Both the position numbers and the translations under genes were made by a program. The notes below the pieces were generated by a model, which was not told the DNA's origin, ran no database searches, and saw only the letters and a program-made list of their open reading frames with translations. Of a stretch of 64,000 nucleotides of DNA, positions 1-64,000 are shown in pieces (position 1 is the first letter of the stretch; every line of letters begins with the position of its first letter). The DNA comes from Flavisolibacter ginsengisoli DSM 18119 (GTDB lineage Bacteria; Bacteroidota; Bacteroidia; Chitinophagales; Chitinophagaceae): assembly GCF_900129295.1 (NCBI RefSeq), contig NZ_FQUU01000005.1:171200-235199 (forward strand), given 5' to 3'.

Positions 1-226
1 CCTGTCCCTTGCTGGCACCCTGCTGGTTGGCAAAGCGAATACTGTAATCTGTAAGGCTGCCGGCACAACTAACGATCCATCCAGCCTTAATGTCATTAGC
101 TTTTACAAAAGATTCGATCCCTTTTCTCAGGTCTTCACCCGGTTTTAACCTTAATGCAAATGTTTTGGTCATATTGTGCTGACACGAGGTAAATAGAAAT
201 ACAAAGACAAACAATAGTTTATTCAC
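1..226 (-). CDS. PPC/DUF296-domain protein with lipoprotein signal, 3' end cut by the window
   Basis: The reverse strand encodes about 75 residues before the window edge. The part from the internal ATG at 172 (TKTFALRLKPGEDL..., then GWIVSCAGSLTDY) matches the start of PPC/DUF296 proteins, a trimeric fold found in AT-hook DNA-binding proteins and in stand-alone bacterial proteins. A GTG at 226 in the same frame, after an in-frame TAG, adds MNKLLFVFVFLFTSC, which reads as a lipoprotein signal peptide with a lipobox Cys. If that start is used the protein is membrane-anchored and outside the cytoplasm, which does not fit a DNA-binding role. If the ATG at 172 is used it is an ordinary cytosolic member. 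The family call is firm; the start is a judgement. Confidence 0.72.
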   Translation of the reverse strand, partial: MNKLLFVFVFLFTSCQHNMTKTFALRLKPGEDLRKGIESFVKANDIKAGWIVSCAGSLTDYSIRFANQQGASKGQ

Positions 227-375
227 CCCGTGAAAATACTATAATACGTTACAGTGTTCGTGTAATCCTGTATTCTTTACTTTAAGTTTAAATATTATCT
301 TGTCAAATAAATTAATAATTTAAATATGCCTTATAGCTATTATAAAAATATTCAAATGCTCCTTGGTTGCAGTGT

Positions 376-903
376 ATGACAGATACGGTTCAAATAAAAT
401 ACAATAAAGGGTTTGCTTACATTACAATAATTGGACTACTTGGGTTGCTAATTGTTACAAGTTTAATTGAGGTTAAAGATAAACGTGGGATTCTTTTTGG
501 AGACGCATGGATCATACTCCTTTTGCTATACTGTTTTTATAAAATATTTCTTCCAATGCTTAATGGGCGGGTAGCAATGGAATTAACAGACACAGGCATT
601 TATGACTACATAAGTAAACAGAAAGCTACTTGGGAAAATATAACTGAAATAAGAAAAGTAAGTTTTGGCAAAGGCTCAGTCGGAATTGCAATTGTAATTG
701 CAGATACAAGAGAATTTATAAATGACAAAAGGTTTGTTCGCAAGCTTCTTTGTTATTACAACAATTTTTTTTACAATACCCCGTTCATTATCCCAATGCA
801 ATTTTTAGCTGGTAGTGACAATGAAATTATTGAAGTGGTGCAAAATTATTTTGAATGCAGAAAGCTATCAACCAACATTGCTAATTCTACTAGGTTAGCT
901 TAA
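376..903 (+). CDS. STM3941-like membrane protein with PH-like domain
   Basis: The product is about 175 residues. Two hydrophobic segments near the N-terminus (ITIIGLLGLLIVTSL and WIILLLLYCFYKIFL) are followed by a soluble beta-rich part with the pattern GIYDYISKQKATWENITEI. This order resembles the small inner-membrane proteins grouped as STM3941-like, whose soluble part resembles a bacterial PH domain. Function is unknown. I chose the ATG at 376; an in-frame TTG at 367 would add three residues. The gene stands alone, is AT-rich compared with its neighbours and has no clear ribosome binding site. The protein at 32717-33409 has a similar plan. Confidence 0.7.
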   Translation: MTDTVQIKYNKGFAYITIIGLLGLLIVTSLIEVKDKRGILFGDAWIILLLLYCFYKIFLPMLNGRVAMELTDTGIYDYISKQKATWENITEIRKVSFGKGSVGIAIVIADTREFINDKRFVRKLLCYYNNFFYNTPFIIPMQFLAGSDNEIIEVVQNYFECRKLSTNIANSTRLA

Positions 904-1151
904 ATGATGATCCAGGCATAATCAATGTGTTCCTTATTCTTACATCAGCTCTCTGGTTAATGGATCATTAATCATATCATTAAGTTAAAAAGCCAACATC
1001 TTTGAGATTGGGATTTTAGCTAATTAATGCACGCAAGTTCATCTAATCAATACATATAAATGTAATGTTCTTAAGCTATCAGCAACAAACAGATATTGCT
1101 TCCCAAGTAAATAGGTAGTAATTTGCCATTCGCAAAACACCACCAATACTT

Positions 1152-4100
1152 ATGAAAAAGGTCTTGAAATATACAGGCATCGGTTTGCTTTCCCTGCTTG
1201 TTTTAGCCTTCACACTGCCGTTACTTTTCAAAGGAAAGATCGTAAGTGCGGTCAAATACGGAATTAATAAGAATATAGAGGCCAAGGTTGACTTTAAGGA
1301 TGTAAGCCTTTCACTTTTCCGTCATTTCCCCCAACTCTCTGTCAGTTTGGAAAATATTGCAGTTACCGGTCTCGGAGAATTTGCTAAGGATACCCTTGTA
1401 AGTGCGCCCTCGATAGATGCATCCATGAACATCATAAGTTTATTTACGGGTAAGGATATAAAGATAAAAGGTGTTTATTTCAATGAGCCAAGGATCCATG
1501 CGCTTGTGAATAAGGATGGAAAGGCCAACTGGGAAATAACCAAAGCCGATACTTCGACATCTGCATCCGAACCTTCTGCTTTCAGGGTGCAGCTGGAAAA
1601 ATATGCCATTAAAAATGGCTATGTGTATTATAGGGATGAAAGTAGCGATATGACCGCCGAGATCACAGGGCTGGATCATGAAGGAAAGGGAAACCTTGAC
1701 CAGGACCTTTTCAAACTAACCACCTCCACCAATGCAGGCATGGCCAGCTTTAGCTATGCCAATGTTCCCTATCTGGTGAAAGCAAAGACTGGCATTGATG
1801 CGGACTTTGAGATCGACAACAAAAAAAGTCGTTACTCTTTTTCGAATGCATCCATCATGGTCAATGACCTGAAGCTGGTGGCTGATGGATTTATGCAACT
1901 GGATAATGACAGCACCTATTCCATGGATATTAAATTTGATGCGCCTTCCAATGAGTTCAAGACCATCCTTTCGCTTATACCAGCCATCTACCAGAATGAT
2001 TTCGCCAAATTAAAGACAAGTGGCACGGCGGGATTCAAAGGTTTTGTAAAAGGTGTGTACAGCCCAACGCAGATACCATCATATGATGTCAACCTGGACA
2101 TTAAAGATGGCTTTTTCCAATACCCCGACCTGCCACAACCAGTAAAGAATGTGCAGGTCTCAGCCCATATATCCAATCCTGATGGTATTACCGATCATAC
2201 TGTAATAGACATTTCTAAAGCCCACCTTGAAATGGGCACTGAGCCCTTTGATTTCAGGCTATTGGTAAAAAATCCAGAAACCAGCCGGTATGTAGATGGT
2301 GCTCTAAAAGGAAAGATCAACCTGGCCGATTTTACAAAGATTGTCAAGCTTGATGCCGGTACTAAATTATCCGGATCACTGTCGGCCGATGCATTTGCCA
2401 GGGGCAATGTTGGCAACCTGCAACAGATAGATAAAACTTTCGAAGCCGGTGGATTCATCACCATCAGCAACCTGTATTATGCATCCCATGACTTTGTTCA
2501 TCCGATACAAAATGGCAATTTCAAAATAGAGTTGGATAATAAAGGCGGCATAGCCGATGCTACTACCATCAATATAACCTCGGGTCATTTGGAAGTAGCC
2601 AATGACCCTATTGACTTTTCATTAAAGATCAGCAAGCCTGTTACGGCGGTTGATTTTTCAGGTACTGCGAAAGGACACATAACGCTGGATCATATTAACC
2701 AGTTTGTATCCCTCCAACCCGGAACTGCCATCAAGGGATTGATGGATATGGACCTGAGTTTTAGCGGTAGCAAGGCAGCTATTGATAAAAAAAATTATGA
2801 ACAGATCAACACTGCCGGCAGCATCAATGTCTCTAATGTAAACTATACCAGCAAGGAATATCCTGCAGGGTTGCAGGTACAAAACGCCGTGCTGGTGTTC
2901 AGCCCCCAGCATGCTTCGCTGCAAAACTTTTCCGGCAGGTTTATGAATACCAACCTTACTGCCAATGGTATGCTGGATAATATGATCGTGTATGCTATGC
3001 ATAAAGGCGAATTGGGTGGGACCCTGAACCTGCAGGCTGATGGGATCAATTTGAATGACTGGATGGGCACAGATACTTCTACCTCAACTGCTACATCTTT
3101 ATCTGCCCCCTTCCAGGTTCCGGGCAAAATGAATATTACCGTGAATGCTACAGCGGATGCGGTAAAGTATGACAAGGTCACCTATAACAATGTAAAAGGA
3201 GCTTTGCAGGTTAAGGATGAAACAGTAAAGCTACTAAATGTGCAAACGCAGGCACTGGATGGAACGATCACCTTTAATGGTTCTTACAGCACCAGGAAGC
3301 ACAAGGAAAAACCTGAAATAAGTCTTGACTATAACATCAAAGATGTAGATGTGCAGAAAGCCTTCTTTGCCTACAATACCATTCAGAAGCTGATGCCTGT
3401 GGGCAGGTTCCTGGCGGGTAAACTCAGCTCGCAATTCAGCATGACCGGCAATTTGAAAGGTGATATGTTTCCTGACCTTACCAGCCTTACAGGAAATGGC
3501 AATTTGTTGTTGATACAAGGTATACTGAGCAAATTTCAACCCCTGGAAAAGCTGGCCAACATGCTGAATATTGATGCATTGAAAGAAATTCCTGTAAAAG
3601 ATATCAAGAGCCATTTCGAATTTGCAAATGGTAAAGTATTGGTGAAGCCATTTACCATCAAAGTGAAAGACATTGACATGGACGTTGGAGGTATGCACGG
3701 GTTTGATCAAAGCCTGGATTATATCATTGCCATGAAGGTGCCAAGAAAATACCTTGGGGCCAATGGAAATGCATTGGTCAACAAACTGGCGGCACAAGCA
3801 TCGGCCAGAGGCATACCAGTAACCCTTTCGGATATCATTGACCTGAATGTGAAGATGCAGGGCAGCATTACCAACCCTGTTATCAAAACGGACCTAAAGC
3901 AGGCCGCAGGCGACGTCACCAAAGAACTGAAACAGCAGGCAACAGCATTTGTAAAGCAAAAGACCGATAGTGCCAGGCAAACCATTAAAGATTCTCTTAC
4001 TGCGGTGAAAAAGCAGGTGCTGGAAGATGTGAAGGGAGAAGTGGCCAAACAATTATTAGGAAAAGATTCGGCTAATAAACCTTCCGTGGAAGGCACCAAA

Positions 4101-4190
4101 CAAAAAGCCACGGAAACCCTTAAGAATACCTTCAATGGCTTATTCAAAAAGAAGAAAGCGGCAACAGATACTTCAGGAAAAGGTAATTGA
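1152..4190 (+). CDS. AsmA-like protein (large inner-membrane-anchored periplasmic protein)
   Basis: The protein has 1012 residues. One N-terminal membrane anchor (GIGLLSLLVLAFTLPLLF) is followed by the AsmA N-terminal pattern (VDFKDVSLSLFRHFPQLSVSLENI) and a long repetitive beta-strand body with an AsmA C-terminal domain at about residues 750-930. AsmA-like proteins in Gram-negative bacteria are long grooved bridge proteins linked to phospholipid transport and outer-membrane homeostasis. The last 80 residues are Lys/Ala/Gln-rich and probably helical, a common tail in Bacteroidota members. The gene is monocistronic and is followed at 4214 by a strong hairpin. The family call is firm; the lipid-transport role comes from better studied relatives. 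Confidence 0.9.
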   Translation: MKKVLKYTGIGLLSLLVLAFTLPLLFKGKIVSAVKYGINKNIEAKVDFKDVSLSLFRHFPQLSVSLENIAVTGLGEFAKDTLVSAPSIDASMNIISLFTGKDIKIKGVYFNEPRIHALVNKDGKANWEITKADTSTSASEPSAFRVQLEKYAIKNGYVYYRDESSDMTAEITGLDHEGKGNLDQDLFKLTTSTNAGMASFSYANVPYLVKAKTGIDADFEIDNKKSRYSFSNASIMVNDLKLVADGFMQLDNDSTYSMDIKFDAPSNEFKTILSLIPAIYQNDFAKLKTSGTAGFKGFVKGVYSPTQIPSYDVNLDIKDGFFQYPDLPQPVKNVQVSAHISNPDGITDHTVIDISKAHLEMGTEPFDFRLLVKNPETSRYVDGALKGKINLADFTKIVKLDAGTKLSGSLSADAFARGNVGNLQQIDKTFEAGGFITISNLYYASHDFVHPIQNGNFKIELDNKGGIADATTINITSGHLEVANDPIDFSLKISKPVTAVDFSGTAKGHITLDHINQFVSLQPGTAIKGLMDMDLSFSGSKAAIDKKNYEQINTAGSINVSNVNYTSKEYPAGLQVQNAVLVFSPQHASLQNFSGRFMNTNLTANGMLDNMIVYAMHKGELGGTLNLQADGINLNDWMGTDTSTSTATSLSAPFQVPGKMNITVNATADAVKYDKVTYNNVKGALQVKDETVKLLNVQTQALDGTITFNGSYSTRKHKEKPEISLDYNIKDVDVQKAFFAYNTIQKLMPVGRFLAGKLSSQFSMTGNLKGDMFPDLTSLTGNGNLLLIQGILSKFQPLEKLANMLNIDALKEIPVKDIKSHFEFANGKVLVKPFTIKVKDIDMDVGGMHGFDQSLDYIIAMKVPRKYLGANGNALVNKLAAQASARGIPVTLSDIIDLNVKMQGSITNPVIKTDLKQAAGDVTKELKQQATAFVKQKTDSARQTIKDSLTAVKKQVLEDVKGEVAKQLLGKDSANKPSVEGTKQKATETLKNTFNGLFKKKKAATDTSGKGN

Positions 4191-4213
4191 TGTTAACATG
4201 CATCATCTTCTAT

Positions 4214-4252
4214 AGAACTGGGATTGGAATTATTCCAGCCCCAGTTCTTTTA
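4214..4252. terminator. Bidirectional terminator hairpin
   Basis: An inverted repeat with arms of about 17 bases (AGAACTGGG... and ...CCCAGTTCT) and two imperfect positions is followed by TTTTA on the plus strand. It lies between the convergent AsmA-like and ATL genes and includes the last codons and stop of the latter, so it probably ends both transcripts. Confidence 0.75.
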
Positions 4253-4625
4253 CAGGGTCCCAAAACTTTTTGGCAAAGTCCACCACTTTATCATCCACTA
4301 TTTGAACACCTTCTTTTTCCAGCAACTCCTGCATCTGATCAGGGTATTCAAAATGCATCTTACCTGTCAATAAACCCTGGCGGTTCACTACCCTGTGTGC
4401 CGGCACCTTGGGCCTTACCCTGTGCGATCCATTCATGGCCCAGCCTACCATACGTGATGAGGAACGGGTACCCAGTGCTGCCGCAATAGCACCATAGGAA
4501 GTGACCCTTCCTTTTGGAATTTCCATTACCACATCAAACACCAGCTCGAAAAAGCTTTCATCTTTTTTACCCGATGGCGTAACGGTTTTTAATTTCTCAC
4601 GGAGGGGTATATTCTTGGACGGCAT
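4230..4625 (-). CDS. Alkyltransferase-like protein (ATL), MGMT family without acceptor Cys
   Basis: The 131-residue product carries the DNA-binding/acceptor domain of O6-alkylguanine-DNA alkyltransferases (PKGRVTSYGAIA, SSRMVGWAM, then VPAHRVVNRQG). In repair-active enzymes the last motif is PCHRV; here the Cys is replaced by Ala at residue 76. Such ATL proteins bind O6-alkylguanine without removing the alkyl group and pass the lesion to nucleotide excision repair. The helix-turn-helix and arginine-finger region is kept, so the protein should still bind DNA. It stands alone, convergent with the AsmA-like gene. Confidence 0.88.
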   Translation of the reverse strand: MPSKNIPLREKLKTVTPSGKKDESFFELVFDVVMEIPKGRVTSYGAIAAALGTRSSSRMVGWAMNGSHRVRPKVPAHRVVNRQGLLTGKMHFEYPDQMQELLEKEGVQIVDDKVVDFAKKFWDPVKELGLE

Positions 4626-4679
4626 ACCGTTGATTTAGATGGTTAAATTGATTACATTGATTACGCTATTTTAATAAAG

Positions 4680-5111
4680 ATGATTGACACTAAATATAAA
4701 TATTCGGCTATAACTGCCAAAATCATTGGTGGCGCTATGGAAGTTCATAAACATCTGGGCAATGGCTTCCAGGAAGTGATCTATCAAAGGGCTTTGGAAG
4801 AAGAGTTTAACATACAGGGAATGTCATTTGTGCGTGAGTTTGGCATGAATGTCTTTTATAAAGAAAAAATTGTTGGCACACGTAGAGTTGATTTTTTGAT
4901 AGAGGATGTTGTGTCGGTTGAAATCAAGGCTGTGATCAAAATGGAAGATGCGCACCTTGCGCAAGCCATCAATTATTTGGAAGCGTATAATCTTGAAATT
5001 GGTATGCTGTTAAACTTTGGAGCCAAAAGCCTTGAATATAGACGACTGATCAATCCAAAGTATAATCCAAATACCACCCACACTGCCATCAAAGCAAATA
5101 CATCTAAATAA
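4680..5111 (+). CDS. GxxExxY family protein
   Basis: The 143-residue product carries GNGFQEVIY at residues 27-35, the motif that names the GxxExxY family (PD-(D/E)XK nuclease-like fold). DFLIEDVVSVEIKAV resembles the D...ExK catalytic strand pair of that fold. These proteins are common in Bacteroidota as scattered single genes and have no proven role; nuclease activity is inferred from the fold. The gene stands alone and diverges from the ATL gene across 54 bases. Confidence 0.85.
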   Translation: MIDTKYKYSAITAKIIGGAMEVHKHLGNGFQEVIYQRALEEEFNIQGMSFVREFGMNVFYKEKIVGTRRVDFLIEDVVSVEIKAVIKMEDAHLAQAINYLEAYNLEIGMLLNFGAKSLEYRRLINPKYNPNTTHTAIKANTSK

Positions 5112-5153
5112 TCCACCTTTATCAAATCAATTAAATCCTTCAAATCAAATTAA

Positions 5154-5339
5154 TCAACGGTCCTGCCTTTTCATCAATTCACTCCTCCCTGGTTCAGGCA
5201 CTGCTTCATACTCATAAGGACAATGCTTACATCCATTCCCGCAACAATAGCCACGCTCTGAAAGGTATTTAGCTGTGAATGTCAGCAAGCCATTATCATT
5301 CAGGTAATAATCAACACCTTCAGTCAACACCAGCTTCAT
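5154..5339 (-). CDS. DUF5522 small Cys-rich protein
   Basis: The 61-residue protein has a four-Cys cluster, CCGNGCKHCPY, near the centre, which fits the DUF5522 family and suggests a bound metal. It begins inside the 3' end of trmB (20-base overlap, same strand), so it is probably translated from the trmB transcript. The coupling suggests a link to RNA modification, but this is inference only. Confidence 0.82.
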   Translation of the reverse strand: MKLVLTEGVDYYLNDNGLLTFTAKYLSERGYCCGNGCKHCPYEYEAVPEPGRSELMKRQDR

Positions 5340-6030
5340 CTTTTAAAAATTGTTGTAATACCGCATCCATTTCTTTAGAAGGCAAAAACTCGGGCATAGA
5401 GAAACACAGGTAATGCACTTTCTTGCTTCCAGCTATATCCAGCATCTCATAATGAGTCTTGATCTGCAGATCTTTGGAAACTCCAGGTTCTGCATACACA
5501 TCATCCATGTCTTTATGTAGTGTGCAGCCATACATGTCGATCACTTTTTTAGTGAACTGGTACAGGTCAGGGCTGTCAGTTTTTAAATGGATCTTGCCCC
5601 CAGGTACCAGGAACTGGTAATACAAGCGCAGGAACTTGGGGTGTGTCAGTCGTTTCTTTGACTTGGAAATGCGTAACTGCGGGTCTGGGAAAGTGATCCA
5701 CATTTCATCCACTTCCTCTGTAGCAAAGAATTCAGTGATCCTGTCTATCTGTATGCGGAGGAAGGCGACGTTCTTTAAACCAAGTTGGGTTGCCTTTTTA
5801 GCACCTACCCAAAGACGGTTGCCCTTTTGGTCTATGCCTATGAAATTCTTATTAGGATAGATCTGTGCCAGGCCAATACTGTACTCTCCTTTACCACAAG
5901 CCAGTTCCAGCACCAATGGGTTTTTGTTGCCAAAAAATCCACTCCATGTCCCGGGCATAGCCACAGGATACTGTAATACATTGGAAAAGGTTTCCAGTTC
6001 AGCAAAACGTACCAGCTTCTTTTGACCCAT
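5320..6030 (-). CDS. trmB: tRNA (guanine(46)-N7)-methyltransferase
   Basis: The 236-residue cytosolic enzyme uses S-adenosylmethionine to make m7G46 in the variable loop of tRNA. ELACGKGEYSIGLA near residue 40 is the SAM-binding motif, IGIDQKGNRLW follows, and ITFPDPQLRISKSKKRL is the TrmB PDP-type motif. Length and domain order are normal. It is the first gene of a two-gene unit with the overlapping DUF5522 gene downstream. Confidence 0.95.
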   Translation of the reverse strand: MGQKKLVRFAELETFSNVLQYPVAMPGTWSGFFGNKNPLVLELACGKGEYSIGLAQIYPNKNFIGIDQKGNRLWVGAKKATQLGLKNVAFLRIQIDRITEFFATEEVDEMWITFPDPQLRISKSKKRLTHPKFLRLYYQFLVPGGKIHLKTDSPDLYQFTKKVIDMYGCTLHKDMDDVYAEPGVSKDLQIKTHYEMLDIAGSKKVHYLCFSMPEFLPSKEMDAVLQQFLKDEAGVD

Positions 6031-6109
6031 ATACTTTACGTTCTATGCCTGGATGGCTACTGATACTTACCTGTCTTGGTAAGCTATGAATGAATCTTAT
6101 TGGTAAATA

Positions 6110-6808
6110 TTAGTGTGCAGCACCTGTCTCTTCTCTTTTGGAACTGCGGGCTGTGAACATCAGTTCCTGCACCTTCTGCTTGTCCTCTTTCTCTTTTTTC
6201 AGGTCAAACATGGTCCCGAAAACCAGGTCCCACAGCGTAGAACTTACACCAAAGCCTTTATGTTCATCCTTATAATGATGCAGGTGATGGTTTCTCCATA
6301 ATGGTTTCATCCATTTGAACGGAGGATTCCAGGCGTGGATGGCATAATGCATGGAAGCATAGATCAGGTAGCCCAATATGAAACCAGGAAAGAAAGCGAA
6401 AGCGTTCTCCCTAAGCACCAGGTATTCCAGCCCAAAAATAACAGAGGCCAGGATAATGCTGGGCACAGGAGGCATGAACAGCCTGTCCCTGTCACGGGGG
6501 TAATGATGGTGATTGCCATGCATGATATAAACAAGTTTCTGGGCTTTATTGCTATTGGCCACCCAGTGAAAGGCGTACCGGTGCGCCAGGTATTCAAAAA
6601 AGGTCCAGAAGAACATGCCTGTAAAGAACAGCAGGGCGATCTTACCGCCGCTGAATCCGCGGTTGGAAAAAGCATAAACAGGCAAACCAATGATAAATGG
6701 AAGATAAATGCTCCAGATCACCAGTGGATTAGCCTTGGTAAGCATTTCCAGGTAAGGATTCTGGAAAAGCTGCGCCTGGCCCTTATTATGAATTTTCTCA
6801 AACTTCAT
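6110..6808 (-). CDS. Sterol desaturase / fatty acid hydroxylase family protein
   Basis: Starting at MKFEKIHNKGQ the protein has 232 residues. It is an integral membrane di-iron enzyme with the expected His clusters: HRYAFH, HGNHHHYPRD, HYAIHAW and HHLHHY. Several hydrophobic segments separate them. The pattern is closest to fatty acid 2-hydroxylases, which in Bacteroidota probably act on sphingolipid or ornithine-lipid acyl chains; the substrate is inferred. An upstream in-frame ATG at 6874 would add 22 residues that do not look conserved, so I use 6808. Confidence 0.85.
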   Translation of the reverse strand: MKFEKIHNKGQAQLFQNPYLEMLTKANPLVIWSIYLPFIIGLPVYAFSNRGFSGGKIALLFFTGMFFWTFFEYLAHRYAFHWVANSNKAQKLVYIMHGNHHHYPRDRDRLFMPPVPSIILASVIFGLEYLVLRENAFAFFPGFILGYLIYASMHYAIHAWNPPFKWMKPLWRNHHLHHYKDEHKGFGVSSTLWDLVFGTMFDLKKEKEDKQKVQELMFTARSSKREETGAAH

Positions 6809-6930
6809 CAACGATGGATTTACGGCAAATTTACAATCTGCCTTGGTTTGACGAATGGCTATTCGCCCGAACACCTCTAAATTTAAGGTTAAGTTTTCTA
6901 TTCACAAGCCCTGGACGGGTCAACCTTCGT

Positions 6931-7764
6931 TTAATTCCGCTTTAAAAAGCTTTTACCGCCTTGATCCAGCAATTGATCTATCCTCACCGGTTCGTAGCCC
7001 CTTTTCCTTAGCCATTTAACGAGTTGGGGTAATCGCTTGTAGAACTTATCTGTCCGTCCTGGTCCTGAACCTATGTGCAGCAGCAGAATAAACCCATTGA
7101 GCCCGGAACTTTGCCTGGCCTCGTAGTTGAGAATGGAAGTGTAGATGATCTCTGAGCTCCTGTAATTATTGTCCTTCGGGGTTGTGTAATCTGCACTGCT
7201 CAGGGTGCCGGGTGAAAAACTGATCAACTGGAGGCCCTGCTCCTTTGTCCATGAGGCTATGGAATCGTTGTACCATTCGTAGGGTGGGAGGAAATAGCGG
7301 GCATTAGGGGCGCTTACCCCGAGTTGCCGTAGCTCTGAATAATTCTTGTCGAGGTCCTCATTGAATTGTTTTTTTGTTACCAGCAGGCTATCACGCTTTA
7401 CCCAATCGCAATAAAGCAAGTGCTCGTTGCTGTGAGCGCCTAGATAATGGCCCTCTGCCTGCAGGCGCCTGGTCAGGCTCCTGAATCCTGGGTTACGGTA
7501 AAACCTGCCCGTGAAGAAAAAGGATGCTTTTACGTTTTCTTTCTGAAGGGCTGCTAAGATGGTTTTCCCTCCTTCTCCAAATTCATCCCCGGTAAAAACA
7601 ATGGCCATCTTCCGGGATGAAGTGTCGCCCCTGCGTATAGCACCATGATCCAGCAGATAGGAATGTTGATGGGGCAGCGTATCCCCCTGTAGCCCATTAC
7701 TGAAAGCGTTGTTCCCGGGAGTAAGTACCATGCCTATTATAAAACAAATGATCGTGCGGCACAT
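6931..7764 (-). CDS. Secreted polysaccharide deacetylase-family protein (NodB fold)
   Basis: The 277-residue protein begins with a signal peptide (CFIIGMVLTPGNNAFS). The NodB-type core follows: VFTGDEFGEGG (acidic motif 1), ASFFFTGRFY, and AHSNEHLLY, the HSxxH metal motif. The motif 1 form TGDE instead of TFDD is found in a Bacteroidota subgroup. It is expected to remove acetyl or other groups from an extracellular or periplasmic polysaccharide; the substrate cannot be told. It lies 122 bases downstream of nothing on its strand and appears monocistronic. Confidence 0.85.
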   Translation of the reverse strand: MCRTIICFIIGMVLTPGNNAFSNGLQGDTLPHQHSYLLDHGAIRRGDTSSRKMAIVFTGDEFGEGGKTILAALQKENVKASFFFTGRFYRNPGFRSLTRRLQAEGHYLGAHSNEHLLYCDWVKRDSLLVTKKQFNEDLDKNYSELRQLGVSAPNARYFLPPYEWYNDSIASWTKEQGLQLISFSPGTLSSADYTTPKDNNYRSSEIIYTSILNYEARQSSGLNGFILLLHIGSGPGRTDKFYKRLPQLVKWLRKRGYEPVRIDQLLDQGGKSFLKRN

Positions 7765-7910
7765 GCTACAAGTTAATAAACCTTAAGCATTTGTGATTTT
7801 GCATGACCAGGCCCTGCCATAATTGGTGATCATATTGGCCCGAAGTTGGAAGTAGGATAAAAAGCGACTATGGATGTCGCCTCATTATTTAATCATCATA
7901 AATGTATTTT

Positions 7911-8183
7911 ATGAAAAAGTGGATGTATGTCTTGAGTATGGTCTTTGTTTTCAGTTGTGCTTCTGCAGGTTTTAATGGGCTGCATGCACAGGAGCACAAA
8001 ACAGTACAAAAGAGTAAGAAAGGCAAGTATGCATTGATTGGTGCGGCAGCAGGTGCGGGCACAGGTGCCATTGTCAGTAAAAAGAAAGGCAAAGGTGCAT
8101 TGATAGGCGGAGCCGTAGGTGCCGGAGCCGGGTATCTCTATGGACGTCATAAGGATAAAAAATACAGGAAGGCACATTCCTAA
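7911..8183 (+). CDS. Secreted glycine-zipper protein
   Basis: About 90 residues: a signal peptide (VLSMVFVFSCASAGFNGLHA), a Lys-rich stretch, then two glycine-zipper repeats (ALIGAAAGAGTGAIV and ALIGGAVGAGAGYLYG), each preceded by KKGK. This matches the YMGG-like Gly-zipper group, thought to insert in or associate with the outer membrane. I prefer the ATG at 7911 (MKKWMYV) over 7902 because it gives a standard signal peptide. A shared hairpin follows. Confidence 0.8.
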   Translation: MKKWMYVLSMVFVFSCASAGFNGLHAQEHKTVQKSKKGKYALIGAAAGAGTGAIVSKKKGKGALIGGAVGAGAGYLYGRHKDKKYRKAHS

Positions 8184-8193
8184 AGACTATTAA

Positions 8194-8224
8194 ATACAAA
8201 GGCCTTCCGAAGAAGGCCTTGTAT
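8194..8224. terminator. Hairpin terminator with UUCG tetraloop on the minus-strand transcript
   Basis: Arms AAGGCCTTC (8199-8207) and GAAGGCCTT (8212-8220) form a perfect 9-bp stem, extended by ATAC/GTAT. Read on the minus strand the loop is c(UUCG)g, an exceptionally stable tetraloop, followed by a T-rich stretch. It lies between the convergent glycine-zipper gene and the 43-residue ORF on the minus strand. Confidence 0.75.
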
Positions 8225-8244
8225 GAACCTAAAGTACAGCAGCT

Positions 8245-8376
8245 CTAACCAGCAAAAGCCACTGTTAGTATAACCATCATCAAGATCAGTGTGGTAGCCC
8301 AGATGAAAAAGCCAATGCAATTAATAACCAGGCTTACAATAGGATTTACTTTGTAGATGTGAAGTAGTGTTTTCAT
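8245..8376 (-). CDS. 43-residue membrane protein (paralogue of 29513-29644)
   Basis: An ATG at 8376 opens a 43-codon frame ending in TAG at 8245. It encodes MKTLLHIYKVNP, a hydrophobic stretch, then VILTVAFAG. Two features suggest it is real. The protein at 29513-29644 has exactly the same length and aligns without gaps with about 14 identities of 43 (MKxL, Y8, N11, V14, L16 and a matching tail). A UUCG-loop hairpin lies just after its stop. One or two membrane passes are likely. I know no family for it. Confidence 0.6.
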   Translation of the reverse strand: MKTLLHIYKVNPIVSLVINCIGFFIWATTLILMMVILTVAFAG

Positions 8377-8846
8377 AGGTCAGCTTAATAGGGTTAAAAC
8401 GTTAGTCAGCAATTACAATCTGAAAGTAGCCTGCCAGATCGGTAACAAAAAGCAAATCGAAGAAAATCATTCACGCTTACAAACAAATCCTAAGTGAATC
8501 AACGTGAAAAAAGTTCTGCCTATACGTATAATGCCCAGTTTAGGCAATGTTTACAGTAATTCCACTTAGTACAACCCAATTCAGGTGTTTATTAAATATT
8601 ATAGTAAACAGCAACGGGGATGCCTGTATGTAGTCCCACTTCTAGCTTACCTAAGTTTTCATTGAGCATTGCCTGTTGAATTTATTCGCATCTACCTGAG
8701 AAAAGACCAGATTCCTCTCCCTGTAACCCCATTCAAATTCAATACGCACCTTGCCTTTCTATTTCCGGATCATAAAAAATCAGCATTCTAATTTGTATCT
8801 TTCCCGGCTATAATTAGCATCAAAAGAATTATAGCAGGAAAAGAGC
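8377..8846. other. Intergenic region, 470 bases, no gene seen
   Basis: The stretch lies between the divergent 43-residue ORF and the T9SS protein gene. I see no ORF with coding character and no strong inverted repeat. It should hold the promoters of both genes, but no complete TTG/TAnnTTTG pair could be placed. Confidence 0.5.
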
Positions 8847-10778
8847 ATGAATCCGCCCCGGGTGTTATTGGTATTGATTTCCTTTGTGCTGGTGAAGATC
8901 TGTGGTGCCCAGCTTTGCCAGGGGAGCCTGGGCGATCCAATTGTCAATATTACCTTTGGATCTGGCTCCAACCCAGGCCAACCGCTTGCAGCAGCTTCTA
9001 CTTCCTATCAATATGTTTCACATGATTGTCCCAGCGATGGTTTTTATACGGTTCGCAACCGAACCGACCAGTGCTTTACAGGCTGGCATACATTGACGGC
9101 GGACCATACCGGTAATGGCAATGGCTATTTTATGCTGGTGAATGCAACCGAGCAGCCCAGTGCTTTCTATGTGGATACAGTAAACCTGCAATGCAATAAC
9201 ACGACTTATGAATTTGCCGCCTGGGTGGTGAATATGAACAGGCCTTTCGAATGCAACGGCAATCCAAATAAACCTAACCTGACCTTTAACATTGAGACAG
9301 TGGATGGTAAGGTATTGCAAAGCGGCAACTCAGGTGATATTGGCCCGCAGACCGGACCCGAATGGCGCCAGTACGGTTTTTTTTTCAACACGCCTACCAA
9401 CACTAGCAGGATCGTTTTGCGAATCATCAATAATGCAATGGGTGGATGCGGAAATGACCTGGCACTGGATGATATTACCTTCCGTCCCTGCGGCCCCCGG
9501 TTAAATGCAGCCATTACCGGCAACGGTACTTCCATGAATTTTTGCCAGGGACAGGTATTACCCCAAACAATTACCTGCCAGGTTTCCGCAGGTTATTCTA
9601 ATCCTCATTACCAATGGCAGCAACGCATCAACAGTGCCACTTCCTGGATAGATATTCCCGGGGCTAATGATGTTAACCTGCAAACAGATCTATCAGCTAA
9701 TACAGCACCTGGAGTCTATGAATACAGGTTATCTGTGTCCCAGCAGGAAAATATAGGCAACGCTGTTTGCAGGGTTAATTCAAATGTGATCAGCATTACT
9801 GTCAACCCTACTCCGGTGCCTTCTGCTTCCAATAACAGCCCAATATGCAGCGGCGCGAATGTATTGGTTTCAGCAGCTAACGGAGAGAAATATGCGTGGA
9901 CGGGACCCAATGGCTTTACCAGTACTGCACCTGGTTTTACCCTGGACAATGCCCAGGCAGGACAAACAGGGAAATATTTTGTGGAGGTTACCTCAGCCGC
10001 TGGCTGTAAGGCAACAGACTCCACAGGAGTCATTGTTCACCCTACACCCATAGCTTCGGTTAGTCCCGGGTCAGTTTCCATATGCGAAGGCGCCACCACC
10101 AACCTGCAGGCCACTGGAGGCAATTCGTATACATGGAGTCCGGCCTTGCACTTATCTTCCTTTTCCGACGCGGCACCAGTTGCCTCACCTGTAGACAGTA
10201 CGCTCTACCAGGTGATCGTTGCCAATGATTTCCAATGCACGGATACTGGTTATGTGCAGGTAAATGTTAGTAAGAAGGCAAGGGCCAACGCTGGTCCTGA
10301 TAAAGCTTTACTGGTGGGACAGGTCATTCAGTTACAGGGGAGTGCTTCAGGCACCAATACCAGCTTTTCATGGTCACCAACTACTTATATGGATGATGCT
10401 ACTGATCTGGAGCCCCATGTACATCCGGATGCTGACATTACATATAAGCTTGAAGTCGTTTCCAATGATGGTTGCGGCACCGCTATAGATTCAGTTAAGG
10501 TTAGCGTATTTAATGATATTTATATACCCAACGCATTTTCACCTAATGGTGATGGTAAAAATGACACCTGGAACATTCCAGTGTTGCAGGTTTATACTAA
10601 TGTTGACATCCTGGTGTTCAACCGTTGGGGAGCAGTAGTCTACCATGCAAAAAATAATAGTTCTCCCTGGGATGGACGTTTCAAAGGCAGTGACCTTCCG
10701 GTAGGCATTTATCCTTATATCATCCAGGTAAAAGATATAGGCATCAAACGCACAGGCTGGGTTATGATCGTGAGGTGA
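8847..10778 (+). CDS. Secreted Ig/PKD-like multidomain protein with T9SS type B C-terminal domain
   Basis: The 643-residue protein has a signal peptide (VLLVLISFVLVKICGAQ), an N-terminal Cys-containing jelly-roll-like module at about 25-215, then Ig/PKD-like modules with the recurrent pattern SPICSGANVLVSA / VSICEGATTNLQA, and a C-terminal domain beginning IYIPNAFSPNGDGKNDTWNI and ending with KRTGWVMIVR. That end is the gliding-motility-associated type B sorting domain recognised by the type IX secretion system. The protein should be exported and retained at the cell surface or released; adhesion or polysaccharide binding is inferred. No T9SS machinery gene is in the window. Confidence 0.9.
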   Translation: MNPPRVLLVLISFVLVKICGAQLCQGSLGDPIVNITFGSGSNPGQPLAAASTSYQYVSHDCPSDGFYTVRNRTDQCFTGWHTLTADHTGNGNGYFMLVNATEQPSAFYVDTVNLQCNNTTYEFAAWVVNMNRPFECNGNPNKPNLTFNIETVDGKVLQSGNSGDIGPQTGPEWRQYGFFFNTPTNTSRIVLRIINNAMGGCGNDLALDDITFRPCGPRLNAAITGNGTSMNFCQGQVLPQTITCQVSAGYSNPHYQWQQRINSATSWIDIPGANDVNLQTDLSANTAPGVYEYRLSVSQQENIGNAVCRVNSNVISITVNPTPVPSASNNSPICSGANVLVSAANGEKYAWTGPNGFTSTAPGFTLDNAQAGQTGKYFVEVTSAAGCKATDSTGVIVHPTPIASVSPGSVSICEGATTNLQATGGNSYTWSPALHLSSFSDAAPVASPVDSTLYQVIVANDFQCTDTGYVQVNVSKKARANAGPDKALLVGQVIQLQGSASGTNTSFSWSPTTYMDDATDLEPHVHPDADITYKLEVVSNDGCGTAIDSVKVSVFNDIYIPNAFSPNGDGKNDTWNIPVLQVYTNVDILVFNRWGAVVYHAKNNSSPWDGRFKGSDLPVGIYPYIIQVKDIGIKRTGWVMIVR

Positions 10779-11057
10779 TGGATGCCGTGTTCTATATAAG
10801 CTTCTTCTAATTTCTCCCTCACTTGAAAATTGAGCATTGATGGTAAGTCAAAGTGCATCTCTTCTTTGCAAGAAAAGAGTATAAACAAAATAAATGAAAG
10901 AAGGTAAAATATACAAGCAGGTTACAGTTAAGCAGAACTAATAGTTACCCTGTTTCCGCTTCAAAAAGGGTTTATAGTTTGGCTGGAATATCGACATTAT
11001 CAGCTAACTGCTATAAACAAATATTCGAATGTGAACATTCAACTATTATTCTGTTCC

Positions 11058-11471
11058 TCAATTCCTGGTTTTCTTTTGAACGAAGTACAAGACAAGGTAA
11101 ATAAGGAGCATACTTGAAATAAGTTCCTGGGCTTTTAGGTCAGTAACAGGATCTTTTACAAGCATGTCAATAAAGGGTTTGATCATAACATTCAGTACAC
11201 CCCAGATAAATGCCACTAACATAGAATGCTGGCGTATAGCAATGGTCAGTTCATCTTCGACCTTCTCTCTTGCCCAGGCAATAAATAACAGCCCTAAGAT
11301 AAAGGCGTTCATAGATTGTAACCTGAAGACTTCTTTACTTACCGGGGATTGTGTAACGTTTACAGTCTTGACTATAACCAGAGGAACAAATGCCAGCACT
11401 ATAATTGCTATTCCTGCTTTCCGGAAATAATTGGGTAATAAACCTGCAGCAATCTTTGTTCTCTTTTCCAT
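11058..11471 (-). CDS. Hypothetical four-helix membrane protein
   Basis: From the ATG at 11471 (MEKRTKIAAGLLPNYF) the product has 137 residues and about four hydrophobic segments: AIIVLAFVPLVIVKT, AFILGLLFIAW, MLVAFIWGVLNVMI and ISSMLLIYLVLYFV. I do not recognise the family. An upstream start at 11525 would add 18 unlikely residues. The gene is alone; the next gene on this strand upstream begins at 12084. Confidence 0.65.
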   Translation of the reverse strand: MEKRTKIAAGLLPNYFRKAGIAIIVLAFVPLVIVKTVNVTQSPVSKEVFRLQSMNAFILGLLFIAWAREKVEDELTIAIRQHSMLVAFIWGVLNVMIKPFIDMLVKDPVTDLKAQELISSMLLIYLVLYFVQKKTRN

Positions 11472-11592
11472 AATGTAAAATTGCCATCGACATGACAAAC
11501 ATACATTACCTGATGAGACATCCAAATTCCTTGTAAACTATCTCTATTACACTAATGCAAAACTTACTTTATTCCTTTTTGAGATCCTGAAA

Positions 11593-12084
11593 TTATGGCC
11601 TTGCAGGCATACTTGTACTCCCGATATCCCTGTATAGTTTCCACTCTCCATTACGCTGTTCCCAGACCACCACATACTTGCCTTTGTCTAATAAGGAACC
11701 TTTGTCATTCTTCATTTGGTAATTACCGGTTTCAATGATGAAAAGGGAATCTCCTTTTATATCTGTAGTAGTTAGGTTTATTTCTTTCATACCCATACGT
11801 ATGGCGCCACCCCAGGCATTGATAATATCTTTTCCTTTAACAGGCTCACTGTTATCCAGCAACAATTCTGCATCGGGCCAGTAATGTGAAGCCAGTGCAG
11901 CGGAATCGCCGGCTGCCAGTTGTTGTGAAAACTTAGCATTGATACTGTCAATGAATGACCTGGCTTGTTGCTGATCAAAACCTGGTTGGGTAGTCTTATC
12001 AATTGCAGAGTTTTTGGTTTTTGACTCACAAGCTGTTAGTGAAAAACAGATTACAATAAACAGGAAGGATGAAAGCTTCAACAT
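11593..12084 (-). CDS. DUF4440/NTF2-like lipoprotein
   Basis: The 163-residue product has a lipoprotein signal (FLFIVICFSLTAC) and a SnoaL/NTF2-like fold with the features of DUF4440/YybH proteins: AALASHYWPDAELLLDN, VKGKDIINAW and GKYVVVWEQRNGEWKLYRDI. Such proteins form cone-shaped ligand pockets; some are enzymes and most are of unknown role. The anchor places it in the periplasm or outer membrane. It precedes nothing obvious in an operon. Confidence 0.8.
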   Translation of the reverse strand: MLKLSSFLFIVICFSLTACESKTKNSAIDKTTQPGFDQQQARSFIDSINAKFSQQLAAGDSAALASHYWPDAELLLDNSEPVKGKDIINAWGGAIRMGMKEINLTTTDIKGDSLFIIETGNYQMKNDKGSLLDKGKYVVVWEQRNGEWKLYRDIGSTSMPARP

Positions 12085-12198
12085 ACTGTTGGATTTAAGG
12101 TGATTAAAGCAGACTTTTTATTTCAAAAAACACAAGGAATAAGGGCTGATTGAATATAGCATTATAAGTTCATAAATGGAAAAATGGAAAGCTGGAAA

Positions 12199-13590
12199 TC
12201 AATTACCATGAGGGGTGAGCTTAGTTGTTGGTATCAACCTGTTAACAGGTGATGGCTGGTTTGCCATAAAAGCTAAAAAGCGTTCCACATCATACATTGC
12301 AGTATGGGCGCAGGGTGATACTTTAGGTAGTATCAGGTCAAAACCGTGATCTGTATGAGGGATGATATGCATTACTACCGGTACTTTTAATTCCAACAGT
12401 CGGTTAAACAGTTTACGGGTTGTCCTTACCGGTGCCATAATATCGTCTTCGTCATGAATGAACAAGGTGGGAGGACAGTTGCGGTGCGCATGTGTAATAA
12501 CCGTAAACATTGTATAAGCCCCCGGTTTTTCTTCAGGATGTCCACCAAGCAATTGCGGTAAAGAACCTATTTGCTCAAAGTTTTTATTCATCCCCAGTCG
12601 ATAATAATCCTTGCCCATTTTTTTGATGATCCATCCGGGCAATTTTGTGGGAACAGCTTTCTTAAGCTTTCCGGGAATATTTCGGGTAGTGATATGCTGG
12701 TTGGTATGATAGTACAGTGCTTCCATATCATTGGTCCCATAAAGTGAGATCACAGCATTGACACTGAGGTCTTTTCCTGCCAGGTCTATGGGTATAAACC
12801 GCTGGTCATCGTCGGTATAGGCTGCCAGCAACGCCAGGTGCGCACCTGCAGACCCTCCGCCAATGGTGATCTTTTCCGGATCAATACCGAAGCGGGCTGC
12901 GTTTTCTTTCATCCAGGCTATGGCACGTTTTGCATCATCTACCATCCCCATAATACCGGTTTCAGGAGCCAGCCTGTAGGCTACGTCTATGATCACATGT
13001 CCCTGTGCTGCCAGGTGGGTAAAGAAAGGTCTTGTTTGAAAATCCTTGTCAAGAAAGTAAAAAGCGCTGCCATGCAGGTAAATAAAAGTCAGGCCAGTGG
13101 GTGTGATACCAGGTGCCGGCTGCCAGGTATCACACAAGAGCTTCCGGTCTGTGCCAGGTATGCTTGCAAATGGAATATCCTGTTCGAATCGAGGGGATGG
13201 GACTGACGGTAATATAAACTGGAAACGCCTTGACAGGAAGCGGGTCTTTTGCGTTCCAGGTATTTTTTCTTTCCAGCCAGCGCCAAAAGCCTGTTCAAAG
13301 CTTCCGGGTGAAGCAGGCGGCCGGGAAACTTTATAAATATGGATACCATAAATTAAGATATCATAAACGCCGATGCAACTGGTAATGAAGGACCCGGTTG
13401 CCAATCCTGCAACCAGGGTAAGTAGGCCCACCAACATTAAAAATGGAGAAAGTGCGCATGCAAATAGTTTAACGAACCAAAGTAGTGGTGCCGGCCAGCG
13501 CAGGCGCATGAAAAGGGTACTGCTCAGAAGAGCCGCCAGGCTACCCGCTATAACTACCAGTGTGCTTAATATGGTAATGACCAGGTTCAC
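12199..13590 (-). CDS. Membrane-anchored HSL-family alpha/beta hydrolase (esterase)
   Basis: The 463-residue protein has an N-terminal membrane part (three hydrophobic segments, residues 1-90) and an alpha/beta hydrolase domain. The nucleophile elbow is GGGSAGAHLALL; the acid lies in FIHDEDDIM and the His in PHTDHGFD. The HSL oxyanion motif HGGG appears as HGSAFYF. It should hydrolyse an ester at the membrane face; the substrate is unknown. It lies 5 bases after the end of the DUF998 reading frame on the same strand, so the two are probably co-transcribed. Confidence 0.85.
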   Translation of the reverse strand: MNLVITILSTLVVIAGSLAALLSSTLFMRLRWPAPLLWFVKLFACALSPFLMLVGLLTLVAGLATGSFITSCIGVYDILIYGIHIYKVSRPPASPGSFEQAFGAGWKEKIPGTQKTRFLSRRFQFILPSVPSPRFEQDIPFASIPGTDRKLLCDTWQPAPGITPTGLTFIYLHGSAFYFLDKDFQTRPFFTHLAAQGHVIIDVAYRLAPETGIMGMVDDAKRAIAWMKENAARFGIDPEKITIGGGSAGAHLALLAAYTDDDQRFIPIDLAGKDLSVNAVISLYGTNDMEALYYHTNQHITTRNIPGKLKKAVPTKLPGWIIKKMGKDYYRLGMNKNFEQIGSLPQLLGGHPEEKPGAYTMFTVITHAHRNCPPTLFIHDEDDIMAPVRTTRKLFNRLLELKVPVVMHIIPHTDHGFDLILPKVSPCAHTAMYDVERFLAFMANQPSPVNRLIPTTKLTPHGN

Positions 13591-13595
13591 AGTGC

Positions 13596-14350
13596 TTAAA
13601 TGCTGTGTTTGATCTTAGGTTGTGGATGACCGTTACTCTTTATTTTTCCTTTAAAACTTTCACCAGGGGTTTTCATGAGTAATCTTTTGTCTTTTGCCCT
13701 CTGCAATAACTGCACTGCCAGCACAATCATCCAGAGCATATAGGCGCCTATGTTGATGCGTTCCGCACACCAATCATTGGGGTAGGAAGATTGGATGAAA
13801 TGCCTGGTGATGCTAGCCAGGTAAGGATGCCAAATACCATAAACACAACAACTGTTAACACTGAATAGATCCTGAATGGCCTCTTCATGGCTGCAGCACC
13901 AAAGCCGATCAATGCTAACATCAACACTAAAGTGATAAAGGTCATAACAATGTGCCAGGTATCAGTGAAGCTGCCGCCACCGGCTGCAAGAATCTCCCGC
14001 CGGTGCATAGGGGTCCATGCCAATCCAGCAAGCCCACTAATGATCATCAATGTTCCAAGTACGCGTAGGTTCCGGCTTTTGCCTGCCGTAAGCCTGATCC
14101 CCCATCCAAATGCAGCAACCAGCAGGGAATATAGAATACCTGGTACCAGCCATATAGCCCTGGTTGGCGCACCAATGGCTGACAATTCACTTACCACCTG
14201 TGAAGCAGGATTGTAGCCCGGGTAGAACATAGGAACAATGATATTCATGGCTATATACAAAAGGGAAGCAATGATGCCGCAGGTGAGCAGTAGGTTAACC
14301 CATTGTGAAGCAGCTGCTTTTTTTGCCTCTTGAATTTTTACTGGTCTCAT
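13596..14350 (-). pseudogene. DUF998 membrane protein interrupted by a one-base frameshift
   Basis: The frame from MRPVKIQEAKK gives about 200 residues with six hydrophobic segments typical of DUF998, then stops at 13748 after PTPMIGVRNAST. The family signature that should follow is a G-W-ER-N-type segment. It is present in the next frame (ERINIGAYMLWMIVLAVQLL), continuing to a TAA at 13596. The distance from start to that stop is two over a multiple of three, so loss of one base near 13761-13768 explains the break. Restored, the protein would have about 251 residues and end 5 bases before the esterase gene. It may be a recent mutation or a sequencing error. Confidence 0.8.
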
Positions 14351-14412
14351 GGTTGATGATTTAAAGAGCAAATTCTAAGTTCTGTCAATCCATGATCCTG
14401 TAAAATGATGAT

Positions 14413-14440
14413 GGTTAGTCTAACCTGTGATAGCTATCAC
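14413..14440. promoter_or_regulatory. Two adjacent perfect palindromes, candidate operator
   Basis: GGTTAGTCTAACC (14413-14425) and GTGATAGCTATCAC (14427-14440) lie one base apart in the divergent spacer between the DUF998/esterase unit and the dimer-glycosylase gene. Neither is followed by a T tract. Binding sites for a dimeric repressor are the simplest explanation; no regulator gene is next to them. Confidence 0.45.
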
Positions 14441-14633
14441 TACAAGTGCGAATGGTTTTCATCCATGATGGGTTCTACATCTTAAATATGACTGTATACT
14501 GTTTGAGTGTAACTGTAAAGAAGCCCTGCAATGAATGGGAGATCAAAAAAAAGGCTGTACAATTATTGCATTATAGGTGGGTGGCAACGGGCCTGACAAA
14601 ACAATTGAAGAAATTGCAGCAACTTTTCAAACA

Positions 14634-15065
14634 ATGATGATCTGGTCTATACATCCTAAGTATCTTGATAGGGTAGGGTTGGTAGCTCTTTGGAGAGAAA
14701 CGCTGCTGGCAAAGCATGTATTAAAGGGTAAAACAAAGGGATACGTTAATCATCCCCAGCTTAAAAGGTTCAAAGCCTGTAGCCATCCCTTGCAGGCCAT
14801 TAATCAATACCTGGAAGAAGTGTATAAAGAAGCTCAGGCAAGGCAATATAATTTTGATGATACTAAGTTTGAAAGCATCCCGGGCCAATTACTATTACCA
14901 GTTACCGAAGGCCAGGTGAAATATGAATTCAGTCATTTACTTAAAAAACTACGTGAAAGAGATATAGTTAGATACAATGCGTTCGTGGGCACAGGTATCA
15001 TTGACGTGCATAAAATCTTTATGATGGTGCCAGGTTCCATCGAACCCTGGGAGCTACTCTCTTAA
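14634..15065 (+). CDS. Pyrimidine-dimer DNA glycosylase / endonuclease V-like protein
   Basis: From MMIWSIHPKYLD the product has 143 residues and matches the Pyr_excise family (related to T4 DenV). The N-terminal IWSIHPKYLD and LVALWRETLLA contain an Arg-Glu pair at the place of the catalytic Arg22-Glu23 of T4 endonuclease V, followed by GYVNHPQLKRF. DenV-type enzymes cut UV-induced pyrimidine dimers using the amino group of the N-terminal residue, so the exact start matters. I chose 14634 because the conserved part begins there; 14637 is equally possible, and the 57 bases further upstream look non-coding. It stands alone. Confidence 0.8.
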   Translation: MMIWSIHPKYLDRVGLVALWRETLLAKHVLKGKTKGYVNHPQLKRFKACSHPLQAINQYLEEVYKEAQARQYNFDDTKFESIPGQLLLPVTEGQVKYEFSHLLKKLRERDIVRYNAFVGTGIIDVHKIFMMVPGSIEPWELLS

Positions 15066-15088
15066 GGTTAATGCATAAGTACCCTCAC

Positions 15089-15107
15089 TGATTCATCTCA
15101 TGAATCA
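15089..15107. terminator. Short hairpin between convergent genes
   Basis: TGATTCAT, loop CTC, ATGAATCA gives a perfect 8-bp stem that ends one base before the stop codon of the VOC gene. It is AT-rich and has no clear T tract, so it is a weak terminator candidate. Confidence 0.4.
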
Positions 15108-15458
15108 TTATTCTACAAAATGCCAGCAAACACCCGCAATGTCTACCAGGTTCACCTCTTTCCCATAAGGTTGTTGTGTGGGTTTGCTAACGCGGATACT
15201 ATATTTACTAGCCAGCTCTCTAACAGTTACCTCCTCATAAAATTCATTGGCATTACTGATCTTGACATTGATCATCAGATTCTCTGCAAATTCTTTATTA
15301 GCAAAGTTCTGCAAGATAAATTTGCAGCCATCTCTTTCAAATCCCACATAATCTCCCGCGTCCCAGTTAATGTGAAAACCCAGGTCCTGGAAAAGCCGTT
15401 TAGATGCTTCGAAATTTTCTCCGGATGGAATGAATGGTTCAAGTGATAGCAGTTTCAT
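15108..15458 (-). CDS. VOC (glyoxalase/bleomycin-resistance) family protein
   Basis: The 116-residue product shows the repeated beta-alpha-beta-beta-beta plan of the vicinal oxygen chelate fold: FIPSGENFEASKRLFQDLGFHINW, DGCKFILQNF, then EFYEEVTV and VNLVDIAGVCWHF. Metal-binding positions are not fully conserved, so an enzymatic role is uncertain; many such proteins bind small molecules. It is a single gene convergent with the dimer-glycosylase gene. Confidence 0.8.
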   Translation of the reverse strand: MKLLSLEPFIPSGENFEASKRLFQDLGFHINWDAGDYVGFERDGCKFILQNFANKEFAENLMINVKISNANEFYEEVTVRELASKYSIRVSKPTQQPYGKEVNLVDIAGVCWHFVE

Positions 15459-15593
15459 GCTCGTAATATTATAGGTAAAGATATTGGTTTGGATTATCCT
15501 GCATGCAGGTTATAAAGAAATCCAAATTGCTATGGAGGTAATCAACAATACGTGATAGCAGTTGAAAGAGTAACGCTTCTTATAATTTAATAT

Positions 15594-16349
15594 TTACTGT
15601 TTGGGTAAGCTGGAAACTACCTTGCCCGCTTCATTCAGAAATTCAATTCTTGCACTGCCAGTGGAATCAACAATGAGGCGTATTCTTGTTTTGCCTTTTT
15701 TATCTGCCAGGTTGATCAATGCCGATTTATCCGAATCCTTTCCAATAAAGACCCTGTGGGCAAACGCCGGATCGCTGTTTGCCGGCTCTAATAGTTCTTT
15801 AATTTTTGCATCCCTCTCCGGGCCCTCAGGCAGTTTCTGAGCAGCTTTGTATTGACGTCGAAACTCTGGGAAGGGAGGACTGTTGTGCCAATCGTCAACA
15901 TACAGGCCTGTATTCTTGTCTCCATTATCATCAAGGTATTGAAGGTACAAGACCTGGTTTTGGTTGTACTGATCAAAAGAGAAATGCCCTGAAGCAAAAT
16001 ATTTTCCGCTGCTGTCTTTTCTGCCTGTGAATACCAATCCTCCACATTCAGTGGCATTGTCATCATAAAATATGAGGCCAGGTCTGCCACCTCCCGGAAG
16101 GCCATAAGGCTTTCCGTAGTATAAATTTTCAGGCGAGCTTTCCATATTGGAAAGAATTAGGCGGGGCTGCCCGTTTGGTTCAACTATATTGATTCGTTTC
16201 GCTGTAAGTTGGTCAACAGATAAGTTCTTTCCATTGGTTCCCTGCTTAAAAATAAGGAACAAGGCAAGTAGTAACAGCAGGGAGGAAACTACCGCGTACA
16301 CCGTTAGGATCTTTACCTGCTTTTTAATGGTATCAAGGCTGTTGTTCAT
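15594..16349 (-). CDS. Hypothetical single-pass membrane protein
   Basis: The 251-residue product has one membrane segment (VYAVVSSLLLLLALFLIF) after a 16-residue cytosolic lead, then a soluble domain outside. The domain begins with VDQLTAKRINIVEPNGQPRLILSN and ends with KGKTRIRLIVDSTGSARIEFLNE, two similar strand pairs that suggest an internal repeat. The pattern xRIxIVEPNGxPRxxLSN recurs in unannotated bacterial proteins; I know no function. Confidence 0.7.
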   Translation of the reverse strand: MNNSLDTIKKQVKILTVYAVVSSLLLLLALFLIFKQGTNGKNLSVDQLTAKRINIVEPNGQPRLILSNMESSPENLYYGKPYGLPGGGRPGLIFYDDNATECGGLVFTGRKDSSGKYFASGHFSFDQYNQNQVLYLQYLDDNGDKNTGLYVDDWHNSPPFPEFRRQYKAAQKLPEGPERDAKIKELLEPANSDPAFAHRVFIGKDSDKSALINLADKKGKTRIRLIVDSTGSARIEFLNEAGKVVSSLPKQ

Positions 16350-16752
16350 AAGGATTTAGTCGTCTCTTTTAAAGAGATCGAAACTATACCTTTTCATTTA
16401 CTTTCTAGATGTTAACATTTCAATCCCTTGGTGTGTTGAAAGTGTTTAGCGGGCTTCTATTTAATTATCTCAGTGTATCACCGGGTCTTCTTCGCGAACT
16501 CATAGGGAAGACCATCCAATTATTAAGGCGCTTCCTTATTAACTTGTCAACCTGTAAACATTTCAACTTTTTATTTTGCCTTTCTCCCTCCTTACCCACC
16601 AATCAACTTATCAATTTGTCAACCCCTTTTTCATTCCCTTAACACTACCCATCTTCCTTTAACATAAGCTTACCTAAGCCGCATTAATCCTGCGAACCTG
16701 TTTCATTTCTTATATAACGGAACGAAAGAAAAACCACGTTCCCCATCGGCAT
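16350..16752. repeat. Intergenic region with degenerate TTGTCAAC-type words
   Basis: Between 16540 and 16625 the words AACTTGTCAACCTGTAAAC, TTTCAACTTTT, ATCAACTTATCAATTTGTCAAC occur in close succession. They match the phase and wording of the tract at 24165-24192 and, inverted, at 23642-23668. No ORF of coding character is present. The right part should carry the promoter of the beta-barrel gene at 16753. Confidence 0.5.
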
Positions 16753-17418
16753 ATGAAAAAGCAAATTTTACTTTTAGCTTCTGTCATCATCTCCACGCTG
16801 GCAATGGCCCAGGACAAACCTCATTTTGGTGTGCGTGGTGGATTTTCTTCTGCCTCTATGAAAGGTGATGCTGTAAACAGTCTTCAAAACCTTTTGGATT
16901 TCACCAATGGTGCTATCAGCACTACCAGCCATAGCGGGTTTTTCGGGGGTGGTTATGTAAACATTCCTTTGTCCAAAGAATTATCAGTTGAGCCGGCCAT
17001 GTATTATACCCAGAAGGGATATACAATGACTGGTAAATTGAATATCAAGGGTGCAGATTTCTTAGGTATAAATGGTAAGGCACAATTGAATTCACAATAC
17101 ATAGACGTACCTGTGGTTTTGAAAGGAACTATGGGAGGGTTGCAGGTTTTTGCAGGACCACAGATCTCTTATCTTACTAAGGCGTCTCTGCATACTACTG
17201 CAGGTGCGTTGGGCTTCAATGTGGTGAATAGTACCAGTGATGCTACTTCCCAGTTTAACAGGTGGGATATGGGGTTGACAGGTGGTATAGGTTACCAGTT
17301 CTCCAACGGATTGAATATTACAGCCGCTTACGATCATGGTTTATCAAAAGTGGATGCCAACCAGAACCTGAATTCGTACAACAGGTCATTTAAAGTAGGT
17401 CTTGGTTTAAACTTCTAA
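16753..17418 (+). CDS. PorT-like outer-membrane beta-barrel protein
   Basis: The 221-residue product has a signal peptide (ILLLASVIISTLAMAQ) followed by alternating beta-strands typical of the small OMP_b-brl / PorT-type barrel: FGVRGGFSSASMKGDA, GFFGGGYVNIPLSKELSVEP, YIDVPVVLKGTMGGLQVFAGPQ and a C-terminal strand SFKVGLGLNF ending in Phe, as expected for barrel assembly. Members are abundant in Bacteroidota and mostly of unknown role. A strong terminator follows. Confidence 0.88.
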   Translation: MKKQILLLASVIISTLAMAQDKPHFGVRGGFSSASMKGDAVNSLQNLLDFTNGAISTTSHSGFFGGGYVNIPLSKELSVEPAMYYTQKGYTMTGKLNIKGADFLGINGKAQLNSQYIDVPVVLKGTMGGLQVFAGPQISYLTKASLHTTAGALGFNVVNSTSDATSQFNRWDMGLTGGIGYQFSNGLNITAAYDHGLSKVDANQNLNSYNRSFKVGLGLNF

Positions 17419-17440
17419 TAAGCAATACACATAAAAAAGC

Positions 17441-17473
17441 AAAAGCCGCTCCAGGAATGAAGCGGCTTTTTTT
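17441..17473 (+). terminator. Rho-independent terminator
   Basis: AAAAGCCGCT, a 10-base loop and AGCGGCTTTT form a perfect 10-bp stem followed by TTT. It lies 22 bases after the beta-barrel stop and 28 bases before the end of the convergent gene, so it may serve both. Confidence 0.88.
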
Positions 17474-17501
17474 ACACTTAAATACACATGAAAAAAACTC
17501 G

Positions 17502-17951
17502 TTAGTATATGGACGGCAGGAAGGTCTTCTTTAAGGTCAGGGGTTCTTCCCTGTTCCAGGTTAACTTCTTTCCAAATCCGGCTTTATTGTTCGTCATCTT
17601 GATCGTATCCAGGCACACCGTCCACACTTCTCCCGGCATGGCCACAGCCATTGGGAACTTCTTGTGATAAAAACTACTTCCATGACTCATGGTGGCAATA
17701 TGCCCTGTGAATTGAATGCCCTGTATAGCCAATACATTCAGCTTATCGGGTAAGACAGAGCCTGCCAGGTTTCCGTTTTTCTGTAGCAAACCTGCATGCT
17801 TTGATGAAGATGATGACTTGAAATAGATACAATCATTCTCTGCGTCAAAGGCGTAAAAACAGGTGAAGCAATAGGGCAGACCTTCTTCATCAATACAGGT
17901 AAAGGAAGCTACTGTCTGCCTTTGCATAAACCGGATGATCACAGGATCCAT
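17502..17951 (-). CDS. Pyridoxamine 5'-phosphate oxidase-family protein
   Basis: From MDPVIIRFMQRQTVASF the product has 149 residues and the split-barrel flavin-binding fold: TVASFTCIDEEGLPYCFTCFYAF, IYFKSSSSSKHAGLL, LAGSVLPDKLNVLAIQGIQFTGHI. This is the plan of PNPOx-like flavoproteins. It is too different from PdxH to be the vitamin B6 enzyme; relatives bind FMN, F420 or heme. An upstream in-frame ATG at 17972 adds seven residues. It is a single gene. Confidence 0.78.
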   Translation of the reverse strand: MDPVIIRFMQRQTVASFTCIDEEGLPYCFTCFYAFDAENDCIYFKSSSSSKHAGLLQKNGNLAGSVLPDKLNVLAIQGIQFTGHIATMSHGSSFYHKKFPMAVAMPGEVWTVCLDTIKMTNNKAGFGKKLTWNREEPLTLKKTFLPSIY

Positions 17952-18038
17952 AGATAATGAATTAGGGTGCAAGTAAGCTCATGAAAATTCTTAAGGATAT
18001 GATATATATCATTAAGAAAGTTGATTTTCATTTAACTG

Positions 18039-19205
18039 CTACCACTTTGGTATTTCCAGGTCGTCCTTTGAGGGCAGCCTGGGAAAACGCGCATGTGGTT
18101 CACGTTGATACCAGAAAGCTACAGATGAAATGTCCGATTTCTGGGGATAATATCGCCAGTCATGTCTCCATCCAAGGTCCTGTATGGTAACTTTCAGATC
18201 CTTTTCAAAACGTATAGGGTCCATGATGTGCCAGCGGTACATGCCAAATCCTTGTTGTGAAAGATACAGGCCATCCGGTTTGATCACCTGGTGCAGGCCA
18301 GCATAGGCAGTGGAGAAAGGTTCATACTGGTGTGTCTTTGGGTTCTCAAAATTGTATGATCCGCAAAAATAATCTTCAGTGCCTGTGCCATTGATGGTGG
18401 GAAAGTCTGAATCTCCATCCATGTAGAACTTGATCTCCCCTTCACCCCACCAGGCATTATTGTTCACGTTCCAAGCAATGTAAGTACCTACATATTGGCC
18501 TTTTCCCTTGATGCCGTCCACTAATGTATGTAAGGAGCCTGTAGTTGGGTTTGATCGCCTGAACTGGGCATGCAAATAAGCTTCATCATCACCAACCTTG
18601 GTAAGTGTATAATCCACCTGGTAGTATAAACGCATAGGAGCATTGTCAAGGTTTTCCATGGTGATGCGGCATTTTTTACGGAAAGGCATCTTCCAGTAAC
18701 AGTTAAAAGCGCTGCCGGGATTGACCGTTACTGCCAGTGAGTTCAATGGTGCATATTGATTCAATCCCATACCAAAGAAATCACCTACAGGCACTTCAAT
18801 GGAAGGCTCTTTTTCATCATCCCAATAAAAACGGAGAATGGAAAAACGCCAGTTGCCCGTAGGTGTCATCCAGATATGCTGGATGGCGCCGGGGCCTTCT
18901 ATTTCCGCAATGGTCATGGTTTCTTTACCCACTATCTCTATAAAGGGATTTACCTTCCATCCCTTACCAAGATCACGCGCTGCATGGGCAGAGTTGGCCA
19001 GGTTCCTTTTGCCGCTATCCAGTTTTGGATCTGCCATACCTCCCTTTCCTTTGGCACCAGTATAATTTTCAGGAGAGATGGACCGGGTTTTAGCATCACT
19101 TAATCTTGACAAATTGCCCATGTTCATATCAAGACCATTAAACCCCTGCTGGCAATAGCCAACAAATGACAGTGCAATAGCTAATAAAGAAAGCGTAAAC
19201 TTCAT
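18039..19205 (-). CDS. Secreted DUF2961 / GH172 family glycosidase
   Basis: From MKFTLSLLAIALSFVGYCQQ the protein has 388 residues and a signal peptide. It carries the DUF2961 features: DLGKGWKVNPFIEIVGKETM, IQHIWMTP, FYWDDEKEPSIEVPVGDFFG and GTGTEDYFCGSYNF. DUF2961 proteins are now classed as GH172, hexameric enzymes acting on fructofuranose or arabinofuranose linkages. The substrate here is unknown, and no SusC/SusD pair is adjacent. A start at 19256 would place 17 residues before the signal peptide, so I reject it. Confidence 0.88.
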   Translation of the reverse strand: MKFTLSLLAIALSFVGYCQQGFNGLDMNMGNLSRLSDAKTRSISPENYTGAKGKGGMADPKLDSGKRNLANSAHAARDLGKGWKVNPFIEIVGKETMTIAEIEGPGAIQHIWMTPTGNWRFSILRFYWDDEKEPSIEVPVGDFFGMGLNQYAPLNSLAVTVNPGSAFNCYWKMPFRKKCRITMENLDNAPMRLYYQVDYTLTKVGDDEAYLHAQFRRSNPTTGSLHTLVDGIKGKGQYVGTYIAWNVNNNAWWGEGEIKFYMDGDSDFPTINGTGTEDYFCGSYNFENPKTHQYEPFSTAYAGLHQVIKPDGLYLSQQGFGMYRWHIMDPIRFEKDLKVTIQDLGWRHDWRYYPQKSDISSVAFWYQREPHARFPRLPSKDDLEIPKW

Positions 19206-19318
19206 GAAATGGTTTTTAATGTATGAAAGGATGTTGTTGAGGTGTAAATCTAACAAAACATGAGTAGTGTGTAAGGGACGTTTCTAAATATAGAAGATGA
19301 TATACAATTGGGAAACGG

Positions 19319-19621
19319 TCAGTTGCGCAATCGTAAATGTTTTGATATAAGGTTTTCAAGTTTCATTAAGCTAATATTATTAAATTCTCCTGCTGGCGAA
19401 TAAGGAAAACTATTATCAATCGGAGGATCTTCTAACGCTAAATAATAATTGTCTTCGTCTTCACGAATAGAAATATATGCTAAGTATCTTCCCGAGTTGT
19501 CGATTAAACCAATAGCATTTTCAGAAGATTCCCAATGGTCTTGTATTAAAATATTGTTTGCACCATATTTTGTTTGGAGATAAATGACGATATCTTTTAT
19601 TTTCTGATTCTTTTCCATCAT
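19319..19621 (-). CDS. Hypothetical protein, immunity-like composition
   Basis: The 100-residue acidic product (many Asp, Glu, Asn) has no signal or membrane segment. Its phrases NAIGLIDNSGRYLAYISIREDEDNYYLALEDPP resemble small immunity or SMI1-like proteins in general style, but I cannot assign a family and no toxin gene is adjacent. The coding sequence is AT-rich compared with its neighbours, which may point to transfer. Confidence 0.55.
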   Translation of the reverse strand: MMEKNQKIKDIVIYLQTKYGANNILIQDHWESSENAIGLIDNSGRYLAYISIREDEDNYYLALEDPPIDNSFPYSPAGEFNNISLMKLENLISKHLRLRN

Positions 19622-19714
19622 AGAAATGTGATAATAATCTTATTGTCATAAGAAATATCATTGACTAAATGTAACTCACATCATTTCATTATATGCAACG
19701 CTAACCAGTTTGGT

Positions 19715-19722
19715 TAAATTTG
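19715..19722 (+). promoter_or_regulatory. Candidate -7 box TAAATTTG for pncB
   Basis: TAAATTTG matches the Bacteroidota -7 consensus TAnnTTTG and lies 24 bases before the ATG at 19747. No good TTG -33 partner is seen at 17-19 bases upstream. A start of transcription near 19727 would exclude the TTG start at 19720 and supports the ATG at 19747. Confidence 0.4.
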
Positions 19723-19746
19723 TATGATACTTGCATACATCAGCCC

Positions 19747-20913
19747 ATGGTTACATTACCCTCCATATTAGATAATGATTTCTACAAGTTCACTATGCAG
19801 CAGTGTGTAGTGAAATTATTTCCAAGGGCCAGGGCACGCTATAAATTCATCAATCGCGGACACCATGCTTTCCCTGAAGGCTTTGCACAGGCTTTGAAAG
19901 CTTCTGTAGGCTCAATGTCAGGATTGTCCTTGTCAGGAGAAGAGAAAGAATGGCTGGGTGAAACATGTCCTTATCTGGATCCTGTTTACCTCGACTTCCT
20001 GCAAGGGTACCGCTATGATCCATCAGAAGTGAGCATTGTACAAAATGGACAGGACGTGGAAGTGCATGTAGAAGGCTACTGGTACCGGACCATACTTTGG
20101 GAAGTGCCATTGCTTTGCCTGATATCAGAAAATTTTTACAAACTGCATAATGGAGAAAGGCAAAGCGACCAGGTCATTGCACAAAAAACAAAGGAGAAAA
20201 TAGAAGCCTATGACAAACTGGGTGTGACCATTGCAGAATTTGGTACCCGCCGCAGGCATTCCTTTGAAGTGCAGGACATGGTGGTAAGAACATTAAAGCA
20301 GTGGGGAAAAACCTTTGTAGGTACCAGCAATGTGCACCTGGCAAGAATGCATAACACCAAACCAATTGGAACCCATGCACATGAATGGTTCATGTTTCAT
20401 GCCGCTAAATATGGATTCAAGATGGCCAATACCATCGCCCTGGAAAACTGGATTGAGATCTATAGGGGAGATTTGGGTATTGCCTTATCAGACACTTTTA
20501 CCACGGATGAATTCTTTGAGGTGTTTGACAGGAAGTTTTCCAAGCTCTTTGACGGTGTTCGTCATGACAGTGGTGATCCGCTGATCTTTGCAGAAAAAAC
20601 AGTGCTGCATTACCGTTCCCTCAGTATCAACCCGATGACAAAAACAATCATTTTCTCTGATGCGCTGAATTATAAAAAAGTGGAACTGATCGCCAATTAT
20701 TGCAAGGGCAAGATCGGTGTGTCTTTCGGAATAGGAACCAATTTCTCCAACGATGTAGGACTGACCCCCATGAATATCGTTATTAAAATGACTGAAGCCA
20801 TGCCTGAAAATGAAGCATGGACACCAGTGGTGAAACTTTCTGACGAGCCGGCAAAGTACACCGGCGAACCCGATGCCATAGAACTGGCGAAAAAGGTTTT
20901 ACAAATACCATAG
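19747..20913 (+). CDS. pncB: Nicotinate phosphoribosyltransferase
   Basis: The 388-residue cytosolic enzyme couples nicotinate and PRPP to nicotinate mononucleotide with ATP hydrolysis, in NAD salvage. Diagnostic segments are SILDNDFYKFTMQQ, EFGTRRRHSFEVQD, FVGTSNVHLA, GTHAHEWFMFHAA, VRHDSGDP and SFGIGTNFSNDVG; the His in THAHE is the autophosphorylated position in the family. Length is normal. I use the ATG at 19747; the frame extends to a TTG at 19720 that probably precedes the transcript. Confidence 0.95.
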   Translation: MVTLPSILDNDFYKFTMQQCVVKLFPRARARYKFINRGHHAFPEGFAQALKASVGSMSGLSLSGEEKEWLGETCPYLDPVYLDFLQGYRYDPSEVSIVQNGQDVEVHVEGYWYRTILWEVPLLCLISENFYKLHNGERQSDQVIAQKTKEKIEAYDKLGVTIAEFGTRRRHSFEVQDMVVRTLKQWGKTFVGTSNVHLARMHNTKPIGTHAHEWFMFHAAKYGFKMANTIALENWIEIYRGDLGIALSDTFTTDEFFEVFDRKFSKLFDGVRHDSGDPLIFAEKTVLHYRSLSINPMTKTIIFSDALNYKKVELIANYCKGKIGVSFGIGTNFSNDVGLTPMNIVIKMTEAMPENEAWTPVVKLSDEPAKYTGEPDAIELAKKVLQIP

Positions 20914-20998
20914 CACTAAGATTAATAGCTTAAAGAGGATTATAGAGGAGAATAGCAAACTACTTAAACCTACAAGATTCACTTGATTAGATAAGATC

Positions 20999-21033
20999 TC
21001 CCGACTACCGACTACCGCCTCCCGACTCCCGAC
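20999..21033. repeat. Degenerate (C)CCGACT(A/C) repeat next to a stop codon
   Basis: CCCGACTACCGACTACCG followed by CCTCCCGACTCCCGACTC gives about four copies of a 7-8 base unit directly after the 3' end of the response regulator gene (minus strand). The same words recur at 24150-24158. Confidence 0.55.
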
Positions 21034-21678
21034 TCATCCTTCCAGGTCTATCCCCAACCTGTTCACCGTCTGCAACAGCTCCACGGCGTTCTTCACTTCC
21101 AGTTTTTGATTGATGTTCTTACGATGGGTCTTGATGGTTAGCTCGCTGAGAAATAATTTTTCTGCTATCTCCCGGTTGCCTTTTCCCTGCAGCACCAGCT
21201 TTATGATCTCTTTTTCGCGGCTGCTTAATTTGACAGGAGAGGGGATGAAATCAGTTGGGGGCAATTGCACCAGGTCCTTCAACCTTGCATCGAGGTAAGT
21301 GTTGCCACTGTAGGCAGTTTCAATGGCCTCGCAAAGAACAGCGCTTCCAGAATTCTTCAAAACATATCCATGCGCGAAAGGTGCATAGAGATTTTCTTTT
21401 GCCAGTGCGCCTGGGTGATACATGGTCAGAAACACCACCCTGGTATGCGGGTAGTCTTTCCTGATGATCTTTGACAATACAATTCCATTTTTACCAGGCA
21501 TGTTCACATCCAATACGGCCACATCCACCGGGTGCTGGCTGATATATTCTTCTACTGCATCTCCATCGGTGCATTCCGCAACGATCTGCAGGTGATCAAA
21601 TTTTTGCAGGGCATTCCTAACCCCTTCCAGGAACATAGGGTGATCGTCTGCTAATAATAGTTTTATCCGTTGCTTCAT
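21034..21678 (-). CDS. NarL/LuxR-type response regulator
   Basis: The 214-residue regulator has a receiver domain (acidic pair DD at 11-12, phospho-acceptor Asp57 in AVLDVNMPG, Lys in YVLKNSG) and a C-terminal LuxR helix-turn-helix (LSSREKEIIKLVLQGKGNREIAEKLFLSELTIKTHRKNI). It should be phosphorylated by the kinase encoded just upstream; the genes overlap by 62 bases, so translation is coupled. Targets are unknown. Confidence 0.93.
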   Translation of the reverse strand: MKQRIKLLLADDHPMFLEGVRNALQKFDHLQIVAECTDGDAVEEYISQHPVDVAVLDVNMPGKNGIVLSKIIRKDYPHTRVVFLTMYHPGALAKENLYAPFAHGYVLKNSGSAVLCEAIETAYSGNTYLDARLKDLVQLPPTDFIPSPVKLSSREKEIIKLVLQGKGNREIAEKLFLSELTIKTHRKNINQKLEVKNAVELLQTVNRLGIDLEG

Positions 21679-23545
21679 GAGGTATGATGGGAAATTCGAT
21701 CGATATGCGGCAGCCTTTATTTACCTGGCTGTCCACTTCAAACCGGCCATTCACAAATGTAACCAAACCTTTTATCTGGGAGAATCCTAATCCTTCCTTC
21801 CAATTCGCCTTATCAAATCCGCGCCCATTGTCTTCCACAAAAATGGAAATCAGTTCAGGCTCCAGCATCACCTGTATCATTACTTCCGTGGCATGAGCAT
21901 GCTTGACGGCATTCTGCATTAATTCCTGCAGTATGCGGTAAACCATTAACTCGTTTTGAAAGGCCGATGCTTCCAAAGTTCCGATAGATTCAAGGTGGAT
22001 ATGGATCTTTCCCGTCCGGTTGTATTGTTCTATCAAATCACGTAAGGCCTGCATCAATCCTTTCTTTTGCAGGATCACTGGCGAGAGGCTATGCGAAATA
22101 TTCCGCACTTCATCCGTCAGGCTGCTCACATCTTCAATGGTATGCTGAAGCAAGGAAGCATTATTCAAGGGCTTATCGCCCAGTGCTTCGAGGTTGTATT
22201 TGATAGAAGAAAGTCCTGCACCAATAGAGTCGTGCAACAGGCCTGATAATCGTTTCATTTCCTTTTCCTGGTATTCACTTACAGACTTGAATATATTCTC
22301 CTGTCTACGATTCAATTCAACCAGCAATTCTTCTGCATGGAGCTTGTAGTTTTTGAATCGAACTGAAAGGGCCAGGGCCAGCAGGCAGATCTCTACAGAA
22401 AATCCAATGTTCACTGCATTCCTGGTGAACAATGAATCGGAAAGGTTGCCCGTGATGTATTGCATATACACCTGCGAGGAGATGGTGAAAAGTAGTGAGG
22501 CAAAAAAGATATAGCCTGAATACCTGATTTTCCTGGTGTAACCCAGTGCCGCAAATACAAATACGGGAATAATAGAGGCAACCATCAGCACCTGCATAAA
22601 CACCAGCCAGAAAATACGCAACATCCCTGTATTGGGGATTACGGTAAAAGCCAGCACAAAACAGAGTAAATAAAAACCGATAAACCAGTTAGTGAATTGG
22701 TAGATACGGGGAAAGTGATCTTTGGTTTTCAGTAAAGCCCTTGAAAAAAGAATGTAATAGAGGGGAGCCTGGGAAATGGTAAACGGACGAATGAAATCCG
22801 CTATGCCCGGATGGTTCGGGTACAAAAACATAAAGCTTAAGCCAAAGTCGGTGAATATATATCCTGCCACCATCAACACATACAGGCTATAATAAACATA
22901 GAGCCTGTCACGCATATTGAAGTACAGGAATAATGTAAACAACAGGATGAATATGCTGATGCCTACCAGCAATCCCTGTAGCAGATTGTTCTGACGGTTG
23001 TAGACCATGAATTCATCATCAGTGAAAAAATTAAGCGGGAGGTGCAGCTGTTCATTTCTTTTATCTACAAGTAGCAGTAACTGGAGATGGTCAGTTTTCA
23101 GGTTGATCTTATATACAAACTGCGCATGGTTCATGTTCCTTGTACTGAATGGAAGATGATCACCGGTCATTGGGTATTCCATCAACAGGTTGCTATCTTT
23201 CAATAGCCAGGCCCCCAGGAAATTTATATGTGGGTTATTGATCTCCAGGTACACAACGGAATCTTTTATAGGCAGTGCAGAGAGGTCAAGGTACAGCCAT
23301 ACCTGTTCATTCTTATAACTCAGGTTTAGGGATGCCGGAACAGGTTGCATCAATGTCATGATGGAACGATAGCGATCGTAGCTGCGTTCTGAGCTACTAT
23401 CCAGGGAATAGCGCAGTGATAATAGCTGCGGGTTGATGGGTTGTTCATTCAAAAACAGGTTGACACCAGCCCTGCCGGCAAAGCTGCCAGTAAGGAACAC
23501 CAAAATGAATAGCAGCCGTTTATGGTATGTATGAATGTTGTTCAC
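21617..23545 (-). CDS. 7TM-DISM sensor histidine kinase (HisKA_3 type)
   Basis: The 642-residue protein has a signal peptide, an extracytoplasmic beta-rich 7TMR-DISMED2 domain (about 30-185), seven membrane helices (about 195-400), a coiled linker, a HisKA_3 dimerisation domain with LSGLLHDSIGAGL carrying the phospho-His, and a HATPase_c domain (NAVKHAHATEVMI, FVEDNGRGFD, GLGFSQIKGLV). The DISMED2 domain often binds carbohydrate or other small ligands. The last 20 codons overlap the response regulator gene in another frame. Confidence 0.93.
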   Translation of the reverse strand: MNNIHTYHKRLLFILVFLTGSFAGRAGVNLFLNEQPINPQLLSLRYSLDSSSERSYDRYRSIMTLMQPVPASLNLSYKNEQVWLYLDLSALPIKDSVVYLEINNPHINFLGAWLLKDSNLLMEYPMTGDHLPFSTRNMNHAQFVYKINLKTDHLQLLLLVDKRNEQLHLPLNFFTDDEFMVYNRQNNLLQGLLVGISIFILLFTLFLYFNMRDRLYVYYSLYVLMVAGYIFTDFGLSFMFLYPNHPGIADFIRPFTISQAPLYYILFSRALLKTKDHFPRIYQFTNWFIGFYLLCFVLAFTVIPNTGMLRIFWLVFMQVLMVASIIPVFVFAALGYTRKIRYSGYIFFASLLFTISSQVYMQYITGNLSDSLFTRNAVNIGFSVEICLLALALSVRFKNYKLHAEELLVELNRRQENIFKSVSEYQEKEMKRLSGLLHDSIGAGLSSIKYNLEALGDKPLNNASLLQHTIEDVSSLTDEVRNISHSLSPVILQKKGLMQALRDLIEQYNRTGKIHIHLESIGTLEASAFQNELMVYRILQELMQNAVKHAHATEVMIQVMLEPELISIFVEDNGRGFDKANWKEGLGFSQIKGLVTFVNGRFEVDSQVNKGCRISIEFPIIPHEATDKTIISRRSPYVPGRG

Positions 23546-24303
23546 AAAAACTATAGCGTTAAAAATATACTTTGTTATAGTATTAAACGAACAGCGCTAA
23601 AAATTACCCCTTTGTAGGTAGGGCGAGGAGATAAGGATGTGAGTTGACAAGTTGAAAAGTTGACAAGGGCCGACCTTAAATTCTTTGTACTTCTTCTGGT
23701 TCTTTGTGTTTCTTAGAGCCTTCGCGGCTTTGCGGCATTCTCTCTACTTCGCCAGCGAGTCTCTTTGCATGGGTTAACATGTATTCATCGAACATAATCA
23801 TAAGCAAAGGACTCGCGGCCATTGAAATTTCATAGCTTAACCCACCAGGCGTACCTACGGCACGCTGATTTATCCACGATCTTTTTTGCTACCAACAAAA
23901 TGTTCCTATGGAACATGCAGAACTCCAAAACTACAATCATGTATTCTCTCCTGCACAATGAGCATTGCCCGTTTTGTAAAGACTGTAATTAAAAAAGACG
24001 CTCTGACCTAAACACTTCATCAATCAATATTCCACTTAATAACCGCAGAGGGCGCGGTGCCTCTTTGTGACGCTCTGCCGCCGTGGTTCCTCTCTCTCCT
24101 TTCATCATTCGATATTCTTTTGTTCGACATTCAATATTCCTCTCTCTACTCCCGACTCTCTCTCTTGTCAACTTGTCAACCTGTCAACCTGTACCTGCCA
24201 TTCCTCCTCAAAATCCTTTCAATCCCATAAATCTTAGTTCTCTTTAGTTCTATAATTCTTAAATTCATTACCTCAACATTTTTTAAAACACTCAACAGAT
24301 ATT
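23546..24303. repeat. Large intergenic region made of degenerate repeat words
   Basis: This 758-base spacer has no coding ORF. It contains: GTTGACAAGTTGAAAAGTTG (23642-23662); a tract of CTTTGTGTTTCTTAGAGCC-like and TTCGCGGCTTTGCGGC-like words (23690-23735) that recur inexactly at 24045-24090; TTCGATATTC / TTCGACATTCAATATTC (24108-24140); CCCGACT (24151); and TTGTCAACTTGTCAACCTGT continuing to 24192. The words change but each repeats at 8-10 base steps. The last 100 bases should hold the Tricorn-gene promoter. Confidence 0.6.
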
Positions 24304-27300
24304 ATGAGAAAATTGCTTGCCCTGCTGGCGGGGGTGTTTATACTCCTTTCTGTTCATGCGCAGATAGATGCCGGTCTATTCAGGTTTCCTGATGTTTCTG
24401 CATCGCAGATCGTTTTTACCTATGCCAATGACCTATGGGTGATGCCAAAAGAAGGTGGCCAGGCTACCCGTTTGAGTTCACCTGCAGGCGTGGAGAGCTA
24501 TCCCAAGTTCTCCCCTGATGGCAGGACCATTGCTTTTACCGGTAATTATGATGGTAACAGCGATGCCTATACGATTCCCGTAACCGGTGGTATACCGGTA
24601 CGGCTGACTGCCCATGGTTATCCTGACAGGGTGGTGGACTGGACCGTTGATGGTAAAAATGTATTGTTTGCCTCCGGTCGCGAAAGCGGCAAAGCAAGGT
24701 TCAACCAATTTTATAGGGTGCCCGCTACGGGTGGGGCGGAGCAGAAGCTGCCCCTTGCCTATGCGGAATATGGATCCTATTCTCCTGATGGCAAAGAGCT
24801 GGCGCTGGTGTTTCGTTCGCAGGTAGGCCGCAACTGGAAGCGCTACCGCGGTGGATGGAAGGCCGACATCCATATATTCAACCTGCAGAACAATACTTCA
24901 ATAAACATTTCACGCAATGAGGATGCAGGTGCCGAATTTCCGATGTGGCATGGCAACAGCATATACTTTCTTTCTGACCGCGGCCCCGAACTGCGTATGA
25001 ATATCTGGAAGTACGACATTAACACCAAGGCATTTTCACAGGTAACCCATTTTGGAGACTATGATGTGCATTATCCCTCCCAGGGCCCAGATGATATTGT
25101 TTTTGAAGCAGGAGGAAAATTATGGCTCCTTCCTTTTTCATCTGCACAGCTAAAAGAAGTGAAGGTGAGCGTGGTTACGGACAGGGCTATGCTGAAGCCA
25201 AAGATGGAAACAGCAGAAAAGCTGGTGGAGAATGTGGCGCTAAGCGCTGATGGCAACCGGGTGCTGGTAGAAGCAAGGGGAGATATTTTCTCTGTACCTG
25301 CAGAAAATGGCTTTGTTAAGAACCTGACCCGCAGCTCAGGATCTGCAGAGCGATCACCAGCCTGGTCTCCTGATGGTGAACATATTGCCTACTGGAGCGA
25401 TGAATCAGGTGAATATGAATTGTGGCTGGCCGAACCGGCAAAAGAAAACAGCGCCCGCAAGCTTACCAGTTATGGACCTGGTTTCCGGTACAATCTATAC
25501 TGGTCCCCGGATAGTAAGAAGCTGGCATTTATAGACAAGGCCATGAACATAAGGGTGTATGATATTGCCAGCAAAAGCACTACTGATATTGATAAAGCCC
25601 TTCGATTTATGCATGGCGATCTTTCGGGATTTACTTTCAACTGGTCGCCGGATAGCCGCTGGCTAACCTATAGCCGTGACCTTGATAATTCCCACAGGGC
25701 CATCTTCATCTATGATTACCCCAATAAAAAGCTGCACCAGGTAACTAAAGGTTATTATAACACTACCAACCCTGTGTTTGACCCTGAGGGTAAATACCTC
25801 TACCTCATTACCTCTCAAAGCTTTCAGCCTAATTACAGTGATGTTGATAATACATTCATCTATGCCAATACCCAGCAGGTGGCAGCCATCAGTTTGAAAA
25901 AGACTACGCCCTCCTTGCTGGCACCAAAGAATGATACGGTGACGCTGAACCTTCAGTCGCCTGAAAAGAAAGAAGCCCTGAAGAAAAAAGCCCGCAAGGA
26001 AAAGAAGGATTCACTGTCTGTTCAGCCTTTGCCTGAAGCAGCAAAGGTGGATATCGACTTTGATGGCCTTGAACAAAGACTGGTGCTGCTGCCTGCAACA
26101 CCGGGAAATTATGGAACACTGGCCGCCACAAAAGATAAGGTGATTTATTTGAAGCTACCCAACACCGGCAGCAGTGAAGGGAAAGGCGTGATAAAATATT
26201 ACGATAAGGAGAAAAGAGAGGAAAAGACCATCCTGGAAGATGCCAATTATTTCCTGCTTTCAGAGAATAAGGCGAAGATCCTGGTGTTCCGTCCTAATAA
26301 TGCCTTTGCCATCATTAAGCCTGAAGAAGGCCAGAAGTTTGAAAAGCCACTGAGATTATCAGAAATGCAGGTGATGGTGGACCCGGCAAAAGAATGGAAG
26401 CAATTGTTCCTTGACGCCTGGCGCCTGGAACGGGATTATTTCTATGATCCCAAAATGCATGGTGTGGACTGGAATGGGGTGAAGGAGCGGTATTCTAAAA
26501 TGCTGGCGGGAGCCATGACAAGAGAGGAAGCCGATTTTGTAATAGGCGAGATGATCGGTGAGCTCAATGCTTCGCATACCTATCATGGTGGCGGAGATAT
26601 GGAGCATCCTGAGCAAAAGTCGGTAGGTTACCTGGGTGTTGACTGGGAAGCCGATGGCGATCATTATAAAGTCAAAAAGATCATCAGGGGAGCCGAATGG
26701 GATGCTGAGGTGCGTTCACCGCTTGACAAGGCAGGTGTAGATCTGAAAGCAGGTGATTATATCCTGGCAGTGAATGGAGTGCCTTTGACCACCGCGCAGG
26801 AACCTTTTGCAGCCTTTGCAGGTTTGTCTAAAAAGGCAGTGGAGATCACTTATAACACTACTCCTTCCTGGAATGGCGCTAAAACGGCTATAGTGGAAAC
26901 CCTGGATGACGAATCGCGCCTGCGCAACCTGGCCTGGATTGAAGGCATGCGCAAAAGGGTAGAGGAAGCTACCAATGACGAGGTAGGATATATCTATGTG
27001 CCCAGTACAGGCATTGATGGGCAGAATGAGCTGATGCGGCAATTCAGTGCCCAGTGGGACAAAAAAGCGCTTATTATAGATGAACGTTTCAATAATGGCG
27101 GACAGATACCTGACCGATTCATCGAAATGCTGAACCGCGATCCTTTGGCCTTCTGGGCTATCAGGGATGGCAGTTCCTGGCCATGGCCTCCTTATGCCAA
27201 TTTTGGCCCTAAAGTGATGTTGATCAATGGCTGGAGTGGTTCCGGTGGCGATGCCTTCCCCGATTATTTCAAGAGAAAAGGCCTTGGACCATTGATCGGT

Positions 27301-27582
27301 GCGCGCACCTGGGGCGGATTGATAGGGATTTCTGGCGTTCCTAACCTGGTTGATGGAGGAAGCATTACAGTTCCTACTTTCCGCATGTATAATCCGGATG
27401 GAACCTGGTTCAGGGAAGGACATGGTGTTGACCCGGACATAGCTGTAGATGAAGACCTGGCAGCCATGGCCAAAGGAACAGATCCGCAACTGGAAAGGGC
27501 TATAACCGAAATAAAGAACCTTTTAAAGACTAAAGGTTTCAAGGCCCCGGCGGTTCCGGTCACGGAAAAAAGGGCATATTGA
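24304..27582 (+). CDS. Tricorn-type S41 peptidase with N-terminal beta-propeller
   Basis: The 1092-residue protein has a signal peptide (LLALLAGVFILLSVHAQ), a TolB/WD40-like six-to-seven bladed propeller (repeats such as FSPDGRTIAFTG, WSPDGEHIAYWS, WSPDSRWLTYSR), a second beta region, a Tricorn C1 domain, a PDZ domain (about 780-860) and an S41 core. Ser980 in WSGSGGDAF is the probable nucleophile and His758 in ASHTYHGGG the general base, as in Tricorn. It probably degrades peptides in the periplasm. Length and order match Bacteroidota homologues. A terminator follows. Confidence 0.93.
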   Translation: MRKLLALLAGVFILLSVHAQIDAGLFRFPDVSASQIVFTYANDLWVMPKEGGQATRLSSPAGVESYPKFSPDGRTIAFTGNYDGNSDAYTIPVTGGIPVRLTAHGYPDRVVDWTVDGKNVLFASGRESGKARFNQFYRVPATGGAEQKLPLAYAEYGSYSPDGKELALVFRSQVGRNWKRYRGGWKADIHIFNLQNNTSINISRNEDAGAEFPMWHGNSIYFLSDRGPELRMNIWKYDINTKAFSQVTHFGDYDVHYPSQGPDDIVFEAGGKLWLLPFSSAQLKEVKVSVVTDRAMLKPKMETAEKLVENVALSADGNRVLVEARGDIFSVPAENGFVKNLTRSSGSAERSPAWSPDGEHIAYWSDESGEYELWLAEPAKENSARKLTSYGPGFRYNLYWSPDSKKLAFIDKAMNIRVYDIASKSTTDIDKALRFMHGDLSGFTFNWSPDSRWLTYSRDLDNSHRAIFIYDYPNKKLHQVTKGYYNTTNPVFDPEGKYLYLITSQSFQPNYSDVDNTFIYANTQQVAAISLKKTTPSLLAPKNDTVTLNLQSPEKKEALKKKARKEKKDSLSVQPLPEAAKVDIDFDGLEQRLVLLPATPGNYGTLAATKDKVIYLKLPNTGSSEGKGVIKYYDKEKREEKTILEDANYFLLSENKAKILVFRPNNAFAIIKPEEGQKFEKPLRLSEMQVMVDPAKEWKQLFLDAWRLERDYFYDPKMHGVDWNGVKERYSKMLAGAMTREEADFVIGEMIGELNASHTYHGGGDMEHPEQKSVGYLGVDWEADGDHYKVKKIIRGAEWDAEVRSPLDKAGVDLKAGDYILAVNGVPLTTAQEPFAAFAGLSKKAVEITYNTTPSWNGAKTAIVETLDDESRLRNLAWIEGMRKRVEEATNDEVGYIYVPSTGIDGQNELMRQFSAQWDKKALIIDERFNNGGQIPDRFIEMLNRDPLAFWAIRDGSSWPWPPYANFGPKVMLINGWSGSGGDAFPDYFKRKGLGPLIGARTWGGLIGISGVPNLVDGGSITVPTFRMYNPDGTWFREGHGVDPDIAVDEDLAAMAKGTDPQLERAITEIKNLLKTKGFKAPAVPVTEKRAY

Positions 27583-27607
27583 TACAGTTCACTTGCTTCA
27601 ACAATAT

Positions 27608-27635
27608 AATGGCCTGGGATACCGGGCCATTTTTA
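27608..27635. terminator. Bidirectional terminator between convergent genes
   Basis: AATGGCCTGG (27608-27617), loop GATA and CCGGGCCATT (27622-27631) pair with one mismatch and are followed by TTTT. It lies between the Tricorn-like gene and the mgsA stop at 27633. Confidence 0.8.
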
Positions 27636-28088
27636 TTCCTTCATGCGATTCAGGTAACCTGAATAATCCGGGATGCTGATGGCATGTTCCTCCTCCATCA
27701 ATAACGAGGTCAATACAAAATCCGCGGTGCTCCTGTTGCAGGCTATGACAATATTCCAGGCTACTGCAATGCGCAGCAAGGCCTTTACATCACTGTCATG
27801 AGCCTGGGCCATCATAGGATCCCAGAAAAACAGGATAATATCCAGCTTTCCTTCGGCTATCATGGCACCTAATTGCTGGTCGCCGCCAAGAGGCCCGCTC
27901 ATAAGTTTCTTAACCGGTACATGCAGGATCTTTTCCAGCAGGGTGCCTGTAGTCCCTGTAGCAATGAGCTTATGGCTTGCCAGGACAGTTTTATTGTAAG
28001 TGACCCAGTCCAGCAGGTCTGCTTTCTTATTGTCGTGTGCTACCAGCGCAATACGCTTTACCGGCTGCATTTTCCTTAATGAATCCAT
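27633..28088 (-). CDS. mgsA: Methylglyoxal synthase
   Basis: The 151-residue cytosolic enzyme converts dihydroxyacetone phosphate to methylglyoxal and phosphate, a bypass of lower glycolysis. Family motifs are [40 protein letters not shown] (catalytic Asp in GGDQQ), [18 protein letters not shown] and NRSTADFVL. Length is normal. It is convergent with the Tricorn gene; the small hypothetical gene at 28168 lies 79 bases upstream on the same strand and may share the transcript. Confidence 0.95.
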
Positions 28089-28167
28089 TGATCACAATTT
28101 ATAGGTGATGAAGATTCTCTATAAAAGCACCAACCGTTAGAAATGGGTTGTAAGAAATGAAACTGTT

Positions 28168-28461
28168 TTAATTGTGCATGATCTGCACATTCTTCCCCGA
28201 TTGCAGCACCGCCTGTATAAGTGGCATATCATTCACTTCAGGGGTGAAGATGATCACATGGTCAATAAGATCATCTTCAAGAATGAATTCTTTCTGATCC
28301 ACTATCTCAGCCTGCGGGTAACGATTCTTAAAGAAAGAAGCATCCGCCTCTGCAGGGATGTACAGTTTACTAACTGATGTATGGGGATGAAGCTCATTAT
28401 TTAAATTGAACTCCTGGGCTTTTACGCCACATTTTATTATTGCTGTTTTACTTGTAGTCAT
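28168..28461 (-). CDS. Hypothetical protein with Rossmann-like fragment
   Basis: The 97-residue product has no signal. Its C-terminal part, DHVIIFTPEVNDMPLIQAVLQSGKNVQIM, has the look of a beta-alpha-beta unit, as in the nucleotide-binding half of Gfo/Idh-type oxidoreductases, but the protein is far too short for that family. I do not recognise it. It lies upstream of mgsA on the same strand. Confidence 0.6.
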   Translation of the reverse strand: MTTSKTAIIKCGVKAQEFNLNNELHPHTSVSKLYIPAEADASFFKNRYPQAEIVDQKEFILEDDLIDHVIIFTPEVNDMPLIQAVLQSGKNVQIMHN

Positions 28462-28577
28462 GTTTAGAGGGTGTGTATTGTGTACACATTAAAAGCAAAG
28501 TAAAGCCTTTTTAAATAATTAAGCCCCCGCCCGCTGTTAATGATTTATGATCAAATAGGTTATTGATTGGGAACAAG

Positions 28578-29153
28578 TTATTGAAATGCATATAACAGGC
28601 TTACAGCCAAACCGTTAGAATTTCCGTCCTCGTTTTTTAACAGTGAAGTGATGCCAAAGTTGTACCGGGCGCCCAAGCCAAACCTTCCTTTCAGGTAGCC
28701 GCCACCCACTGCCCCTGAAAAGATCCAGCGGTTGGTCCAGGTGTCAATGGGAATAAAGTCAATAGCTCCATTATTGTTATCAGTTTCCTGCTTGCCACTA
28801 AGGCGGAGCCCCACCTGCGGGCCGGTTTCAATGTAAAGGCCATAACGTGTCCTGAACTGTAAAAGAATGGGCAGTTGCAGGTAATTGAATTTATTGGTGA
28901 TGGTTTCAGCATTATTTGAAAACTTCCACCCCTCCATAGAAAAGAGTAATTCTGTTTGAAAACTGAACACCGGGGTTCGGGTTTGCCTGTACCATACACC
29001 AGCATGAAGCCCCGTTCGGCCGGAAACTCCATCACCACCTGGGCTAAGTGTGTAAAAGTTAGGCCCTGCTTTCAGTCCAAACGAAGATTTGATTTCCTGC
29101 GCCTGTAACACCTGTGTCACCAGGAAGGATAATAAAAGAAGTAACTTTTTCAT
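28578..29153 (-). CDS. PorT-like outer-membrane beta-barrel protein
   Basis: The 191-residue product has a signal peptide (LLLLLSFLVTQVLQAQ), the typical first strands SSFGLKAGPNFYTL and GLHAGVWYRQ, the pair YLQLPILLQFRTRYGLYIETGPQVGLRL, and a final strand LAVSLLYAFQ. It belongs with the small outer-membrane barrels of Bacteroidota. Its role is unknown. It is a single gene. Confidence 0.87.
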   Translation of the reverse strand: MKKLLLLLSFLVTQVLQAQEIKSSFGLKAGPNFYTLSPGGDGVSGRTGLHAGVWYRQTRTPVFSFQTELLFSMEGWKFSNNAETITNKFNYLQLPILLQFRTRYGLYIETGPQVGLRLSGKQETDNNNGAIDFIPIDTWTNRWIFSGAVGGGYLKGRFGLGARYNFGITSLLKNEDGNSNGLAVSLLYAFQ

Positions 29154-29512
29154 GAGCAGTAGTTCTGTTATTTGATCCTTACCTAAAGTTCCTACTTTAT
29201 ATAAAGCAAAGCATTCAGATTATAAAATGTACTGACTTATAATCTACATAGCCTTGGCTTTACCCGTTAATATAATTATGAAAATTATTCAAATATGTTA
29301 CTGGCAAGCGGGGTCTAAACCCGGTATAAAAACAGCTGTTTTTTACCTTTTAGTAAATAACTGTCTGGGTAACTAGTAACAGCCCCTTCCCCGTTCCGGA
29401 ATACCACGAGGTAAATGTTTGTGACTCTGCATGTTTCTTTTCTATTTGCTTTCTTTTCATCATGGGCCACTGTAAATTGTTGGAAGAAAACACCACGCTT
29501 AAACTAAATCCT
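29154..29512. other. Intergenic region, 359 bases, no gene seen
   Basis: The spacer between the divergent barrel gene and the 43-residue ORF has no ORF with coding character. It holds a perfect 16-base palindrome, AAAAACAGCTGTTTTT (29328-29343), which could be a short hairpin or a regulator site. Confidence 0.45.
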
Positions 29513-29644
29513 ATGAAACACCTGGTCAATCTTTATCAAACCAACCGCCTGGTAGCCCTGCTGCTTGACGGCATCGCCCTAATTGTTTGTTCCCTGGCAC
29601 TCATTTTCACGCTTACTATCATTGCGGTGGCTTGTGCATTATAG
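29513..29644 (+). CDS. 43-residue membrane protein (paralogue of 8245-8376)
   Basis: An ATG at 29513 opens a 43-codon frame, MKHLVNLYQTNR, then a continuous hydrophobic region to TIIAVACAL. The ungapped match in length and pattern with the protein at 8245-8376 (MKxL, Tyr8, Asn11, Val14, Leu16, conserved end) is the main evidence that both are expressed. The frame is open back to 29462, but the homologous part begins at 29513. Function is unknown; at most two membrane helices fit. Confidence 0.62.
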   Translation: MKHLVNLYQTNRLVALLLDGIALIVCSLALIFTLTIIAVACAL

Positions 29645-29761
29645 CCGCCTCGCCATGGGCTTTCAACAGTAAAATAAATGGTCCTCCAACCAGTTTGCGT
29701 CCATTTTGGCCCATCCTGCTGTATGCTTCCTCTATAGCTACGCCCTATCTACTGTATAGGA

Positions 29762-29803
29762 AAGGTATAGATACTCCGTGCCCGCACGGAGTATCTATAC
29801 CTT
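29762..29803. repeat. Perfect 20-bp inverted repeat with 2-base loop
   Basis: The left arm AAGGTATAGATACTCCGTGC (29762-29781) and right arm GCACGGAGTATCTATACCTT (29784-29803) are exact complements around CC. No T tract follows directly. The edges CTATACCTTAGGTAG and, 20 bases on, CTATGCCTTAGGTATAGG are further near-repeats. It may be a terminator, a REP-like element, or a cruciform-forming site. Confidence 0.8.
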
Positions 29804-29912
29804 AGGTAGGGAGTTGATAGGGAGGAGCTATGCCTTAGGTATAGGTTAAAAAGGCTATAAATTCAAAGGACCGCCATTGGTTGACGGTCCTGGTTACAAA
29901 TAGATAACTGGT

Positions 29913-30140
29913 TTAAGCTTCTTTTTTGGGAGGCAGTGCAAAGGCCACAGCATTATGTTCAAAATGCCCCCTATGCGATCCATCACAGAAAGGTTTATTT
30001 TTAGAAAGACCACACCTGCAAAGGGAAACAACCGTACGACCTCCCAGGTCATAGGCATTGCCGTCCTTGTCCACTATTTCAAAATCCCCTTCAATGCGGG
30101 TAGATCCATTGCTATTGATCACGAGCTTTGTTGTTGCCAT
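29913..30140 (-). CDS. CDGSH iron-sulfur domain protein
   Basis: The 75-residue product carries CRCGLSKNKPFCDGSH, the complete CxCx(n)CxxxH ligand set of the CDGSH 2Fe-2S domain (mitoNEET-like). The N-terminal strand pair (IEGDFEIVDKDGNAYDLGGRTVVSL) is typical of the stand-alone bacterial form. Bacterial members are cytosolic redox or cluster-transfer proteins of uncertain partner. Single gene. Confidence 0.92.
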   Translation of the reverse strand: MATTKLVINSNGSTRIEGDFEIVDKDGNAYDLGGRTVVSLCRCGLSKNKPFCDGSHRGHFEHNAVAFALPPKKEA

Positions 30141-30327
30141 AATTTCATTGGTTTCAGGTAAAATTAAGGATAATCAAAGGCTATAAGCCTTATAAATAGG
30201 AGTAACCTTTTGAATCAGAATGGCTTATAATGGCAAAAGGTCAGCCTAGTTGGCTCTGCATCATACCATTTCTCAATTATATTCGTTTAATTTATCTATT
30301 CATTCATTTTTCCCTATACTTTTCTCT

Positions 30328-31953
30328 ATGGATATCCTTCTTATTGTGCTGTGTGCGTTGGTGGTTGCGACTATTGTGCTGATCATCGTTTTCCGTCCAC
30401 GTCCTAATAACAACCTTTTTGCCTTGTCCAGTAAGCTTGATGAATTGTTTTCCAGGTTGGATAGGATAACCGATAACCTGAAAGAGGATTTCCGGACCAA
30501 CCGGGAGGAGATCTCCCGGGTATCAAGGGATAACAGGGAAGAATTAAGCCAGACTTTGCTGAATTTTAAAACCGAGATGAATGAAACACTTCGGTTGATA
30601 ACAGAACAGAACCGTGTGGGTGCTGACACCATTAACAAGACCCTGGAAGACAGGATTTCCGCCCTGGTACAAAAGGTGGAAAGCGGCCATAAGGAAAGCC
30701 GGGAAGCCATCAGCACCGACTGGAAGGAATTCTCACTGGTGCAGCGTAATAAGTTTGACGAATGGAAGATGTTGCAAAAGGAAGGGACGAAAAATACAGT
30801 GGAGCAACTGGACAAGATCACCACCCGGGTGGAAGAAAAGCTTACCGCTGTCAACGAACAATCAAAAGCGGACAGTAACCAGATGCGCCAGGCACTGGAA
30901 GCTTCCTTCAAGGGCTTTAGAGAAACATTCTCTAAAAGCGTGGAGGATATGAACAACCTGCAGCGCGAGAAGTTTGGACAGATGGAGGTGAAGCAGACCG
31001 AATTGGTGCAAAAGACCGAGGAGAAGCTGGAAAAGATGCGGGAAACGGTGGATGAGAAGTTACAGAAGACCCTCAATGAGCGGCTGGGTCAGTCATTTGA
31101 ACTGGTGGGCAAGCAGCTCGAAAGTGTTCAGAAAGGATTGGGTGAAATGCAAACGCTGGCACAGGATGTAGGAGGACTAAAAAAAGTGCTGAGTAATGTG
31201 AAGATGCGTGGTGGATTGGGAGAAGTGCAACTGGAGATGCTGCTGGAGAATATCCTGGCGCCTGACCAGTACGAGGCTAATGTGCGCACCAAGCAAAGTA
31301 GTTCTGACGTGGTTGAGTTTGCCATCAAGATGCCCAACCGCGATGAAGACCGTAATTATGTTTGGCTGCCGGTGGACGCAAAGTTCCCAAGGGATGCCTA
31401 CGAATATTTGCAGGAAGCATATGACACCAATGATGTAGTAAGAATAGAAGAAGCGCAAAGGAACCTGGAGGCCACCATTAAAAAGATGGCGCGGGATATT
31501 TGCGAAAAATACATTGACCCGCCCAATACCACTGATTTCGCCATCATGTTCCTGCCTTTTGAAGGTATCTATGCGGAGGTAGTACGAAAGGCCAGCCTGT
31601 TGGAGGATATTCAAAAGAATTGTAAAGTGGTAGTAACGGGACCTACCACATTTGCGGCTATACTAAACAGTTTGCAAATGGGTTTCCGCACCCTGGCCAT
31701 TCAAAAAAGAAGCAGCGAGGTATGGACGATACTGGGAGCTGTGAAGAAGGAATTCGAGGCCTTTGGTGGCATGCTGGAGAAAGCACAGAAAAATATTCAA
31801 ACTGCCAGCAACCAACTGGATGAGGTGATGGGCAAGCGCACACGTGCCATTCAACGCAAGCTGAAAGGAGTGGAAGCCCTGGAGGATGGAGAGGCGCAGG
31901 TGGTGTTGTCGAATGTGACCACTAAGGAGCTGCTGGAGGACGAGGAGTTGTAA
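30328..31953 (+). CDS. rmuC: DNA recombination protein RmuC
   Basis: From MDILLIVLCALVVATIVLIIV the product has 541 residues: an N-terminal membrane anchor, a long coiled coil (about 30-280, rich in Glu/Lys/Gln heptads), then the RmuC domain (MRGGLGEVQLEMLLENIL, VWLPVDAKFPRDAYE, IMFLPFEGIYAEV, TTFAAILNSLQMGFRTLAIQK). RmuC limits inversions at short inverted repeats in E. coli and is nuclease-like. The frame is open to 30250, but the residues before 30328 do not look like protein of this family. Confidence 0.93.
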   Translation: MDILLIVLCALVVATIVLIIVFRPRPNNNLFALSSKLDELFSRLDRITDNLKEDFRTNREEISRVSRDNREELSQTLLNFKTEMNETLRLITEQNRVGADTINKTLEDRISALVQKVESGHKESREAISTDWKEFSLVQRNKFDEWKMLQKEGTKNTVEQLDKITTRVEEKLTAVNEQSKADSNQMRQALEASFKGFRETFSKSVEDMNNLQREKFGQMEVKQTELVQKTEEKLEKMRETVDEKLQKTLNERLGQSFELVGKQLESVQKGLGEMQTLAQDVGGLKKVLSNVKMRGGLGEVQLEMLLENILAPDQYEANVRTKQSSSDVVEFAIKMPNRDEDRNYVWLPVDAKFPRDAYEYLQEAYDTNDVVRIEEAQRNLEATIKKMARDICEKYIDPPNTTDFAIMFLPFEGIYAEVVRKASLLEDIQKNCKVVVTGPTTFAAILNSLQMGFRTLAIQKRSSEVWTILGAVKKEFEAFGGMLEKAQKNIQTASNQLDEVMGKRTRAIQRKLKGVEALEDGEAQVVLSNVTTKELLEDEEL

Positions 31954-32020
31954 AGAAATGAACAGGTAGCTTGCTTGATGGTTGGTTTATATTTACTTTC
32001 CTTTCCGGATCATTTTGCAA

Positions 32021-32356
32021 ATGCCAATTCTAAAGATCATACAACGTTACAGGGAACCTGCCATATGGCTGGGGGTATTGGTCGTATTGTTTTGCATGGA
32101 TACCAGTGGACCTTCCCTATGCCTGTTTCGTTGGATAGGTTTTCATTCCTGCCCGGGATGTGGATTGGGTCATTCCATGCACGAAGCCTTGCATGGCAAC
32201 TGGAAGGCGTCTTTTAATTATCATATGCTTGGACTGCCTGCTGTTATGTTACTGATTTCACATATTGCCAAAAGCATATATTCTATAACCAAAACAACCA
32301 ACCAATTATATGGATCAAAGAATGCTTATGATGTTGCCGGGACTTCAGCCCGATGA
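32021..32356 (+). CDS. DUF2752 membrane protein
   Basis: From MPILKIIQRYREPAIW the product has 111 residues. The DUF2752 core is present: a first helix (LGVLVVLFCMD), then CLFRWIGFHSCPGCGLGHSMHEALHGNW with the family's CPGCG motif, then a second helix (LGLPAVMLLISHIA). Function unknown; the Cys pair may bind metal or redox-cycle. Its last 47 bases overlap the TM2-domain gene, a pairing seen in other Bacteroidota, so the two are probably one operon and may work together. Confidence 0.85.
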   Translation: MPILKIIQRYREPAIWLGVLVVLFCMDTSGPSLCLFRWIGFHSCPGCGLGHSMHEALHGNWKASFNYHMLGLPAVMLLISHIAKSIYSITKTTNQLYGSKNAYDVAGTSAR

Positions 32357-32666
32357 ATTGCAAACTATCCAGGACATTACCAGGGACATGACTGAAGATC
32401 AGCAACGGCAATTCATTTTATTTTACAGTGGAAAGCGAAAGGAAGAACAAAGTCTGATGATCATGGCCATTATCGGCTTTTTTGGTGTGGCTGGGATACA
32501 CCGGCTGGTAACAGGTGAAACAGCACTTGGAATACTTTACCTCTTCACACTTGGATTTTGTGGTGTGGGTACTATCATTGACCTGGTAAATATTAAAAGA
32601 CTGACATTGGAATTTAACCAGAAGAAAGCGATTGAAGCTGCGCAGATGGTGCGTATGATGGCGTAA
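32310..32666 (+). CDS. TM2-domain membrane protein
   Basis: The 118-residue product has a soluble helical N-terminus (DELQTIQDITRDMTEDQQRQF) and a TM2 domain (SLMIMAIIGFFGVAGIHRLVTGETALGILYLFTLGFCGVGTIIDLVNI), two helices with a connecting GxHRL-type turn. The end is Lys/Glu-rich. TM2 proteins are small membrane proteins of unknown role. The start lies within the DUF2752 gene, 47 bases before its stop. Confidence 0.88.
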   Translation: MDQRMLMMLPGLQPDELQTIQDITRDMTEDQQRQFILFYSGKRKEEQSLMIMAIIGFFGVAGIHRLVTGETALGILYLFTLGFCGVGTIIDLVNIKRLTLEFNQKKAIEAAQMVRMMA

Positions 32667-32716
32667 ATGTCACTGTTAGCGGCAAATCATTACTCCTATA
32701 GAAAATTTAAAATTAA

Positions 32717-33409
32717 TTGGAACTTATACAAACTATTGAGACGACAACTATAAATAACAAAAACTACGGGATATTTATTTTCGTTTACATCTTTGGAGGA
32801 ATAGCCTTATTTATGCTTGTGGGATTGTCGTTACATTCAGTAATAATAGGTGTTGGAGGTTACATTACGGTAATGATTAGTCCCCTATTTTTTGAAAAAC
32901 AGTTTCGTAAAAGGTTTATTAAAAAGGCAACTGTCGTATTTGCTTCTGATTGCCTTCAGATAAAACAATATCGTTTTTCAGACAATGAGCCTGATGATGT
33001 GGCAGAGTTACCTTTCAATGATATTAAGTCTTATAAAGCATGGGCATCCAGCAAAAATGACTTTTCAAGCATAAAGTTTATTCTAGCCGATGGCACAAAG
33101 ACCAAGTATACTTTTGTCGAACAATATGGTGGCAAAGATGATATTGTTGATATCCTACACAAGTCAATAGGAATCTTTAATAAATCTAGGGCAGAGGGAC
33201 AAAAGATTCGACTAATACCAAACCTATTCGCTACTAAAGCTGGAAAATACTTTATAGCAGTTTTAACTCTTTTGCTTATAACAACCATCATTGTGCAGAT
33301 AATATATAAGCCAAAAACAATTCCGTTCTCATTATTGGCAGGAGCGATGTTGTACCTACAAATCCTTGCACAGCGAAGAAAAGATCTTGACGCAATAAAG
33401 GAACAATAA
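32717..33409 (+). CDS. Hypothetical membrane protein with PH-like central domain
   Basis: The 230-residue product starts at a TTG directly after an in-frame TAA; no ATG lies before the first membrane helix. Two helices (residues 17-55) precede a beta-rich part (VVFASDCLQIKQYRF, ELPFNDIKSYKAW, SIKFILADGTKTKYTF), and two more helices lie near the end. The plan resembles the STM3941-like protein at 376-903 but with extra C-terminal helices. AT-rich. Function unknown. Confidence 0.62.
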   Translation: MELIQTIETTTINNKNYGIFIFVYIFGGIALFMLVGLSLHSVIIGVGGYITVMISPLFFEKQFRKRFIKKATVVFASDCLQIKQYRFSDNEPDDVAELPFNDIKSYKAWASSKNDFSSIKFILADGTKTKYTFVEQYGGKDDIVDILHKSIGIFNKSRAEGQKIRLIPNLFATKAGKYFIAVLTLLLITTIIVQIIYKPKTIPFSLLAGAMLYLQILAQRRKDLDAIKEQ

Positions 33410-33645
33410 TAGATAGCTGCCTGGATACGGATCTGTCGCAAACATAGGTTTCAAGCAACATGGACTTTTGAAGAGGTACTAAATATTATATTTTTATTAG
33501 AAATCGAACAGAGGCTGAACTGAGGTTTTTCAAATATCCATGCTGTTTAACGCCCTTTCTCGTTTCCAGGGTCAAGCTTTGATATCTACATTATATTCAA
33601 AAGAAACGGTAAGTGAATTGGCGCTCCTTTTGCAGTCTACAACTC

Positions 33646-34527
33646 ATGATACGTTACCTGGTACTATTTGTTGCATTATTTCAATTGATGGCCTGCGATA
33701 ACCTGGCGCAGGATACTGAAAAACCTGTCAACAAAAGAGCACAGACTTATTCTTACAGTTGCATTGACAGTGGTGTAGCGGCCAAGCCTATCAGCCGCAA
33801 GCTGGAGAAGGCCGGTGACCTGATCCGCAACCTTGGAGTTTCCCGCAAATCCATCACAGACAGTGTGCAGACAGCCTATGGATTGATGTTTCATCAGCAG
33901 ATGGTGCAGGAAGGCGAGTTTAAAATGGTTAATGATGCTGCGCTGAAAACAAAACTTACCAAAGTGATGAACGATTTATTGAGTGTGCGGGAAGATCCTT
34001 CACATATTCAATATGCCATCTATGCTTTGAAGGATACCATGATCAATGCCTTTACTTTTGGTGGCCGCATTTATGTCACCTCAGGCATGCTGGAAAAATG
34101 CAAGGGCAAGGATGACCTGCTGTATGCTATTATAGGACATGAAATAGGTCATTCAGAAATGGGACATATCAAGTCAACCATACAGGAAATGGAATTATCT
34201 ACCAAGGTCTTTGGTGAACAAACAGGAGCTACCGTATTTGAATTGAAAAAATTTCTCACGGCTTCCTTTAACCAAAAGAACGAGCTGGAAGCAGATTATT
34301 ATGGCATCAACCTAACTAATGAACTCGGTTATGATGTCTGCACGGCCGTTTCGTTCTGGAAAGAAATGGCAAGTCATGAGAACCGCTATAATGAACTGGA
34401 AGATTTCTTTCGTACGCACCCATTTTCTTCTTTACGTGCAGAGTGCCTTATGAATCATATCCGCACCAACTTTGGAAAAGACTGCGGTTTGGATAAAAAG
34501 CAATTGCTGCCTCAGGTGGTCAAATAG
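33646..34527 (+). CDS. M48-family metalloprotease lipoprotein
   Basis: From MIRYLVLFVALFQLMACDN the product has 293 residues and a lipoprotein signal. The zinc site is HEIGHSEMGH and the third ligand lies in NELEADYYGINL, as in the M48 (Ste24/BepA/LoiP-like) family; TFGGRIYVTSGML precedes it. Such periplasmic proteases degrade or help assemble outer-membrane proteins. The frame is open to 33613, but that would bury the signal peptide. Single gene. Confidence 0.9.
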   Translation: MIRYLVLFVALFQLMACDNLAQDTEKPVNKRAQTYSYSCIDSGVAAKPISRKLEKAGDLIRNLGVSRKSITDSVQTAYGLMFHQQMVQEGEFKMVNDAALKTKLTKVMNDLLSVREDPSHIQYAIYALKDTMINAFTFGGRIYVTSGMLEKCKGKDDLLYAIIGHEIGHSEMGHIKSTIQEMELSTKVFGEQTGATVFELKKFLTASFNQKNELEADYYGINLTNELGYDVCTAVSFWKEMASHENRYNELEDFFRTHPFSSLRAECLMNHIRTNFGKDCGLDKKQLLPQVVK

Positions 34528-34751
34528 CCCGGTTGTTTTGTGCGGTTATTGGAGGGTATTCCCTTTTTCTACACAAGTTTGAATCAATAGGTACTGCTGT
34601 GCTGCTACTGACAGGCAAAAGGAATACAGGATAAATGGCTTGAATTGTTAAGCAGTTTAACGGGAGGCACCTGCCAGGAAGGAAGGCCGCCCGTTTATCC
34701 ATTATGGAGTATGCTCCTATTTAAAAGGGGTAACTTTACAGAACAAAATCT

Positions 34752-35201
34752 ATGGTGATGAAAGAACACATTGTTTCGAGGATCGCCATCTTCATTTTAG
34801 CTATTGCAATGATCGTTTTTGGAATTCAACATTTCATCCACCCTTACGATCTGCTGGTCAAAGTCCCTGATTTTTTGCCCGGAGGCATAGCCTGGGTTTA
34901 CCTGGTGGGAACCGCTTTTATTTTAGCGGCTATTTCCTTCATGACCAACATTTGGGTGAAAACCGCAGCTTACCTGTTGGCCCTGATGCTATTTAGTTTT
35001 GTTCTCACTATTCACCTGCCTAACTTTTTGGATACGGCAGATAAGGCTTACCGCCAAATGGCATTGTACAATTTACTCAAGGACTCTGCACTGGCAGCCT
35101 TTGCTCTTTACATTGCCAGCAATGCACGGCACCAGCGCATACTGGAGAATGTGGAAGAAGTGCAGGAGCGCGAGGAGCATTTTGAATTGGTGGAGCAATA
35201 G
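34752..35201 (+). CDS. DoxX-like membrane protein
   Basis: The 149-residue product has four helices: IAIFILAIAMIVFGIQHF, IAWVYLVGTAFILAAISF, TAAYLLALMLFSFVLTIHL and LLKDSALAAFALYIA. The spacing and the motifs GIQHF and LLKDSALA fit the DoxX-like group. Function is unknown; relatives are linked to redox homeostasis. Starts at 34752 and 34758 are both possible. A strong terminator follows. Confidence 0.8.
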   Translation: MVMKEHIVSRIAIFILAIAMIVFGIQHFIHPYDLLVKVPDFLPGGIAWVYLVGTAFILAAISFMTNIWVKTAAYLLALMLFSFVLTIHLPNFLDTADKAYRQMALYNLLKDSALAAFALYIASNARHQRILENVEEVQEREEHFELVEQ

Positions 35202-35301
35202 CTAAGTGATACAGCGACATGCTGCTATGTAAGGAAGCCCTTACAGAAATGCCTTTGTATGTAGTAACCGGTCATTGACCAGGTTTCATTGATTGCATTA
35301 A

Positions 35302-35326
35302 AAAAGCCCGGAGGTGCCGGGCTTTT
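35302..35326. terminator. Bidirectional rho-independent terminator
   Basis: AAAAGCCCGG, loop AGGTG, CCGGGCTTTT form a perfect 10-bp stem with A and T runs at both ends. It lies between the convergent DoxX-like gene and the GH97 gene. Confidence 0.92.
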
Positions 35327-35333
35327 GATGTAG

Positions 35334-37499
<2,166 letters not shown>

Positions 37500-37638
37500 T
37501 TATTATGAATGCAAATAAAAAGTACTTAGGTCAATAAAACTATGACCCCTGCCATTTTCCTTCCCTGTATCTCCATACAGCTTCTGGCCCATCGCAATGC
37601 CTGATGATTGCCTGGATTTCGCCTGACAGATGCGGATA

Positions 37639-37818
37639 TTATTTATCTTCTTTTGTGGAAGTGTTTTCTTTACCCTCATCAAGTGGTTCAAGCCTTTCAT
37701 TGGGATCTGTAAAACCTCTCAACTCTGTAAGGTTAGGATCTGCTTTTTCCTGGTGACTGGGGTTGGGCATTTTTGGTTCCTCTTTACCCACATTTGTTTT
37801 ATCGTCCTTTGTTTGCAT
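37639..37818 (-). CDS. Small hydrophilic 59-residue protein
   Basis: An ATG at 37818 opens a 59-codon frame ending with TAA at 37639. The product is very rich in Lys, Glu, Asp, Pro and Asn (MQTKDDKTNVGKEEPK ... STKEDK), with no hydrophobic core, so it is probably disordered. Such short charged proteins are common in this group and often stress-linked, but I know no family. The opposite-strand frame over the same bases is Cys/Phe-rich and looks non-coding. Confidence 0.6.
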   Translation of the reverse strand: MQTKDDKTNVGKEEPKMPNPSHQEKADPNLTELRGFTDPNERLEPLDEGKENTSTKEDK

Positions 37819-37988
37819 ACAATTCTTTTTTAATGATAGATGAGTTAAAGGATAAACACTTAAAAAATCATTCCAGATCCACCTGTATAGAAAATCTATA
37901 GAACTGTAACAGGGCAGGAATGCATAACTGCTAATGCATTATGTAAAAATGAAAGTGTTGCAACCAGCTATAGAAGAATCAATTATAA

Positions 37989-38375
37989 TCAGCCTTTGTA
38001 ATAAATGTCCCTGAAGCCCATGATGGAAGCTTTATATTGCAACCAGGCAGTTTTTTTGTCTGAAACATTATTGTCTGAGATGAAGCTGATTTTATCGCTG
38101 GTTTCTTTAACAAGGCCTTTCAAATCGAGGTTGCCGGAAATAATAGCTTCGCCACAATCTGATTTCACTTTATTGAAAAGTATTTCCATATTGGCTCTTT
38201 CTTTTGCTGCATCTATAGGTGCATTATTCCAAAGCCTGTTTTGAATATCTTTCAAATAGGTTGTTAATGCCATTACACTTAATGAAGCTTTAGAAGAACT
38301 CAAGCTGGTTATCAATGCAAAGGTCACTAAAGCCAGTGTGACCAGTATTAAGATGATTTGAAAGGGAGTTATCAT
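37989..38375 (-). CDS. Hypothetical single-pass membrane protein
   Basis: The 128-residue product has one N-terminal helix (IILILVTLALVTFALITSL) and a soluble helical domain (ERANMEILFNKVKSDCGEAIISGNLDLKGLVKETSDKI). I do not recognise it. The phrase EAIISGNLDLKGL resembles SAITSGTLPLDNI in the next gene upstream (38475-38795), so the two may be distant relatives. Confidence 0.6.
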   Translation of the reverse strand: MITPFQIILILVTLALVTFALITSLSSSKASLSVMALTTYLKDIQNRLWNNAPIDAAKERANMEILFNKVKSDCGEAIISGNLDLKGLVKETSDKISFISDNNVSDKKTAWLQYKASIMGFRDIYYKG

Positions 38376-38474
38376 GAAAGGTGATTTTTGATTACACTTA
38401 AGTAGTGCGTTATAAATTTAATTATTTGCTCATGCGCAGCATATGATGCATCTCATGGATAGTTATGTGGTCAA

Positions 38475-38795
38475 TCAGGTAAGTTTGCTTTGCAGGTATT
38501 CAGCAACCTGGTCGCTGAAAACACTATTGTTTTTACTACAATTTAAGAGTGAACCAATATTATCCAGGGGTAGGGTACCTGATGTAATAGCGGATGCCAA
38601 CTGAGGATTTGCTTCCACCCATTTCTCGTTCATGCTGTTATATTTCATAAAGGAAATCAGCATTTCCTGCCTGTATATACCAGGAAATTGTGATGTACCT
38701 GCATTGATGCCTGCAATGTCATCTTCAATCATTGGGAAGTTATATGAATTGAACTGATCTGTGTCTTTGACTAAAAACCTTGGATATTCGAACAT
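38475..38795 (-). CDS. Hypothetical protein
   Basis: From MFEYPRFLVKDTDQF the product has 106 residues, soluble and without signal. The C-terminal part contains QLASAITSGTLPLDNIGSLL and FSDQVAEYLQSKL. No family recognised. The frame is open to 38864, but the extra residues (Cys/Phe/His-rich) do not look like protein. It lies 99 bases upstream of the 37989 gene on the same strand. Confidence 0.55.
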   Translation of the reverse strand: MFEYPRFLVKDTDQFNSYNFPMIEDDIAGINAGTSQFPGIYRQEMLISFMKYNSMNEKWVEANPQLASAITSGTLPLDNIGSLLNCSKNNSVFSDQVAEYLQSKLT

Positions 38796-39139
38796 AGAAT
38801 TGCGTAAAAAGGTATAAAAAAAGATATGGCTAAACTGCGGAAACGAGGGATGAGAACAGCACAAGGTAGACCTATCTTCTCTATTCTTAGTATTTGTTTT
38901 GTTGTATTTGTTTATCCGCTGTCAAGTTGTGAGAAACTGGTATGCAAAGCAATGCATTAACACCCCGTTCATTAGAATAGGGTTACCTTCCGCTGTGTAT
39001 TTTCTTCTACTTATAAGGTTGATAAATACTGAATTAGCTAAAGAAATCGCGATGCTTGCTGTCATTTCCGGAGAATGTTCTATTATATATATTCATTTCC
39101 GTGCTGCAGCCTGATGATTATTAATTGAAAGAATATGAT
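38796..39139. other. Intergenic region, 344 bases, no gene seen
   Basis: An AT-rich divergent spacer between two hypothetical genes. It has only short frames without coding character, including one of 71 codons on the plus strand that lacks a plausible start context. No strong inverted repeat was seen. Confidence 0.4.
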
Positions 39140-39598
39140 ATGGTAGATCCAAAGGACATACGGCCGGGTAATATGGTATTAAGGGTAACGGGTAAAGACG
39201 TTACAGGCAAATCATTTTTTGAATACACTCCTGTTGCTATAGATGAATATTTTTTTACCTGGGCGAAATTCTGTTTTCCAATAAAGTTGTCACCCGAACT
39301 ACTCAGCAAATGCGGTTTTACATTCAATAAAAATGTTTGGTATATCAATCCTGTAAACCTTCCCTGGGAAGATGAGCAACCTTTCTTAAGCTGGAATCCA
39401 AAGGAAGGTTGGTTTTTGAAGGATTTCAGGTTGATATACCAGCCACTTTATTTACACAAACTTCAAAACCTTTATTACAATTTAACCGGAACGGAGCTTC
39501 TGATAGATCCGATGCTTTTTCAAAATATAGATATTATCGGCCCTATAAATTTTTCCGGAAAGCCAGTATCAAAAGCCCCACCAAGGCCGCTGTTATAA
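39140..39598 (+). CDS. Conserved Bacteroidota hypothetical protein (LQNLYxxLTGxEL type)
   Basis: From MVDPKDIRPGNMVLRV the product has about 152 residues. It has the pattern xIRPGNxV..., FPIKLSPELLSKCGF and YLHKLQNLYYNLTGTELLID, which I recognise from unnamed Bacteroidota proteins often found in accessory or phage-like regions. No catalytic motif is seen. It ends 13 bases before the convergent serine hydrolase gene. Confidence 0.6.
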   Translation: MVDPKDIRPGNMVLRVTGKDVTGKSFFEYTPVAIDEYFFTWAKFCFPIKLSPELLSKCGFTFNKNVWYINPVNLPWEDEQPFLSWNPKEGWFLKDFRLIYQPLYLHKLQNLYYNLTGTELLIDPMLFQNIDIIGPINFSGKPVSKAPPRPLL

Positions 39599-39611
39599 TG
39601 GATGATTGATA

Positions 39612-40709
39612 TTATTGTAAAGCCTCATCGACCAGGGTTTTTAATTCCTGGTACTTTTCATTCCTTCCTTTATTCCTCAGGTTATAGGTCATTAAAAAAG
39701 CGGCATAATGCTTTTCATTGTCAATCCAGGGGAACGAACCAAACAGTCCCGGGCTTGATACGGCACGGGCATTAGCTGATCCTGTTGTCTTGTCCATGAT
39801 CCATTCTCCATAGCCATAGCCAAATCCACCAGCTTCAGCCGGAGAATAGGCGATCCTTAGACCATTTAGCCGGTTTACCTGCATTTCATTGATACTTTTT
39901 TCGCTCAATATTCTTTTGCCTTTGAACATTCCTTTGTTAAGTATCATAACAAGAAAGTTCAAATAATCATTGGGTGTACTGTATGCTCCCCCCGCCGGCA
40001 GTGCCACTTTGTTTTTCCCGAAATCAGTATTCGTCATACCAAGAGGTTTTGCTATACGTTCAGCAAACAGCGTTTCAAAGCTTTTGCCACTGATCTTTTC
40101 AATGACTGCACCTGCTATCTGCAGGCCAGCATTACTATAATGAAAAACTGAACCTGGTTTTCCTTCCATTGGCATGTCTGCTATTAGCTCAATGGCTTCA
40201 TCCATAGTTTGTATTTGCTTCATCCCGGCCAGGCTTTCCTTCAATGGAGGAGCATTGATGCCTGTAAGGTGCGACAGGCATTGGCTAATGGTAATACCAC
40301 CTTTTCCATGCGCGGTCAACACTGGTAAATACAGCCCCACTGTGTCTGAGAGTGTAAGGCTTCCATCATCAATAAAGGTCATCACCAGTGCTGCGCTTAG
40401 CCATTTGCTGCAACTGGCAATTGGTTGCCTGGTGTTCACATCATAATCTTCTATATTGGCATTTTTGCCCTGTCGCCGGGCAATCAGCCGGTTGCCCAGT
40501 TTTTGTTTGGGGCTCATTTTATTCACGGCTTTGGAATAGACTATTTGTCCATCTTTATAAATCAATAGCAGCGAGCGTCCACCCAATGCCGGGGTGTTTT
40601 CTTCCATCCAGTTATCGAGTTTTTTGAATGACTGGGCCTGGGTATGTATGGCCAGGAGAGCAGGTATGATTAGAAAAAGGGCGTAATGCCTGTATTGTTT
40701 TGGATGCAT
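39612..40709 (-). CDS. Secreted serine hydrolase, beta-lactamase (class C-like) family
   Basis: The 365-residue product has a signal peptide (ALFLIIPALLAIHTQA) and the beta-lactamase/DD-peptidase fold: the SxxK motif in PIASCSKWLSAALV, the tyrosine motif in FHYSNAGLQIAG, and the helical part QCLSHLTGINAPP. These secreted esterase/peptidase-like proteins rarely are true beta-lactamases; the substrate is unknown. Single gene. Confidence 0.9.
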   Translation of the reverse strand: MHPKQYRHYALFLIIPALLAIHTQAQSFKKLDNWMEENTPALGGRSLLLIYKDGQIVYSKAVNKMSPKQKLGNRLIARRQGKNANIEDYDVNTRQPIASCSKWLSAALVMTFIDDGSLTLSDTVGLYLPVLTAHGKGGITISQCLSHLTGINAPPLKESLAGMKQIQTMDEAIELIADMPMEGKPGSVFHYSNAGLQIAGAVIEKISGKSFETLFAERIAKPLGMTNTDFGKNKVALPAGGAYSTPNDYLNFLVMILNKGMFKGKRILSEKSINEMQVNRLNGLRIAYSPAEAGGFGYGYGEWIMDKTTGSANARAVSSPGLFGSFPWIDNEKHYAAFLMTYNLRNKGRNEKYQELKTLVDEALQ

Positions 40710-40901
40710 GGCCGTATGACTAATCAGTGGTTGAAAGGTTTATTGATGGGAAACTATTGCCAACAATTTTAAAAATTCCTGTGATGGAATCATTAACTTA
40801 AAATATTGAAATATAACGTGAAAGGCTATCCGTTCTTTGTTGTTAAGGCAATTATAAAAACTAGTTTCACATGCTGGCATAGCTTTTACTTCAATGATTA
40901 T

Positions 40902-41477
40902 ATGAACACCTTATTCCCTGTTGCGCCTGAGTTTCCACCTGGGTTTCACTATTATCCTGATTTTATCAATGAAGCTGAAGAGGCGAAGTTAGTTTCTGCC
41001 ATAAGAGAAACACCATTGCATACTTTTCATTTCCAGGGCTATGAAGCGAAGAGGAAGGTGGCCAGTTTTGGCTATGACTGGAGCTTTGAAAAACGAGTGC
41101 TGTCAAAAGGAAAGCAAATCCCGCAAAGCTTTTCCTGGGTAGTTCAGAAAGTTGCTGCATTCATGGATATAACCCCTGATCATTTTGCAGAACTGCTGGT
41201 GACTGAATACCCCGTGGGTTCCGTGATCAACTGGCACCGGGATGCTCCGCCATTTGATATTATTGCGGGCATTTCATTACATACCGATTGTGTGTTTCGC
41301 CTGCGACCACAGGAAAAAGCCAAACAAAACAGGAAGTCTGTTATTTCATTTACTGTTCAAAGGCGTTCGCTGTACATCATCCAGGGAACAGCCCGAACAG
41401 AATGGCAACATAGCACCTCGCCTGTAAAAGAAGTCCGTTATTCTATTACATTACGCAGTTTGAAGTCACCAGTATGA
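40902..41477 (+). CDS. AlkB-like alpha-ketoglutarate-dependent dioxygenase
   Basis: From MNTLFPVAPEFPPGFHYYPDF the product has 191 residues of the AlkB fold. The iron site begins with WHRDAPPFD (HxD) and the distal His lies near EWQHST; the 2-oxoglutarate Arg residues are in VRYSITLR. KRKVASFGYDW is typical of the AlkB-like subgroup with an SFGYDW segment. It should oxidatively remove N-alkyl lesions from nucleic acid. The frame is open to 40806, but the extra residues do not match the family. Confidence 0.88.
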   Translation: MNTLFPVAPEFPPGFHYYPDFINEAEEAKLVSAIRETPLHTFHFQGYEAKRKVASFGYDWSFEKRVLSKGKQIPQSFSWVVQKVAAFMDITPDHFAELLVTEYPVGSVINWHRDAPPFDIIAGISLHTDCVFRLRPQEKAKQNRKSVISFTVQRRSLYIIQGTARTEWQHSTSPVKEVRYSITLRSLKSPV

Positions 41478-41484
41478 TACCCGG

Positions 41485-42018
41485 TTATCGTTTGACGAGG
41501 CTATACCCTGCATTAATGCCAAAATAGCTAATAGTACCACCTCCCGGGAAGCCTGCCTGGTAGCGTAATCCCAGGTCTAAACGGCTGACTTTGACACCCG
41601 CGCCCAAGCCGAGCGTGAACCCGGAATCTGAACTTTTTGTTGTTGTGCTGGTACCACCATTATCAACTTTTGTTTTAAAGCGATACAATCCCAAGCCAGC
41701 CTGCGGATGCGCATAAAATACGGACCAGTTGTATTTATATCCTATAAGCAAGGGGATGATAGAAGTTTTAATTTTTTCATTGGCAGGAGGGGTCTTGAAC
41801 GTAAACGTATTATACCCGGTGGTAAAAGAAACCTGTCCTGATTCACCTACACCCAACAGTCCCTGCACCCATCCGCCAACACCTGTTTTATAAGAATTAA
41901 AATCACCGGTAGGAAAGGCAGCTTCCACACCTAAAAGAAAGTCATAGGTTCCGCGTTGGGCTTTTGCAGATATAGATAAGCTTGAGCTAATTAGCAGCAG
42001 GAGTAATAATTTATTCAT
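41485..42018 (-). CDS. Outer-membrane beta-barrel protein
   Basis: From MNKLLLLLLISSSLSISAKAQ the product has 177 residues. Signal peptide, then barrel strands YDFLLGVEAAFPTGDF, VQGLLGVGESGQVSFTTGYN, TSIIPLLIGYKYNW, FYAHPQAGLGLYRF and VSRLDLGLRYQAGF. It belongs to the small barrel group. It is convergent with alkB (7 bases between stops), with no room for a separate terminator. Confidence 0.86.
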   Translation of the reverse strand: MNKLLLLLLISSSLSISAKAQRGTYDFLLGVEAAFPTGDFNSYKTGVGGWVQGLLGVGESGQVSFTTGYNTFTFKTPPANEKIKTSIIPLLIGYKYNWSVFYAHPQAGLGLYRFKTKVDNGGTSTTTKSSDSGFTLGLGAGVKVSRLDLGLRYQAGFPGGGTISYFGINAGYSLVKR

Positions 42019-42102
42019 AAGTAGTTTTTTGTTTATGAGTTGCAAAAAAAGGACCACTGATAAGTTTATCATTTTCTTCAGTCTTATAATTCTTATTATC
42101 CT

Positions 42103-43005
42103 TTATTTCTTTTCAAAAACAATACGGAAGTGATCCATCAATTCTCTTTCAAAACATTTTTGATTGGCCTTATGCCTGAATACCTGCAGCTTGTACCTGA
42201 ACTCTTTGTTTTTAATGAAACTGGGTAATAATTTCAGGTATAGTGCATATTTCTCCAGGCTGAATTGCCTGATACGCTTTCTCCATTGTTTGGTGGTTTC
42301 AATATAGTCAAGCCGGCCGCTGCTGTAATCAATTACGTTAAAGAAAGGTGCGGCAGTATCAAAGATCATTTCCTTTCCATAGGGTAGCCAGGAACCAGGG
42401 AAGTGGTCCGTCATCAACCTGATAAGAAAAGCATCAGACCCCGGCGCTGCATTTGCATCCAGTGCATCCACTGGTATCATATTCTTTCCCCATGCCATGG
42501 TTTGAAGGTAAAATCTTCCTTTTGGGGGCAACAGGTTATAAACCCTTTCAAAAAAATCATGGTAGATCTTTTCCTGTTTACCCTCCTGGTATTCTGCGTA
42601 GGAACAAAAATGTTCAAAGGCGCCTACAGAAACGATGGCATCAAAGGTTCCAAGATCTCCAGGCTGAATAGAGCGGGCATCTTTGATATGTACATCAAAT
42701 CCATTTTTCCTGCATGCCTTATACTGTCCTTCGGAGAAGGTAAGGCCTGTAGCTACTGCTCCCCGTTTAGTGATATAGGACAGGAAGGGCCCCCAGCCAC
42801 ATCCCATATCCAGTACCCTGCTGCCCTTTCCAATATGAAGTTGCTCTGCCATATAACCATGCTTGGCTGCCTGTGCTTCTTCCAGTGAAAGCTTAAAATT
42901 TCCATTGTACATGGCGCCGCTAAAGTCTGCCGTTTCGCCCATGCTTTGGCGGAATATGCGGTCCATGGTGGAATAGGTAAAATCTATATCCTGTTGAGTA
43001 GCCAT
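42103..43005 (-). CDS. Cyclopropane-fatty-acid-synthase-family methyltransferase
   Basis: The 300-residue protein has the SAM motif RVLDMGCGWGPFLSYI (residues 63-77), GLTFSEGQYKAC, and SVGAFEHFCSYAEY, matching CFA/mycolic-acid cyclopropane synthases. The N-terminal lipid-binding domain of E. coli Cfa is absent, as in the mycobacterial type. The substrate may be a membrane lipid acyl chain or another small molecule. It lies 95 bases downstream of the efflux operon on the same strand and could be read from it. Confidence 0.82.
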   Translation of the reverse strand: MATQQDIDFTYSTMDRIFRQSMGETADFSGAMYNGNFKLSLEEAQAAKHGYMAEQLHIGKGSRVLDMGCGWGPFLSYITKRGAVATGLTFSEGQYKACRKNGFDVHIKDARSIQPGDLGTFDAIVSVGAFEHFCSYAEYQEGKQEKIYHDFFERVYNLLPPKGRFYLQTMAWGKNMIPVDALDANAAPGSDAFLIRLMTDHFPGSWLPYGKEMIFDTAAPFFNVIDYSSGRLDYIETTKQWRKRIRQFSLEKYALYLKLLPSFIKNKEFRYKLQVFRHKANQKCFERELMDHFRIVFEKK

Positions 43006-43100
43006 ATGTAATTATTTTATTCGTCTTCAACAGGGGGATAAAGGAAAGAATAGTATAAGTTACAGCTTTTGTAATGAATAGTCATTAGCAAATTGCAGTG

Positions 43101-44222
43101 CTAACTACTTCTTTTGCGATAGCTTATAATAGCCCATGTGTTCAGTACAATAGCAAACCCGAAAACAGTAATTATATGCCTGGTGATATCAGAAAGATCA
43201 CTCCCTTTTAATACGACAAGGCGCATAACTTCAATAAAATAGGTCACAGGGTTGAAGCGGGTAAACCACTGAGCCCAAATGGGCATACTTTCTATGGGAG
43301 TATATAGACCTCCCAACAAGATGAACACCATGAACAAAAAGAAAGTGATCAGCATGGCCTGTTGTTGAGAAGATGCAAAACTGGATATGAGTAAGCCAAA
43401 ACCCAGCACAGCCAGCAGGTACACTGCAGCAAAAACATAAATAGTGAAAAGGCTGCCAACGGGCACTATGCTATAGAGCAACCAGGCGATGAACAATCCT
43501 ATGGATAATATGATAATACCTAAAAACCAGAATGGTATCAGCTTACCCAAAATGAAGTGGTATTTCTTTATGGGCGTTACATTGATCTGCTCTATAGTCC
43601 CTACTTCCTTTTCCTTTACAATGTTGAGACAGGTAAGGAAGGAGCCGACAATAGTTACCAGCATCACCAGGATACCCGGTACCATGAAAAACTTGTAGTT
43701 CATCAGGGGATTGTACCAATTGGAAGGCCTGATGTCTATATTGACTTCAGGATTGAAGCGGGGCAGCTGTATCCATTTGCTGCGTACTTCATTATTAAAA
43801 TCATGAATGATCGATTGCAGGTAAGAGGCTCCCAGTCCGGCTTTGACGCCATTGATGGCATCAATGGATAAAAGCACAATGGCCTCATTTTCCCTCGTTA
43901 GGTCTTTTTCAAAGTGAGCCGGTATTTCCAGGATGATATCAGCCCTGTTCTTTTCAATATCCACCAGGGCTTCTTTATAGGAATTGGTGTATTGGTCAAG
44001 TAAAAAATAACCAGATGATGTGATCTTTGAGATCATCTGCCTGGTGTAACTGCTATGGTCATGATCGATAACGGCCAGTTTTATATTCCGCACTTCATAA
44101 TCAGCAGCCCAGGGTAACAGCAATAATTGAAGTATGGGCACTACGAAGATCACGCGCAGGATGGCCGGGTTCCGGAAGATCTGCCGGAATTCTTTTTCCA
44201 GTAAAAAACGGAGTGTTCTCAT
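43101..44222 (-). CDS. ABC-2 type permease (YbhR/YhhJ-like)
   Basis: The 373-residue permease has an N-terminal helix (AILRVIFVVPILQLLLLPW), a large periplasmic domain (about 40-175) and five C-terminal helices, with KEKEVGTIEQINVTPIK in the ABC-2 motif. It should pair with the other permease and the two ATPases to form an export pump. The start overlaps the stop of the preceding permease by 4 bases. Last gene of the operon. Confidence 0.9.
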   Translation of the reverse strand: MRTLRFLLEKEFRQIFRNPAILRVIFVVPILQLLLLPWAADYEVRNIKLAVIDHDHSSYTRQMISKITSSGYFLLDQYTNSYKEALVDIEKNRADIILEIPAHFEKDLTRENEAIVLLSIDAINGVKAGLGASYLQSIIHDFNNEVRSKWIQLPRFNPEVNIDIRPSNWYNPLMNYKFFMVPGILVMLVTIVGSFLTCLNIVKEKEVGTIEQINVTPIKKYHFILGKLIPFWFLGIIILSIGLFIAWLLYSIVPVGSLFTIYVFAAVYLLAVLGFGLLISSFASSQQQAMLITFFLFMVFILLGGLYTPIESMPIWAQWFTRFNPVTYFIEVMRLVVLKGSDLSDITRHIITVFGFAIVLNTWAIISYRKRSS

Positions 44223-45325
44223 GCCAGTCTTGTTTTAAAATTTTTCAGGCTTGCCAGCAAAAGCATAACTGCCATTCCACCCAGTATCACTGTTTCTTTC
44301 CAAACGGCAGCTAGTGGCAACCCCTTGATCATAACTGCGCGTACCACCTGGTAAAACCAGCGGGCAGGGAAAATATTGGACGCTACCTGCAAAGCTTTTG
44401 GCATGTTTTCAATGGGGAATAAAAAACCACTGAGCATGATAGTAGGCAGGAATAAACCGGTAAGAGATATGAACATGGCCATCATTTGGGAATCCGTCGC
44501 TGTAGATATCAATAAACCAAAAGAAAGGCAGGTGATGGTGAACAAAATGCTTTCACTCATTAACAGGAACAAGCTTCCGCGAATGGGCACTTCTAGTACA
44601 AAATAACTCAGTAACAATATGCTGATGATATTGATTATGGATATAATAAGGTAGGGAACGGCCTTGGCAACGATGACTTTAATGGGTGATACAGGAGATA
44701 CCAGCAATACTTCCATGGTCCCTGTTTCTTTTTCCCTTACCACCGTTATGGCCGTCATCATGGTGCACACCAGCATCAGGATCATGGAAATGACACCGGG
44801 CACAAAGCTGTAAGTGCCTTTCTGCTGCGGATTATAGAGCATGCGCACCCTCGTTTGAATGGTATATGGATATTTCCTTTCCTGGTTATAGCGGTTTTGG
44901 AAATCCATAATGATGTTGCCGGCATAATTGGTGAGCGTGGTAGCTACGTTGGGATCTGAAGCATCTGCTATGATCTGTATTTGTGGATTGTGCACATGCT
45001 GTAACTGGCTTTCAAAGGAGGGAGGGAAAACCAGGATCAGCTTTGCCTTGCCTTTATGAAAGATGTCCTCAATTTCATTATAGCCATGAATTTCAGCAGC
45101 AAGGTCAAAATAACGACTGGTTTCCATTTCATTCGTGATCTCTCTTGTAGCGTTGTCTTTGGAAAAATCAAGCACCGCAAAGCGGGCGTTCTTGACCTCG
45201 GTAGTCAGTGCAAAGCCAAAGATCATGATCAGGGCTATGGGCATGCCTAGCAGGATGAGCAGGGTTTGCCTGTCTCGCAGGATATGGTGAAATTCCTTCC
45301 GTACAAATGATAAAAACTGTTTCAT
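44219..45325 (-). CDS. ABC-2 type permease (YbhS-like)
   Basis: The 368-residue permease has the same plan as its neighbour: N-terminal helix (TLLILLGMPIALIMIFGF), periplasmic domain, then helices including MILMLVCTMMTAITVV, followed by REKETGTMEVLLVSPVSPIKVI and GLFLPTIMLSGFLFPIENMP. It overlaps the downstream permease by 4 bases and lies 44 bases after the ATPase gene. Confidence 0.9.
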   Translation of the reverse strand: MKQFLSFVRKEFHHILRDRQTLLILLGMPIALIMIFGFALTTEVKNARFAVLDFSKDNATREITNEMETSRYFDLAAEIHGYNEIEDIFHKGKAKLILVFPPSFESQLQHVHNPQIQIIADASDPNVATTLTNYAGNIIMDFQNRYNQERKYPYTIQTRVRMLYNPQQKGTYSFVPGVISMILMLVCTMMTAITVVREKETGTMEVLLVSPVSPIKVIVAKAVPYLIISIINIISILLLSYFVLEVPIRGSLFLLMSESILFTITCLSFGLLISTATDSQMMAMFISLTGLFLPTIMLSGFLFPIENMPKALQVASNIFPARWFYQVVRAVMIKGLPLAAVWKETVILGGMAVMLLLASLKNFKTRLA

Positions 45326-45369
45326 ACTTGTTTATCCCATTTACGTTTAACCCCAATTGTTAGAAAATG

Positions 45370-46131
45370 TTATGCTGTTTTTACTTCATCGCCATTTCTT
45401 TTTGCTTTGCGTGCCAGTTGCAGGAACACTTCATTCATGCTCGACGCATTATAGGTTTGTTTTAATGCAGATGGTGTGTCCAGTGCTTCTATTCTGCCAT
45501 CCACCATAATGGTCACCCGGTTGCAATATTCAGCTTCGTCCATATAGTGGGTAGTTACAAATACGGTGATGCCTGTGGCCGCAGCCTCGTAAATAAGGTT
45601 CCAGAATTCACGACGGGTTACGGGGTCAACCCCACCCGTTGGCTCATCAAGGAATACAATACGTGGCTCGTGAAAAACAGCCACAGAGAAGGCCAGCTTT
45701 TGTTTCCATCCAGGTGGTAAGGAGCCTACCAGTTTATTTGCCTGGTCTTCCAGGTGCAGTTGATGCAGCAACCTGGCCGTTTTATCTTTAATGAAGGCAT
45801 CGCTTTTTCCATAGATACCCGCATAAAACCGGATATTTTCTTTGATGGTCAGGTCCTCGTACAACGAGAACTTCTGGCTCATATATCCTATGTTTCTTTT
45901 CAGGCCTTCCGTTTGTTTATACACATCAAATCCTGCAACAAAGGCCTTCCCCGAAGTGGGCATCGATAAGCCACAGAGCATGCGCATGGCAGTGGTCTTA
46001 CCAGCGCCGTTGGCGCCGAGAAATCCAAAGATCTCACCCCTCTGTACCTCAAAGGAGATAGCATCTACTGCGGTGAAGTCACCAAAGCGTTTGGTCAGCT
46101 GCTCAACGTGTATGATAGATTGTTCATTCAT
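45370..46131 (-). CDS. ABC transporter ATP-binding protein
   Basis: The 253-residue ATPase has Walker A GANGAGKTT, a Q-loop (IGYMSQKFSLY), a signature in the variant form SLPPGWKQK instead of LSGGQ, Walker B IVFLDEPTGGVD and the H-loop in VTTHYMDEAE. The variant signature is usual for one of the two ATPases in this pump class. It overlaps the other ATPase gene by 8 bases; the two are probably a heterodimer. Confidence 0.92.
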   Translation of the reverse strand: MNEQSIIHVEQLTKRFGDFTAVDAISFEVQRGEIFGFLGANGAGKTTAMRMLCGLSMPTSGKAFVAGFDVYKQTEGLKRNIGYMSQKFSLYEDLTIKENIRFYAGIYGKSDAFIKDKTARLLHQLHLEDQANKLVGSLPPGWKQKLAFSVAVFHEPRIVFLDEPTGGVDPVTRREFWNLIYEAAATGITVFVTTHYMDEAEYCNRVTIMVDGRIEALDTPSALKQTYNASSMNEVFLQLARKAKRNGDEVKTA

Positions 46132-47050
46132 GCGGGTATTGCATTAGTTGCATGAAACAATCTTCAATAGAAGGAGGGACAGTTTGGATGTAAATTTCTG
46201 TATGTCCCTTGCTTGCTAGAAATGATTCCATATTGACAAGCGAATAACCATCCTTCATAACTGCATGGTGGCTCTCTCCGAAAGAATACACATCTTCTAT
46301 TTCCTTAAAGGAGCGCAGATCCTGTAACAATCGAAACATATCGGCTGACCTGACAGCAAGGATAGTTTTTTTGAAAGAATCCCTGATCTCACCGGGGGTG
46401 CCAGTGGTCATAAATCTTCCTTCCTGCATTAAGGTAACCCGGTCGCAAAGGGACGCTTCGTCCATATAGGGCGTTGAAACCAAAATGGTGATCCCCTGGG
46501 CTTTTAGTTTACTGAGCATATCCCAGAACTCTTTTCTTGACACGGCATCCACCCCAGTTGTGGGCTCATCCAAAAACAATACGACGGGTTTGTGGATAAG
46601 GGCGCAACAAAGCGCCAGCTTTTGCTTCATACCCCCGGATAACTTTCCGGCCCTACGTTTCTTAAAAGGCTCTATCTGTACATAGATATCCCTGACAAGA
46701 TCATAGTTTTCGGCAAGGCTGGTTTTAAAAAGCGTGGCAAAGAATTCCAGGTTTTCTTCCACTGACAGGTCCTGGTACAAAGAAAACTTCCCGGGCATGT
46801 AGCCCACCTTATTGCGAATAGCCTTATAGTCTTTTACAATGTCCGAGCCATCAACCGTGGCAGTTCCTTTATCGGGAAGCAGCAGGGTGGTCAGCATGCG
46901 AAATAGGCTGGTCTTACCTGCACCATCAGGACCAATAATGCCAAACAATTCTCCCCGCGACACTTCAAATGATACATTGCGGACAGCTTCAACAGAAGCT
47001 TTTCCGCTTTTATAGTGTTTGTGCAACCCATATGCTTGTACAGCACTCAT
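46124..47050 (-). CDS. ABC transporter ATP-binding protein
   Basis: The 308-residue ATPase has Walker A GPDGAGKTS (residues 40-48), a canonical signature KLSGGMKQK, Walker B VLFLDEPTTGVD, and a C-terminal extension of about 80 residues. The H-loop His is replaced: VSTPYMDEA has Pro where the partner has VTTHYMDEA, so this site may be catalytically weak and the pair asymmetric. It overlaps the adaptor gene by 4 bases. Confidence 0.92.
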   Translation of the reverse strand: MSAVQAYGLHKHYKSGKASVEAVRNVSFEVSRGELFGIIGPDGAGKTSLFRMLTTLLLPDKGTATVDGSDIVKDYKAIRNKVGYMPGKFSLYQDLSVEENLEFFATLFKTSLAENYDLVRDIYVQIEPFKKRRAGKLSGGMKQKLALCCALIHKPVVLFLDEPTTGVDAVSRKEFWDMLSKLKAQGITILVSTPYMDEASLCDRVTLMQEGRFMTTGTPGEIRDSFKKTILAVRSADMFRLLQDLRSFKEIEDVYSFGESHHAVMKDGYSLVNMESFLASKGHTEIYIQTVPPSIEDCFMQLMQYPHE

Positions 47051-47991
47051 GGCGCCGGGTTTGGAAATTTTACCTCCCCATACATGCCAATTTTCAGGTA
47101 GCCGTCATTGGGCACCCTTATTTTTACCGCATATACCAGGTTGGCCCTTTCTTCTTTTGTCTGGATGGTCTTTGGAGTAAATTCTGCCTTGTCTGATATC
47201 GATGTTATGGTTCCCTTATACATGCGATAACCTCCTTTGCCATCATCAATACCCACATTTACCTGTTGGTTAAGCCTTAGTTGTGAAAGCTGGCTCCCTG
47301 TTACATAGGCTCTTAGTGTCATTACAGAAAGGTCCGCTATCTTATATAAGGGCTTACCGGCCGTGGTTACCTCTCCCTGTTCGGCGTATTTGGTGAGCAC
47401 TATGCCGTTGGTGGGGTTGGTGATCCTTGCCCTGGATAATTGTTCTTCCACCAGGGCTACCTGTTTCTCCAGGGGTGCTTTTTCACTCAGGATGCCGCGG
47501 TTCTGCGTGGCTACATTGGAACGTTGCACGGCTATCTGCTGGCGGGTCACTTCCATCTGCCGTTTGGTAACCTCTATTTGAGAATTGATATCATCCAGTT
47601 GCTTGCCGGTGGCTGCATCAGCTTTTACCAGGCGTTCTATCCTTTCTTTTTCATGTGCCAGGTTCTTTAATTGCGCCTGTTGAACCGCTAACTGGTTATT
47701 GAGCAGTTGTACCTGCGGGGCCACGGTTTGTGTTTTTTCTGAAAGGGAATGAATGGTGGCATTGACCTGGGCTTTTTGCAGCGACAGGGAGCTGGAATCA
47801 ATGGTACCCACCACTTGCCCCGGGGCCAGAGAATCGCCTTCATTCACTGAAAAATTCAGTAGCTGCCCGTTAACCTGTGATGACACCACCACTTCGTCGG
47901 CTTCAAAACTACCCGAGGCATCAAATTCCTTTTTGTTGGAATGACAGGAGAAAATGAAGGGAACCAGAGATAAAAAAACAATACGCTTCAT
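47047..47991 (-). CDS. HlyD-type periplasmic adaptor lipoprotein
   Basis: The 314-residue membrane-fusion protein has a lipoprotein signal (VFLSLVPFIFSC), the lipoyl half-motifs VVVSSQVNGQLLNFSVNEGD and ITNPTNGIVLTKYAEQGEV, and a coiled-coil hairpin between them (about 80-170). It links the inner-membrane ABC pump to the TolC-like channel encoded just upstream. It resembles YbhG/YhiI adaptors. Confidence 0.92.
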   Translation of the reverse strand: MKRIVFLSLVPFIFSCHSNKKEFDASGSFEADEVVVSSQVNGQLLNFSVNEGDSLAPGQVVGTIDSSSLSLQKAQVNATIHSLSEKTQTVAPQVQLLNNQLAVQQAQLKNLAHEKERIERLVKADAATGKQLDDINSQIEVTKRQMEVTRQQIAVQRSNVATQNRGILSEKAPLEKQVALVEEQLSRARITNPTNGIVLTKYAEQGEVTTAGKPLYKIADLSVMTLRAYVTGSQLSQLRLNQQVNVGIDDGKGGYRMYKGTITSISDKAEFTPKTIQTKEERANLVYAVKIRVPNDGYLKIGMYGEVKFPNPAP

Positions 47992-48001
47992 AAAAGCCAG
48001 T

Positions 48002-49300
48002 TTATAATTTACCCGATATGATTAGATAGTTTACCTGTGCCTGCAGCCATTGTAATTCATGAAGGATCATTGCCTGGCGCGCACTATCTTCTGCATTCAC
48101 CTGGATCAGGAAATCATTCGAGGTGATTACAGCATTTTCCAATTGGGCCTTTGCCGATTCTGTCACCTGGCGGCGGAGCTCTATGATCTCTTTATCTGTG
48201 GCCAGCAAGGCTTCATACTTATCTATATCTGCCTGCTGTTGCTGCAACTGCGAACTGGTATTCAATAAAAATGTCTGCTTTTGAAGGTCAATAGTTTGCT
48301 GGCTGATGACTGCCAGCTTTTTTTCCCTGCCCGATGTATACAGGCCACCCAATGGCCAGTTTACCTTAAAGCCAGCTATGTAGAAGGGTTTAAATTCATT
48401 GGAAAGCAGGTTGAGCCCTGGCCTTCCATAGCCACCCTGGAAAAAAGCATTGGCCTTTGGCAGGTTCCTTGACCGGATCAGATTTCTTTGTCCCGCCACC
48501 AGGTCCGACTGGCTTTGAAATAATTGTAATTCAGGCCGAAGCAGCAAGGTATCAGCAACCCAGGTCCCGGGAGGTTTTTGCAGGTGAAGGTTTACTGGTA
48601 ATGGCTGCCCGATGTAAATGGAAAGCATTTCCAGCAATCCTTTCCTGGCAGCAGTTATTTCTATGTTCTTTTGCTTCACTTGCAGCCGTTCTGCCTGCAA
48701 CACCAATAGGTTGGAGCGCAACATGTTTCCATTCTGCACCTGGGGTTCCACTTTGGCTATGCCTGCCTGGATGTTTTTTGATACCAGCTCATTCTGTTTC
48801 AGTAGTTCTTCCTGCAATAACACATTAAAGTAAAGCTGGTTGATCCTGGTCTTCAGTCCATATAACTCCACCTCCACTTTATTTTGCTCCACAGCCGTAT
48901 TGAGTTGCTGTATCTCTTTTTGCGTTTTTACCATTCCACCGTCGTATACCAGTTGTTCCACCCCGGCTACCATACGGTATTGGTCCTTTTGCGGGGAGGG
49001 AATGCTGAATCCAGGTATTGGCAGGGAAAGGCCTGTGACATCTGATTGGTAAGTGGCCTGCCCGCTGATGGTTGGCTGCGGCAGGAAGGCGGTATTTATA
49101 TTTTGAGTAGAGAGGTTTTCTGTTAATTGCACCAGGTCTTTTTGTCCCAGCATGGGATAATGGCTTTGTGCCAGCTGAATAGCCTCGGACAATGAAAGAC
49201 TTTCCCTTCCTTGTGCCTTTAACAGTTGCGGAGCCAGGACGACCAGTATCAGTGGCACCATTTTCATTAACCGGGACAACCATTTTGATATCAGGGGCAT
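48002..49300 (-). CDS. TolC-family outer-membrane efflux protein
   Basis: The 432-residue protein has a signal peptide (MVPLILVVLAPQLLKAQG; an internal start at 49267 would give a more standard one), and the duplicated helical repeats of TolC: SLSEAIQLAQSHYP, QINTAFLPQPTISGQ and VNWPLGGLYTSGREKKLAVISQQT. It forms the outer-membrane channel of the pump. It begins 4 bases after the TetR gene. Confidence 0.9.
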   Translation of the reverse strand: MPLISKWLSRLMKMVPLILVVLAPQLLKAQGRESLSLSEAIQLAQSHYPMLGQKDLVQLTENLSTQNINTAFLPQPTISGQATYQSDVTGLSLPIPGFSIPSPQKDQYRMVAGVEQLVYDGGMVKTQKEIQQLNTAVEQNKVEVELYGLKTRINQLYFNVLLQEELLKQNELVSKNIQAGIAKVEPQVQNGNMLRSNLLVLQAERLQVKQKNIEITAARKGLLEMLSIYIGQPLPVNLHLQKPPGTWVADTLLLRPELQLFQSQSDLVAGQRNLIRSRNLPKANAFFQGGYGRPGLNLLSNEFKPFYIAGFKVNWPLGGLYTSGREKKLAVISQQTIDLQKQTFLLNTSSQLQQQQADIDKYEALLATDKEIIELRRQVTESAKAQLENAVITSNDFLIQVNAEDSARQAMILHELQWLQAQVNYLIISGKL

Positions 49301-49304
49301 ACCA

Positions 49305-49916
49305 TCAGTTTTTAATGGATTCTATAATGAGTTGGGGCACCAGCTTTTTTCTTTCTTCCATCAGGGCCCTGAAATTTTTTGCTTCCATTCCTGTAAGCAA
49401 CTGTATCATAGGGGAGGCCAGGAATGGAAATATGCAGAGAGACAACGTATTCAATAGTAATTGCAGGGGATCTATAGGTTTAATGAGACCTGCCTTTGTT
49501 TCCTGTTCTATCTGTTGTAATAGTTTTTCTACAGGAGGTCTTGTATTGCCCAGCACCTTTTTCAAAAAGGCCTGGGGCTGACGGTTTACTTCATTCAAGA
49601 TAAAAATGGGAACGTAGGGTGTTTTGATCTCCTGGGTTATATAGGTGTCGCAAAACTTTTCGATCTTGGTAAACAGTGTATCATCCGATTGAAAGATGCT
49701 AAATATGCGTGGGAGCATGGAGGAGGCTACCTCCAGGAATATTTGTTCAAACAGTTTATCCTTGCTTCGGAAATAATAATGTAGCAAGGCTTTATTGATC
49801 CCCGCCTCGTCGGCTATATCCTGCATGCGTGCACCGTCCATACCCTTGTTAAGGAATATTTTGCGGGCTGCCGCCAGGATCTTTTCTTCGGTTGATCTGT
49901 CACGGGTATTAACCAT
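49305..49916 (-). CDS. TetR/AcrR-family repressor of the efflux operon
   Basis: From MVNTRDRSTEEKILAAA the product has 203 residues: a TetR helix-turn-helix (RKIFLNKGMDGARMQDIADEAGINKALLHYYFRSKDKLFEQIF) and a ligand-binding helical domain. The perfect palindrome directly upstream (49922-49937) abuts a -7 box, so it should repress itself and the six downstream genes until a substrate binds. A start at 49961 would put the operator inside the coding sequence, so I reject it. Confidence 0.92.
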   Translation of the reverse strand: MVNTRDRSTEEKILAAARKIFLNKGMDGARMQDIADEAGINKALLHYYFRSKDKLFEQIFLEVASSMLPRIFSIFQSDDTLFTKIEKFCDTYITQEIKTPYVPIFILNEVNRQPQAFLKKVLGNTRPPVEKLLQQIEQETKAGLIKPIDPLQLLLNTLSLCIFPFLASPMIQLLTGMEAKNFRALMEERKKLVPQLIIESIKN

Positions 49917-49921
49917 AAGAT

Positions 49922-49945
49922 TTAACCAATTGGTTAACAAAGTTA
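49922..49945 (-). promoter_or_regulatory. TetR operator palindrome next to a -7 box
   Basis: TTAACCAATTGGTTAA (49922-49937) is a perfect 16-base palindrome. Directly upstream on the minus strand is TAACTTTG (49938-49945), a match to TAnnTTTG. Transcription would start inside the palindrome, and the TetR ATG is 5 bases beyond it, so binding should block the polymerase. A TTG -33 partner is not at the ideal distance. Confidence 0.75.
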
Positions 49946-50138
49946 CTAAGGAAACCGGCAATATGAACTAATGCCCCATGGTAAATATTTCAAAAGGAAT
50001 ATTTATCTAATTTAAGTATTTTTCCTATGTGATAGAATGGCTGAAAACCATTGATAATACTGCAATTGAAGTTTAGTAATAGTGTAACGCACAACGGACT
50101 TACTTTTACAAACCAGGGAAGAGCCCGGATAGAGCATT

Positions 50139-51725
50139 ATGCTGGACGAAAAAATTCATATTGACCGTGAAAGTTATCGCCTGTTAGTTCAAAGCGTTGA
50201 GGATTGTGCCATTTTTATGATCGATGTCAGTGGTCATATCATCAGCTGGAACAAAGGGGCAGAGAACATCAAAGGCTACACCGCATCTGAAGTCATTGGC
50301 AAGCACATATCCATTTTTTATACTCCGGATGAATTAGAAAATGATGAACCAGAGCGAAACCTTCAACTGGCCAGGGAATTGGGACAGTTTGAAGTGGAGG
50401 GTTTACGTGTTCGTAAGGACGGTTCAAAGTTCTGGGCCAGCGTTGTTTTTACGGCCTTGAGAGATCCACAAGGTAAACTGGTAGGTTTTGGAAAAGTTAC
50501 AAGGGACATTACCAGGAGGCACAAGGCTGAAGAAGAGATCAAGCGTCTGAATGCTCAACTGGAAAACAGGCTACAGAAAAGTCAGTCTGAGACTTCTTAT
50601 TATAAATATGCTATTGATGAGTCATCTATAGTGGCTATAACTGACCAGAAGGGCGTGATAAAGCATGTGAATGAGAATTTCTGTAAGATCTCTAAATATG
50701 CCCCTGAGGAATTAATGGGCCAGGACCACCGGATCATTAATTCCGGTTATCACTCCAAAGAGTTTATTCGTGACCTATGGGTAACTATCGCAAACGGGAG
50801 GATCTGGCGGGGAGAATTGAAGAATAAGGCTAAAGACGGATCTTTTTACTGGGTAGATACCACTATTGTTCCTTTCCTGGATGAAAAGAGCAAGCCATAC
50901 CAGTATTTAGCCATCAGGTCTGATATCACGCAACGCAAGCTGGCAGAAGAAGAAATATTACAGATCAATGCGGACCTGGAAAATAAAGTCACAGAAAGAA
51001 CCCTGGAGCTTACCGAAGCATTAAAAAGAGAACAGGAGCTGAGTGAAATGAAATCCCGTTTTGTATCCCTGGCATCACATGAGTTCCGCACTCCTTTAAG
51101 TGCTATACTTTCCAGCATTTCACTGGTAGATCACTATAAAACAACGGAACAGGAAGAGAAGCGGAAGAAACATATTGACCGTATAAAAGCATCTGTTCGC
51201 AACCTTACCGATATCCTGGATGATTTTCTATCCCTGGATAAGTTGGAACAGGGTAAGACAGAAGTGATATGCCAGGAAATAAGCCTGCCGGAATTTATTA
51301 AAGATATAGTGGAGGAAATGGAAGGTATGGTGAGGAAAAAGAATCAAAATATCCATGTAAATTTCAATGGACCAGGAGAGGTATACCAGGACAAAAAGAT
51401 CTTGCGCAACATATTACTCAACCTGCTTTCCAATGCTGTAAAGTATTCTCCCGAAGGAAAAGATATTTATGTGGAAGTAGATGAAAAAGGCGACCAGGCC
51501 ATTTTTTCTGTCAGGGATGAGGGAATCGGTATACCCGAAGAAGCGCAGAAAGAGCTTTTCGGCAAATTCTTCAGGGCCAGCAATGCCTATGCGATCCAGG
51601 GAACCGGGCTGGGATTGAATATCGTAAAAAAATACGTAGAACTCCTTGGAGGAGATATCTCATTTGTAAGTAAGGAGAATGAGGGATCTACTTTTACAGT
51701 TGAGATCCCCAAAGTAAATGATTAG
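50139..51725 (+). CDS. Cytosolic PAS-PAS sensor histidine kinase
   Basis: The 528-residue kinase has no membrane segment. Two PAS domains (about 13-127 and 155-270; KGYTASEVIGKHISIFY and FCKISKYAPEELMGQDHRIIN) are followed by a coiled coil, HisKA with His314 in FVSLASHEFRTPLSAI, and HATPase_c with NLLSNAVKYSPEG, VRDEGIGIP and GTGLGLNIVKKYVE. The second PAS resembles those that hold heme or flavin, but no ligand residue can be named. A single-domain response regulator follows 153 bases downstream. Confidence 0.93.
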   Translation: MLDEKIHIDRESYRLLVQSVEDCAIFMIDVSGHIISWNKGAENIKGYTASEVIGKHISIFYTPDELENDEPERNLQLARELGQFEVEGLRVRKDGSKFWASVVFTALRDPQGKLVGFGKVTRDITRRHKAEEEIKRLNAQLENRLQKSQSETSYYKYAIDESSIVAITDQKGVIKHVNENFCKISKYAPEELMGQDHRIINSGYHSKEFIRDLWVTIANGRIWRGELKNKAKDGSFYWVDTTIVPFLDEKSKPYQYLAIRSDITQRKLAEEEILQINADLENKVTERTLELTEALKREQELSEMKSRFVSLASHEFRTPLSAILSSISLVDHYKTTEQEEKRKKHIDRIKASVRNLTDILDDFLSLDKLEQGKTEVICQEISLPEFIKDIVEEMEGMVRKKNQNIHVNFNGPGEVYQDKKILRNILLNLLSNAVKYSPEGKDIYVEVDEKGDQAIFSVRDEGIGIPEEAQKELFGKFFRASNAYAIQGTGLGLNIVKKYVELLGGDISFVSKENEGSTFTVEIPKVND

Positions 51726-51878
51726 CCCGCCCATGTCTATATCTTTCTTCTAAAATTCTGATCATCGTCTTAAAAGGTTCACAACGAATTCTTAAAAGCC
51801 CTTTTTACTGTCCATAGTTAGACAAAAGACTGATTAAACTCATTATTTTCTCTTGCGGGGAAAAGTAGTTTTGTTTTT

Positions 51879-52274
51879 GTGAACAATATTCTGATCATAG
51901 AGGATAACAGGGAGGTAAGAGAAAATACAGCGGAGTTACTGGAACTCAGTAATTACAAAGTATTTACTGCTGCCAATGGTTATATTGGCTATGAGCTGGC
52001 AAAAAAATACCAGCCCGACCTGATCCTTTGTGATATGATGATGCCCGAAACTGACGGGAATGCTTTTTTACAATTAGCAAAGGAAGACGGTAACCTTGCT
52101 GGAATTCCTCTTATATTTTTCACGGCAGGATTTCCTAGTCCTGAAGTGCGCACCCGCATGGTAAATGAGGGACATCAATTCTTATTCAAACCCTTTACCG
52201 AAGAAGCCTTGCTGGGCACTATCCAAACCGGCCTGGTTAAAAAGAACAACCATTACAATTCCATCAGTCTCTGA
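51879..52274 (+). CDS. Single-domain response regulator
   Basis: The 131-residue product is one receiver domain: EDN acidic residues at 8-9, phospho-acceptor Asp52 in LILCDMMMPETDG, Thr in FFTAG and Lys in FLFKPFT. It has no output domain and probably acts by protein contact or as part of a phosphorelay with the kinase at 50139. The start is GTG; no ATG is nearby. A hairpin lies beyond the stop. Confidence 0.9.
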   Translation: MNNILIIEDNREVRENTAELLELSNYKVFTAANGYIGYELAKKYQPDLILCDMMMPETDGNAFLQLAKEDGNLAGIPLIFFTAGFPSPEVRTRMVNEGHQFLFKPFTEEALLGTIQTGLVKKNNHYNSISL

Positions 52275-52348
52275 TCTTTTACCTTTCCTCAGATGCCATA
52301 TTTTTCTCTATGTCTATAAACAGGTGGCCATTCCTTGTGCCCGGGCAA

Positions 52349-52380
52349 AAAAATAGGGCTCAAGGTAGAAACCTTAGCCC
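52349..52380 (-). terminator. Rho-independent terminator, minus strand
   Basis: Read on the minus strand: GGGCTAAGGT, loop TTCT, ACCTTGAGCCC (one bulged base), then TATTTTTTT. It lies 79 bases after the stop of the CHASE3 kinase gene and 75 bases after the stop of the convergent regulator gene. Confidence 0.78.
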
Positions 52381-52458
52381 GTTTATAATCCGTACCCTAT
52401 GAAAACTGATTTAATAACAGCAATAATTGTGCTATACTTATTAAAATATCTTCTTTAT

Positions 52459-53877
52459 TTATATTTTATTATAAGGAAAGTAGATTTCAAACAAAGTGCC
52501 CCTGTTGACCTTACTTGTAGCTCTTATAAATCCATTGTGGTTTTCTATTATTTTTTTGCAGATGGTAAGTCCGATGCCTGTACTTTCATCGCTCTGGCTG
52601 GTATGTACCCGCTGAAATAATTGAAAGATCTTTTCTGCATAGGTTTGTTCAAATCCCAGGCCGTTGTCCTTGAAAACTATTCTATAGTACTGGTTGGCCT
52701 TTGTAAAACCAGCCTTTTTAATCTTTGTTTTATCAATCAGCGAACTTTCTATGGTTATGCTTGGTGCCGTACCAGATTGTTTATACTTGAGGGAGTTGAG
52801 AAAAAGATTCTCAAAGAGCTGTTTTAGCTGGAAGGGAAGTCCCCTGATCACAGGCAGGGTTTCAGTATACACACTGGCCTTAGTTTCTTTAATTTCCTCA
52901 GCCAGGTTTTCCTCTACCTGTTTAATGATGGTATTGAGGTCAACGGCTTCAAAATCTGCAGTGGGCTTTGTGCTGTGTGAATACAGCAACAGGTCGTCAA
53001 GGAGGTTTTGCATCCGCTTTACAGAATTATGTATCCTTTCAAAATAGGACCTGTGCTTCTCCGTTAGGTTTTCACCGGCCTCCTCGGCCACAAGATTGGA
53101 ATACGTGGTTATTTTTCTTAACGGTTCTTTCAGATCGTGGCTGGCTATGTAAGTAAAGGAATCCAGTTCCTTGTTGTACAATTCCATTTCGTGGTTCTTT
53201 TGCCTCAGCTTCCCATTTACAATTCTCAGTTTTGCCAGTAACTTCCTGGTGCGTAAGAGTTGCTTCATGGTTCTGTCATAAAAGAAAATGAGGATGCTCA
53301 GTGCCGTTAGTATGAGTATGAAAGCATAAAAGGGCGCCAGCAAACTATGTTTTCTTTTAATACGCTCTCTTTCTGACAATAGCTTTTTTTCAATATCCTG
53401 TACGGCTGCGATATGTTGGCGGATATTGTCCATGGAACTGGCACTGGCCAGGAGGTGCATTTTTCTGGTCTCAGCACTGATGCCTTCCATACTGTATTGC
53501 TCTATTACTGTGTTGAAGTTTCGGAAACGGATCCTGACAAAAGTTTCAAGCGCATCCAGGTTCTTTTGTTGTTCTGCATTATTATGGGTGAGATTATGTA
53601 ATTGTTTTAATAGGTTTTCGGATCTTTCATTAGCCCCTTCCATGGGTTTTAAAAACCCTGAGTCTTTCGTCAACAGAAAACCCCGCTGGGCTATTTCAGC
53701 ATCTTTCAAGGTGGAGAGTACCTGTTCCAGTTTTAAGTTGACAACAGTTGCTTCATTGACCTGGTTATAGGAAGTAATAAGGTCTTTTACCTGTGCATAT
53801 AATATAAAGGATAATATTAGCAGTATGCAGGCGGTGGCTATAAAGATCAGCCTTGCTAACCGGGTGGACAGTTGCAT
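52459..53877 (-). CDS. CHASE3-domain sensor histidine kinase
   Basis: From MQLSTRLARLIFIATACI the kinase has 472 residues: two membrane helices (about 10-30 and 180-200) flanking a periplasmic CHASE3 domain (LKDAEIAQRGFLLTKDSGFL), a coiled coil, HisKA with TYIASHDLKEPLRKI (phospho-His at about residue 247), and HATPase_c with NSLKY, FKDNGLGFEQTYAEKIF and GIGLTICKKIIE. It is of the bacteriophytochrome-like class (HDLKEPL). No regulator gene is directly adjacent on its strand. The start at 53940 would add 21 residues before the helix. Confidence 0.92.
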   Translation of the reverse strand: MQLSTRLARLIFIATACILLILSFILYAQVKDLITSYNQVNEATVVNLKLEQVLSTLKDAEIAQRGFLLTKDSGFLKPMEGANERSENLLKQLHNLTHNNAEQQKNLDALETFVRIRFRNFNTVIEQYSMEGISAETRKMHLLASASSMDNIRQHIAAVQDIEKKLLSERERIKRKHSLLAPFYAFILILTALSILIFFYDRTMKQLLRTRKLLAKLRIVNGKLRQKNHEMELYNKELDSFTYIASHDLKEPLRKITTYSNLVAEEAGENLTEKHRSYFERIHNSVKRMQNLLDDLLLYSHSTKPTADFEAVDLNTIIKQVEENLAEEIKETKASVYTETLPVIRGLPFQLKQLFENLFLNSLKYKQSGTAPSITIESSLIDKTKIKKAGFTKANQYYRIVFKDNGLGFEQTYAEKIFQLFQRVHTSQSDESTGIGLTICKKIIENHNGFIRATSKVNRGTLFEIYFPYNKI

Positions 53878-54033
53878 GTTGGTGGTTTTCAATGAAGAAA
53901 AAGGTTGCCAGTTCCGGTCTTCTGCTCTATTGCCGCTCACATAGGCCAGTTCGCTTCCACCTCCTGAGCAAATATTAAACCAATTACAACTATATAGTAT
54001 GGTTGCACTTTCTTTTTTGTAAATTACAGTATT

Positions 54034-55308
54034 GTGAAAGCAATCCTTTTACTGTTCTTTTTTTCTATTCCTTTTGTGTTACCAGCGCAAAAAGTAATGT
54101 CCATTACAATTGATGGGACCATTAACCCCGCCTCGGCCAGCTTTATTGAAAGAAGTATCCAAAAAGCAGCGAATCAGAATGCACAATGCCTGTTAATCCA
54201 TTTAAATACTCCAGGGGGGTTATTAAAATCAACCAGGGTCATAGTAGGCACCATATTGGACGCACCTTTACCCATAGTTGTCTATGTTTCTCCCGGTGGA
54301 GCCCATGCCGGTTCCGCAGGTGTATTTATTACATTGGCGGCACATGTGGCTGCCATGGCGCCGGGCACTAATATTGGTGCTGCCCACCCGGTATCAGAAG
54401 GTCAGATGGATACGACCATGAACGAGAAGGTAACCAATGATGCCGCTGCCTTTGTGCGCACCATTGCTGAAAAGAGATCACGCAACATAGCCTGGGCGGA
54501 AGAAGCCGTACGTAAAAGTGTATCACTGACTGGCAGCGAGGCCGTGCAACAAAGAGTAGTGGATCTGCTGGCTACAGATACACGACAACTGCTGGAGCAG
54601 ATTGATGGCCGAACAGTAGAACTCACTAACGGAACTGCCACTTTACACACCCGCGCAGCTTCCGTCGAACCGCTGGAAATGAGCTTTTCTGAAAAGGTAC
54701 TCAATATCATCAGTGATCCTAACCTGGCCTATATGCTCCTGATGCTGGGATTTTATGGATTGCTTTTCGAGTTATATAATCCGGGTGCCATCTTTCCGGG
54801 TATTGCCGGTGTTTTAGGACTCGTATTGGGTCTTTATGCACTGCATACATTGCCAGTGAACTATGCGGGCCTTGCCCTGATCATCTTTGGGATCATACTC
54901 TTTCTGCTTGAAATAAAGATCACCAGCCATGGCCTTTTAACTATCGGGGGCATCGTTTCCTTATTACTTGGATCACTGATGCTGATCCGCGATGATACCG
55001 CCTTTCCTATTCTTAAAATATCCACCACTGTCATCATCTCCACCACTGCTGTTACTGCCTTGTTCTTTTTATTCGTAGTAGGAGCTGGCATCAGGGCCCA
55101 GCGTGGCAAGCCGGTCACGGGCCTTGAAGGATTTATCGGGGAAACAGGGATAGTGCTGGAACCTTTGGACCCATTGGGTAACGTAAGGGTGCATGGGGAA
55201 ATATGGCAGGCTCAGTCCATTACAGGGCGTATTGAAGCTGGAGCAAAAATACGCGTGCTTTCCATGAAAAACTTTCGCCTCACTGTCGAACCTCTTCAAA
55301 CCACTTAA
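54034..55308 (+). CDS. NfeD-family membrane serine protease (long form)
   Basis: The 424-residue protein has a signal peptide (LLFFFSIPFVLPAQ), a ClpP-like protease domain (LLIHLNTPGGLL, then SPGGAHAGSAGVFI with the probable nucleophile Ser, and a Lys in the following helix), four membrane helices (about 240-355) and a C-terminal OB-fold NfeD domain (GLEGFIGETGIVLEPL, GNVRVHGEIWQAQS). Relatives cleave the C-terminus of the partner stomatin/slipin, whose gene begins 10 bases downstream. Start is GTG. Confidence 0.92.
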   Translation: MKAILLLFFFSIPFVLPAQKVMSITIDGTINPASASFIERSIQKAANQNAQCLLIHLNTPGGLLKSTRVIVGTILDAPLPIVVYVSPGGAHAGSAGVFITLAAHVAAMAPGTNIGAAHPVSEGQMDTTMNEKVTNDAAAFVRTIAEKRSRNIAWAEEAVRKSVSLTGSEAVQQRVVDLLATDTRQLLEQIDGRTVELTNGTATLHTRAASVEPLEMSFSEKVLNIISDPNLAYMLLMLGFYGLLFELYNPGAIFPGIAGVLGLVLGLYALHTLPVNYAGLALIIFGIILFLLEIKITSHGLLTIGGIVSLLLGSLMLIRDDTAFPILKISTTVIISTTAVTALFFLFVVGAGIRAQRGKPVTGLEGFIGETGIVLEPLDPLGNVRVHGEIWQAQSITGRIEAGAKIRVLSMKNFRLTVEPLQTT

Positions 55309-55317
55309 TGAAAGAAT

Positions 55318-56100
55318 ATGCAACAGTATCCCATTGTGCTCATTGTAATCGTTGTCTTTGCACTGATCATTTTAAGTAATGCCATTCGCATACTCCGCGA
55401 GTATGAACGGGGTGTGGTGTTCCGGCTGGGGCGCCTGGCTGGCAGGGACGGCGTTAGAGGTCCCGGCCTGATACTTTTAGTTCCAATCATTGATAAAATG
55501 GTGAAGGTGAGCCTGAGAACAGTGGTATTGGATGTGCCCCCACAGGATGTCATTACGCAGGATAACGTTTCTATTAAAGTAAATGCCGTTGTTTATTTCC
55601 GGGTGATAGAACCTCAAAAGGCTATTGTGCAGGTGGAGAACTTTCTCACTGCTACTTCGCAAATTTCCCAAACCACGCTTCGCAGTGTATTGGGACAATC
55701 AGAGCTTGACGAGATCCTTTCTAAAAGGGATAAGATCAACCAGCAATTACAGCAGATCATTGATGCCCATACAGAACCATGGGGCATTAAGGTTTCGAAT
55801 GTAGAATTGAAACAGATTGACCTGCCGCAGGAAATGCAACGTGCTATGGCCAGGCAGGCAGAAGCTGAAAGAGAAAGACGTTCAAAAGTTATATCCGCCG
55901 AAGGTGAGTTCCAGGCTTCACAGCGTCTGGCAGATGCCGCGGAAATACTTGGCAGCCATCCAAGTGCACTAACACTGCGCTACCTTCAAACACTGGTTGA
56001 AATATCCTCGGAAAATAATACCACCACTATTTTCCCTGTGCCTATTGACCTGTTGCAGGCCTTTGTCAAAGGTGGTAAGGTTGATAAACTAACAAGCTGA
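55318..56100 (+). CDS. Slipin (SPFH/Band 7 family) membrane protein
   Basis: The 260-residue protein has one N-terminal helix ([18 protein letters not shown]), then the SPFH domain ([45 protein letters not shown]) and a coiled coil ([19 protein letters not shown]). It forms oligomers at the membrane. The gene follows nfeD directly in a classic two-gene operon, and its product is the expected partner or substrate of that protease. Confidence 0.93.
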
Positions 56101-56368
56101 TTACATGTAAGCTAAGATGTAATAAAAAGTATTAGAAAGGCATGATATTTCCTTCGTTGCATTTCTCATTATAATGAATGCGGGAAGAGGTGACGTAAGT
56201 ACCAGGATTTATCACAAACCTCTGCAGTTACAGCAGTTTACCTTAGCTCTCATTATAATTATTGCTTATAGAAATAAGTAAAAACCACTAGCGCTCTATA
56301 TTCGTCTGGTAGAAATGATGTCCGTGTTAAAGGAGTCATTAATTTGTGTCACTATCCTATTCCAGCCT

Positions 56369-56599
56369 ATGAAAACTTCTTTTACAAAAAGGCGGCTTCT
56401 GTCCGCGGCTGCCATTGAAACAGCCTCCGAACAAATTATCATGCAACATATGGGTCTCAGTGATGAAGAATACCAGGAAATTACCCAGGTATATGGTGTA
56501 AGTGCCACAAAGCTATTGGAACTGATGAAGCTTAGTAAGTATAACTTCATCTTCCCCTCCAAAACCCCTGGTCAATGTGACTACAGGTGGAAAAGCTGA
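56369..56599 (+). CDS. Small hypothetical protein
   Basis: From MKTSFTKRRLLSAAAIETAS the product has 76 residues, mostly helical, with an acidic centre (GLSDEEYQEITQVYG) and no membrane helix. I recognise no family. The frame is open to 56315, but the upstream residues look non-coding. It is alone, 268 bases after the slipin gene. Confidence 0.5.
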   Translation: MKTSFTKRRLLSAAAIETASEQIIMQHMGLSDEEYQEITQVYGVSATKLLELMKLSKYNFIFPSKTPGQCDYRWKS

Positions 56600-56707
56600 T
56601 ATGTATTTTTGCCCAAATAGTCTTCTATAACATGCGCCCTATGTGTGATCAGAATGGTATGCCTTCCTGATGCATTCCAGGGGTTTCAACCGCGGGTGGG
56701 TTTCATT

Positions 56708-57988
56708 CTATTTCTCTAATCCTTTTTTATACACCTCCAGCGCACGTACCCTTGCCATTTCATGGTTCACCATCGGTTCGGCATACTCAAAGCCATCCAG
56801 TTCAGGTACCCATTGCCGGATATACATTCCGTCCTTATCAAACTTTTTTGCCTGTGTCATGGGATTAAAGATCCTGAAGTAGGGAGTGGCATCGCATCCG
56901 GTTCCTGCCGCCCACTGCCAGTTACCATTGTTGGATGCCAGTTCATAATCCAAAAGTTTTTTGGCAAAGTAGGCTTCACCCCATTGCCAGTCTATCAATA
57001 AATGCTTGCAGAGGAAGGAAGCTGTTACCATACGCACCCTGTTGTGCATAAAACCGGTGGCATTCAGCTGGCGCATGCCGGCATCTACCAGCGGGTAACC
57101 TGTTTGACCACTACACCATTTCTCAAATTCAGCCTCATTATTCCTCCACTGAATTCCGTTGTACGCTCCCCTGAAATTTTGATGTACCACATGGGGAAAA
57201 TGAAACAGGATCTGCATAAAGAATTCACGCCAGATCAATTCACTCAGGTAAGTAGCGTGGATAGGTTTCAAACTGGAAATTACCTGCCTGATGCTTATTG
57301 TTCCAAACCTCAGGTGTGGGCCAATGTGAGAAGTTGAACGTGAGGGAAAATCACGGTTGGCAGCATAGTCATCCAAAACAGTAGTATCAAAACCGGGCAC
57401 TTTTATTATAGACTCACGGAAACCAATATCCGTGATCCGTGGCATAGGAAACCTGCCCTTGTAAAATCTATCCCATTGAATAGGCTTGGATTTTAATGCG
57501 GATGAACGCTCCAATGACTGTAACCATTTATTCTTGTAAGGCGTAAATACAGTGTAGGGTCTTCCATCATCTTTTACCACTTCACCTTCTTCGAATATCA
57601 CATGGTCTTTATAGCTATGAAATGGAATGCCGTTCTTACTGAGAAGGGCTTCAATAGCTGCATCCCTTTTCCTGGCATAGGGCTCATAATCCTTATTGGT
57701 GAAGACCTGCGCTATATCGTATTCGTTGATCAACTCTTTCCAAACAGCCAGGGGATCACCTTTTTTGCAAAGCAATGAACTTCCTTCTTGTTCCAGTTGC
57801 TGATGTATATGCTCCAGCGAATGAAATATAAAGCTTACCCGGGCATCATCCTCCGGCAATTCCTTCAATATGTTTTCGTCAAAAATAAAAAGGGGAAGCA
57901 CCGGGAATCCTGAGGCCATCGCCTGCAGCAGGGCTGTATTATCCTCCAGTCTCAGGTCTCTTCTCAACCATAGTATTGCCAGCTTCAT
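56708..57988 (-). CDS. phr: Deoxyribodipyrimidine photolyase (class I photolyase/cryptochrome)
   Basis: The 426-residue protein has an N-terminal photolyase alpha/beta domain (LAILWLRRDLRLEDNTALL) and a C-terminal FAD-binding helical domain (SELIWREFFMQIL, GQTGYPLVDAGMRQLNATGFMHNRVRM, SNNGNWQWAAGTGCDATPYFRIFNP). The set of Trp and Asn residues for FAD binding and dimer repair is present, and the length is a little below the usual 430-480. It repairs UV dimers with light; a cryptochrome role cannot be excluded. Confidence 0.93.
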   Translation of the reverse strand: MKLAILWLRRDLRLEDNTALLQAMASGFPVLPLFIFDENILKELPEDDARVSFIFHSLEHIHQQLEQEGSSLLCKKGDPLAVWKELINEYDIAQVFTNKDYEPYARKRDAAIEALLSKNGIPFHSYKDHVIFEEGEVVKDDGRPYTVFTPYKNKWLQSLERSSALKSKPIQWDRFYKGRFPMPRITDIGFRESIIKVPGFDTTVLDDYAANRDFPSRSTSHIGPHLRFGTISIRQVISSLKPIHATYLSELIWREFFMQILFHFPHVVHQNFRGAYNGIQWRNNEAEFEKWCSGQTGYPLVDAGMRQLNATGFMHNRVRMVTASFLCKHLLIDWQWGEAYFAKKLLDYELASNNGNWQWAAGTGCDATPYFRIFNPMTQAKKFDKDGMYIRQWVPELDGFEYAEPMVNHEMARVRALEVYKKGLEK

Positions 57989-58091
57989 CTGCTATGAAAC
58001 AAATTTGTAGCGGTAAAGTTGGGGGGAATAGAAGAATAGGTTGAAAAGTTGATAAGATGTGATAGGTTAGGTTATCAGGGATCTTAGTTGA

Positions 58092-58679
58092 TCATTTCTC
58101 ATAGATCAATCTAAAACCCAGCTCTCTTGCCAGTTTGCCATAGTATTGCTTCACATCCTGCTCCACCAGGTACATCTTTTGGTATTGCTGGCAAAATTGG
58201 AAATAGAGCAGGTCCAGGAAGGTGCTTGGCATGAAATCAATGCTTTTTTCATAGCCAGATACGGCCAGTGCACCTGTAGTTTTCAGGAAGCGGTTCAGTT
58301 GTGGCTTTTTTACTTTCAGTGTTTCACAGCTTCCAAAATGAATGATCTTGTTTTGAGCTTTACCCTGGAGCATTTCTGCTATAACATCAATAGAGATAGT
58401 GGATCTTTTTCCTACCTGCAATATCCCTTCGTGGCCATGGAAGGCCAGGTAAACAATACTATACCGCTCATACTTTCTGAATATCGATTCTTTCAAAAGT
58501 GTTTCAAATTCTGGCAAGGAAGAACATTGCCTGTGTATATGCAAAACATGTTTTTTGGAGAAGGAATTATGTTCCAGGAATTCCAGGCCAGTCTTTATAC
58601 TTCTCTTATCACGGAGATCATGTGTCCAGTTACCTTCAATGCAGTAAATGTTCTTGTGTTTGGCCTTGGCTATTTTCAT
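58092..58679 (-). CDS. Caspase/CHAT-like single-domain protein
   Basis: The 195-residue soluble protein has a caspase-like layout: a strand ending in IVYLAFHGHEG (His81-Gly-His) and, 35 residues later, a strand ending in IIHFGSCETL (Cys118). These are the places of the His and Cys of caspase/CHAT proteases. No second domain, signal or membrane helix exists. Similar short proteins occur in Bacteroidota; I am not certain of the family name (possibly a DUF). Proteolysis is inferred from motif positions only. No obvious partner gene is adjacent. Confidence 0.62.
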   Translation of the reverse strand: MKIAKAKHKNIYCIEGNWTHDLRDKRSIKTGLEFLEHNSFSKKHVLHIHRQCSSLPEFETLLKESIFRKYERYSIVYLAFHGHEGILQVGKRSTISIDVIAEMLQGKAQNKIIHFGSCETLKVKKPQLNRFLKTTGALAVSGYEKSIDFMPSTFLDLLYFQFCQQYQKMYLVEQDVKQYYGKLARELGFRLIYEK

Positions 58680-58783
58680 AGGAGCGAAAATGTAAAATTA
58701 AAAGTCAAAAGTAAAAAACTGATTGGTTGATACAGGTGTTTTTATCCCAGGTAACCACCCGATTCCTGGTTCAAGACTGTAGT

Positions 58784-59071
58784 TTATTCTTGGTCCAGGT
58801 CGATATCAATATCATTGATGTCCACGATTTCCTGTTTCACCCGGGCCACCTTTTTCAATGATTCTATAAGCAGGTCAACGTTCCTGTCCCCTGTTTCTTC
58901 AAACATTGCTACTTCAAGGTTGATGACCTCACCAACATCGTGAAGCCTGGAAAGATCATCATAAGGACCTTTAAAACCAACATTCACCATGGCGGTAAAT
59001 AGCTCTATCTCAACTCTATGTAATGTGCGCACTGCCTCTTCCAGTGCTTCGCGGTAGTCAGTCATGGGCAT
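58784..59071 (-). CDS. Small acidic helical hypothetical protein
   Basis: The 95-residue product is acidic, soluble and mostly helical (REALEEAVRTLHRVEIELFTAMVNVGF), ending in INDIDIDLDQE. No motif is recognised. Starts at 59071 and 59065 are both possible. It is 192 bases downstream of the ArsR gene on the same strand. Confidence 0.6.
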   Translation of the reverse strand: MPMTDYREALEEAVRTLHRVEIELFTAMVNVGFKGPYDDLSRLHDVGEVINLEVAMFEETGDRNVDLLIESLKKVARVKQEIVDINDIDIDLDQE

Positions 59072-59263
59072 GGATGTAAAATAAGGATTTATCAGGGCTT
59101 CCTATACTTGTGCTGAACTTACTATAAAATGCAGGGGAAATATTAACTCTAACAATCTGTTTTTACCTGTTCATTTAAAGCCAGGTATCCCTGGCTCTAT
59201 ATTTCAAAAGTGCCTTCTAAGATCTCAAGGGTTCCGATCTGTTTCACCAATTACAGCATCCCA

Positions 59264-59614
59264 TCAATTAGCCATTACATCAGATATAGCCAAATTGTTA
59301 TTTGAAGAATGCAATAGTTGTTTGGTAAATGCATCAACTTCGTCAAAGCGTGGATAATTTACCGTGTAATAAATAAACTTTCCATCTCTTTCAGTGTTCA
59401 GGAACCCTGACTTACGCAGAATGGCAAGATGTTGAGAAGCCACGGATTGCTCCAGGCGCAGCTTGACGTATATCTCTGTCACAGTAATCTTTCCGGCAGT
59501 ATGTATCAGTTGTACAATCTGCTGCCTTAGTTTGTGATTGATAGCCCTTAAAACCATGGCAGCCTTTTTCACCTCAATCACATTAATGTTTAAGTTGTTC
59601 TCGTTAGTTTGCAT
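59264..59614 (-). CDS. ArsR-family winged-helix transcriptional regulator
   Basis: The 116-residue regulator has the ArsR fold (LRQQIVQLIHTAGKITVTEIYVKLRLEQSVASQHLAILRKSGFLNTERDGKFIYYTV). The CVC metal motif of ArsR/SmtB is absent, so it is unlikely to sense arsenic or zinc by that site. Its own promoter (59643-59671) and a CRP/FNR-type site (59672-59687) are well formed. No target gene is adjacent; it stands alone before the small gene at 58784. Confidence 0.9.
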   Translation of the reverse strand: MQTNENNLNINVIEVKKAAMVLRAINHKLRQQIVQLIHTAGKITVTEIYVKLRLEQSVASQHLAILRKSGFLNTERDGKFIYYTVNYPRFDEVDAFTKQLLHSSNNNLAISDVMAN

Positions 59615-59642
59615 ATTCGTAGTTTAATTAATGTTTCAGTAC

Positions 59643-59687
59643 CAAACTTAACATGTTATACATCGATTCAATGTGACATTTATCACA
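59643..59687 (-). promoter_or_regulatory. ArsR-gene promoter with a CRP/FNR-type site
   Basis: On the minus strand TTG (59669-59671), 18 bases, and TAAGTTTG (59643-59650) match the Bacteroidota sigma factor consensus (TTG, 17-19 bases, TAnnTTTG). TGTGACATTTATCACA (59672-59687), a perfect TGTGA-N6-TCACA site, lies directly upstream. If transcription starts about 5 bases after the -7 box the site is centred near -41.5, the classic activating position. Confidence 0.72.
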
Positions 59688-60305
59688 ATAACGTGAAAAT
59701 ATAACCGGTTTTCTTAACCAATTGAATTTTGTTTAATTATTAAATACCCGTGATATAAAATGTTGAAACAACTCTTACTCCCGGATCGTAGTATTACGAT
59801 ATTTGTAATATTTTGAATTTTAACCAACTAACTGATTCTTACCTGAATTGGGAGGTTTAAAAAGCATATTATACAGCTATTTTGTTGATCATAGTCAATA
59901 AATACAAATAAATATATAAAGTACAGGCAATACCTGCCCCGATTCATAAATAACCAATTGATCTTATTGCAATTGTTATCATTATCAGTAAAAAATAGGT
60001 TAGATAAGTGGGGATTTTATTATTCTAATGTACTAATAAGGAAGAACCTTATTTTTTGTATGCAAGTGATCCTTTTTAAGCTTTAACCATAGGTAAAAAA
60101 ACCCTGATAAAATTCTTGTTTTGTTTGATCTTTACCAGCTTCCATCTTCTTTAAGCCTTGTTAACTTATCAACTGCTACTTATTTCCTCGGAAATAAAGT
60201 GTAAATTTGGAGCATACTTTGAGTTTTTAGCAGCTTTGTTATTTCTTTCCCGGATGTTTTGAAGCCCTTCACAACTTTGCTATCTCAGATGGAATTAAAA
60301 CATTT
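59688..60305. other. Large AT-rich intergenic region upstream of the RRM gene
   Basis: This 618-base part of a 691-base spacer has no ORF of coding character. Noted: the hairpin ATCGTA-GTAT-TACGAT near 59795; a purine-rich AGGAAGAACC at 60040; a TTGTTAACTTATCAAC word at 60158; TAAATTTG (-7-like) near 60202, about 100 bases before the RRM ATG, with no good -33 partner. A long 5' leader for the RRM unit is possible. Confidence 0.45.
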
Positions 60306-60593
60306 ATGGTTATATATATTTCCAATTTAGGAAAAAAAGTTACAGTTGATTCTTTAGAATTGCTTTTTGCCACACATGGAAATGTTTCTTCTACCGAACT
60401 GTTAATCAATAAAACAAGTGGCGGACACAACGGAGAAGCACTTGTCGAAATGACACATGGCCACGAAGCTCAACACGCTATTTATAAATTAAATGGCAGC
60501 ATTATTGACGGCCATATATTGGCTGTAACTACTATTAACCCTATAAGTATGGTTGATAGGTTAAAAAATAAATTAGGCAATTATGAATATTGA
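60306..60593 (+). CDS. RRM-domain RNA-binding protein with degenerate RNP1
   Basis: The 95-residue product is one RRM. RNP2 (VIYISNL, residues 2-8) is kept, with Tyr4. RNP1 should read (R/K)GFGFVEM; here the aligned residues 42-49 are NGEALVEM, so the two ring-stacking aromatic residues are Glu44 and Leu46. The protein may still bind RNA differently or bind a protein. Its stop overlaps the next start by 11 bases, so the pair is co-translated. Confidence 0.85.
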   Translation: MVIYISNLGKKVTVDSLELLFATHGNVSSTELLINKTSGGHNGEALVEMTHGHEAQHAIYKLNGSIIDGHILAVTTINPISMVDRLKNKLGNYEY

Positions 60594-60861
60594 AGAAATC
60601 GAAAAGTTCCTTGCAAAGAAAACCACCGAGCAGAACAATTATGTAAAGATCACTTTTAAAAAAAGGGATGCTATCTATGGTTTGTTTATCAAGGACAGGG
60701 ATTATAGCGACCTGAAGTCTAAAAATTTCTGGCGTATCGTTACCCGCACCCACTTCGATGCTTATAACCAGACTAAAAATGCTGGCCTGGCTAAGATCTT
60801 CTGTGGTACTGAGTTTCAACGACTCACGCCTCATGCAGAAGCATTTGAAGAAGAAGCTTAA
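60583..60861 (+). CDS. Hypothetical protein, Sm-like
   Basis: The 92-residue product contains YVKITFKKRDAIYGLFIKDR followed by DYSDLKSKNFWRIV. The strand order and the G in AIYGLFI resemble the Sm1 part of Sm/Hfq folds, and RIV could be the closing strand; this is a visual impression only. It overlaps the RRM gene (ATG inside its last codons), so a role together with the RRM protein is likely. No family recognised. Confidence 0.62.
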   Translation: MNIEEIEKFLAKKTTEQNNYVKITFKKRDAIYGLFIKDRDYSDLKSKNFWRIVTRTHFDAYNQTKNAGLAKIFCGTEFQRLTPHAEAFEEEA

Positions 60862-60882
60862 TTCATTAGAAATAATATAATC

Positions 60883-61242
60883 ATGTATACAATGACCTGG
60901 GCCAAGTATTTGCCCGTTATTAAGATCCTTTTGAAAAAATCTTTATCTGCTGATCAAAGCCTGGCTATGAACAGCATTGATTTTCAAAAAGGTAATGTAG
61001 CCAAGAAAACAGGCTACTCATTTTCTTTCGATACTATTGGCGGACGAATCAGGAACAGTACTAAGAACAATGTTCCTGCAAAAGACCTGGCTGAAACATT
61101 ATTACAGGATAGTACTGTGAAAGAATTATTATCCCGCGAAGATTTTCATCTTAGCATGGATTCCAAATTCAACCTGTCTATAAAGTGCCTGCCTAAAGAA
61201 GTGGAAGTATCTACTGAAATGGCAGAAGCTTCAGGACAGTAG
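60883..61242 (+). CDS. Hypothetical protein of the RRM unit
   Basis: The 119-residue product (MYTMTWAKYLPVIKILLKKSL; the ATG at 60892 is also possible) is basic at the N-terminus, soluble, and contains IDFQKGNVAKKTGYSFSFDTIGGRIRNSTKNN. I recognise no family. It follows the Sm-like gene by 21 bases, and the unit ends in a terminator at 61266, so the three genes form one operon. Confidence 0.65.
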   Translation: MYTMTWAKYLPVIKILLKKSLSADQSLAMNSIDFQKGNVAKKTGYSFSFDTIGGRIRNSTKNNVPAKDLAETLLQDSTVKELLSREDFHLSMDSKFNLSIKCLPKEVEVSTEMAEASGQ

Positions 61243-61265
61243 GAACTATTACTTTAAAATTTTTG

Positions 61266-61291
61266 AGGAAGTCTTGTTGACTTCCTTTTTT
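61266..61291 (+). terminator. Rho-independent terminator of the RRM unit
   Basis: AGGAAGTC (61266-61273), loop TTGTT, GACTTCCT (61279-61286), then a run of T to 61291. Perfect 8-bp stem, 23 bases after the last stop. Confidence 0.88.
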
Positions 61292-61461
61292 GTTGGCTGC
61301 ATAATACAATTCAATGTATTAATTAACATGGACATGTTAAGTTGTTCTTTGAATAAGCCGCCTTATCTTCTGGATTAATAAGAAGGAAAAGATTCTTCTA
61401 TTCCTAATGCTTCTTTATTTGATATTCATTGTTCAATGTTCTGCGTTAACCTTCCATAATG

Positions 61462-63546
61462 CTAATGACCAATATTCTCCAGGTTCTTTATTGCTTTTTC
61501 TAAATTGATTCCTTTCCCGAGCACTCCTTTAAAAATATCGCCCTGCTCTTTTAGCCTTCCTACTGCGTTTCCGATATGAAAATCGGTGTTTCGCAGACCT
61601 TTTTTCACCTCCTCCCAGTGCAGCGGCATGGATACAGGGGCACCTGGCTTGGGGCGAAGTGAATACGGTGCAGCTACAGTTGCCTGTGGCCTGTTTTGCA
61701 GGAAATCCAGGTAAATGCAGCCCTTTCGATTGGCAGTTTTTCGCTCAATAGAAGTAAAGTCAGGTATTTCGGCATGCACGATCTTCATCAGGCTCCTTCC
61801 AAATTCTTTCGATGCTTCATAGCTGTATTTGCCGCCAAATGGTATATAAATGTGCAGCCCGGTAGAGCCTGAGGTCTTGGGCCAGGAAGGAACTTTAATA
61901 TCGTCCAGGAGCGTTTTCACTACCTGCGCCGCCTGGATCACCTGTTCAAAATCGTTCTTGTCAGGATCAAGGTCTATAATGCACCAATCCGGATTATCAG
62001 GCGTATTCTTTTTACTGTGCCAGGGATTGATCTCTATGCAGCCCAGGGAAGCCATGTACAAAAGACTGGCCTCGTTAGTGCACACCAGGAACTCTTTTTC
62101 CCTGTTATCGGCATAGCTGAAATATGGAAAAGTCTCTATCCATTCCGGTGCCTTGCCCTTCACATCTTTCTGGTAAAAGCTTTCCCCTTCAATGCCGTGC
62201 GGGTGGCGGTTGAGCGTATGCGGCTTGTCCTTCAGATAGGGCAACATATACGGCGCCACCTGGAAGTAATAGTTGATCATGTCCCTCTTGCTTACTTCCT
62301 TTTTATACCCCTTGGTGGCTTTTGGCCAATAGATCTTACTCAGGTTCGTAAAGCGCAGTTCATGTCCCCCCACTATGCGGGTTTGTGATTCTTCCTTGGG
62401 ATTTAACAGCGTTTTGCGCTCTTTTTTAGGAGGTGCTGTCAGGATCTTCTGGGTAGCCATCTTCGAGTCTTTCACCACTTCGGTAGTCTTTGCCGGGATC
62501 TCCCTTACCACTTTAGAAGGTTTTTTATCCTCCCTCAGGCCCTTGAATGAAGGTTGCCTGAAGGCCCCGTCGCGGGTCAGTTCCCGGTACGAAATTTCCG
62601 CGACCAGCCTGGGCTTCACCCATGTAACTTCGGCTTTTGGAGGGTTAGGTCGAAAGCGGGAAGGTTTGTTGTATTCAGGTTCTGTATCAAACTGCGACTT
62701 ACTGGTCTCAAAAGGTTTTAGCTTTTTGATGATCAGTTCCTGCATCTTTTTATTGAAGCCCGTTCCTACAGGCGTAACGAAATTAAACTTGCCTCCTTCC
62801 ATGATTCCCAGCAAAAGGGCGCTGAAAAGCTTATTGGTCCCTTCATTCTTTGTATAGCCACCAATCACAAGTTCCTGGCGCTTCTCTGTTTTTATCTTCA
62901 GCCAATCCTTACTCCGGGCGCCTGGTACATATACCGATCCTTTTTTCTTGGCCATTACCCCTTCCAGGTGCATCTGGTTAGCCTCTTTAAAGGCCTCTTC
63001 ACCCGTGGCTGACAGGCTTTCACTCAACCTGACTGCCGGAAAACCAGGCATAATAGATTTCAATAGTTGCCTGCGTTCTTCCATGGGCAGGTCCAGCAGT
63101 GAGCGCCCCTCCAGCCACAACAGGTCAAAAGCATAATACACCAGGTGACCGTCCGCTTCGCTGCGCCATAGCTGCAGATCAGAGAAGTCAGGGAGACCCT
63201 GGTCGTTCAGTACCAGTATCTCCCCATCCACCAATGCATTGATGCCCCACTGGCCCATAGTATCATAGATTGGGTAGAATTTCTCATTAAAGGATTTATT
63301 ATTACGTGAACGCAAATCCACATTTCCATTTTCCAGGTAGGCCAGTGCCCGGTAGCCATCCCATTTCATTTCATACACCCATTCTTCATCTTCAACGGGT
63401 TGTGTTACCAGGGTGGCAAGCATTGGTTCCAGGTCTTTCGGCATGGGGGCGGATTTTCCTTTCTTCCATATCAATTCCGCTGTTTTACTGAGTTTCAGGG
63501 CTGTTTTTGGCATCTTTTCCACCTTATGTTTGACTGTACTATTCAA
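61462..63546 (-). CDS. ligD: DNA ligase D (ligase-polymerase form, no phosphoesterase domain)
   Basis: The 694-residue enzyme has an ATP-dependent ligase domain (about 38-345; Lys61 in YEMKWDGYRAL is the adenylated residue) and a polymerase domain (about 395-690; IDLDPDKNDF carries the catalytic Asp pair, SGSTGLHIYIPFGG follows). The N-terminal 3'-phosphoesterase domain of many LigD proteins is absent: only about 37 residues precede the ligase part. LigD joins broken DNA ends together with Ku; no ku gene lies in the window. Confidence 0.92.
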   Translation of the reverse strand: MNSTVKHKVEKMPKTALKLSKTAELIWKKGKSAPMPKDLEPMLATLVTQPVEDEEWVYEMKWDGYRALAYLENGNVDLRSRNNKSFNEKFYPIYDTMGQWGINALVDGEILVLNDQGLPDFSDLQLWRSEADGHLVYYAFDLLWLEGRSLLDLPMEERRQLLKSIMPGFPAVRLSESLSATGEEAFKEANQMHLEGVMAKKKGSVYVPGARSKDWLKIKTEKRQELVIGGYTKNEGTNKLFSALLLGIMEGGKFNFVTPVGTGFNKKMQELIIKKLKPFETSKSQFDTEPEYNKPSRFRPNPPKAEVTWVKPRLVAEISYRELTRDGAFRQPSFKGLREDKKPSKVVREIPAKTTEVVKDSKMATQKILTAPPKKERKTLLNPKEESQTRIVGGHELRFTNLSKIYWPKATKGYKKEVSKRDMINYYFQVAPYMLPYLKDKPHTLNRHPHGIEGESFYQKDVKGKAPEWIETFPYFSYADNREKEFLVCTNEASLLYMASLGCIEINPWHSKKNTPDNPDWCIIDLDPDKNDFEQVIQAAQVVKTLLDDIKVPSWPKTSGSTGLHIYIPFGGKYSYEASKEFGRSLMKIVHAEIPDFTSIERKTANRKGCIYLDFLQNRPQATVAAPYSLRPKPGAPVSMPLHWEEVKKGLRNTDFHIGNAVGRLKEQGDIFKGVLGKGINLEKAIKNLENIGH

Positions 63547-63681
63547 AAACTAAACCGGGGGAATGAGTCCTGAGCCTGGAGAAATGGATAATGGAGCTAA
63601 GGAGGAGTCAAGGAGAAATTTTTCGAAATGAGTGTTAGTAAATTGAAAAGAACAAGCAAATGAAACGCTGTCTGCGGTCCA

Positions 63682-64000
63682 GGTTATGCTCAATTAACTG
63701 TGTCATTTTTTTAATAGTCTGTCTCCAAAATAGTTCATCAGTTCAGTTCTAACGGTTGACCATCCAAACATTTGTCCATGCCACTTGGTATTTGCATTTA
63801 TGGTAGCCAGGTATATTTGTTTTACGATGGCATCTTCACTGCTAAAGGCTCCCTTTGTTTTAGTAACCTTTCTAACCATACGGTGATAGCTCTCAATGGG
63901 ATTGGTGGTATAGATGATCTTTCTGATGGCTGGTGTGTAATCGAAGAACCTCGATAGCCTGTCCCAATTAGCTCGCCAGCTTTTAAAGACTATACTGTAT
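63682..64000 (-). mobile_element. IS256-family insertion sequence, right part, cut by the window
   Basis: The window ends inside an IS256-type transposase gene. The element's end should lie just beyond the stop at 63703; GGTTATGCTCAATTAACTG (63682-63700) is a candidate terminal repeat, but the other end is outside, so the boundary is a guess. Confidence 0.5.
63703..64000 (-). CDS. IS256-family transposase, C-terminal part
   Basis: The last 98 codons of a transposase end with TGA at 63703. The segment IRKIIYTTNPIESYHRMVRK, followed by TKTKGAFSSEDAIVKQIYL, is the conserved end of IS256/mutator-type DDE transposases, including the region of the final catalytic Glu (IES). The 5' part lies outside the window. 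The reading frame is intact as far as visible. Confidence 0.88.
   Translation of the reverse strand, partial: YSIVFKSWRANWDRLSRFFDYTPAIRKIIYTTNPIESYHRMVRKVTKTKGAFSSEDAIVKQIYLATINANTKWHGQMFGWSTVRTELMNYFGDRLLKK

What the first reader, a model, noticed from the sequence alone, without database searches (positions are those of the whole stretch)
8245..8376. Unannotated 43-residue membrane protein with a paralogue 21 kb away
Two separate intergenic ORFs (8245-8376 minus, 29513-29644 plus) encode proteins of exactly 43 residues that align without gaps: shared MKxL start, Tyr8, Asn11, Val14, Leu16 and tail, about 14 identities. Chance ORFs would not match like this. They look like members of a small membrane protein family that gene callers miss.
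Basis: partly seen in the sequence, partly recalled or inferred. Interest (0 to 1): 0.7.

Follow-up and report, generated by a model that had tools for sequence, protein, structure and literature searches.

The report
Twin 43-residue membrane proteins of Flavisolibacter
Two short genes 21 kb apart in a bacterium, likely a Flavisolibacter, encode two distant members of one 43-residue protein family that has no name in the libraries searched; the proteins are predicted to span the cell membrane once and would likely tune a larger membrane protein.

Summary
Both 43-codon ORFs are at the stated places and share 14 identities without a gap. Among 3065 equal-length pairs of small ORFs in the window this pair scores 66, the next best 15. 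A profile search found 61 proteins, 53 of them exactly 43 residues long. A bridge protein on a Flavisolibacter contig resembles both window proteins. Codon changes among the three loci fit selection on the protein.

New here: all three genes carry a shared element of about 36 bases, starting 82-107 bases before the start codon. It is identical in 21 of 36 columns, against at most 18 in 600 control triples. Its pattern, with up to three mismatches, occurs at no other place in 18 genus genomes. Neighbouring genes are not shared.

The protein is predicted to be one membrane helix with a charged N-terminus. My best guess, by inference, is a small modulator of a larger membrane protein, working like AcrZ. 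It is a new member of a known kind.

The parts
8245..8376 (-). Gene A: 43-residue predicted single-pass membrane protein (P0001)
   Evidence: Translation; homologues; codon pattern; model
29513..29644 (+). Gene B: 43-residue paralogue (P0002)
   Evidence: Translation; homologues; bridge; profile-profile
8446..8483 (-). Shared upstream element of gene A (promoter-like; TTTG, 19 bases, TCGATTTG)
29418..29455 (+). Shared upstream element of gene B (promoter-like; TTTG, 19 bases, TCTATTTG)
8402..8470 (-). Short upstream ORF (22 codons and stop) that begins inside the element of gene A; coding status unknown
29431..29475 (+). Short upstream ORF (14 codons and stop) that begins inside the element of gene B; coding status unknown
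8199..8220 (-). Terminator-like hairpin after gene A, likely shared with the convergent glycine-zipper gene 7902-8183
   Evidence: 2 terminator-like sites found in 7900-8700, mean 0.6 in shuffles

Best explanation
The two ORFs encode two distant paralogues of one 43-residue protein family that are predicted to cross the inner membrane once, N-terminus likely inside, and would likely act by packing against a larger membrane protein and tuning it, much as AcrZ does with AcrB. Shown here: the family exists, its length is nearly fixed, its codon changes fit selection on the protein, the loci share no neighbouring gene, and both genes share one upstream element whose pattern was found at no other place in the genus genomes searched. 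Predicted: a short helix 2-10, then a helix 12-42 that holds the membrane span. Inferred: that each gene is its own transcription unit, that the element is a promoter or a regulator's site that puts both paralogues under the same control, and that the product works by contact with a partner in the membrane. The partner is unknown.
For: Family: 61 database proteins, 53 exactly 43 aa. Selection: differences at codon positions 1/2/3 are 18/6/26 (A against bridge), 23/10/28 (A against B) and 23/9/27 (B against bridge); NG86 dN and dS 0.54 and 2.58, 0.55 and 1.49 for the last two. Topology: K/R lie only within residues 2-12 in the 55 rows examined (55 of 63; the 8 rows not 43 aa long were left out), no K/R/D/E after residue 15 in 53 of 55, net charge +1 to +3. 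AlphaFold2: helices 2-10 and 12-42, pLDDT about 97 for residues 21-40. No shared neighbours between the three loci. Shared element: 21 of 36 columns identical in all three loci, 600 control triples reach at most 18; three sites in 18 genomes, none for the reversed pattern. AcrZ as a model: a 49-residue protein whose proline bend matters for binding and whose bent shape, rather than specific residues, is recognised (passages of PMC7267776).
Against: No partner is encoded next to the genes in all loci and none could be named. Conservation shows no single face on the helix (permutation p 0.99), nor does hydrophobicity (p 0.74 for residues 13-42), which speaks against a simple one-sided interface. 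The proline at 12 is not general: gene B has arginine there. Sixteen of 18 genus genomes give no match, so whatever it does is dispensable in much of the genus, though several of those genomes are incomplete. No expression, translation or localisation data were available.
Confidence: 0.42

Rival explanations
1. Type I toxin: a small hydrophobic peptide that damages the membrane when made and is held in check by an RNA.
For: Right size and hydrophobicity (GRAVY 1.62-1.66), two copies in one genome, patchy presence in the genus, short ORFs upstream, and TimP as a precedent for an inner-membrane toxin repressed by a small RNA (abstract and outline of PMC7667032).
Against: No promoter-like motif on the antisense strand shared by the three loci: one in the bridge locus, none in A or B within the gene and 200 bases upstream. 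The leaders do not fold better than shuffles in a consistent way (z -1.27, +1.48, -1.16). No Rfam match. No hit for tested members in plasmids, phages or viral contigs. No PADLOC match for four members. None of this excludes an RNA of unknown family.
Confidence: 0.17
2. Stress-induced membrane peptide without a fixed protein partner, acting on the lipid bilayer and the proton motive force, like YohP.
For: No conserved face on the helix, no shared neighbours, a shared upstream element; YohP changes membrane composition and potential (abstract and outline of PMC12719787).
Against: Residue identity is held more tightly than a bulk lipid effect would seem to need: M1, K2, Y8 and A40 invariant in 55 rows, V39 99% and I31 96% by weight.
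Confidence: 0.22
3. Chance ORFs in intergenic DNA, or one real gene and one look-alike.
For: Plain BLASTP finds no link between the two peptides, and gene B was found in one genome and four database clusters only.
Against:: bridge protein, 61 relatives, nearly fixed length, codon pattern, shared upstream element.
Confidence: 0.02

Closest known systems
AcrZ (E. coli, 49 aa)
   Same: One short hydrophobic helix; a proline near the start of the membrane helix in gene A and in 83% of rows by weight
   Different: No sequence link was found (no Pfam or NCBIfam family above its cut-off for four members), and no direct comparison with AcrZ was run; partner unknown; gene B lacks the proline. What is said of AcrZ rests on passages of PMC7267776
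YohP (E. coli, 27 aa)
   Same: Tiny membrane protein without an enzyme domain
   Different: Much shorter; no sequence comparison was made; abstract and outline only (PMC12719787)
TimP and other type I toxins
   Same: Small, hydrophobic, predicted in the inner membrane
   Different: No antisense promoter shared by the loci and no known RNA family; abstract and outline only (PMC7667032)
Genus-specific small protein families of the global smORF catalogue
   Same: The catalogue paper reports that 52,550,829 of 96,721,815 families with three or more members are genus-specific, and that only about 8% of families of that size have a Pfam domain (passages of PMC11364881)
   Different: Whether this family is in that catalogue was not checked; two diverged paralogues with a shared upstream element go beyond a bare catalogue entry

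Membership tests
Single-pass small membrane protein | About 50 residues or fewer | tested here: met
   53 of 61 hits are 43 aa; the other eight are 39-66 aa
Single-pass small membrane protein | One hydrophobic helix long enough to span a membrane | tested here: met
   Predicted helix 12-42; GRAVY 1.62-1.66. Prediction only; no dedicated topology program was run
Single-pass small membrane protein | Found in the membrane fraction | not testable with these tools
   Needs fractionation
Coding gene under selection | Third codon positions change most, second least | tested here: met
   Three pairs of loci; only three loci had DNA, and NG86 could not give dS for A against the bridge
Type I toxin-antitoxin | Antisense or trans RNA against the toxin leader | tested here: inconclusive
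   No shared antisense promoter-like motif, no Rfam match; an RNA of unknown family would be missed
Type I toxin-antitoxin | Toxic on expression | not testable with these tools
   Needs an expression test
Known Pfam, NCBIfam, PADLOC or PHROGs family | Match above a curated cut-off or with a significant E-value | tested here: not met
   Four members scanned: Pfam and PADLOC none; NCBIfam best 10.7 bits against a cut-off of 200; PHROGs best E 0.008, partial and of unknown function
AcrZ-like modulator | Binds a larger membrane protein | not testable with these tools
   No partner prediction was possible
Bacteroidota housekeeping promoter (TTTG / TANNTTTG) | -33 and -7 boxes | tested here: inconclusive
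   TTTG in A and B, TTGG in the bridge; the -7 box fits 5 of 6 in A and B and 4 of 6 in the bridge, each time with C in place of the A (consensus from passages of PMC6847099 and PMC7366714)

The most novel reading that the evidence does not exclude
A duplicated pair of tiny membrane regulators, unique to part of one bacterial genus, in which the proteins have diverged to 33% identity to serve different membrane partners while a dedicated upstream switch, perhaps with its own translated leader peptide, has been kept and ties both to one signal.
Probability: 0.2. Interest if true: 0.55.

Novelty: new member of a known kind. Interest (0 to 1): 0.36.

Why it matters
A pair of 43-residue ORFs too weakly alike for BLASTP is shown to be one family by a bridge sequence and by 61 database relatives, and the conserved upstream element is a second sign, independent of the protein, that both are genes. 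If the element proves to be a dedicated regulator's site, the two paralogues would be a handle on a small regulon in a little-studied genus. Small genus-specific proteins of this sort are very common and mostly unexplained, so the result is useful rather than startling.

Tried and rejected
Searches of 195 family genomes with the single peptides gave, outside the window's own genome, only weak hits (best E 0.004 and 0.003), many inside long ORFs or with stops. A profile over 394 family genomes and a larger one over 393 relatives gave no full-length hit outside the genus; the best outside was E 0.002, residues 1-26 only. In these two searches at most 18 first-look candidates per genome were scored, and the weak partial hits were not examined one by one. 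A hit in G209 (E 0.003) lies in another frame of a long ORF, and one in G196 (E 0.22) lies antisense to a long ORF; both were dropped after reading the loci.

A first scan of named genomes with the mixed profile found nothing; the second found the one bridge locus. Shared gene order between the window and the bridge contig was looked for: only one gene is common (a ligase D by my reading; no family search was run on it), 53 kb from gene A in the window and 1.4 kb from the bridge gene, so I do not call it synteny.

Helix-face tests of conservation, hydrophobicity and volume gave nothing. RNA folding of the leaders gave nothing consistent. The PDB profile search gave one chance-level row (E 2.8). 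No fold search was run, since a lone helix would match very many structures. A control that weakens the pairwise case for the upstream element: among 1371 pairs of real upstream regions of the window the A-B pair is first with 27 of 36, but the next two have 26. The case rests on the three-way agreement, where one of 600 control triples reached 18, one 15 and the rest 14 or fewer; the one with 18 was not examined. The element pattern was written from the three sites themselves, so finding those three is by construction; only the absence of other sites is informative.

Papers: a search for Flavisolibacter with 'small protein' gave 0 papers. A wider one gave 433 papers with any two of five terms, of which 8 were listed, none of them holding the word Flavisolibacter, so it settles nothing. 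Both cover the open library only. Other paper searches were used as listings; the outline of PMC10903887 was seen and not used.

Full report
What was checked. Both ORFs exist at the stated coordinates, 43 codons each with ATG and stop. They align without gaps with 14 identities. The pair is far above anything else in the window: 3065 equal-length pairs of small ORFs give 66 for this pair and 15 for the next. Segment-preserving shuffles reach the score once in 100,000. Plain BLASTP of the two peptides alone sees nothing.

The family. Searches with each peptide alone found 6 and 4 database proteins. A genus search with the A-type profile found a further copy in genome G204, the bridge P0013. It is 53% identical to gene A and 35% to gene B, with BLASTP E 1e-8 to gene B. 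The A-type and B-type profiles match at E 7.6e-7, probability 92%. A profile of nine sequences found 61 proteins among 63 candidates, 53 of them exactly 43 residues long. Three carry the organism name Flavisolibacter. The genus name for the window itself is therefore an inference from G204 being placed in the same genus. In a tree of 55 rows, gene B and P0010 stand apart from all the rest on a long branch (100/100), and gene A lies in a group of nine (100/97); most inner forks are unresolved, as expected for 43 columns.

Distribution. In 18 genomes of the genus, 2 match (1 of 13 among the nearly complete ones), and only the window's genome has two copies. None was found in viral contigs with a profile, nor in plasmids or phages with the bridge protein. 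The sampled genomes are one per species and drawn from a larger group, so absence is not proved.

Coding. Between the three loci with DNA, changes fall 18/6/26 (A-bridge), 23/10/28 (A-B) and 23/9/27 (B-bridge) on codon positions 1/2/3. NG86 gives dN 0.54 and dS 2.58 for A-B, and 0.55 and 1.49 for B-bridge; for A-bridge NG86 gives no dS, and YN00 gives 0.39 and 1.21. YN00 gave no value for the other two pairs. The database cluster of gene B (P0009) starts 11 codons upstream at TTG, but the ATG preceded by CCT in all three loci, and the nearly fixed length, favour the 43-residue form.

Structure. AlphaFold2 on 63 sequences gives a short helix 2-10 and a long helix 12-42, mean pLDDT 83.9, about 97 for residues 21-40 and 58 for residues 1-10. 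Positive residues lie only within positions 2-12 in the 55 rows examined, and 53 of 55 have no K, R, D or E after residue 15. By the positive-inside rule (recalled) the N-terminus is likely inside. Neither conservation nor hydrophobicity concentrates on one helix face.

Gene setting. Gene A lies between a glycine-zipper gene and a gene with a type IX secretion signal domain; gene B between an outer-membrane barrel gene and a CDGSH iron-sulphur gene; the bridge gene between a Cys/Met-metabolism enzyme and an FAD/2Fe-2S oxidoreductase. No neighbour is shared. Gene A and the bridge gene have a hairpin just downstream; the scan reports the bridge's hairpin as a terminator on the opposite strand only, and gene B has no terminator-like site directly after it. 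That each gene is its own transcription unit is an inference.

Upstream element. All three genes have an element of about 36 bases that begins (first base of TTTG or TTGG) 107, 95 and 82 bases before the start codon. Pairwise identities are 27 (A-B), 25 (A-bridge) and 26 (B-bridge) of 36, reached by 0, 4 and 0 of 1000 shuffles. Against real upstream regions the A-B pair is first of 1371, but only by one base. The three-way agreement is the strong evidence: 21 of 36 columns identical, while 600 control triples give at most 18, and 15 or fewer in 599. The pattern with up to three mismatches occurs at these three sites only in 18 genomes, and never in reversed form. In A and B it can be read as TTTG, 19 bases, TCNATTTG, which resembles the Bacteroidota promoter TTTG/TANNTTTG (passages) but lacks the A. 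It can also be read as the start of a short ORF of 22, 14 and 12 codons. The conserved block begins about 13 bases before that ATG, which favours a DNA or promoter element over a peptide. In the A-B pair the element (27 of 36, 75%) is better kept than the coding sequence (68 of 129 bases, 53%), though the element is the best stretch by choice and the coding sequence is taken whole.

Mechanism. I commit to a small membrane modulator that works like AcrZ: expressed from its own unit, inserted as one helix, and packing against a larger membrane protein. AcrZ is recognised by its bent shape rather than by specific residues (passages of PMC7267776), so a missing conserved face does not exclude this. 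The partner, the signal and the effect are unknown. A type I toxin and a lipid-acting stress peptide remain possible.

Known or new. Four members gave no match above a cut-off in Pfam or NCBIfam, none in PADLOC, and only weak partial PHROGs rows. Relatives are already called as hypothetical proteins, so the claim that callers miss them does not hold in general. Genus-specific families are more than half of the families with three or more members in the global catalogue (passages of PMC11364881). It is thus an unnamed member of a known kind, with a shared control element as the most interesting part.

Noticed in passing
8402-8470 (-), 29431-29475 (+), L127 2297-2335 (+): A short ORF starts inside the shared upstream element at all three loci (22, 14 and 12 codons; first residues MIFFDLL, MFLFYLL, MIFFVLL) and ends 25-37 bases before the main start codon.
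   Followed up: partly
29764-29801: A strong palindrome with repeated CCTTAGGTA words around it lies about 120 bases after gene B (sequence); not examined.
   Followed up: no
61471-63507 (-) and L127 3927-6056: A gene 68% identical in protein to one close to the bridge gene, a ligase D by my reading (no family search was run on it); the only gene found to be shared by the window and the 11 kb bridge contig.
   Followed up: partly
29462-29644 (+): Gene B's frame is open further upstream: an ATG 51 bases before gives a 60-residue form, and the database cluster P0009 uses a TTG start (54 aa).
   Followed up: partly
database protein P0008: A relative with four residues missing in the middle of the membrane helix, 39 aa; real variant or assembly slip unknown.
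   Followed up: no
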